Below, piece after piece: positions 1 to 38,077 of a stretch of DNA of 38,077 nt (its first letter is position 1; each line of letters starts with the position of its first letter). Below the pieces are notes generated by a model. It was given only the letters and a program-made list of their open reading frames with translations, was not told the origin of the DNA and made no database searches. The DNA is from Komagataeibacter sp. FXV3. Lineage in GTDB: Bacteria > Pseudomonadota > Alphaproteobacteria > Acetobacterales > Acetobacteraceae. Location of the stretch: the NCBI RefSeq assembly GCF_015155755.1, contig NZ_VWPI01000159.1, forward strand, positions 1 through 38,077. Reading direction: 5' to 3'. Position numbers and translations under genes: made by a program.

Positions 1-334
1 GATGGGCGGCCAGTGGTGCGTCGGCCCCTGGCGGCCCGGCCGGGGCAGCCTGTGGCGTAGGGGGGGACGTGGTCTTTGCCGGCGTGGTCGCGGCCTTCTT
101 GCGGTAGAAGGCGACCAGTCTGTCCGCGCGTACGGTCATGTCGCCACGGATGGCCTGTGCACGGTCATAGGCGGTGACGGTCTGCGCGTTCTGGTCCCAG
201 TCGAAGCCACCGGCGGCGGTGACGTTGATCTGCTGGCCGTGGGACATGTCCAGTCCCTGCGCCATGACGGGATGTGCCGCCACCAGTCCCACAAGGACGC
301 CGCCAAGCGGCAGGCGGAATGTTGCGCGCGCCAT
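1..334 (-). CDS. lptA: LptA/OstA-like periplasmic LPS transport protein (3' end off window)
   Basis: Translating the minus strand from the ATG at 334-332 gives an open frame to the window edge, so only about 111 N-terminal residues are present. It begins with a signal peptide (hydrophobic GGVLVGLVAAHPVMA, likely cleavage after Ala25). An OstA-type start follows (INVTAAGGFDWDQNAQTVTA, then DMTVRADRLVAFYRK), which is the beta-jellyroll fold that carries lipopolysaccharide across the periplasm between LptC and LptD. A Pro/Ala-rich stretch (TTPAKTTSPPTPQAAPAG) follows immediately and is probably a low-complexity insert in the jellyroll. The start codon overlaps the lptC stop as ATGA, so the two are translationally coupled in a kdsD-lptC-lptA operon. 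The call rests on the OstA-like repeat and position after lptC; the missing C-terminus prevents a length check. Confidence 0.85.
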   Translation of the reverse strand, partial: MARATFRLPLGGVLVGLVAAHPVMAQGLDMSHGQQINVTAAGGFDWDQNAQTVTAYDRAQAIRGDMTVRADRLVAFYRKKAATTPAKTTSPPTPQAAPAGPPGADAPLAAH

Positions 335-1071
335 CAGTTCGATCTTTCCGCTGCGTTGAGGATCATGCGGCCCGGCCCGCGAAACAGCATGATGCCGCCG
401 CGTGTGTCCAGCATGCCGCCCTGTACGTCAATCTGTCCTATGGGGCCTTCGGCATGGATCCAGTCATCGGATACGACGATGTTGTGACGCATGTCCATAT
501 CGGCCGAGGGGCTGAGCATGAGGGTCCCGTCATTGCGGTACAGCGTGACATCATGCATCAGGTCCAGGATCTGCGCATGCTGGATATAGACGCCGTCATG
601 TGCGGTGACATACAGCCAGTTCCCGTTATCCATCAGTGTATCGGCAGCCGGGTTGCTCAGGTCAATCCGTTCGGTCGAGATCTGGCGCGCCTCGTCCGCG
701 GTGATCATGTAGGGGCGGCCATGGTCATCCAGCCCGCGATAGGTGGGGTTGAGCATGCTGCCGCTTTTCACGCGCACATGGCTCATCTGCGCCATGGTGC
801 CGGTATGCATGATGACCGCGCGCTGCACTGCCGGCCATGCGGCGATGGAACCCAGCAGTATGAGTGCCAGAAGCGGCAGCATCCACTTGGCCGAACGCAG
901 GATGGTCTGCCGCCGGGCCAGGTCGGCGGCATTGGGCAGCAGGCGCGTCCGTGTGGACTGGTCGAATATGCTGCGCTGGCGTTCGATGTCGGCCGCGCTG
1001 CGGGCGTAGTCCTCACGCTGGATATGGTTGGGATCGGTCCCGTCGTCCCTGTCGTCCGGCTGTTCGGTCAT
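334..1071 (-). CDS. lptC: LptC-like LPS export protein
   Basis: This 245-residue inner-membrane protein has one transmembrane helix at about residues 62-82 (WMLPLLALILLGSIAAW) followed by a periplasmic domain. LptC sits on the LptB2FG transporter and hands lipopolysaccharide to LptA. The periplasmic part has the family's beta-strand repeats, for example PYMITADEARQIS, DLMHDVTLYRNDG and the end GGIMLFRGPGRMIL. About 60 charged residues precede the helix, so the cytosolic N-terminus is much longer than in the E. coli protein, where the helix is almost at the start. The gene overlaps kdsD upstream and lptA downstream by ATGA junctions, so all three are probably one transcript. Assignment is by domain architecture and context; sequence conservation in this family is low. 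Confidence 0.88.
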   Translation of the reverse strand: MTEQPDDRDDGTDPNHIQREDYARSAADIERQRSIFDQSTRTRLLPNAADLARRQTILRSAKWMLPLLALILLGSIAAWPAVQRAVIMHTGTMAQMSHVRVKSGSMLNPTYRGLDDHGRPYMITADEARQISTERIDLSNPAADTLMDNGNWLYVTAHDGVYIQHAQILDLMHDVTLYRNDGTLMLSPSADMDMRHNIVVSDDWIHAEGPIGQIDVQGGMLDTRGGIMLFRGPGRMILNAAERSN

Positions 1072-2120
1072 GCAACGCCAGCACGCAGCAGGTCATGAAG
1101 GTGAAGGATGCCGACAGGGTGATTTTCATTATCCAGCACGAAAATGCTGGAAATGGGGCGGGGGCGGTCATTCATGATGCGCAGCGCTTCTGCCGCCAGC
1201 ATGTCGGGGCCAATGGTCTGCGGGCTTGCATTCATGATGTCGGTGGCACAGGTGTGGTCCAGGTCCTGTTCCAGCGCAATACGCAGGTCGCGGTCGGTAA
1301 TCAGCCCGGTCAGGCGGTTTTTCGCATCCACCACGCCCATGCAGCCAAAGGCCTTGCGGGTCATTTCCATGATGACCTGCCGTATCGGCATGGTGGGGGG
1401 ACCCAGCGGCATGCTTTCGCCCGTATGCATGAGTTCACGCACACGGCGCAGCTGTGTGCCCAGTCGGCCGCCGGGGTGGAAAATGCCGAAATCACTGGCG
1501 CTGAACCGGCGGCGCTGCAGCAGCACGATGGCCAGCGCATCCCCCAGCGCAAGCTGCATGGTGGAACTGGTGGTTGGCGCCAGCCCGTTGGGGCAGGCTT
1601 CGGGCGCATGGGGCAGTGGCAGCACGATATCGGCCGTGCGGGCCAGCGTGGACTCCGGGTGCGATGTCATGGCGATCAGCAGCATGCCAAAACGGCGTGT
1701 ATGGGAAATCAGGTCGGCCATTTCCGCCGTTTCGCCGGAATTGGAAATGGCGAGTACCGCATCCCCGCGCTGCAGCATGCCCAGGTCCCCGTGCGAGGCT
1801 TCGGCCGGATGCACGAAAATGGCGGGCGTGCCGGTGGAGGCAAGGGTCGCCTGGATCTTGCGCCCGATATGCCCCGACTTGCCAATGCCCGTTACCACCA
1901 CGCGCATGTTGTCCGCCAGAATGTGCTCCACCGTTCTGACAAAGGCCGGACCCAGCCCGCCCTCTCCATTGGGGCCGGATGTTTCCATGGCGGTAATCAT
2001 GGCCTGGAGGCCAGCGGATTCGGTGCGCAGCACGCTGCATGCTTCACTGAGCATGCGGGCCTGTACCTGCGGCACGCTTTCTTCAACGACGGGGAAGGTG
2101 GGTGAAAGGCTGCTGTTCAT
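1068..2120 (-). CDS. kdsD: Arabinose-5-phosphate isomerase (KdsD/KpsF family)
   Basis: This 350-residue cytosolic enzyme converts ribulose-5-phosphate to arabinose-5-phosphate, the first step of Kdo synthesis for the lipopolysaccharide core. An N-terminal SIS sugar-isomerase domain (about residues 55-200) shows GIGKSGHIGRKIQATLAS, HPAEASHGDLG and SNSGETAEM, and the TTSSTMQLALGDALA segment characteristic of the family. FHPGGRLG links to two CBS domains (about 230-345) containing GVVDAKNRLTGLITDRDLR and IFVLDNENHPVGILHLHDLL. Length and domain order match the standard enzyme. Its stop overlaps the lptC start, placing Kdo precursor synthesis in the same transcript as lipopolysaccharide export. 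The gene upstream (rnd-like) is 52 bases away on the same strand. I see no anomalies. Confidence 0.95.
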   Translation of the reverse strand: MNSSLSPTFPVVEESVPQVQARMLSEACSVLRTESAGLQAMITAMETSGPNGEGGLGPAFVRTVEHILADNMRVVVTGIGKSGHIGRKIQATLASTGTPAIFVHPAEASHGDLGMLQRGDAVLAISNSGETAEMADLISHTRRFGMLLIAMTSHPESTLARTADIVLPLPHAPEACPNGLAPTTSSTMQLALGDALAIVLLQRRRFSASDFGIFHPGGRLGTQLRRVRELMHTGESMPLGPPTMPIRQVIMEMTRKAFGCMGVVDAKNRLTGLITDRDLRIALEQDLDHTCATDIMNASPQTIGPDMLAAEALRIMNDRPRPISSIFVLDNENHPVGILHLHDLLRAGVA

Positions 2121-2172
2121 GCCAGGTCTGTATTGTCGTGAAATGGTTTCCGGTCAAACGCCGGAACCATTA

Positions 2173-2820
2173 TCAGGCTGCGCGATGCGCGAAAATGTCC
2201 GGATCCACGTAGCCAAGGATGTCCAGACGGGCGCGGGTCGGAAGGAAATCGTAACAGGCCTGTGCCAGTTCGCGACGGTTTTCACGGTGCAGCAACGCCT
2301 CCAGCTTTGCCCACAGGGCATGCAGGTACAGTACGTCGGATGCGGCATAGGCCCGCTGTTCCGGTGTCAGTTCGGGCGCGCCCCAGTCTGAACTCTGCTG
2401 CTGCTTGCTCAGTTCCACCCCCAGCAGTTCACGGCACAGATGCGCCAGCCCATGGCGGTCGGTATAGGTCCGCACCAGTTTGGAGGCGATCTTGGTGCAG
2501 ATGTTCGGCGCAACCGTGATGCCAAGGGTATGCTGCAGGATCGCCACGTCAAAGCGGGCGAAATGCATGAGCTTGGGCAACGTGGGGTCGGTCAGCACGC
2601 GCACCAGGTTGGGACAGTCCGCCGCCGTGATGCCTGCGGGCACCTGAACCAGGTGGGCATGCCCGTCCCCACCTGAAAGCTGCACAAGGCACAGCCGGTC
2701 CCGGTGCGGGTTCAGGCCCATTGTTTCCGTATCAATAGCCACGGCGCCGGTGAACGTGACGTCGGCCGGCAGGTCGCCGCGATGGAAATGGATGGCGTCA
2801 GGGGCCGGGCTTGCAGCCAT
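2173..2820 (-). CDS. rnd: RNase D-like 3'-5' exonuclease, short form
   Basis: This 215-residue protein is a DEDDy-type 3'-5' exonuclease of the ribonuclease D family, which trims 3' ends of tRNA and other structured RNAs with two metal ions. The catalytic set is visible: Asp30 and Glu32 in AVAIDTETMGL (Exo I), Asp91 in LMHFARFDVAIL (Exo II), and Tyr158 with Asp162 in RAYAASDVLYLHALW (Exo III). E. coli RNase D is about 375 residues and carries HRDC domains after the nuclease domain. This one stops after the nuclease domain, like the short homologues common in alphaproteobacteria. A GGAG lies ten bases before the ATG. It faces the same way as kdsD, 52 bases ahead, and may be co-transcribed. The symbol is by family; substrate is not shown by the sequence. 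Confidence 0.88.
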   Translation of the reverse strand: MAASPAPDAIHFHRGDLPADVTFTGAVAIDTETMGLNPHRDRLCLVQLSGGDGHAHLVQVPAGITAADCPNLVRVLTDPTLPKLMHFARFDVAILQHTLGITVAPNICTKIASKLVRTYTDRHGLAHLCRELLGVELSKQQQSSDWGAPELTPEQRAYAASDVLYLHALWAKLEALLHRENRRELAQACYDFLPTRARLDILGYVDPDIFAHRAA

Positions 2821-2990
2821 ATGGAAAATGCTCCGTCACGATATTCGGTTTCACGGTGGCAGGTCTGGAACGCAACCGCAAGGAAAGCCATTCGTTATGT
2901 CACGATCCCTGCCCGGTCGGGGCGGGGCGTGCGGACCTGCCAGTGAAATGGGTATTCGTGGGCGGTTTACACCAATTTGCGCAAGGAAAC

Positions 2991-3030
2991 AGACAAAAAG
3001 ATAAAGGGGCAGTCCCGAGACGGGCTGCCC
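2991..3030 (-). terminator. Rho-independent terminator of the tRNA-Leu unit
   Basis: Read on the minus strand, about 40 bases past the CCA end of the tRNA, there is a stem GGGCAG / CTGCCC continued by CCCG / CGGG with one bulged base and a three-base loop. A T-rich stretch follows (CTTTATCTTTTTG). It lies before the rnd-like gene and would separate the two transcripts. Confidence 0.7.
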
Positions 3031-3069
3031 TGACCATCCCCAGAGGGGAGTTTTACCAGTTTTGTGTGA

Positions 3070-3156
3070 TGGTGCCCAGAAGAAGACTCGAACTTCCACG
3101 ACCTTGCGGCCACAGGTACCTGAAACCTGCGCGTCTACCAATTCCGCCATCTGGGC
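3070..3156 (-). tRNA. tRNA-Leu (anticodon CAG)
   Basis: The minus strand folds into an 87-base class II tRNA. The acceptor stem GCCCAGA pairs with TCTGGGC, followed by discriminator A and an encoded CCA (3072-3070). The D-arm segment is TGGCGGAATTGGTAGACGCG. The anticodon stem CAGGT/ACCTG encloses the loop TTCAGGT, which gives anticodon CAG with T33 and G37. A long variable arm (TGGCCGCAAGGTCG) is typical of leucine tRNAs, and the T-loop is TTCGAGT. It reads CTG, the dominant leucine codon in these GC-rich genes. It has its own promoter and terminator. Confidence 0.97.
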
Positions 3157-3198
3157 TCAGAGGCTCCCCAGCGGAGGCCGCCGGGGTGGTGTGAGGGG

Positions 3199-3227
3199 TG
3201 TTTAGTCCGGCCCGGCGGGACGGTCAA
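3199..3227 (-). promoter_or_regulatory. Sigma-70-type promoter of tRNA-Leu
   Basis: On the minus strand, TTGACC (3227-3222) and TAAACA (3204-3199) are separated by exactly 17 bases, close to the TTGACA/TATAAT consensus. The -10 box ends about 42 bases before the mature tRNA 5' end, which leaves a leader of roughly 36 bases for RNase P to remove. A GC-rich stretch right after the -10 box (about 3181-3198) could act as a stringent discriminator; that last point is inference. Confidence 0.7.
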
Positions 3228-3380
3228 CAGGGTAAATGCATTTTTTTGAAAACAGGCGCATTTTTTTCTTTCTGCCTGTCCCGGCAGGTATACGGGCGGG
3301 GCAGAAATCACTGTCTGTGTGACGGGTAAAATGGGAAAACGGTGCGTGGCGCAATCAGGCGCCACGGATGGGGGCAGGCT

Positions 3381-4274
3381 ATGACACGCAAGGTCGCGAC
3401 GGTTTTTGGTGGTTCGGGATTCGTGGGGCGGTCCGTGGTCGCGCGGCTGGCACGGGCGGGATATGTGGTTCGGGTTGCCGGGCGCACGGCCACGGATGCG
3501 GCGACACTGCGCATGCTGGGGGATGTGGGGCAGGTGGTGGCTGTCGTCGCGTCCATCACGGATGAAAAGGCATGTGTCGCCGCGATCGAGGGCAGCAGCC
3601 TTGTCATCAACCTTGTGGGAATCCTGTCCCCCCGCGGCGCCGATACGTTCGAGGCCATCCATGTTGAAGGGGCCGCGCGCGTGGCAAGGCTGGCTGCCGC
3701 ATCCGGGGTCGAGCGCCTGATCCATGTCTCGGCGCTTGGCGCGCGTGCCGACAGTCCCTCCGCCTATGCCCGCAGCAAGGCGGAGGGCGAATGCATGGTC
3801 AGCCGCGCGATGCCGGAGGCCGTGATCGTCCGCCCCTCGCTGATATTCGGGGTGGATGGCGCTTTCCCCGCCATGTTCGCGCGTATGGCGCGGTTCCTGC
3901 CGGTCATGCCGGTATTTGGCGCCACGACCCGTTTCCAGCCGGTCTGGGTGGGTGATGTGGCCGATGGGATGGTTCGCATCGCCACGGGGGCGGACATGGC
4001 GGGCGCCATTTTTGAATTCGGTGGCCCGCAGGTGCTGACCATGCGCCAGATCGTGGCGTGGGCGGCGCGATGGGGCGGGCACCCGCGCCCGTTATTCGTG
4101 GTGCCGCGCTGGCTGGCGCGTGTTCAGGCAACGGTGCTGGAACACCTGCCCGGAAAGATGCTGACACGCGATCAGGTCAGGCTGCTTTATGTGGATAATG
4201 TGGTGGCTCCCGGTGCGCGCACGCTCGACATGCTGGGCATTGCGCCGTCCCCTATGGGTCTGGTGATGGGGTAG
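3381..4274 (+). CDS. NAD(P)-binding SDR-like protein, complex I NDUFA9 type
   Basis: This 297-residue protein belongs to the atypical/extended short-chain dehydrogenase superfamily, in the branch related to the NDUFA9 accessory subunit of respiratory complex I. The dinucleotide-binding motif is at the N-terminus (VFGGSGFVGRSVVARL). NLVGILSPRG and the retained YARSK pair (Tyr-x3-Lys) follow, then IVRPSLIFG and the substrate-domain segment VWVGDVADGMVRI. The chosen ATG has a GGGGG stretch just upstream; an in-frame start 13 codons earlier is less well supported. It stands alone between the tRNA unit and gltD. In proteobacteria members of this branch are annotated variously as NADH dehydrogenase-like, epimerase or sugar reductase. 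The sequence alone does not fix the substrate, so an association with complex I is family-based inference. Confidence 0.85.
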   Translation: MTRKVATVFGGSGFVGRSVVARLARAGYVVRVAGRTATDAATLRMLGDVGQVVAVVASITDEKACVAAIEGSSLVINLVGILSPRGADTFEAIHVEGAARVARLAAASGVERLIHVSALGARADSPSAYARSKAEGECMVSRAMPEAVIVRPSLIFGVDGAFPAMFARMARFLPVMPVFGATTRFQPVWVGDVADGMVRIATGADMAGAIFEFGGPQVLTMRQIVAWAARWGGHPRPLFVVPRWLARVQATVLEHLPGKMLTRDQVRLLYVDNVVAPGARTLDMLGIAPSPMGLVMG

Positions 4275-4440
4275 GTGGCCCGGAACTTTGGATTTTTCGA
4301 GCATTTCTGGCGTTTTCTTTGAATAAGGTCAGTATTGCTGTCTTTTATTCATCCGGGGTGTTGCGTAGGTCTGTTCCTCGCTTCGGGTGCCTGTCGTGCG
4401 CCCGGAACGTCCTTCCATTATGCAGACCAGGGGCAGACCG

Positions 4441-5895
4441 ATGGCCGAGCGCATGCTGAAATTCGTCTCTGTGGCGCAGGAGCAGCCGGACAAACGGCCT
4501 GCCGAGGCGCGCCGCAAGGACTTTAACGAGATTTATGCCGAATTCGTGCCCGCCAGGGCCGAAACGCAGGCCTCGCGCTGTTCACAGTGCGGCGTGCCGT
4601 TCTGTTCGGTGCACTGCCCGCTGGGCAACAACATCCCCGACTGGCTGATGATGACGGCGGCAGGCCGGATGGAGGAGGCGTATGAGCTATCCTCCGCCAC
4701 CAACACCTTCCCCGAAATCTGTGGCCGCATCTGCCCGCAGGACCGCCTGTGTGAAGGCAACTGCGTGATCGAGGAAGGATTCGAAAGCGTCACCATCGGC
4801 GCGGTCGAACGCTACATCACCGATACTGCCTTTGATAACGGCTGGGTCAGGCCGGTGAAGCCGGTGGCCGAGCGGGATGAGAGTGTGGCCATCATCGGTG
4901 CCGGTCCCGGCGGCCTTGCCGCCGCGGTCCAGCTGCGCGAGCAGGGCTATCAGGTCCATGTCTATGATCGTTACGACCGCATTGGCGGCCTGCTGATGTA
5001 TGGCATCCCCGGCTTCAAGCTGGAAAAGGACATCGTCCTGCGCCGGCATAAGCTGCTGGTGGAATCCGGCGTCCAGTTCCATCTGGGCAAGGGTATCGGC
5101 GATACCGATGGTGCGGACAGCATTGCCTTTTCCACCCTGCGTGCGCGCCATGATGGCGTGCTGATCGCAACGGGTGTGTACAAGTCGCGTGATATTGGCG
5201 GTCCCGGCGCGGGGCTGAACGGTATCGTGCGCGCGCTGGATTACCTGACGGCGTCCAACCGCGTCTCGCTGGGTGACAGTGTCGCGGAATACGACAACGG
5301 CGAACTGAATGCGGCGGGCAAGTCGGTCGTGGTGATCGGTGGTGGTGATACGGCCATGGACTGCGTGCGCACCGCCATCCGGCAGGGTGCCAAGTCGGTC
5401 AAGTGCCTGTACCGCCGTGACCGTGCCAACATGCCCGGATCGGTGCGTGAAGTGAAGAACGCCGAGGAAGAGGGTGTCGAGTTCGTGTGGCTGGCCGCCC
5501 CCCAGGCGTTCGAGGGCGAAGGATCCGTGAGCGGCGTGCGCGCCAGCCGCATGAAACTTGGCCTGCCCGACGCCAGCGGCCGCCAGTCGGTCGAGCCGGT
5601 GGAAAACAGCGCGTTCACGCTGGAAGCCGACCTGGTGGTCAAGGCGCTGGGCTTCGACCCCGAACCGCTGCCCACGCTGTGGGGCCAGCCGGAACTGGAG
5701 GTCTCGCGCTGGGGCACGCTCATGGTCGATCGCAAGACGTTCATGACCAGCCTGCCCGGCGTGTTTGCTGCGGGTGACATCGTGCGCGGGGCCAGCCTGG
5801 TGGTGTGGGCCATTCGCGACGGGCGTGACGCGGCGGCGCAGATGCACGCATGGCTTGAGGAAATGACGGCCGCACAGGCCGAGGTGGCGGAGTAA
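4441..5895 (+). CDS. gltD: Glutamate synthase (NADPH) small subunit
   Basis: This 484-residue flavoprotein supplies electrons to the large subunit, which converts glutamine and 2-oxoglutarate into two glutamates. The N-terminal ferredoxin-like part has two cysteine clusters, CSQCGVPFCSVHCPLGN and CGRICPQDRLCEGNC, for two 4Fe-4S centres. Then come the FAD Rossmann motif IIGAGPGGLAAAVQL, the NADPH motif VIGGGDTAMDC and the C-terminal flavin motif AAGDIVRGASLVVWAIRDGR. The start at 4441 follows an AGGGG about eight bases upstream. An in-frame GTG at 4387 would add 18 residues but lacks this. Only two bases separate its stop from gltB, so the two are co-transcribed, with the small subunit first. 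Length matches the family. Confidence 0.97.
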   Translation: MAERMLKFVSVAQEQPDKRPAEARRKDFNEIYAEFVPARAETQASRCSQCGVPFCSVHCPLGNNIPDWLMMTAAGRMEEAYELSSATNTFPEICGRICPQDRLCEGNCVIEEGFESVTIGAVERYITDTAFDNGWVRPVKPVAERDESVAIIGAGPGGLAAAVQLREQGYQVHVYDRYDRIGGLLMYGIPGFKLEKDIVLRRHKLLVESGVQFHLGKGIGDTDGADSIAFSTLRARHDGVLIATGVYKSRDIGGPGAGLNGIVRALDYLTASNRVSLGDSVAEYDNGELNAAGKSVVVIGGGDTAMDCVRTAIRQGAKSVKCLYRRDRANMPGSVREVKNAEEEGVEFVWLAAPQAFEGEGSVSGVRASRMKLGLPDASGRQSVEPVENSAFTLEADLVVKALGFDPEPLPTLWGQPELEVSRWGTLMVDRKTFMTSLPGVFAAGDIVRGASLVVWAIRDGRDAAAQMHAWLEEMTAAQAEVAE

Positions 5896-5897
5896 GC

Positions 5898-10430
<4,533 letters not shown>

Positions 10431-10464
10431 ATGCAGGGCTGATTTCATCGTTATTGTGCAGGGC

Positions 10465-10490
10465 GGGGCCGGGCAGGAATGTCCGGCCCC
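10465..10490 (+). terminator. Hairpin after gltB, possible terminator
   Basis: GGGGCCGG (10465-10472) pairs perfectly with CCGGCCCC (10483-10490) around a ten-base loop, about 35 bases after the gltB stop. The tail is ATCTGTATTC rather than a T-run, so it is a weak intrinsic terminator or a transcript-stabilising hairpin. Confidence 0.45.
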
Positions 10491-10624
10491 ATCTGTATTC
10501 AGGGCAGAATATCGACAGGCGGGGTCGCACAGCGCGCCGGGACGCACTAGATTCAGGGTATGGGAATCGCGTCGCAGGCGCATGTGCGCAGGCTTCGCCC
10601 GATCTGATGGTTGGTGCTTGATCT

Positions 10625-12478
10625 ATGTCCAAAGCGTATTTTTCCGCCCTTCCGGCCGGTGCCGCCGGCCTTTCCCCCGTGCATGCGGATGCAGCCCAGC
10701 CATCGGGCGGTGCATCCGCACTGGCCGGGCTGCCGCGGTGGGACCTGTCGGATCTGTATGATGGGCCGGATTCGCCGCAGCTTGCGACCGACCTCGATCA
10801 GGCGGATGAGGACGCGCAGGCATTCTCACGCGCATGGCAGGGACGTCTGGCCAATGTGCCGGGTGGCGAACTGGCGCAGGCCATTGCTGAATATCAGCGC
10901 ATTGACGAAGTGCTGGGCCGGGCGGGATCGTATGCCCAGCTTCTGTTCGCGGCCAATACATCGGATTCCGACGTGGCCCGGTTTGCGCAGTCGGTCAATG
11001 AACGGCTGACCGCCATTTCCACGCATCTCCTGTTCTTCACGCTGGAAATCAACCGCATTTCCGCTGACGGGCTGGCTGCACAGCTGAGCGACCCGGCCCT
11101 TGCGCACTGGGCGCCTTTCCTGCGCGACCTGCGGGTGTTCCGCCCCTACCAGCTGTCTGACGAGGTCGAGGCCGTCCTGCACGAAAAATCCGTCACGGGG
11201 GCCGCTGCGTGGAACCGCCTGTTTGACGAGACGATGGCCAGCCTGCGGGTGCGCGTGGGCGGCGCGGACACGACGCTGGGCAATGCGCTGGACACCATGT
11301 CCAGCCCCGACCGCAAGGTGCGCGAACACGCTGCCCACGCCATTGGCGATGAACTGGGCCGCAACGTAAAGCTGTTTTCGCTGATTACGAACACGCTGGC
11401 CAAGGACAAGGCCATTGTGGACGGGCTGCGGCATTACCCGCGCCCGACCTCGGCACGCAACTGTGCCAACATGGTCGAGGATGACGTGGTCGATGCGCTG
11501 GTGCAGGCCGTGACCGAGGCCTATCCCCGCCTGTCACACCGCTATTATGCGCTCAAGGCAAAGTGGCTGGGGCTGGAAAAACTGGAATACTGGGACCGCA
11601 ACGCGCCCCTGACCACGCAGGATGAACCGCTGATCCCGTGGGCGGAGGCGACAAGGCAGGTCATGGCGGCGTATGAAGGCTTCGACCCGCGCATGGGCAC
11701 CGTGGCGAAGCAGTTTTTCGACCACGCCTGGATCGATGCGCCGCCGGTGCCGGGCAAGGCTTCCGGCGCGTTTGCCCACCCCACCGTGCCGTCGGTGCAT
11801 CCCTACCTGCTGCTCAACTACCGTGGGCGCACGCGGGATGTGATGACGCTGGCGCATGAACTGGGCCATGGCGTGCATCAGGTGCTGGCGGGAAAGCAGG
11901 GCTACCTCATGTCCAGCACACCGCTGACACTGGCGGAAACCGCCAGCGTGTTTGGCGAAATGCTGACCTTCCGCGCACTGCTTGATGCCCAGACCGATCC
12001 CGCGCGCCGCAGGCTTATGCTGGCGGCCAAGGTGGAGGACATGCTCAACACCGTCGTGCGCCAGATCGCCTTCTACCGTTTCGAGATGCTGGTGCATGAG
12101 GAACGCCGTCGCGGCGAACTGCTGCCCGCGCGCATTGGCGAAATCTGGCGCCAGACGCAGGTGGAAAGCCTTGGCCCCGCCTTCAACTTCACGCCAGATT
12201 ACGATGTGTACTGGACGTATATCCCCCATTTCATCCATTCACCGTTCTATGTGTACGCCTATGCCTTTGGCGATTGCCTGGTAAACGCGTTATACGGGGT
12301 GTTCCGGTCCGGCCACCCGGGCTTTCAGGACAAGTACCTTGATATGCTGAAGGCAGGCGGGACGAAGCGGCACCGTGAACTGCTGGCCCCCTTCGGGCTG
12401 GATGCGGCGGACCCCGGTTTCTGGCAGAAGGGACTGGATGTGATCGCCGGATTTATTGATGAACTGGAGCGTGTCTGA
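10625..12478 (+). CDS. pepF: Oligoendopeptidase F (M3B zinc metallopeptidase)
   Basis: This 617-residue cytosolic peptidase hydrolyses oligopeptides of moderate length. The zinc site is MTLAHELGHGVHQ, with His411, Glu412 and His415 (HEXXH), and the third ligand is probably Glu438 in LTLAETASVFGEML. The PepF-type N-terminal half is present (LPRWDLSDLYDGPDSPQLATDL). FIHSPFYVYAYAFGDCLV near the end is the conserved segment that closes over the active site in this family. No signal peptide is seen; the alanine-rich first 40 residues are not strongly hydrophobic. The ATG at 10625 has no clear ribosome binding site. The UbiB-like kinase gene begins two bases after the stop, which implies co-transcription. 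Length is normal for the family. Confidence 0.94.
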   Translation: MSKAYFSALPAGAAGLSPVHADAAQPSGGASALAGLPRWDLSDLYDGPDSPQLATDLDQADEDAQAFSRAWQGRLANVPGGELAQAIAEYQRIDEVLGRAGSYAQLLFAANTSDSDVARFAQSVNERLTAISTHLLFFTLEINRISADGLAAQLSDPALAHWAPFLRDLRVFRPYQLSDEVEAVLHEKSVTGAAAWNRLFDETMASLRVRVGGADTTLGNALDTMSSPDRKVREHAAHAIGDELGRNVKLFSLITNTLAKDKAIVDGLRHYPRPTSARNCANMVEDDVVDALVQAVTEAYPRLSHRYYALKAKWLGLEKLEYWDRNAPLTTQDEPLIPWAEATRQVMAAYEGFDPRMGTVAKQFFDHAWIDAPPVPGKASGAFAHPTVPSVHPYLLLNYRGRTRDVMTLAHELGHGVHQVLAGKQGYLMSSTPLTLAETASVFGEMLTFRALLDAQTDPARRRLMLAAKVEDMLNTVVRQIAFYRFEMLVHEERRRGELLPARIGEIWRQTQVESLGPAFNFTPDYDVYWTYIPHFIHSPFYVYAYAFGDCLVNALYGVFRSGHPGFQDKYLDMLKAGGTKRHRELLAPFGLDAADPGFWQKGLDVIAGFIDELERV

Positions 12479-12479
12479 C

Positions 12480-13850
12480 GTGGCGGATGAACGGAATATC
12501 GATAATACCGGCCTGTTTGGTGAATTCCGCCGCATGGTGCGCACATCCGGCACGGTGGGCGGCATTGCCGCGCGTATCGCCGGGCACAAGATGGGTTTCC
12601 GCTCCAACCAGTCCGTCCATGCCGAGGACCTGAAAAGCGTCCTTGGCGGGCTGAAGGGGCCGCTCATGAAGGGCGCGCAGCTTCTGTCCACCATTCCCGG
12701 CGCCCTGCCTGAGGAATATGCCAAGGAACTGGCGCAGCTTCAGGCCAATGCGCCGGCCATGGGCTGGAACTTCGTCCGTCGCCGCATGTCCGCCGAACTG
12801 GGGCCGAACTGGGAACGTAATTTCCGCTCCTTCAACCGGGAAGCCTCGGCTGCGGCAAGTCTGGGGCAGGTGCATCGTGCGGTGCTGCCCGACGGGCGGC
12901 AGGTGGCGTGCAAGCTGCAGTACCCGGACATGAAATCCACGGTCGAATCCGACCTGCGCCAGTTCCGCATGGCGGTGGGCCTGTTCTACCGGCTGGACAG
13001 CACGATCTGCCAGGATGACGTGCTGGAGGAGCTGCAGGACCGGCTGTACGAGGAACTGGACTACCTGCGTGAAGCCGCGAACATGCGGCTGTATCACCTG
13101 ATGCTGGCGGAATTCGAGGACATTACCATTCCCCAGCCGGTGGATGCGCTGTGCACCGCGCGCCTGCTGACCATGGAATGGGTCAACGGGCGCGGCATCC
13201 AGAAGGTGCTGGACACCAACCCCACGCAGGAGGAGCGCAACCGCATGGCACGCGCCCTGTTCCGCGCGTGGTATGCGCCGCTGTACCGGTATGGTGTCAT
13301 TCATGGTGACCCGCATATGGGCAACTTCACCGTGCGTGATGATTTCGGCATCAACCTGCTGGATTTCGGCGCGATCCGGATTTTCCCCTCCCGCTTCGTG
13401 CAGGGCATCATCGACCTGCACCGCGCAATCGAGACGGATGACGAGAATCTGGCGATGCATGCCTATGAGGCATGGGGTTTCACCAACCTGTCGCTGGATA
13501 CGGTGCGGGTGCTGAACGAATGGGCGCGCTTCATCTACGGACCGCTGCTGGATAACCGTGAGCGGTTCATTCAGGAAGACAACGACCCGCAATATGGCCG
13601 TGCCGTGGCCGAACGCGTCTATAATGGCCTGAAGCGTACCGGCGGCGTGCAGCCCCCGCGTGAATTCGTGCTGGTGGACCGATCCGCCGTGGGGCTGGGC
13701 AGCGTGTTCCTGCGCCTGAAGGCCAAGGTGAACTGGCACGAACTGTTCCAGGAACTGGCGGGCGACTTCAACGAAGCCGCACTGGCCCGCAGGCAGGCCG
13801 AAGCCCTGCGCACCGCGCGGGTGCCGGCACCGCTCGGGTCGCGGAACTGA
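12480..13850 (+). CDS. ABC1/AarF/UbiB-family atypical kinase
   Basis: This protein of 456 residues (from GTG at 12480) belongs to the UbiB/COQ8 kinase-like family, whose best known members support ubiquinone synthesis. Visible elements are the alanine-rich nucleotide loop [17 protein letters not shown] (from Ser123), Lys145 in VACKLQYPD, the catalytic-loop motif HGDPHMGN (275-282) and LLDFGAIR (DFG 295-297). The N-terminal family signature KxGQ reads KGAQ here (64-67, in [11 protein letters not shown]). That places it in a side branch rather than with classical UbiB; no C-terminal membrane helices are obvious. The GTG directly follows the pepF stop, with GGAG eleven bases upstream; alternative starts at 12459 and 12471 overlap pepF. 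Its substrate is unknown, and the link to quinone metabolism is family-based inference. Confidence 0.88.
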
Positions 13851-13920
13851 AGGAAATGGGGATGATCCGGCCGCGTGCGACCCTTGCACTGCTGCGGTTG
13901 CGTCCCCACTGTCTGTAGCC

Positions 13921-16167
<2,247 letters not shown>

Positions 16168-16213
16168 GACAGGCGGGCAACCCCGGCCCTGTGCCGGACA
16201 GCGGGAACGGAGC

Positions 16214-17110
16214 ATGTCCCCCACGCTGGAACTGAATGCGGGCGGCATGCGCCTTGGCCTGCTGCCCGACCTTGGGGGCAGTATCGCGTTCTGGCGTAAT
16301 GAAGCGGGCATGGAATTCCTGCGTCCCGTCAGTGATCCCCACCTCGTGGCCCAGCATGGGCGGGCGGTGGCGGGCTATCCGCTGCTGCCGTTTTCCAACC
16401 GGGTGGCGGGCGATCATTTCCGTTTTGAAGGGGTGGACTACCACCTTGCCCCCAGCTTCGCGGGGGAAGACTGCGCCATCCATGGCAACGGGTGGCAGCG
16501 GCGGTGGCGAATCGCGCTGCTGTCCGATAGCAGCGCGACCCTTGCCCTCGATCACACCCCGTCTGGCGCCTATGCCGCACAGTGGCCGTTCAGCTATCGC
16601 GCCCAGCTACGCTATGACCTGCATGAAGCGGGGCTGTCGATCGGGCTCCTTTTGGAAAACACCGATACGCACGACCAGCCGGTGGGCATGGGGTTCCATC
16701 CCTATTTCCCCCGCCATTCGGGGCTGAAGGTGGGGTTTGTCGCCAGCAGCGTGTGGACCAACGGACCGGACCACCTGCCGCTGCTGCGCATCCCGGCGGA
16801 GGGGGACTGGTCATTTGCCCACATGCGCGAGGTGGGGCATGCGCCGTTCGACAACTGCTATGCCGGATGGTCGGGCAGCGCCTTCCTGCGCTGGCCACGG
16901 GCGGGGTATGCCCTGACGGTGGAAGGCAGCCCGGACCTGTCCCATCTCGTGCTGTTTACTCCGCCGGGGCTGCCCTATATCGGGCTTGAGCCGGTCAGCA
17001 ACATGAATGATGGCTTCAACCGCAGCACCATCGCCGATAGTGGCGTGCGCGTGCTGGCGCCCGGACAGGTGATGGAGGGGCATATCCGCATGACGGTGGC
17101 ACGATGCTGA
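16214..17110 (+). CDS. Aldose 1-epimerase (GalM-like mutarotase)
   Basis: This 298-residue cytosolic protein of the galactose mutarotase-like fold interconverts the alpha and beta anomers of aldoses. Substrate and catalytic residues expected for the family are present: PLLPFSNRVAG (Asn62, Arg63), CAIHGNGWQRRW (His90), GMGFHPYFPR (His162, the likely general acid) and YIGLEPVSNMNDGF (Glu259, the likely general base). FDNCYAGWSG is also typical. The ATG at 16214 is chosen because GGAG sits just upstream. An in-frame GTG at 16157 would overlap uvrB and add 19 unconserved residues. The greB start overlaps its last codons, so uvrB, this gene and greB are probably one transcript. Sugar specificity is not evident; annotation as galM would go beyond the data. 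Confidence 0.9.
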   Translation: MSPTLELNAGGMRLGLLPDLGGSIAFWRNEAGMEFLRPVSDPHLVAQHGRAVAGYPLLPFSNRVAGDHFRFEGVDYHLAPSFAGEDCAIHGNGWQRRWRIALLSDSSATLALDHTPSGAYAAQWPFSYRAQLRYDLHEAGLSIGLLLENTDTHDQPVGMGFHPYFPRHSGLKVGFVASSVWTNGPDHLPLLRIPAEGDWSFAHMREVGHAPFDNCYAGWSGSAFLRWPRAGYALTVEGSPDLSHLVLFTPPGLPYIGLEPVSNMNDGFNRSTIADSGVRVLAPGQVMEGHIRMTVARC

Positions 17111-17640
17111 AAACCCGGTCGCAATCCGCCACGAAGGAGAACGGACCGGCGAAAGGCGGCCTGTCATGCTATATTACGCCGGGCGGGATCGCCGCCATGC
17201 GCGAGGAACTGAATGCCCTGCTGCGTGACGAACGCCCGAAGATCGTGGAAATCGTATCATGGGCCGCGGGCAATGGCGACCGGTCGGAAAATGGGGATTA
17301 CCAGTATGGCAAGCGCCGCCTGCGTGAAATTGACCGCCGCATCCGGTTCCTGACCAAACGCATCGATAACGCCGTTATTGTCGATCCTGCGGCCCAGCCG
17401 CAGCGTGACCGCGTGTTTTTTGGCGCGACGGTTACCTATGTCACTGAACGCGACGCGGAACGGACCGTTACGATCCTTGGCGTGGATGAAGCCGACATGG
17501 CGGCGGGGCAGGTCAGTCTTGTCTCCCCCGTCGCAAGGGCGCTCATGCGCGCGGGCGTGGGCGATGAGGTCCGCCTGGTCACCCCGCGTGGCGAGGAAAT
17601 GATCGAGGTCCTCGCCATTTCCTATCCATCCGCGCCATAA
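17104..17640 (+). CDS. greB: Transcription elongation factor GreB-like
   Basis: This 178-residue protein rescues backtracked RNA polymerase by stimulating cleavage of the extruded transcript. The N-terminal coiled coil contains ITPGGIAAMREELNALL, then the tip sequence NGDRSENGDYQYGKRR, where Asp59 and Glu62 occupy the positions of the metal-coordinating acidic residues of Gre factors. LREIDRRIRFLTKRI follows. The C-terminal FKBP-like domain has VFFGATVTYV and SLVSPVARALMRAGVGDEV. The GDRSEN tip and the REIDRRIRFL segment favour GreB over GreA. About 20 extra residues precede the usual start. The start codon overlaps the end of the epimerase gene by seven bases, implying coupled translation. 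Confidence 0.9.
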   Translation: MLKTRSQSATKENGPAKGGLSCYITPGGIAAMREELNALLRDERPKIVEIVSWAAGNGDRSENGDYQYGKRRLREIDRRIRFLTKRIDNAVIVDPAAQPQRDRVFFGATVTYVTERDAERTVTILGVDEADMAAGQVSLVSPVARALMRAGVGDEVRLVTPRGEEMIEVLAISYPSAP

Positions 17641-17708
17641 GAAGGGGGCTGGCCGTGGGGGCAAAGGCATATTATGACGTTTGTTCCCGGCTGGTCCCGA
17701 TCCCTGGC

Positions 17709-17726
17709 GGCCGGCATGAACCGGCC
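17709..17726 (+). other. Hairpin in the gshB leader
   Basis: GGCCGG (17709-17714) and CCGGCC (17721-17726) form a perfect six-base stem with a six-base loop, 26 bases before the gshB start. No T-run follows, so it is not a convincing terminator. It could slow translation initiation or simply be chance in GC-rich DNA. Confidence 0.3.
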
Positions 17727-17752
17727 CTGTTCCGCGTGGAGAAAACCCGCCC

Positions 17753-18763
17753 ATGTCACGCCCCCTGAAGGTTGCTGTCCAGATGGACCCGCTTGGCGGT
17801 ATCGACATCAATGGTGATTCCACCTTCGCCATGATGCTGGAGGCGCAGGCCCGGGGATACGAACTGTTTGTCTATCAGGTCGAGGCCCTGAGCCTGAGCG
17901 AGGGCCGGACCGCGGCGCAGGGCGGCCAGCGTACCGATCGCGTCACCGCCCGGGCCCGTCCGGTCACGGTGCGGCGCAGGGCGGGCGACCATGCGACCTT
18001 TGGGCCGGAACAGGTCATCAACCTGGCTGATATGGACGTGGTGCTGATGCGTCAGGACCCGCCATTCGACATGGCCTATATCACCGCGACCCATATCCTT
18101 GAACATATCCACGGTGTCGGGCCGGGCCGGGCGCTGGTGGTGAACAACCCCGCCGCCGTGCGCAACGCGCCGGAAAAGATCCTGGTCACGCATTACCCCG
18201 ACCTCATGCCGCCCACGCTGGTGACATGGGATGTAAGGGCAATACTGGAATTCCGCGCAAAGTGGCGTGACATCATCGTCAAGCCGCTGTTCGGCAACGG
18301 GGGGGCAGGCGTCTTCCGCATCCGTGAGGATGATCCCAACCTGAACGCCCTGCTGGAAATGCATTTTGCCCGGTCCCGGGAACCGCTGATGATCCAGCGT
18401 TACGAACCTGCCGTGCGCCGGGGGGACAAGCGCATCATCCTGGTTGACGGCGTGCCGGTTGGCGCGATCGACCGTATCCCGGCGGAAGGGGAGACGCGTT
18501 CGAACATGCATGTGGGCGGCAGGCCGGTGCGCGCGGAACTGACCGTGCGTGACCGCGAAATCTGTGATGCGATTGGCCCGATGCTGCGCGAACAGGGACT
18601 TATTTTTGTCGGAATCGACGTGATTGGTGAATGGTTGACCGAGATCAATGTCACCTCACCGACCGGCCTGCAGGAAATCGACCGTTTTGACGGTATCAAT
18701 ACCGCGGGCCTGATATGGGATGCGATCGTGTCCCGTCTGGTCACAGGCGGCGTGGACGCGTAG
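17753..18763 (+). CDS. gshB: Glutathione synthetase
   Basis: This 336-residue ATP-grasp enzyme joins gamma-glutamylcysteine and glycine to make glutathione in the cytosol. The N-terminal domain starts [20 protein letters not shown], and [19 protein letters not shown] follows. The ATP-grasp part shows [47 protein letters not shown] and the metal/substrate segment [20 protein letters not shown]. Length matches bacterial GshB. GGAG is placed 11 bases before the ATG. It lies 112 bases after greB on the same strand and may have its own promoter in that gap, which I could not identify confidently. No irregularities are seen. Confidence 0.97.
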
Positions 18764-18987
18764 GAATTGGAAAACGGTGTCCGTGGCAGGCACGATGGTC
18801 GTGGCTGTCGTGCCATGTGGCATGACATCGGGCAGGGATTACAGGCGGTTGCGCGGGCTGGATGGCGCGTGGGCAGGTCAGGTGGAATTGTAATGCAGCA
18901 GAACGGGACGGATTTGATCATGGCGGATGCAGCACGGAAGCGGGGCGGATGCGCCGACTTCCATGGCCTTGGCATGGGAGCAGCCTG

Positions 18988-19701
18988 ATGAGTGACGTTC
19001 TGCATGATGAGGCTGCCGAGAAAGTCGTGGAAATACCTTCCCCCAAATCCGCGCTGGACGCGGCTGCGGTCAAGGCGGCGTACCGTCGCTGGGCCAGCGT
19101 GTATGACGCCGTATTCGGCAGTATTTCGGCCTTCGGACGCAGGCGCGCGGTTGAAGCCGTCAACGGTCTGCCGGGTTCGCAGGTGCTGGAAGTAGGCGTG
19201 GGCACGGGGCTGGCGCTGCCGTACTACCGCAAGGACAAGCATATTACCGGCATCGACCTGTCCGGGGACATGCTGGAACGCGCGCGCCTGCGCGTAAGGC
19301 GGCAGCACCTGTCCAATGTGGACGACCTGCTGGAAATGGATGCCGAGGCAACGAAGTTCGCCGATGGCACGTTCGATATCGCGGTGGCGATGTTCGTGGC
19401 CTCCGTCGTGCCGCATCCGCGTGCGCTGCTGGCGGAACTCAAGCGCGTGGTCAAGCCGGGCGGGCACATCCTGTTCGTCAACCATTTCCTGGCGCAGGGT
19501 GGCGTACGGCTGGCGGTTGAACGCGGCATGGCGCGGGCATCGCATTCACTGGGCTGGCATCCCGATTTCGCCATTGAATCGCTGCTGCCGCCTGCTGACC
19601 TGCGGCGCGCGACACTGCAGCCGGTGCCGCCTGCGGGGCTGTTCACCTTGGTTACGCTGCTGCGTGAAGCCGACAGCTGCGCCAGCCCCATGGTGGCGTA
19701 A
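18988..19701 (+). CDS. pmtA: Phosphatidylethanolamine N-methyltransferase (PmtA-like)
   Basis: This 237-residue class I SAM-dependent methyltransferase resembles Rhodobacter-type PmtA, which methylates phosphatidylethanolamine stepwise to phosphatidylcholine. SAM-binding motif I is VLEVGVGTGLALPYY (66-80) and the following acidic position is ITGIDLSGDML. FDIAVAMFVASVVPHP and the motif III-like LKRVVKPGGHILFVNHFL are also family features. The ATG at 18988 has GGGAG seven bases upstream. The longer frame reaching back to 18862 has no comparable site or conservation. Between gshB and this gene are 224 bases in which I see no credible gene. Phosphatidylcholine is a known membrane lipid of acetic acid bacteria, which fits, but other small-molecule methyltransferases share these motifs. 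Confidence 0.85.
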   Translation: MSDVLHDEAAEKVVEIPSPKSALDAAAVKAAYRRWASVYDAVFGSISAFGRRRAVEAVNGLPGSQVLEVGVGTGLALPYYRKDKHITGIDLSGDMLERARLRVRRQHLSNVDDLLEMDAEATKFADGTFDIAVAMFVASVVPHPRALLAELKRVVKPGGHILFVNHFLAQGGVRLAVERGMARASHSLGWHPDFAIESLLPPADLRRATLQPVPPAGLFTLVTLLREADSCASPMVA

Positions 19702-19718
19702 ACCCCGCAGGGGGCTGG

Positions 19719-19789
19719 CAGCCCTGTCCTTGTGACAGGGCTGAAATGACGATTGCGCGACCACAGGAGCGGCCCACAGGGTCGTTTTT
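19719..19789 (+). terminator. Tandem hairpins after pmtA, second with a T-run
   Basis: The first hairpin is a perfect ten-base stem, CAGCCCTGTC (19719-19728) with GACAGGGCTG (19734-19743), loop CTTGT, followed by AAATGACG. The second pairs CGACC (19758-19762) with GGTCG (19780-19784) around a long loop and runs directly into TTTTT (19785-19789). Together they probably end the pmtA transcript before the oxidase-like gene. Confidence 0.55.
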
Positions 19790-19873
19790 GTGTATAAGGC
19801 GCGGTATATGATGAAATCATGGTAACGATTGGCCATGCCAGACACCGGCGCATGGCAGCAGGGAGTACATCGT

Positions 19874-21238
19874 ATGCCCACAGGCACACAGTTCGGGGCC
19901 GATGCGGTGCGGGAGGCTGGCGGATCCTGTGGTTACAGGACGGTTGGCATGCTGTACCTCGTCATGGCGATTGTGGCTGGCATGGTCGGTGGCCTGCTGG
20001 CTGTTGGCCTTCAGGCCGGATTGCTGCCCCAGACGCTGACCGACGCATGGGCCGAGGGCGATATCGCTGGCGCCGCGGGGCGCATCGGGCGCCGCCATGG
20101 CATGATGATGGTGTTTTTCTGTGCGCTGCCCGCCCTGTTTGGCGGCTTTGGCAACTGGTTCGTGCCGCTGCTGCTGCGCGCCCGCGCGCTGGCTTTCCCG
20201 CGCATGGCGCTGGTGGGGTGGGGACTGGTCGCTGCCAGCTTCGTGACCGTTTTGGCGGGGCTTTCCCCTGCCGTGCCCGCGCAGGTCTCGCTGCTGGCGC
20301 TGATGGTATGGTGCCTTGGCATGCTGCTGCAGGCCATCAACATGGTGGCCACCGTCCTGAACATGGGACCGATGGACCAGCGCCTGCGTGACATGCCCAT
20401 ATTCGTATGGGCGCAGGGGCTGACGGCCATGATGGCTGTCATGGTCATGCCAGTGCTGGCCGGTGGGCTGACGCGCATCGTACTGTCCGGTGGGGACATG
20501 TCCGGGCAGATCGACGGCCTGCTGCATGTTTTCGCCGGGCCTGAAATCGCGCTGCTGCTGCTGCCGTCCATCGGGATCGTTTCCCAGATTATTGAAACAT
20601 TTTCCTGTTCGCCGCTGCAGATGCCGCGCGTGGTGCTGGGTGCGCTGGTCGTGATGTCGGTCGGTGGTGGCTCGGTGTGGGTGCATGACCTGCTGCATGG
20701 TGGGCTGGCGCATATGGCGGCGCCTGCGGCCAGTGTCCAGCTTGGGCTGATTGTCCTGCCGGTGCTGGCGGTTCTGGTGGCGTGGGCGCGCACGGTCCGG
20801 GCGGGGCATGTCCGTGCCTCGGTTCCCATGGAATGGGCCGCAGGGTTCGTGGCGCTGCTGCTGGTGGGATCTGGCATGTCGCTGCTGCCGGGCGGCATGG
20901 CGGATGTGCATGCGGCGACGCTGTATGCTGCCGTGTTCGCGCTGTTCGCCGGTTTCTATTACTGGATTGGCAAGATGACGGGCCATATGGCCCCGGTGGG
21001 TGCCAGCCGCGTTCATTTCGGCCTGACGGTAGGGGGAACGGTCCTGTCACTGATGGCGTTCCATGGCCTGCCTGGCGTTATGGGTGCGGTGCTGATGGGC
21101 CTGTCGGTCGTGGTGTTTGCCGGGATCGTGGTAAGTGTCGGCATGGAGTCCGGCACATCGCTGCCCGCCAATTACTGGGGACCGGGTGCACGCACCCCTG
21201 AATGGCAGATGCCATCCCCCACGCGTGGAGATGCATGA
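19874..21238 (+). CDS. Degenerate heme-copper oxidase subunit I (COX1/CtaD-like)
   Basis: This 454-residue polytopic membrane protein is clearly derived from cytochrome c oxidase subunit I. RRHGMMMVFF, GGFGNWFVPLL, GIVSQIIETFS, FALFAGFYYWIGKMTG and the tail NYWGPGARTPEW all align to CtaD. The low-spin heme ligands appear kept: His75 in helix II and His346. The active site is not. GHPEVY reads AGPEIA (221-226), so one CuB histidine is Gly222 and the cross-linking tyrosine is Ala226. The HH pair is His271-Asp272, and the high-spin heme histidine is Asp344. D-channel residues (GAPDM, PRxNN) and the K-channel segment are missing too. Canonical subunit I is about 530 residues. The ATG at 19874 follows GGGAG by eight bases. 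No subunit II or III is nearby. It is unlikely to reduce oxygen; an intact frame suggests a retained or recently idle role. Confidence 0.85.
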   Translation: MPTGTQFGADAVREAGGSCGYRTVGMLYLVMAIVAGMVGGLLAVGLQAGLLPQTLTDAWAEGDIAGAAGRIGRRHGMMMVFFCALPALFGGFGNWFVPLLLRARALAFPRMALVGWGLVAASFVTVLAGLSPAVPAQVSLLALMVWCLGMLLQAINMVATVLNMGPMDQRLRDMPIFVWAQGLTAMMAVMVMPVLAGGLTRIVLSGGDMSGQIDGLLHVFAGPEIALLLLPSIGIVSQIIETFSCSPLQMPRVVLGALVVMSVGGGSVWVHDLLHGGLAHMAAPAASVQLGLIVLPVLAVLVAWARTVRAGHVRASVPMEWAAGFVALLLVGSGMSLLPGGMADVHAATLYAAVFALFAGFYYWIGKMTGHMAPVGASRVHFGLTVGGTVLSLMAFHGLPGVMGAVLMGLSVVVFAGIVVSVGMESGTSLPANYWGPGARTPEWQMPSPTRGDA

Positions 21239-22200
21239 GCATGAGTGGCGCCATCACAACGCCCGACGCGGTTGATACCGCCCCCATTACTTACGACGCC
21301 GCCCGCGTAGGCACTGAAGCGCGGGACTGGCTGGTGCTGCTCAAGCCGCGTGTCATCTCGCTGGTGGTGTTTACCGGGGCGGCCGGCCTGTATATGGCGC
21401 CCGGGCCGCTTAACCCGCTGGTGGCGGCTGTCAGCATCCTGTGCGTATGCATGGCGTCAGGTGCCGCGGGTGCAATCAACATGTGGTATGACCGTGATAT
21501 CGATGCGGTGATGAAGCGCACGGTAACCCGCCCCATTCCCAATGGGCGCGTAAGCCCTGATGCGGCGCTGGGTTATGGTATTGGCCTGTCGGTGGCGTCC
21601 GTTATCCTGATGTGGCTGGCGACGAATGCCCTGGCCGCGGGTATCCTGGCGTTTTCCATTTTCTTCTATGCCGTCATCTACACCATGTGGCTGAAGCGTT
21701 CGACGCCGCAGAACATCGTGATCGGTGGGGCGGCGGGTGCGTTCCCGCCCATGATCGGGTGGGCTGCCGCCACCGGGTCGATGGCAGTCATGCCGGTGGT
21801 GATGTTCGGCATCATCTTCCTGTGGACACCACCGCATTTCTGGTCGCTGTCGCTTTATGCATGCAAGGATTATGGGCGGGCCGGTATTCCCATGCTGCCG
21901 GTGGTGCGCGGGGCGCGGCACACACGGTGGCAGATCCTGTGGTACACGATCATCCTGACTGCCGTGTCGCTGGTGCCGTCTTTCATGCATCTGGCAGGCT
22001 GGCTGTACACGGTTGTCGCCAGCGTGCTGGGGGCCGGGTTCATTTACTGTGCCATCGGGGTGCTGCGTGACAGGCAGGATGCGAATGGTGTCAGCCTGAC
22101 GGGGGACGGTCCCGCACGCCGCTCGTTCCGTTATTCGCTGGCTTACCTGTTTTTCCTGTTCCTTGGCCTGCTGGCCGACCATGCCTTTATCGCCCACTGA
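21235..22200 (+). CDS. ctaB: Protoheme IX farnesyltransferase (heme O synthase)
   Basis: This integral-membrane prenyltransferase (321 residues from 21235, or 319 from the ATG at 21241) adds a farnesyl group to heme b to make heme O. Heme O is needed by bo3-type quinol oxidase and is the precursor of heme A. It shows LLKPRVISLVVFTGAAGLY, the aspartate-rich prenyl-diphosphate motif NMWYDRDIDAVMKRT with TRPIPNGRVSP, then NIVIGGAAGAFPPMIGWAAA and LWTPPHFWSLSLYACKDYG, all standard CtaB/CyoE signatures. The first ATG overlaps the stop of the COX1-like gene (ATGA), so translation is coupled. GGAG lies four bases from the first ATG and ten from the second, which leaves the start undecided. With the neighbouring oxidase subunit decayed, its product is probably used by a quinol oxidase encoded elsewhere (inference). 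Confidence 0.95.
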   Translation: MSMSGAITTPDAVDTAPITYDAARVGTEARDWLVLLKPRVISLVVFTGAAGLYMAPGPLNPLVAAVSILCVCMASGAAGAINMWYDRDIDAVMKRTVTRPIPNGRVSPDAALGYGIGLSVASVILMWLATNALAAGILAFSIFFYAVIYTMWLKRSTPQNIVIGGAAGAFPPMIGWAAATGSMAVMPVVMFGIIFLWTPPHFWSLSLYACKDYGRAGIPMLPVVRGARHTRWQILWYTIILTAVSLVPSFMHLAGWLYTVVASVLGAGFIYCAIGVLRDRQDANGVSLTGDGPARRSFRYSLAYLFFLFLGLLADHAFIAH

Positions 22201-22234
22201 TCGGGCAATTTCATCCATACGGGAGTACGGGCAG

Positions 22235-22381
22235 ATGGATCAGGCAACAACGGTTCAGGTTACGCCACAGATGGAAGCGCAGGAGGCTGCCCGTCGGCAT
22301 AAGGGACGCATCCGTGCCGTGGCGATTACACTCTCGGCACTGGCAGCCATCCTGTATGCGCTCAGCCTTGTGCATATATAA
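22235..22381 (+). CDS. Small single-helix membrane protein, CoxF-like
   Basis: This 48-residue protein has a polar N-terminal half with basic RRHKGRIR and one C-terminal transmembrane helix (AVAITLSALAAILYALSLVHI), so it should sit in the inner membrane with the N-terminus inside. GGGAG lies nine bases before the ATG. Alphaproteobacterial cta/cox operons commonly have such a tiny protein (CoxF type) directly after ctaB, and the composition (Arg/Lys-rich stretch, then a helix with a Tyr near the end) fits. It is only 34 bases past ctaB, so it is probably in the same transcript. The match is by position and architecture; there are too few residues for certainty, and the role of CoxF-like proteins is itself poorly defined. 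Confidence 0.7.
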   Translation: MDQATTVQVTPQMEAQEAARRHKGRIRAVAITLSALAAILYALSLVHI

Positions 22382-22439
22382 ACGACTGTCTGTAAACGGC
22401 TCAGAGGCGGCTTGAAAAGCCGGATCGGGCAATATCCTT

Positions 22440-22489
22440 GCCTTTTTGAAAAAAGGCGACGTCCGAAAACTTTTATTGTTTTTTATTAA
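22440..22489 (+). repeat. Dispersed intergenic repeat, copy 1 (right half only)
   Basis: The inner hairpin GCCTTTTT (22440-22447) / AAAAAGGC (22450-22457) is followed by CCGAAAACTTTTATTG and TTTTTTATTAA, which match the right-hand parts of the copies at 23878, 29414 and 33119. The AAAGTTTTTGG left end seen in the full copies is absent. A different small hairpin (CGGCTTGAAAAGCCG, just upstream) takes its place. Lying 59 bases past the CoxF-like stop, it may also terminate that transcript. Confidence 0.75.
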
Positions 22490-22651
22490 GCGGGAACTTT
22501 ATATCCCCTTTAATGACCATGCAGGGTTCATGGTCATGGTTTCCGCCGTCCTTTGACCTGGGCAGATACACGCCCGTTCTGTGATGGGCACGCTGTTCGC
22601 ATTACAGGCAACCGGTACATCGGGGCGCAATGCCGTATGCAGCAGCCCATG

Positions 22652-22685
22652 AAAAAAGGCCCGCATCCAGTGATGCGGGCCTTTT
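22652..22685 (-). terminator. Strong bidirectional intrinsic terminator
   Basis: A perfect 14-base stem (AAAAGGCCCGCATC at 22654-22667 with its complement at 22672-22685) has a four-base loop. On the minus strand it ends in TTTTTT and lies 24 bases after the Tim44-like stop, making it that gene's terminator. On the plus strand it ends in CTTTT and can also stop transcripts from the ctaB side. Confidence 0.9.
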
Positions 22686-22709
22686 CCTGCTCCAGATATG
22701 AACCGCGAG

Positions 22710-23684
22710 TCAGCGGCGCGGGGTCTGCTGGATGGCGGACAGCAACCATGTGCCCGTCCCGGCCGAGCGGACGAATGTCCACAGTTCGGTTACGGTGGTG
22801 CGGTTGGAGGGATCGCCGTCAATGACGCGGCCCGTCATGTCGGTAGTGATGTCGATCATGGAATACTGCATGGCGACGGTGGCGTAATCAAAGCCGTTTT
22901 CACGCCAGCTTTCCACCAGATCACCGCGTTCAAACCGGATGTCCGACACCACATTGCGTGCGCCACGGCTGGTCAGATCGTTCAGCTGGCTGCTGAAGTA
23001 AGACACCATTTCCGGTGTGGCCATGTGCTGCATGGCCCCGACATTCTGCTGGCTCCATGCGGTCTGAATATTGATCAGCGCCTGCTGGAAGGCCTGATAA
23101 TCGGCTGCCGTAATGGCGACACCTACCGGCTGCTGGCCACCACCCTGTGGCACCGGCCCCGCATCCGGACGCTGCATGCCAAAGGGCACGGCATTGCCAC
23201 CATTGGCGCGGTTGCCAGCAAAACGGCGGATGGCCCAGCGGACAATAAAGAAGACCAGTGCCAGCTGGATCAGCAGTCCAAGGAAGCCGCTGCCGCCCAT
23301 ACCGGAACCGAACATGCCATGCCCGAACATCATGCCAAACAGGCCCGCACCGATCAGGCCACCCATGAAGCCATTCATGAACGGATGGCGGGGGCGTGCC
23401 ATGGCCATGGCACCCGCGCCAAACGGTGCCCGCGCACCATAGCCGGGCGTGGGCTGCGGGCGGGGTGTCATGGTGCGCTGGAACGGGGTCGCGCCGAACG
23501 GTGCGGTCTGTGATGGCGCGGGCGCGCTGTAGGTCCGTGACCCACGGCTGCCCATGGAGAAGCCACCACCCGCACGGGCATCAGCCACATCGGGATGGGC
23601 CAGCAGCGGCAGCATGGTCAGGGCCGCGCTGGCAGCAAGGACGATGCTTTTACGCGGCATCTGGCGCGAAGAATTCTGTTTCAT
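22710..23684 (-). CDS. Exported/membrane protein with Tim44-like domain
   Basis: This 324-residue protein has an N-terminal signal sequence (KSIVLAASAALTMLPLLA, possible cleavage after the ADARA near residue 38). A low-complexity Pro/Gly/Ala region follows, then a Gly/Met-rich segment (FMGGLIGAGLFGMMFGHGMF) and a transmembrane helix at about 133-152 (FLGLLIQLALVFFIVRWA). The C-terminal Tim44-like domain (about 185-322) contains DYQAFQQALINIQTAWSQQN, ATPEMVSYF and RTTVTELWTFVRS. Tim44 domains are named after the mitochondrial import motor subunit; bacterial members are membrane-associated and mostly of unknown job. The gene is monocistronic, with its own candidate promoter at 23723-23753 and a strong terminator. 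Function beyond envelope location is not supported. Confidence 0.85.
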   Translation of the reverse strand: MKQNSSRQMPRKSIVLAASAALTMLPLLAHPDVADARAGGGFSMGSRGSRTYSAPAPSQTAPFGATPFQRTMTPRPQPTPGYGARAPFGAGAMAMARPRHPFMNGFMGGLIGAGLFGMMFGHGMFGSGMGGSGFLGLLIQLALVFFIVRWAIRRFAGNRANGGNAVPFGMQRPDAGPVPQGGGQQPVGVAITAADYQAFQQALINIQTAWSQQNVGAMQHMATPEMVSYFSSQLNDLTSRGARNVVSDIRFERGDLVESWRENGFDYATVAMQYSMIDITTDMTGRVIDGDPSNRTTVTELWTFVRSAGTGTWLLSAIQQTPRR

Positions 23685-23722
23685 CTGGGTCAGGGTATCT
23701 GCAATCCTGTGTCGGAACCATC

Positions 23723-23753
23723 ATTATCCTGTGACCACGTGATTTCGGGTCAC
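23723..23753 (-). promoter_or_regulatory. Candidate promoter with inverted repeat, Tim44-like gene
   Basis: On the minus strand a -10 box GATAAT (23728-23723) lies 19 bases after GTGACC (23753-23748), which matches four of six -35 positions. GTGACC is repeated inverted as GGTCAC (23736-23731 on that strand) with 11 bases between, and the palindrome CACGTG lies between the arms. The arrangement resembles an operator overlapping the -35 region. The 19-base spacer is long, so promoter strength or activator dependence is uncertain. Confidence 0.45.
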
Positions 23754-23877
23754 TTGTTACAGATATAGGTAAGTCCACCCGTCCATAACAGGGGCAACGG
23801 GCTTACAGACACATGAAATCACGGAAAGGGTAAAAGACTGCTGCAAAGGTCAGTCCCGCAAAGCATCCTGCAACCAC

Positions 23878-23972
23878 AAGAAAGTTTTTGGTGAAGCTTT
23901 TTCCCAAAAGCCTCAAAGAATGCCGCCTTTGTAGAAAAAGGCGGCACCCAAAAACTTTTACTGTTTTATCAA
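23878..23972 (+). repeat. Dispersed intergenic repeat, copy 2 (full)
   Basis: The ends form a perfect 11-base inverted repeat: AAAGTTTTTGG (23881-23891) and CCAAAAACTTT (23948-23958). Inside is the stem GCCGCCTTT (23922-23930) / AAAGGCGGC (23937-23945), plus GAAGCTTTTT. An AT-rich tail (TTTTACTGTTTTATCAA) follows. It lies just past the pmbA stop on the other strand, where the inner hairpin could serve as terminator. Confidence 0.85.
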
Positions 23973-23999
23973 CGAGCTGTTTTCCAGGCAGTCTTTGGC

Positions 24000-25340
24000 T
24001 TACGAACCCGCAATAACCATATCGTCGATACGGATGGTCGGCGCATTGGTGGACTGGCGGAAGATCAGGTCATTGGCGGGCACCAGTCGGGCAAACATGT
24101 CATTCAGGTTGCCCGCGACCGTCAGTTCCGACACCGGTTCCGCCAGCACGCCATCGCGGATCATGAAGCCTGCGCCCCCGCGACTGTAATCGCCGGTAAT
24201 GCCGTTGATGGCGGATCCCATCATCTCGGTTATGTAGATCCCTTCCTTGATGTCCGCCATCAGGGCAGCGGGCGTAAGGGTGCCGGGCTGCATGAATAGG
24301 TTGCCAAGCGACGGCGCGGGCGGCCCTGATGTGCCCCGGCTGGCGCAGCCATTGGGCTTCAGCCCCAGCTGTCGGGCAGTGCGGGAGTCCAGCGCCCATG
24401 TCTTCAGAACGCCATCCTCCACCAGCGTGCGGGTGGCGGTCAGCATGCCTTCGCCATCAAACGGGCGCGCGCCGGGACCACGGACGCGGCGTGGGTCGTC
24501 AATGATGGTGATGTTGGCGGGCATGATGCGGCTGCCCATCTTTTCCTTGAGGAAAGAAGTGCCTCGCGCGATGGCGATGCCATTGATCGCCCCCGACAGA
24601 TGGCCCAGCATGCTGGTGGATACACGCGGGTCCAGCACGATGGGCATGCGCCCCGTGCGCGGGCGTACCGGGTTCAGGCGCGCGACCGTGCGTTCGCCCG
24701 CGCGGCGGCCGATCAGGCCGGCATCCTCAAGATCGGACAGGTGAACGGCGGAATGGTAGTCGTAATCCCGCTCCATCTTCGTGCCGCTGCCCGCGACGGC
24801 GCTGGCGGAGACGGAATGGCTGGTCCGCGCATATCGCCCCGAAAACCCGGCCGAGGTCATGAGGATGATGTCCGATAGCCCGAAACTTGCGGACGCACCA
24901 TTGCTGTTGGTGATGCCCGTGACCGCCAGCGCCGCTTCTTCCGCCACGCGCGCGCGGGCGACCAGGTCGGCGGTTGCAGGTTCGGCCGGGTCGAACAGGT
25001 CCAGACCGGCGGCATCGGTAAAGGTGGTCGCGGCCTCGGCGCACAGTCCGGCAAAGCGGTCCTCGGGCACGACGCGGGCCATGGCGACGGCACGTTCGGC
25101 CAGCGCGTCAAAGCGTTCGGGATCCAGCGCCGTGGCCGAGACAATGGCCGAACGCTGCCCCACGAACACCCGCAGGCCAAGATCGCATGTTTCGGAACGT
25201 TCAAGGTCCTCGGTCTGGCCATTGCGTACCTGCGCGCCATGGGCGACGCGGGTGGCGTAGATCGCATCCGCCGCATCGGCCCCTGCAGTACGGGCGCGGG
25301 TGATGAGGGTGGAAATCAGGTCAAGCGGATCGGAACTCAT
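24000..25340 (-). CDS. pmbA: TldE/PmbA-family protein
   Basis: This 446-residue protein belongs to the TldD/PmbA (PF01523-type) family. In E. coli TldD and TldE (PmbA) form a heterodimeric peptidase that degrades unfolded peptides and matures the peptide antibiotic microcin B17; TldD carries the zinc site. This sequence lacks an HExxxH motif, as expected for the TldE partner. Typical segments are ETCDLGLRVFVGQRSA, GITNSNGASASFGLSD, MERDYDYHSAVHLSDLED, VLDPRVSTSMLGHLSGAING and ITGDYSRGGAGFMIRDG. The ATG overlaps the stop of the M16 protease gene (ATGA), so the pair is translationally coupled. No tldD is visible in the window. Repeat copy 2 lies just downstream. Length is normal. Confidence 0.92.
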   Translation of the reverse strand: MSSDPLDLISTLITRARTAGADAADAIYATRVAHGAQVRNGQTEDLERSETCDLGLRVFVGQRSAIVSATALDPERFDALAERAVAMARVVPEDRFAGLCAEAATTFTDAAGLDLFDPAEPATADLVARARVAEEAALAVTGITNSNGASASFGLSDIILMTSAGFSGRYARTSHSVSASAVAGSGTKMERDYDYHSAVHLSDLEDAGLIGRRAGERTVARLNPVRPRTGRMPIVLDPRVSTSMLGHLSGAINGIAIARGTSFLKEKMGSRIMPANITIIDDPRRVRGPGARPFDGEGMLTATRTLVEDGVLKTWALDSRTARQLGLKPNGCASRGTSGPPAPSLGNLFMQPGTLTPAALMADIKEGIYITEMMGSAINGITGDYSRGGAGFMIRDGVLAEPVSELTVAGNLNDMFARLVPANDLIFRQSTNAPTIRIDDMVIAGS

Positions 25341-26602
25341 GCTGCCAGTGCCCCGGTAATGCTGTCGAGGGAGGGAATATGGCTGACCGGGCCAAGGGAG
25401 GCGAGGGTCGGCCTGCCGCTGAAGATGCGCGTTGCGACACGCTGCACGTCGGCAATGGTCACGGCGTCGATCCGGCGCACGGTTTCCACCGTCGGGATCA
25501 GGCGGTCAAAGACCTGTAGCTGCCGGGCCAGCTGTTCGCACCGGCTGCCCGTGCTTTCCAGTGACATGAGCAGCGAGGATTTGAGCTGCGCGCGCGCCCG
25601 CGCCAGTTCCGCGTCCGTCACCGTATGACGCACCTTGCGCAGCTCCTCCAGCGTCACGGGGACAAGGTCGGCTACCTGTGCCTCCCCCGTGCCGGCATAG
25701 ATGCCGAACAGCCCGCCCTGGCGGAAGGGCGCGTTGAAGGAATAGACGGAATAGACCAGCCCGCGTTTTTCACGGATTTCCTGAAACAGCCGCGACGACA
25801 TGCCACCACCCAGCAGCGTGGACAGCAGCAGGGCCGGGTAATAATCCGGATCGCCATATGGCATGGACGGAAAGCCCAGTACGATATGGGCCTGATCCAG
25901 TTCGCGTTCGCGGGTAAAGGCGCCCCCCACGTAATTGACGGCGGGCTGCGGCGGGACGGTGCCGGCGGGCAGGTCGGCAAAATGCTGCTGCACCAGATCC
26001 ACCACGCGGGCGTGTTCCAGGTTGCCGGCGGCTGCGATGATGGTGTTGCCCGCCCGGTAATGGGTGTTCATGTAATTGACCAGCGTTGCGCGCGACATGG
26101 TCTGGATGCCCGCTTCGGTGCCCAGCGTGGGGCGACCCATCGGCTGATCGGGAAAGGCGGTTTCCTGAAAATGGTCGAACACGATGTCATCGGGGGTGTC
26201 ATTCGCCTGCCCGATTTCCTGCAGGATCACGCCGCGTTCGCGCTCCAGTTCATCGGGGGCGAGGGTGCTGTGGGTCAGGATGTCACCGATGATGTCGGCC
26301 CCCAGTGACAGGTTTTCCTTCAGCAGCTTGACGTAATAGGCCGTGTGCTCACGCGCGGTGTAGGCGTTGATATGGCCGCCCACGTTCTCGATTTCCTCGG
26401 CAATGCCCACGGCGGTGCGGGTGCTGGTGCCCTTGAACGCCATGTGTTCCAGAAAGTGGGACACCCCGTTTTCGGGCGCGGTTTCGTTGCAGGTGCCCGC
26501 GGCGACATACGCCCCGAGGGACACGGTCTCCACCCGGTCCATCCGTTCGGTCACGATGGTCAGGCCGGAATCCAGTCGGGTCACATTGATCAGGTCGGTC
26601 AT
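25337..26602 (-). CDS. M16 family zinc protease (pitrilysin / processing-peptidase type)
   Basis: This 421-residue zinc peptidase has the inverted HXXEH motif: His49, Glu52 and His53 in SHFLEHMAFKGT. ENVGGHINAYTAREHTAYY follows, and the distal metal-binding glutamate is probably in ELERERGVILQEIGQ. The C-terminal half has the inactive-domain features of the family (GGGMSSRLFQEIREKRGLVY). It resembles the beta subunit of mitochondrial processing peptidase and bacterial PqqF-like enzymes. No signal peptide is visible. The ATG at 26602 has AGGA just upstream; the longer form from 26632 adds MMRHVARRTS without a good site. It lies about 80 bases after thrC and overlaps pmbA, so the three are likely one transcript. 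The substrate is unknown. Confidence 0.92.
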   Translation of the reverse strand: MTDLINVTRLDSGLTIVTERMDRVETVSLGAYVAAGTCNETAPENGVSHFLEHMAFKGTSTRTAVGIAEEIENVGGHINAYTAREHTAYYVKLLKENLSLGADIIGDILTHSTLAPDELERERGVILQEIGQANDTPDDIVFDHFQETAFPDQPMGRPTLGTEAGIQTMSRATLVNYMNTHYRAGNTIIAAAGNLEHARVVDLVQQHFADLPAGTVPPQPAVNYVGGAFTRERELDQAHIVLGFPSMPYGDPDYYPALLLSTLLGGGMSSRLFQEIREKRGLVYSVYSFNAPFRQGGLFGIYAGTGEAQVADLVPVTLEELRKVRHTVTDAELARARAQLKSSLLMSLESTGSRCEQLARQLQVFDRLIPTVETVRRIDAVTIADVQRVATRIFSGRPTLASLGPVSHIPSLDSITGALAA

Positions 26603-26681
26603 GCTGGTCCTGCGGGCGACGTGGCGCATCATGGCCCCACGCCGCCCCTTGCTTGCGTAAGATGGAAAAAGGGTAGGGAGA

Positions 26682-28088
26682 TCAGCCCGCTTTGCTGTTG
26701 GACAGGACGGCCGCGCGCACCCTGTCCTCGATCACGTTCAGGTCGGCCGGCACCACGCTGTACCGCTCGGGCCGGTCATACAGGTCGGCCAGGGACACGG
26801 GCAGCGCGGGGCGGATGCCGGTTGCCTGCGCCATGGCATCGGGGAACTTGGCCGGATGGGCGGTGGACATGGCCACCATGGGAATCCCCGGCTCACGGAA
26901 CGCGCGGCCCGCCGCAATGCCGATGGCGGTATGCGGGTCGGCAAGGTAGTGGCTGCGGGTGTTCAGCGTGCGGATTTCCGCCTCTGTTGCGGCGTCATCC
27001 AGCGAAATGCCGTGAAACAGCGCGTTGGCGCGATCCCAGACCGGGGTTGAGACCTTCATCACGCCAGTCTTGCGGAAATCGGTCATGATGCGCGCGCACT
27101 CAGTGGCGTTGCGGTCCAGCAGTTCGAACAGGAGACGTTCAAAGTTGGACGAGACCTGGATATCCATTGATGGCGACAGGCTGGGCACCACGCCGTGGAT
27201 GCTCATGTCGTTTTCATTCAGGAAGCGCGAGAGGATGTCATTGCGGTTGGAGCCGACACATAGCGCGCGGATGGGCAGGCCCATGCGACGGGCCACCCAT
27301 GCGGCCAGCACATTGCCGAAATTGCCCGTGGGCACGGCGAACGAGACCTCACGGTCCGGCGCGCCCAGCGCAAGTGCGGCATAGACATAATATGGCACCT
27401 GGGCTGCGATACGCGCCCAGTTGATGGAATTGACCGCGGACAGGTGCATGTCGGTGCGGAAGGGGGCATCGGCGAACATCGCCTTGACCATGTCCTGACA
27501 GTCGTCAAACGTGCCCTGCACCGCAAGGTTGGTCACGTTGGGTTCCAGCACGGTGGTCATCTGCCGGCGCTGCACTTCCGACGTGCGGCCCTCGGGGTGC
27601 AGGATGACCACGTTCAGGCGCGTGCGGCCCCGGCAGGCCTCGATCGCGGCCGACCCGGTATCGCCCGAGGTCGCGCCCACGATGGTAACCTTCTCGTCGC
27701 GTTCGTTCAGCACGTGGTCGAACAGGCGGCCAAGCAGCTGCATGGCCATGTCCTTGAACGCCAGCGTCGGGCCATGGAACAGTTCCTGCACGAACAGCCC
27801 GTCTTCCACCTGTGTCAGCGGCACGATGGCCGGGTGGTCGAATCGGCTGTAGGCATCACGGCACAGCTTCAGCAGCACGTCATGCGTGATCGACCCTTCG
27901 GCAAACGGGGCGATGATGCGGGCGGCGAGTTCGGGATAGGGCAGGCCACGCAGGTCACGCCACTGGGCCACCGACAGTTCAGGCCAGCTTTCGGGCAGGT
28001 ACAGGCCACCGTCTTCTGCCAGCCCCGCCAGCAGAACGGACGAAAAATCGCGGACGGGGGCGTTCCCCCGGGTAGAAATATAGCGCAT
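26682..28088 (-). CDS. thrC: Threonine synthase
   Basis: This 468-residue PLP enzyme makes threonine from O-phosphohomoserine. It starts with the typical MRYISTRGNAPVRDFSSVLL. The PLP lysine is Lys112 in FHGPTLAFKDMAMQLLG, and the phosphate-binding loop is VGATSGDTGSAAIEA. VPTGNFGNVLAAWVARRMGL and SMDIQVSSNFERLLFEL are also family hallmarks of the longer type of threonine synthase found in proteobacteria and fungi. The frame continues upstream for 45 codons, but conservation begins at 28088. A strong GC hairpin (28108-28131) sits 20 bases ahead of the start. The M16 protease gene follows about 80 bases downstream, a linkage I recall as common in alphaproteobacteria. Confidence 0.97.
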   Translation of the reverse strand: MRYISTRGNAPVRDFSSVLLAGLAEDGGLYLPESWPELSVAQWRDLRGLPYPELAARIIAPFAEGSITHDVLLKLCRDAYSRFDHPAIVPLTQVEDGLFVQELFHGPTLAFKDMAMQLLGRLFDHVLNERDEKVTIVGATSGDTGSAAIEACRGRTRLNVVILHPEGRTSEVQRRQMTTVLEPNVTNLAVQGTFDDCQDMVKAMFADAPFRTDMHLSAVNSINWARIAAQVPYYVYAALALGAPDREVSFAVPTGNFGNVLAAWVARRMGLPIRALCVGSNRNDILSRFLNENDMSIHGVVPSLSPSMDIQVSSNFERLLFELLDRNATECARIMTDFRKTGVMKVSTPVWDRANALFHGISLDDAATEAEIRTLNTRSHYLADPHTAIGIAAGRAFREPGIPMVAMSTAHPAKFPDAMAQATGIRPALPVSLADLYDRPERYSVVPADLNVIEDRVRAAVLSNSKAG

Positions 28089-28107
28089 TACACCATCATA
28101 ATCCCAA

Positions 28108-28131
28108 CCGCCCCCCGCGCGAAGGGGGCGG
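28108..28131 (-). other. GC hairpin between the MRJP-like gene and thrC
   Basis: CCGCCCCC (28108-28115) pairs with GGGGGCGG (28124-28131) around an eight-base loop. It lies 35 bases past the stop of the upstream exported-protein gene and 20 bases before the thrC ATG. On the minus strand no T-run follows, so it may be a weak terminator or a leader structure affecting thrC expression. No leader peptide rich in Thr or Ile codons was found. Confidence 0.4.
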
Positions 28132-28165
28132 ATGCGGCGCGCGATGCAATTCCGCGCGTGGTGTG

Positions 28166-29317
28166 TCAGAATTTTGGTGGCGGCAGGTTGCCGATATTGA
28201 TGCGGTAGATATGTACCGGCCACTCGATGGCGTTGTGCCCGCCATTCAGCGGCGCGGTGCGGTCAAGCTGGGATGCGGGCACATAAAGCTGCCCGTCCCT
28301 GGTCGCGAACGACCCGCCGGGCCAGTGCAGGCGCGGGTCGGTCACGATTTTCTGGTAAACCCGGTCGGGCATCAGGCGGAAGATGCTGCTGGTGGACACA
28401 TCATTGAAATACAGCGTGCCATCCGGCCCGGCCGTGATGCCACCCAGCGGTGGCGTCTTGTACCACAGGGTGGGGCCTTCCTCCAGTTCGATGGGGGTGA
28501 CCTTGGGGTCCACCAGCAGGTCGGTATCCAGCTTGTAGACAGGTCCGCACAGCGGCTCGAAATACAGCCACTGCCCATCGGCACTTATGTCCATCTGGCT
28601 GATATTTATGATGGCGGTGTGACCTGCCGGGTTGGTCGCCACCTTGCCATCAACCGTAATGGGCTGGTGCGCGGTCAGGGCCGGGGTATGTTCCATAAGG
28701 CGGCGCTGGATGTTGGTGTCCAGCCTGACCACGATCATGGCCGGGATGCCCGAATCCCCGATAAAGGCATGCCCGCGCGCAATACGCATGGTGGCGGCGT
28801 AACTGCCCGCGCGCAGCATGTCGGGATTGAGTGGCCATGTCTGCATGACCTGACCGGTATGGCTGTCGATCTTCACGATCTTGGGGCCACCTTCCACCGG
28901 TTTGCCCGCGGGGTCGGGCTGTCCGCTATCGAGTACCCACAGCGTGCCATCGGGCTGGAGCTGCACATCGGACGGGGCCACCAGCCGGTTCGCCGCGGGT
29001 GTGGCGGGGTCGTTCCATGAATTGTCGGGATAGGGATGGGGTGTGTTGTCCCCATCCACCAGCGCCAGTCCCGGCCCGGTATTGCCCGCCCAGCGTGGCA
29101 GTTCCACCAGCAGCCGCCCATCGGGCAGCACGACCACGCGGTCCCATGCGGCGGTGGAGGAGGACGCCACGTCTTCCAGCGCCGCGGGCGGGTTGAGCGG
29201 CGGGGCAGGTTTGGCGGCCTGGGCGGCGTCGGTCACACCCAGCAGGCACGTGCCGCAGGCAAGGAGAAAACCCGCGGAGCGCAGGCGGCGGATTGCAGAT
29301 GGAGATTTTGCGTACAT
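28166..29317 (-). CDS. Exported Yellow/major royal jelly protein-family protein
   Basis: This 383-residue protein has an N-terminal signal peptide (RLRSAGFLLACGTCLLGV, probable cleavage after AQA near residue 34; a lipoprotein-type site at Cys21 is possible). The mature part is a beta-propeller of the Yellow/MRJP family. Supporting segments are WDRVVVLPDGRLLVELPRW, APSDVQLQPDGTLWVLDSGQ, GHAFIGDSGIPAMIVVRLD, GQWLYFEPLCGPVYKLDTDL, GGITAGPDGTLYFNDVSTSS and YVPASQLDRT. Insect Yellow proteins act in pigment and dopachrome chemistry, while bacterial members are largely uncharacterised and sometimes compared with gluconolactonases. The sequence gives location (periplasm) and fold but not substrate. 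It stands 197 bases from the M32 peptidase gene, with repeat copy 3 between. Confidence 0.82.
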   Translation of the reverse strand: MYAKSPSAIRRLRSAGFLLACGTCLLGVTDAAQAAKPAPPLNPPAALEDVASSSTAAWDRVVVLPDGRLLVELPRWAGNTGPGLALVDGDNTPHPYPDNSWNDPATPAANRLVAPSDVQLQPDGTLWVLDSGQPDPAGKPVEGGPKIVKIDSHTGQVMQTWPLNPDMLRAGSYAATMRIARGHAFIGDSGIPAMIVVRLDTNIQRRLMEHTPALTAHQPITVDGKVATNPAGHTAIINISQMDISADGQWLYFEPLCGPVYKLDTDLLVDPKVTPIELEEGPTLWYKTPPLGGITAGPDGTLYFNDVSTSSIFRLMPDRVYQKIVTDPRLHWPGGSFATRDGQLYVPASQLDRTAPLNGGHNAIEWPVHIYRINIGNLPPPKF

Positions 29318-29413
29318 CGCGCATTATCTCGTCACGAACCGCAGTAATTGGCAAGGGGGACATGCGGCATGTCCGCCCTGTCGTACAGGACTGTTTTGGG
29401 AAGGCCGCCCGTT

Positions 29414-29509
29414 AAGAAAGTTTTTGGCGACGCTTTTTTCAAAACGCTCCGAAGAGCGCCGCCTTTTTGGAAAAAGGCGGCACCCGGAAACTTTTGTTAT
29501 TTTTTATCA
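29414..29509 (+). repeat. Dispersed intergenic repeat, copy 3 (full)
   Basis: The left end AAAGTTTTTGG (29417-29427) is identical to copy 2. The right end CCGGAAACTTT (29484-29494) is its inverse with two mismatches. It contains a perfect 11-base stem GCCGCCTTTTT (29458-29468) / AAAAAGGCGGC (29471-29481) with only two loop bases, and a CGCTC/GAGCG stem (29445-29458). The tail ends TTTTTTATCA, five bases from the M32 peptidase stop. Confidence 0.87.
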
Positions 29510-29514
29510 GCAAT

Positions 29515-31035
29515 TTAGGATAGCGCGCAGTAGCGCTGGCGCAGGTGCCGCAGGTATGGCCCCGTATTGGGCACCGCGCCCGTGGCGTCGCGCACGATCT
29601 CACTGGTGGAGGCCACGCTGCCACGGGCATGGATACGCGGGCGCAGCCACGCCAGCAGGGGCGCGAAATCACCCCTGCCAATGCCGGGCATGATGGTGGG
29701 ATCGTCACGCTCCGCCGCTTCACGCAGTTGCGCCGCAATCACCGCACCCAGCGTATAGGTGGGGAAATACCCCCATGCGCCCGATGGCCAGTGGATATCC
29801 TGCAGGCAGCCCAGCCGGTCCGCGGGCACTTTCAGGCCCAGCAGGTCATGGATACGGGTGTTGAAGGCTTCCGGCAGGTCCGCCAGCTTCATTTTTCCCG
29901 CGATCAGCGCGGTTTCCATTTCATAACGCACAAGGATATGCGCGGGGTAAGTGACCTCATCGGCATCCACGCGGATGAAGCCGGGGCGCACGCGGGTGAC
30001 AAGGCGGTGCAGGTTGTCCGCATCCCATGCCGGGTCGGTGTCGCTGCCCCCGAACGCACCGTGCAGTCGTGGGGCCATCCAGTCCATGAAGGGCCGCGAG
30101 CGCGCGACCTGCATTTCCATAAGCAGGGACTGGCTTTCATGCAGGCTCATCCCGCGTGCTTCCCCCACAGGCTGGGCGCGCCATGCTTTTGGCAGGCCCT
30201 GTTCATACAGCGCGTGCCCGGTCTCATGCACGATGCCCATCAGCGCATTGATGCAGTCCTGCTCCTCATACCGGGTGGTGATGCGCACATCATCTTCCGC
30301 CCCGCCGCAGAAGGGATGCAGGCTGACATCCAGCCGCCCGCGCTGCATGTCGAATCCCAGCGCGCGCATGGTGCCGTGACCCAGTCGCGCCTGTGCAGGT
30401 ACATCAAACGGGCCGGAAAGGGGCACGGTGGCAGGCAGGGTTGCCTGATGCGCCAGCGCCGTGCTGATCAGGTCGGGCAGTTCACTGGCCAGTTCGGCAA
30501 AGACCGGATCGACATCCGCCTGCCGCGTGCCCGCGTCATACTGGTCCAGCAGCGCGTCATAGGGCGAAAGGCCAAGGGCCTGCGCCTTGGCCGCCGCGAT
30601 TTCGCGGGTCAGGGACAGCACGGTTTCCAGTTCCGGCAGCAGGCTGGCGAAATCGCTGTTCTGCCGTGCGGTGCGCCATGTCATTTCGCAACGTGAGGAC
30701 GCGCGCGACATCGCCTCCACCAGATCCGACGGCACGGCGGCGGCATGGGCATGCTGGCGGCGCATTTCATGCAGGTTGGCTTGCGCCATGGCGTCATCGG
30801 GGGCCTGCGCGCGATCCAGAAGGTGGCCCATGTCCGGCGCGGTCATGAGTTCATGCGACAGGACGGCAAGGGTCGCGATGCTTTCGGCGCGGCTGTCGCT
30901 GGCCCCGGTCGGCATCATGGTGTCCTTGTCCCAGCCGAGGATTCCCAGTGCATTGCGGATATGCCCCATGCGGGCAAAACGCTGCCGCAACGTGTCATAG
31001 GCCTGCTGGCCAGCCGTGCCGGAGGGAGTGTTCAT
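29515..31035 (-). CDS. M32 carboxypeptidase Taq-family metallopeptidase
   Basis: This 506-residue zinc-dependent carboxypeptidase of family M32 removes C-terminal residues from peptides in the cytosol. The HEXXH site is in MGIVHETGHALYEQGLP (His270, Glu271, His274), followed by GEARGMSLHESQSLLMEMQ, whose glutamate is the expected third ligand region. FIRVDADEVTYPAHILVRYE and DIHWPSGAWGYFPTYTLGA are diagnostic of the family. Length matches Thermus carboxypeptidase Taq. The gene is transcribed away from the TPR-glycosyltransferase gene, with 99 bases between the starts that must hold both promoters. Repeat copy 3 sits at its 3' end. No truncation or frameshift is seen. Confidence 0.94.
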   Translation of the reverse strand: MNTPSGTAGQQAYDTLRQRFARMGHIRNALGILGWDKDTMMPTGASDSRAESIATLAVLSHELMTAPDMGHLLDRAQAPDDAMAQANLHEMRRQHAHAAAVPSDLVEAMSRASSRCEMTWRTARQNSDFASLLPELETVLSLTREIAAAKAQALGLSPYDALLDQYDAGTRQADVDPVFAELASELPDLISTALAHQATLPATVPLSGPFDVPAQARLGHGTMRALGFDMQRGRLDVSLHPFCGGAEDDVRITTRYEEQDCINALMGIVHETGHALYEQGLPKAWRAQPVGEARGMSLHESQSLLMEMQVARSRPFMDWMAPRLHGAFGGSDTDPAWDADNLHRLVTRVRPGFIRVDADEVTYPAHILVRYEMETALIAGKMKLADLPEAFNTRIHDLLGLKVPADRLGCLQDIHWPSGAWGYFPTYTLGAVIAAQLREAAERDDPTIMPGIGRGDFAPLLAWLRPRIHARGSVASTSEIVRDATGAVPNTGPYLRHLRQRYCALS

Positions 31036-31134
31036 GCGGGTTCCTGATCGAAATTCTTAACGCTCTGTCGCGTATGGATAACGCAGGTGAGTGTGCGGGA
31101 GCGTCCCCCGCCATGCAAGGGAAGGCCGGATGAG

Positions 31135-33120
31135 ATGAACGCGAACAGCGCGGACAGGCATGATACGGACAGACAGGACATTCTGGCGCGTGCCCATGCG
31201 GCCCTGCGCGCTGGGGATATCAATGCCGCGCGGGCGTGTTTCGCAACCCTGCGGGCATGCCGGGTGGATGATCCCGATGCCCTGCACGGCCTGGCCTGCG
31301 TGGCGCTGGCGGCAGGGCGGGCGGATCTGGCCATAAATCTTGCCGGTCAGGCGTTGCGGCTTGCGCCCCACGGGCCGTTTCATGAAGTGCTGGCCCGCGC
31401 GCTGCTGGCGCAGGGACATCATGTGGCAGCGCAGGCCGCGATCCGGGCCGCCTGCCTGTGTCAGCCCGATGATGTGCCCGTCCTGCTGGCCTGCGCTGAC
31501 ATAATGGAGGCGACGGGCGACACATGGGCGGCAGGACAGTCCTATGGGCGGGCGGTCATCCTGTCCCCCGCGCCTGCCGTGCAGGCCCGCAGGCTGCATG
31601 CCCGTTTCCTGTGGCGGCGGGGGCAGCGTGACGCCGCCATACAGCAGATGCGCCATGTTGCGCGACAGGTGCCTGCGTCCGTCCATATGCATGAACTGGC
31701 CGAAATGCTGCTGGCACATCATCAGCGCGAACAGGCCGAAGAGGTGTTGCGGGCGGCATTGGCCCGCAGGCCCGATGATGGCGTGGCCCTGTCGCTGCTG
31801 GGCGCACTTATGTTTGCAGGTGGGCGGATGCGCCAGGCGGCGGCTGTGCTGGAACGTGCCATGGCGCATGATCCACATGCTGAAACCTGCAGCAACCTTG
31901 GCCTTGCCCGCATGGCACTGGGGGATATGGCCGGGGCGGAGCGCGCTTTTGCCGTTGCGATGTGTCTGCGGCCCGATGATGTGCGTATTGCCCTGAACCA
32001 TGCGACCGGCCTGTTTGAAAGCGGCAACGTGACGCAGGCCGCCACGGCATATGAAACCATACTGACGCGGGATCCGCCCCCGGAGCACGATACGCAGGCC
32101 CGGGCGCGGTTTAACCTTGGCGTGGCCCGTCTGGCGCAGGGGCAACTGCGGCAGGGATGGGCAATGTGGGAATCCCGGCTGGACTTCCTGCCCCTACATC
32201 CATCCGCCTGCCGCCTGCCACGATGGGATGGAGGCACGCTACCCACGGGTAAAAAGCTGCTGGTGTATATGACAGGGCAGGGGTTGGGGGATGCGGTTCA
32301 TTTCCTGCGATATGTGCGGCTTGCGGTCCAGCGGGTTCCGGTTGTGCTGGAGGTGCCTGCGATCCTGCGCCGATTGGCCGCAACGCTGGCTGGCGATGCG
32401 TTTCATTCCATGGAAATTATCACCCATGATATAAATAAAAATCTTGATGTCGCGGCGCAGTGCGACCTGTTCAGTCTGCCGCACCTGCTGGATACGGACG
32501 GCGTGCCCCCTTTCATGCCGTATCTGGGGGAAAGCCCATGGCGGCAGGCGACGATGCGAAAGGAGAAACTGCGGGTTGGCCTGTGCCACGCGGGTAACGC
32601 CGCCTATCGCTTTGACGCGCGGCGTTCCATTGCGGTGCAGGACCTGTCGGCATTGGGGGGAATGGCCGGGACTGAATTCGTTTCCCTGAGGCCCAAGGGG
32701 ACGGATGGGGTGGATCCGGCCTTTGTCCGGCAAGAACTGCCAGATGGCGCGGACCTGCTGGATACGGCGCGCCTGATCGCGACATTGGATCTGGTCATCA
32801 GCGTGGATACGCTGTCGGCCCATCTGGCCGGGGCCATGGGCTGTCCGGTCTGGCTGCTGTGTCGTTTCGGGGGGGACTGGCGATGGTCGGCGGCATTTGA
32901 CCTGCCTGCACCGGCAGACAGGCCGGTACCTGGCCTGTCACCAATGGAAAATGGCATGCAGGGGGATGCCCTACCTGTGTTACGGCCTGCCAGTCAGTGG
33001 TACCCAAGCCTGCGCCTGTTTCGTCAGGCCAGTCTGCAGCCCCCACAACAGGCGTGGACACAGGTCATGACCGACCTGTGTTGCGCCCTGCAGGCGTGGG
33101 AAGCAGGGATTCTGCATTGA
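31135..33120 (+). CDS. TPR protein with GT9/GT41-like glycosyltransferase domain
   Basis: This protein of 661 residues has two parts. Residues 1 to about 340 are tetratricopeptide-like helical repeats, for example HGLACVALAAGRADLAINLA, VALSLLGALMFAGGRMRQAA and CSNLGLARMALGDMAGAERA. From about 370 the sequence resembles the heptosyltransferase-like domain often fused to TPRs: MTGQGLGDAVHFLRYVRLA, LRVGLCHAGNAAYRFD, RRSIAVQDLSALG and ATLDLVISVDTLSAHLAGAM, ending SQWYPSLRLFRQ. Such proteins probably glycosylate a protein or envelope glycan; acceptor and sugar are not evident. Between DWRW and SQWYPS there are about 37 residues (585-621, Pro-rich) where relatives I recall have about eight. The ATG at 31135 is preceded by GGAAGGCCGGATGAG. 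The stop codon overlaps repeat copy 4. Confidence 0.8.
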   Translation: MNANSADRHDTDRQDILARAHAALRAGDINAARACFATLRACRVDDPDALHGLACVALAAGRADLAINLAGQALRLAPHGPFHEVLARALLAQGHHVAAQAAIRAACLCQPDDVPVLLACADIMEATGDTWAAGQSYGRAVILSPAPAVQARRLHARFLWRRGQRDAAIQQMRHVARQVPASVHMHELAEMLLAHHQREQAEEVLRAALARRPDDGVALSLLGALMFAGGRMRQAAAVLERAMAHDPHAETCSNLGLARMALGDMAGAERAFAVAMCLRPDDVRIALNHATGLFESGNVTQAATAYETILTRDPPPEHDTQARARFNLGVARLAQGQLRQGWAMWESRLDFLPLHPSACRLPRWDGGTLPTGKKLLVYMTGQGLGDAVHFLRYVRLAVQRVPVVLEVPAILRRLAATLAGDAFHSMEIITHDINKNLDVAAQCDLFSLPHLLDTDGVPPFMPYLGESPWRQATMRKEKLRVGLCHAGNAAYRFDARRSIAVQDLSALGGMAGTEFVSLRPKGTDGVDPAFVRQELPDGADLLDTARLIATLDLVISVDTLSAHLAGAMGCPVWLLCRFGGDWRWSAAFDLPAPADRPVPGLSPMENGMQGDALPVLRPASQWYPSLRLFRQASLQPPQQAWTQVMTDLCCALQAWEAGILH

Positions 33121-33217
33121 AAGTCTCTGGTGAGACTTTTCTTCAAAAATCTTCAAAAACAATGCCGCCTTTTTTCGAAAAGGCGGCACTTAAAAGCTTT
33201 TATTACTTTTTTATCAA
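33119..33217 (+). repeat. Dispersed intergenic repeat, copy 4 (full, diverged ends)
   Basis: The inner stem GCCGCCTTTT (33164-33173) / AAAAGGCGGC (33178-33187) has a TTCG loop. The left end reads AAAGTCTCTGG (33120-33130) and itself folds with GAGACTT as a seven-base hairpin. The right end is TTAAAAGCTTT with tail TTTTTTATCAA. It fills most of the 114 bases between the convergent TPR-glycosyltransferase gene and glnD, begins inside the TGA of the former, and could terminate both. Confidence 0.82.
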
Positions 33218-33234
33218 TGGATTGAAGTGGTCCG

Positions 33235-36144
33235 TCAGATCGTGATCGATTCCAGTTCGGATGACTGGCGCTGGGCTGCGGCTTCCGCTTCCTGCAGGCC
33301 CGCCAGCAGGGTCGTGCGGATGCGGTCCAGACGTCCCTTGTCCGTTATTTTCAGCCCGAACAGGTCCTTGACGTAAAAGACATCCACGGCCCGCACGCCA
33401 TAGGTGGTGATATGGGCGGACGCGATCTGCAATTTCTGTTCGCTCAGCGCCGCCGTCACGTCATGCAGCAGGCCGGGACGGTCACGACCGTTTATTTCCA
33501 CTACCGTGCAGGTGTTCGATGCGCGGTTGTCGATCACCACGCGCGGCGGCACGTGGATCGCGCGCATGCGGCGGCCACTCAGCCTGCGGCCACACTGGGC
33601 AATTTCGCGGTTGATGTTGATGTGGCCCGTCAGCGCCTGTTCCACCAGCAGCGACAGGCGGGCAAGCTGCTGCGGTTCCTCGAACGCCGCACCGCCCGCA
33701 TCCTGAATCCACAGCGTATCCAGCGCCATGCCATTGGTCATGGTGTGAATGCGCGCATCCACGATCGACGCCCCGGCAATGGCCACCGCCCCCGCGATCT
33801 TGGAAAACAGGCCCGGGTGGTCGGCGGCGTAAATCGTGACCTCCGTCACCCCACGCGCGGGCAGGGGCTGGGTTTCCACCGTAAGCGGCGAATGCATGCG
33901 TTCCGACTCGCTGATCAGCCGGGCATGGCGGGCATGGGTATCATGGTCGAACGACAGCCAGTAACTGCCATAGCCCAGCCCCATGAAGTGCTGGACATCG
34001 GTTTCGTTCATGCCGTCATCCACCAGCCACTGGGCGGTTGCCCCCTTGGCGCGTTCCACGCGCACGTCACGCTCGGTGGTGGCAAGACTGCCCTCCAGCA
34101 CCTCGGCCACGCGCATGTAAAGCTCGTTCAGCAGTGTCGCCTTCCATGCGTTCCACACGCGTGGTCCCACCGCGCGCATGTCCACGATGGTCAGCAGCAG
34201 CAGCAGCCGCAGGCGTTCGGGCGACTGGATGATGTCTGCCAGGTCAAGGATGGTCTTGGGGTCGTCAATGTCACGCTGGAACGCGGTGTGGCTGAGCAGC
34301 AGGTGATGCAGCACCAGCCAGGACACGGTCTCCGTCTCCTCGCTGTCCATGCCCAGTTCGGGACAGACATACAGCGCGATCTGCGAGCCGATTTCCGAAT
34401 GGTCGCCGCCACGCCCCTTGGCAATGTCATGCAGCATGACCGCGACATACAGCGCCCGGCGTGAATGCAGGTTGCGCGCAAGGTCATAGGCGATGGGTAT
34501 TTCATCGGCCATATGCCCATGCTCCACCCGGCCAAGGATGCGCAGCGCGTCGATGATGTGCTCGTCAACCGTGAACACATGATAGGTGTCGAACTGCATC
34601 TGCCCCACAACGCGGGACCAGTCGGGCAGCAGGCGGCCCATAAGCCCGGTTTCGTTGAGGATATGCAGCCAGTAGGCATTTCCCTTGCGCCGTCCCTCAT
34701 CCATCAGGTGGAAGCTGGGGGAGGCATCGGGCAGTTCGGCCGTCTCGCCACGCGGTGCGCGCTGCGGGCGGTCGGGCGGGTCACCGCACATGAGGTCAAG
34801 GAAGATACGCGCGGTTTCCGGGTCGCCGCGCAGGCTCGCGGCCTTGCGTTCCCAGCGGATCAACTGGTGCATGGCCATGGGGTGGATGGGCAGCTTGCGC
34901 TTCTTGGCCCAGTCCAGCAGGCGCATCATCTGGATGGGTTCATCCTCGAACGACGTGCCGCGCTGCGGCAGGATACGGCCATCCAGCACGGTAAAGCCCG
35001 CGTCACGCATCTGGCTGTCGGCTTCGGGCGCGTTGGCCACGGGGCCAAGTGCCTGGCGCAGCACGGCGGGTTCCAGCACCAGTGTCAGGCGCATGACCTC
35101 GCGCACGGTCAGGAAGTAGTGGCGCATGAAACGTTCCACGCCCACCTGCCGCCCATGGCGGGTATAGCCCATGCGGCCACCCACGACCGGCTGCACGTCG
35201 AAGGTCAGGCGTTCTTCCGCCCGGCCCGATACGTAATGCAGGTGGAAACGCACCCGCCACAGGAAGTCCCATGCCCGGCGCGCGCGCTTGGCTTCGGGTT
35301 CGGTCAGTAGCCCCAGTTCACTGAAGCCGGGCGCCAACAGGTCCGAGACGTGGCGCGTGCCGAAGGTGTAGCGGCACATCCAGTACAGCGTCTGCAGGTC
35401 CCGCAGGCCGCCGCGGCCTTCCTTTATGTTGGGTTCCACCAGATAGGGGCTGTCGCCAAACCGGTGGTGGCGGGCGGCGCGTTCGCGGCGCTTGTCGGTA
35501 ATGAAGCGGTCGGCGCCCGCGCGCACGCAGGCCACGATGTAGCGGGCCTGGAACATGGAAAACAGCGATTCGCTGCCGGTCAGGGCGCGGGCGTCCAGCA
35601 GGGTGGTCCGCACGGTGGTGTCGGCTTCCGCCTCGGCAATGCATTCGTTGATGGTGCGGGTCGCATGCCCGACCTTCAGCCCCAGGTCCCACAGGAAATA
35701 CAGGATGTATTCCACGCAGGCGCGCACGTCCTCGCCCTGTCCCTCCGGCACATCGGGGATCAGGAACAGCAGGTCGATGTCACTGAACGGCGCCAGCAGC
35801 CCGCGCCCGTAACCGCCGGTTGCGGCGATGGCAAAGGGGGCTTCGGGATGCGAATCGATGCCTGTCTGCTGCATCGCGAAGCTGGCCAGCACGCGGATCA
35901 TGCCATCGGTATAGGCGGCCAGCAGCTTGCCTGCCTCGGCGCCGCCCAGGCGGTGATGCTCGAATTCCTCGCGCACATGGGCCTGGTAGCGCGACAGGTG
36001 GCGGCGGACCAGGCCGATGGCGTCCTCCCGCGGCAGGGCGCGTGCAGCGCCACCGCCATCCCCGGACGGGAACAGGGCGGTATGGAGGGCGTTTGTCATG
36101 GCCTCGACCGAAGCGGAGGCGGAAGGGGGGGCAGCGTTCGACAT
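33235..36144 (-). CDS. glnD: PII uridylyltransferase / uridylyl-removing enzyme
   Basis: This 969-residue bifunctional nitrogen sensor uridylylates PII proteins when glutamine is low and removes the group when glutamine is high. The N-terminal nucleotidyltransferase domain has ATGGYGRGLLAPFSDIDLLF with metal ligands Asp122 and Asp124. A GlnD-specific middle part includes NIKEGRGGLRDLQTLYWMCR. The HD hydrolase domain shows TVDEHIIDALRILGR and AVMLHDIAKGRGGDHSEIG. Two C-terminal ACT domains (TIYAADHPGLFSKIAGAVAI and NGRDRPGLLHDVTAALSEQK) bind glutamine. All catalytic elements look intact. It lies 84 bases after mutS on the same strand, a neighbourhood shared by many alphaproteobacteria. It acts in the same nitrogen circuit as gltBD. 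Confidence 0.97.
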   Translation of the reverse strand: MSNAAPPSASASVEAMTNALHTALFPSGDGGGAARALPREDAIGLVRRHLSRYQAHVREEFEHHRLGGAEAGKLLAAYTDGMIRVLASFAMQQTGIDSHPEAPFAIAATGGYGRGLLAPFSDIDLLFLIPDVPEGQGEDVRACVEYILYFLWDLGLKVGHATRTINECIAEAEADTTVRTTLLDARALTGSESLFSMFQARYIVACVRAGADRFITDKRRERAARHHRFGDSPYLVEPNIKEGRGGLRDLQTLYWMCRYTFGTRHVSDLLAPGFSELGLLTEPEAKRARRAWDFLWRVRFHLHYVSGRAEERLTFDVQPVVGGRMGYTRHGRQVGVERFMRHYFLTVREVMRLTLVLEPAVLRQALGPVANAPEADSQMRDAGFTVLDGRILPQRGTSFEDEPIQMMRLLDWAKKRKLPIHPMAMHQLIRWERKAASLRGDPETARIFLDLMCGDPPDRPQRAPRGETAELPDASPSFHLMDEGRRKGNAYWLHILNETGLMGRLLPDWSRVVGQMQFDTYHVFTVDEHIIDALRILGRVEHGHMADEIPIAYDLARNLHSRRALYVAVMLHDIAKGRGGDHSEIGSQIALYVCPELGMDSEETETVSWLVLHHLLLSHTAFQRDIDDPKTILDLADIIQSPERLRLLLLLTIVDMRAVGPRVWNAWKATLLNELYMRVAEVLEGSLATTERDVRVERAKGATAQWLVDDGMNETDVQHFMGLGYGSYWLSFDHDTHARHARLISESERMHSPLTVETQPLPARGVTEVTIYAADHPGLFSKIAGAVAIAGASIVDARIHTMTNGMALDTLWIQDAGGAAFEEPQQLARLSLLVEQALTGHININREIAQCGRRLSGRRMRAIHVPPRVVIDNRASNTCTVVEINGRDRPGLLHDVTAALSEQKLQIASAHITTYGVRAVDVFYVKDLFGLKITDKGRLDRIRTTLLAGLQEAEAAAQRQSSELESITI

Positions 36145-36228
36145 CGCGGTCAGATGGCGTCCTGTATATGACGGTAAAGATCCGGGATGGAGTGTGCCGC
36201 CCCTGATGGGGTCAGGTCCAGAGCCGTA

Positions 36229-38077
36229 TCAGGGTTTCAGCAGTTTTTTGAGTTTATATAACATTTCCAGCGCCGTGCGCGGACTTAACGCGTCGGGGTC
36301 CAGTTCCGTGATCAATTCCATCGCGGCAGGCGGCAGCGTGGGGGCTGCCGGTGCTTCCGGCTCATCCGCTGCGGCCTGTTCAAACAGCGGCAGGGGCGGG
36401 GCCTGACGGCCGCGTTCCTTTTCCAGCATGGACAGAAGACGGCCCGCGCGGCGCACGACGGGTTCGGGCACACCCGCCAGGCGCGCGACATGCACGCCCC
36501 AGCTGCGGCGGGCGGAACCGGGTACGACCTCGTGCTGGAAAATGACCTGTCCCTTCCACTCGCGCACGCTCATGGTGTGGGGGGACAGGCGGGGCATGCT
36601 GTCCGCCAGTTCGGCCAGTTCATGAAAATGCGTTGCGAATATCGCGCGGCAGCGCAGCGTGGAATGCAGGGTTTCCAGCACCGCCCATGCAATGGCCAGC
36701 CCATCCAGCGTGGAGGTGCCGCGCCCGATTTCATCCACCACCACCAGCGACCGGGGGCCGGCCTGGTTCAGGATGGCGGCGGTCTCGGTCATTTCCACCA
36801 TGAAGGTCGAACGCCCGCGCGCCAGGTCATCGGATGCGCCAACGCGTGAAAACAGCCGGTCCACCACGCCAATGCACATGGACCGGGCCGCGACCGGCAG
36901 CCCCGCCTGCGCCAGTATGACCGCCAGCGCCGTCTGGCGCAGGAAGGTGGACTTGCCCGCCATGTTGGGCCCGGTCAGCAGCATGACGCGGTGATCGGGT
37001 TCAAGGTCGCAGTCATTGGGGGTGAAGCGCGCGTTCCTGGGCAATGCTGCTTCCACCACCGGATGGCGGCCCGCGCGGATGACAAAGGACGTGTCCGTGC
37101 CGACAGCGGGACAGCACCACATGCCGCCACCGGCCAGCACGGCGCAGGACTGTGCGATGTCGATGCATGACAGCGCGGCGGCCATGTCCGGCAGGGCGGT
37201 TTCGTCCAGTATCTTTCCCACCACCTGCGTAAACAGGTGGCGTTCACGCAGGCCCGCGTTTTCGGCGGCCTGCGCGATCTGCTGGTCAAGGCTGACCAGC
37301 CGTTCGGTTGAAAAGCGGCTGGCGCTGGCGGTGCCCTGTCGCATGATCAGGTCCTCGCGCCCGCGCAGGCGCGCTCCGGCGGCGGCGGGCACCTCGATTA
37401 CGTAGCCAAGCTGGGCGTGGTGGCGGATCTTGAGGTTGGTGATGCCGAATTCGGTGGCGTATTCCTGCTGAAGCGCCGCAATCACCCGCCTGCTGCCGTC
37501 GCGCAGTTCGCGCTGGGTATCGAGTTCCGCATCATAGCCACTGGCGATGATGCCGCCGTCATCCATGCGCGCGGGCGGGTTTTCGCTCAGCGCGCGGCCC
37601 AGCAGGTCCTGCAGGTCATGCGCGCGGTCCAGATGGCGCACCGCCTGTTCCATGATGGGCGGCAGGTTTTCGTGCCGGTTCAGGATCGTACCGATTTCAC
37701 GCGCTACACCCAGCGCAAGGCGAATGGCCACGGCGTCGCGTGGCTGCCCGCGGCCCAGGGACAGCCGGCCCAGCGCGCGCGCCATGTCGGGGGCGGCGCG
37801 CAGGCTGGCGCGCAGATCATCGCGTATCCCCGGCTTGTCCAGCAGCCATACCCACCCCGCCTGCCTGCGGGCAATGCGTTCTGGATCGGTCAGGGGGGCT
37901 GCGATCCAGTCCGCCAGCATTCGGCTGCCGGCTGCGGTGACGGTGCGCGATACCGCGGCGAACAGGGTGTGTTCGGTTTCGCCATCGCGCGTGCGCAGCA
38001 GGTCAAGGCTGGCGCGGGTGGCGGGATCAAGGCCAAGGATATCGCTGCTGTCGCTGGGACGGGGGTGGGACAGGCGG
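36229..38077 (-). CDS. mutS: DNA mismatch repair ATPase MutS (5' end off window)
   Basis: The frame stays open to the right edge, so about 616 C-terminal residues of a protein usually near 870-900 residues are visible; the mismatch-binding N-terminus is missing. The visible part begins in the core domain (ILGLDPATRASLDLLRT, then AAVSRTVTAAGSRMLADW). The clamp and lever regions follow, then the ATPase: Walker A LLTGPNMAGKSTFLRQTALA, Walker B LVVVDEIGRGTSTLDGLA, AIFATHFHELAEL and the helix-turn-helix segment GVHVARLAGVPEPVVRRAGR. It recognises base mismatches and starts repair with MutL. The first ATG in the visible frame (37918-37920) is internal, not the start, since conserved MutS sequence continues upstream. 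glnD follows downstream. Confidence 0.97.
   Translation of the reverse strand, partial: RLSHPRPSDSSDILGLDPATRASLDLLRTRDGETEHTLFAAVSRTVTAAGSRMLADWIAAPLTDPERIARRQAGWVWLLDKPGIRDDLRASLRAAPDMARALGRLSLGRGQPRDAVAIRLALGVAREIGTILNRHENLPPIMEQAVRHLDRAHDLQDLLGRALSENPPARMDDGGIIASGYDAELDTQRELRDGSRRVIAALQQEYATEFGITNLKIRHHAQLGYVIEVPAAAGARLRGREDLIMRQGTASASRFSTERLVSLDQQIAQAAENAGLRERHLFTQVVGKILDETALPDMAAALSCIDIAQSCAVLAGGGMWCCPAVGTDTSFVIRAGRHPVVEAALPRNARFTPNDCDLEPDHRVMLLTGPNMAGKSTFLRQTALAVILAQAGLPVAARSMCIGVVDRLFSRVGASDDLARGRSTFMVEMTETAAILNQAGPRSLVVVDEIGRGTSTLDGLAIAWAVLETLHSTLRCRAIFATHFHELAELADSMPRLSPHTMSVREWKGQVIFQHEVVPGSARRSWGVHVARLAGVPEPVVRRAGRLLSMLEKERGRQAPPLPLFEQAAADEPEAPAAPTLPPAAMELITELDPDALSPRTALEMLYKLKKLLKP

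Follow-up and report, generated by a model that had tools for sequence, protein, structure and literature searches.

The gene at positions 19874..21238 on the plus strand of the window (the whole stretch of Komagataeibacter sp. FXV3 DNA that was analysed, 38,077 nucleotides in length) encodes a homologue of cytochrome c oxidase subunit I (COX1) of 454 amino acids (P0001), which lacks the binuclear centre and is referred to as pseudo-CtaD in the following. With a probability of roughly 0.5, pseudo-CtaD is proposed to represent a vertically inherited former oxidase subunit CtaD that now acts in the membrane as a bis-His heme-binding partner of CtaB, the heme O synthase, accepting, holding or passing on heme O or heme B. 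Its placement in an operon with the heme O synthase gene, together with two putatively heme-gripping histidines, suggests that the protein holds or hands over heme and does not consume oxygen. In the preliminary description of the gene, a heme-binding pseudo-oxidase acting as b-type electron carrier, heme chaperone or assembly partner had been considered. The tie to ctaB favours the chaperone and assembly-partner options and disfavours a free electron carrier.

The ctaD-like gene and its relation to COX1

As described previously from the sequence, the reading frame 19874..21238 is open over 454 residues and is preceded by a ribosome binding site, namely the Shine-Dalgarno-like sequence AGGGAG at 19860..19865 (plus strand), 8 nt upstream of the ATG at 19874. 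Downstream, the ctaB gene for heme O synthase was identified on the same strand (21235..22200; TIGR01473, 327.7 bits versus a cut-off of 210.3). A first possible start, the ATG at 21235, overlaps the stop codon (TGA) of pseudo-ctaD as ATGA, and a second one, an in-frame ATG, follows at 21241. Two neighbours lie outside this unit: a methyltransferase gene (18862..19701, plus strand; best NCBIfam match PmtA with 156.9 bits, below the cut-off of 390) and a gene for a Tim44-like domain protein (22710..23684, minus strand; domain match) converging on ctaB. As read from the frames, the Tim44-like gene occupies the same position in genomes G001 and G100 and is a long-standing neighbour of the COX locus. 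Prediction on the DNA yielded one terminator-like site and no promoter-like sites. The Komagataeibacter genome harbours only one other COX1-family protein, a full-length one (488 bits) encoded on a separate contig beside a COX3-family gene, which is taken to be CyoB.

Kinship to COX1, claimed in the preliminary description, was evident from the Pfam COX1 family (PF00115; E=8.8e-41, 140.6 bits, cut-off 34.8) and from a phmmer search of PDB, in which Rhodobacter and Paracoccus CtaD were the best relatives (E 9.5e-41). The score obtained with the CtaD equivalog model TIGR02891 (156.6 bits) lies below its curated cut-off of 670.75. All seven ligand assignments made previously were reproduced by the alignments (Paracoccus CtaD numbering). 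The axial ligands of the low-spin heme are kept, H94 being H75 (codon 20096..20098) and H413 being H346 (20909..20911). Within Gly222-Ala226 (20537..20551), the CuB ligand H276 and Y280 are replaced by G222 and A226, respectively. The CuB ligands H325 and H326 correspond to H271 and D272 (20684..20689), and the heme a3 ligand H411 corresponds to D344 (20903..20905); all these codons are on the plus strand. Loss of D- and K-channel residues likewise proved correct (D124 is A105, K354 is V300), and E278 is kept in Komagataeibacter pseudo-CtaD as E224.

Compared to the aa3-type CtaD proteins of Paracoccus (1ar1) and Rhodobacter (2gsm), pseudo-CtaD is homologous over most of the chain, shares both low-spin histidines and shows the ctaD-ctaB gene order also found in G100. 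In contrast to these proteins, it has lost the heme a3 ligand, most CuB ligands, Tyr280, K354 and the arginine loop binding the heme propionates, and it is shorter by about 100 residues; neither CtaG nor SURF1 was detected in any of 22 acetous genomes.

Structure prediction with AlphaFold, supplied with 26 real COX1 rows, gave a COX1-like bundle of 12 long helices (pTM 0.88) that was closest to 1ar1_A (TM 0.82 by query length), this model being biased by the COX1 rows. In the model, H75 is placed in helix 64-100 and H346 in helix 342-369. From four pseudo-CtaD rows alone, only a poor model was obtained (pTM 0.39). The confident model thus depends on real COX1 rows and is not independent evidence; the predicted COX1 fold of pseudo-CtaD is supported by homology.

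Conservation and selection across acetous Acetobacteraceae

A protein search of 397 Acetobacteraceae genomes identified close orthologues in Komagataeibacter (genus g1), genus g73 and Gluconacetobacter (g43), and weaker matches elsewhere. In most of 30 genomes examined, a COX1-like frame of about 400-480 amino acids was located upstream of ctaB, many of these frames being too diverged for the first search to separate them from CyoB. Distant members were first picked by position and low charge, not by their histidines, and later additions by profile match. The resulting alignment comprises 103 genes from 103 genomes (that of Komagataeibacter itself included) representing 18 acetous genera. About eight collected loci were not used, comprising repeat genomes, a real COX1 (L143), a locus with missing upstream end (L155) and one without the gene (L160). 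For rows exceeding 480 residues (8 of 103) the last 480 were aligned, and for real COX1 the last 600. Genome G327, whose frame is cut ahead of H75, was excluded from all counts over 102 rows.

Although pairwise identity among pseudo-CtaD proteins is as low as 15% (median 27%), three residues are fully invariant over all 103 orthologues: W179 (20408..20410), W269 (20678..20680; two residues before the H325 position; both on the plus strand) and H346. H75 is missing in G327 alone (102 of 103), so that both low-spin histidines are present in 102/102 rows with an intact N-terminus and in all 18 genera. For comparison, 76 real COX1 sequences, mostly alphaproteobacterial by title, were used. This set had been pre-selected for the GHPEVY and HH motifs, by which 3 of 79 sequences were removed; its full conservation at H276, Y280, H325 and H326 is therefore given by construction, which does not apply to H94, H411, H413 and the tryptophans. 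In real COX1, 197 columns show an invariance of at least 97%; the 102 pseudo-CtaD rows fully keep only four of them, namely H75, W179, W269 and H346. The 197 columns include 13 histidine columns, none of which is fully kept besides the low-spin pair; the next one is that at 381 (0.873). The chance figure for this retention (3e-4) treats columns as exchangeable and is illustrative only.

The residues of the oxygen-reducing site follow a different pattern: in the 102 rows, H276 and Y280 are never kept, H411 is kept in 2, H326 in 10 and H325 in 46. Small or hydrophobic residues occupy the H276 site in 87 rows, the Y280 site in 92, the H326 site in 42 and the H411 site in 62, and never replace the low-spin pair (the Fisher value of 2.8e-7 ignores relatedness). 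K354 is kept in none of the 102 rows and is small or hydrophobic in all of them. The pattern previously proposed from the Komagataeibacter gene, in which the binuclear centre was lost selectively and the bis-His site retained, holds over the 103 aligned genes of 18 acetous genera. The H325 position is polar or charged in 100 of 102 rows, which is not predicted by a purely 'dead' site. Moreover, the pair His271-Asp272 occurs in all 31 rows of Komagataeibacter, g73 and Gluconacetobacter, and the H325 position perhaps represents a second functional site.

In all 102 rows, the MPRRY loop is gapped, and R54 is kept in 11 of them. In COX, the two arginines of this loop bind the heme propionates, and R54 contacts the formyl group of heme a. 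A heme pocket, if any, is accordingly taken to be remodelled, and among the sequence data these losses speak most clearly against a heme a site of the classical kind. The C-terminal COX1 motif NYWG-GA-T-EW (approximately 21170-21222) was seen in the inspected rows of Komagataeibacter, g73, Gluconacetobacter and g41; roughly half of the 102 rows lack it or show a changed version.

Selection acting on the gene was analysed with the Nei-Gojobori method for within-genus pairs with dS of 0.05-2 (e.g., 32 of 66 pairs in g31 and 24 of 55 in g33; no usable pairs in g61, one each in g47 and g101). Of the eleven genera that provided usable pairs, ten showed a median dN/dS of pseudo-ctaD in the range 0.11-0.32. 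The exception is g57 with a median of 0.63 and single pairs up to 0.72; single pairs in g31 reached 0.57. For ctaB of the same genomes, values of 0.03-0.23 were determined, the pseudo-ctaD medians being about 1.7 to 3.4 times the ctaB medians. Furthermore, both CAT and CAC are used within genera, in seven for the H75 codon and in eight for the H346 codon, which indicates conservation at the level of the amino acid rather than of the DNA.

The frames are open in 102 of 103 genes, and no broken frame was seen other than that of G327 (85%-complete genome), which is cut at the N-terminus. This cut (locus L219) may be an assembly error or a true lesion. Stops flagged in profile matches of G279, G339, G085 (two), G037, G030 and G214 are taken to lie where the match overruns the frame end, as the collected frames are open. 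A recent pseudogene or an assembly artefact was rejected in view of the open frames and the dN/dS values. Frameshifted or neutrally evolving orthologues, named in the preliminary description as evidence that would speak against its reading, thus amount to one cut frame in 103, and dN/dS is well below 1, which favours the earlier reading. The statement that the gene is not subject to random decay is supported, since purifying selection is clear; judged by these sequence patterns, pseudo-CtaD is not a product of decay.

Linkage to ctaB and loss of the remaining COX machinery

In all 103 genes, the nearest in-frame ctaB start, perhaps not the true start, lies -4 to +13 nt from pseudo-ctaD, and a 4-nt overlap was found in 61 of them. 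Based on this spacing, the two genes are presumably coupled translationally.

Joint occurrence was evaluated in 78 genomes of 19 genera, chosen from the 397 genomes as lacking real COX by match scores. Komagataeibacter, g73 and Gluconacetobacter (31 genomes, all carrying the gene) are outside this set, and genera that were not picked may hold more. In the set, 72 genomes possess ctaB and pseudo-CtaD (profile E <=1e-59), one possesses ctaB alone and five lack both; 22 of the 26 rows of the profile used (A2) come from these 78 genomes, and the matches of these 22 are therefore given by construction. None of the five genomes lacking both genes (G029, G116, G210, G066 and G070) showed a CyoB-level match. 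These are small acetous genomes of 1.7-2.1 Mb. The sole COX1-family match in G029 and G066 is a frame of 785 and 833 amino acids, respectively, perhaps a quinol NO reductase as judged by length; in G070 no such match was found.

Linkage to ctaB and joint absence with it were thus observed with one exception among the 73 ctaB genomes, G001 (L160/L222), which encodes two CyoB elsewhere in the genome. In G001, a methyltransferase gene lies directly upstream of ctaB, resembling the neighbour at 18862..19701 in the window. CtaB and Cyo can therefore do without pseudo-CtaD. In a tree based on ctaB alone (from 44 loci, two of which yielded no ctaB), G001 is placed just outside the 31 rows with pseudo-CtaD, so that within this clade no case of ctaB being retained after loss of pseudo-CtaD was observed. 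The genes occupy the old ctaD-ctaB place, since G100, which has a real ctaD-ctaB, has a Tim44-like neighbour of the same kind. In a tree of subsets of 34 pseudo-CtaD and 24 real COX1 proteins, the two groups were split by one branch (100/100). Several independent origins are disfavoured by this single branch; very long branches inside the pseudo-CtaD group make deep joins unsafe.

Further components of the COX machinery were searched in 22 acetous genomes. Neither CtaG nor SURF1 was detected in any of these (0/22 each), and CtaG, SURF1 and COX3 are all present in G100 with its real COX. Weak COX3-family matches occurred in 18 of the 22 genomes (best 6.7e-17 versus 8e-88 in G100). In 15 of these 18 genomes, those with CyoB located (not G060, G142 and G215), the matches adjoin CyoB and are therefore regarded as CyoC-like. 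The combination of COX3, CtaG and SURF1 expected for an aa3 complex was consequently found in none of the 22 genomes. CtaA was present in eight and absent in nine of 17 pseudo-CtaD genomes tested, and heme A is hence not expected as a ligand in the latter. This patchy distribution might separate users of ba3 from users of bo3 oxidases. Persistence of ctaB together with pseudo-ctaD after loss of CtaG and SURF1 was observed, and the gene pair is independent of heme A. A heme A-specific role, or a function as electron donor to CtaA, was rejected given the nine genomes without CtaA. A working oxidase with an alternative CuB site was likewise rejected in view of H325 in only 46 of 102 rows and CtaG in 0 of 22 genomes, despite the constant His271-Asp272 pair in 31 of 31 rows.

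Proposed function of pseudo-CtaD and competing explanations

Contrary to the preliminary description, in which no described function was known for such a protein, the gene has already been published. In PMC10715153, which cites Matsutani 2014, a 'deranged' COX1-like protein of Acetobacter without any metal cofactor-binding residues is described, and it is suggested that this protein may stabilise CtaB. In PMC5158111, A. pasteurianus ctaD and ctaB are listed as APT_01775 and APT_01774; PMC6915089 refers to ctaB and ctaA as functional remnants of a COX cluster. In PMC4596401, by contrast, which also cites Matsutani, A. pasteurianus is counted among the organisms having cytochrome c oxidase. The main text of a Gluconobacter oxydans knockout study (PMC8602642) contains none of the words cytochrome, heme and oxidase. 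The deranged Acetobacter protein very probably belongs to the same family and locus (ctaD beside ctaB) as pseudo-CtaD. In PMC10715153 it is described for Acetobacter spp.; the present collection covers 18 genera with an invariant low-spin pair. Linkage to ctaB and loss of the oxygen site agree with the published account; invariance of the putative low-spin ligands contradicts the published loss of all ligands. Among the open-access literature matches listed, no statement on retention of this pair was found. The abstract of Matsutani 2014 is said to report that ctaD function was lost by accumulated mutations.

Retention of the site filled first, loss of the oxygen residues and the tie to the heme O synthase lead to the reading of pseudo-CtaD as a heme-holding partner. 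According to this proposal, CtaB turns heme B into farnesylated, membrane-bound heme O. The site kept in pseudo-CtaD would be the one that is filled first in COX, i.e., that of the low-spin heme between TM2 and TM10 (H75/H346), and may receive or hold heme beside CtaB. Heme would then be passed chiefly to CyoB of the bo3/ba3 quinol oxidase, the replacement of COX, or alternatively to CtaA where CtaA exists. We infer each of these elements, that is, that heme is bound, that it would be heme O or B, that CtaB is contacted and that a transfer step follows. CyoB belongs to the same superfamily, occurs in the same genomes and is the expected user of heme supplied by CtaB. It differs from pseudo-CtaD in its complete COX1-family match (about 460-510 bits), its location elsewhere in the genome and its frames of mostly 660-710 amino acids. 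To our knowledge, E. coli runs Cyo without a partner like pseudo-CtaD, which counts against the proposed role.

Known COX biogenesis offers parallels for this proposal. According to PMC9145763, the low-spin heme is the first to be formed, and heme O is presumably handed over by complexes of CtaA and CtaB. PMC5249081 describes that Paracoccus subunit I transits complexes containing CtaG and Surf1c, a heme chaperone. SURF1, the heme chaperone in assembly of COX and ba3 oxidases, resembles the role proposed for pseudo-CtaD in that heme is held near the synthase and passed to subunit I; it represents a different protein family and is absent from the 22 acetous genomes. More tentatively, and with clearly less confidence than the role as such, a single conversion in the ancestor of the acetous Acetobacteraceae may have turned the oxidase subunit into a heme O acceptor or chaperone unit together with CtaB, replacing the SURF1 and CtaA steps for the quinol oxidase.

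The published suggestion of a structural stabiliser without cofactor, in which the COX1 scaffold is kept since CtaB folds or inserts poorly alone, appears rather unlikely here. It would account for the operon position and the joint absence with ctaB, and it is put forward in PMC10715153. It leaves unexplained, however, why the axial histidines belong to the best-conserved residues of a protein that otherwise diverges to 15% pairwise identity, and G001 keeps ctaB without pseudo-CtaD. A regulator of heme O synthesis, in which heme occupancy of the bis-His site would alter CtaB activity as a product or substrate sensor, makes use of the same data as the heme-holding partner, from which it cannot be separated by sequence. 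PMC9145763 states that heme-binding Surf1, absent here, is a suggested modulator of heme A synthase; even so, such a regulator is considered quite improbable.

Bis-His low-spin heme sites are typical of electron carriers, and acetic acid bacteria are rich in quinone-linked oxidation chains. Both points would suit a b-type cytochrome whose single low-spin heme links quinol or dehydrogenases to a further respiratory component by electron transfer. Nevertheless, with only one conserved His pair, at most one heme is expected by this pattern, and the neighbour in 103 of 103 loci is ctaB and not an oxidase or dehydrogenase gene, so that this function is judged unlikely. A non-functional remnant kept open only through coupled translation of ctaB, which corresponds to the reading attributed above to Matsutani 2014, is highly improbable and already disfavoured. 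The 4-nt overlaps in 61 of 103 genes, the fast divergence with very long branches, and the dN/dS medians, which exceed the ctaB values by a factor of about 1.7 to 3.4 and reach 0.63 in g57, would fit such a remnant. Coupling, however, requires translation and not particular residues; ten of eleven genera show dN/dS values far below 1, residues are invariant over 18 genera, and synonymous differences of the His codons occur within seven and eight genera.

If the tentative reading of a single ancestral conversion into a heme O acceptor or chaperone is true, pseudo-CtaD would represent a heme-trafficking protein that descends from the heme-copper superfamily without being an oxidase. A protein having the low-spin site only and being tied to heme O synthase would isolate the exit of heme O from CtaB to subunit I. 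Such a protein also changes how a gene described in the literature as having lost all cofactor ligands is to be interpreted, and it would explain why vinegar bacteria retain pseudo-CtaD over deep divergence.
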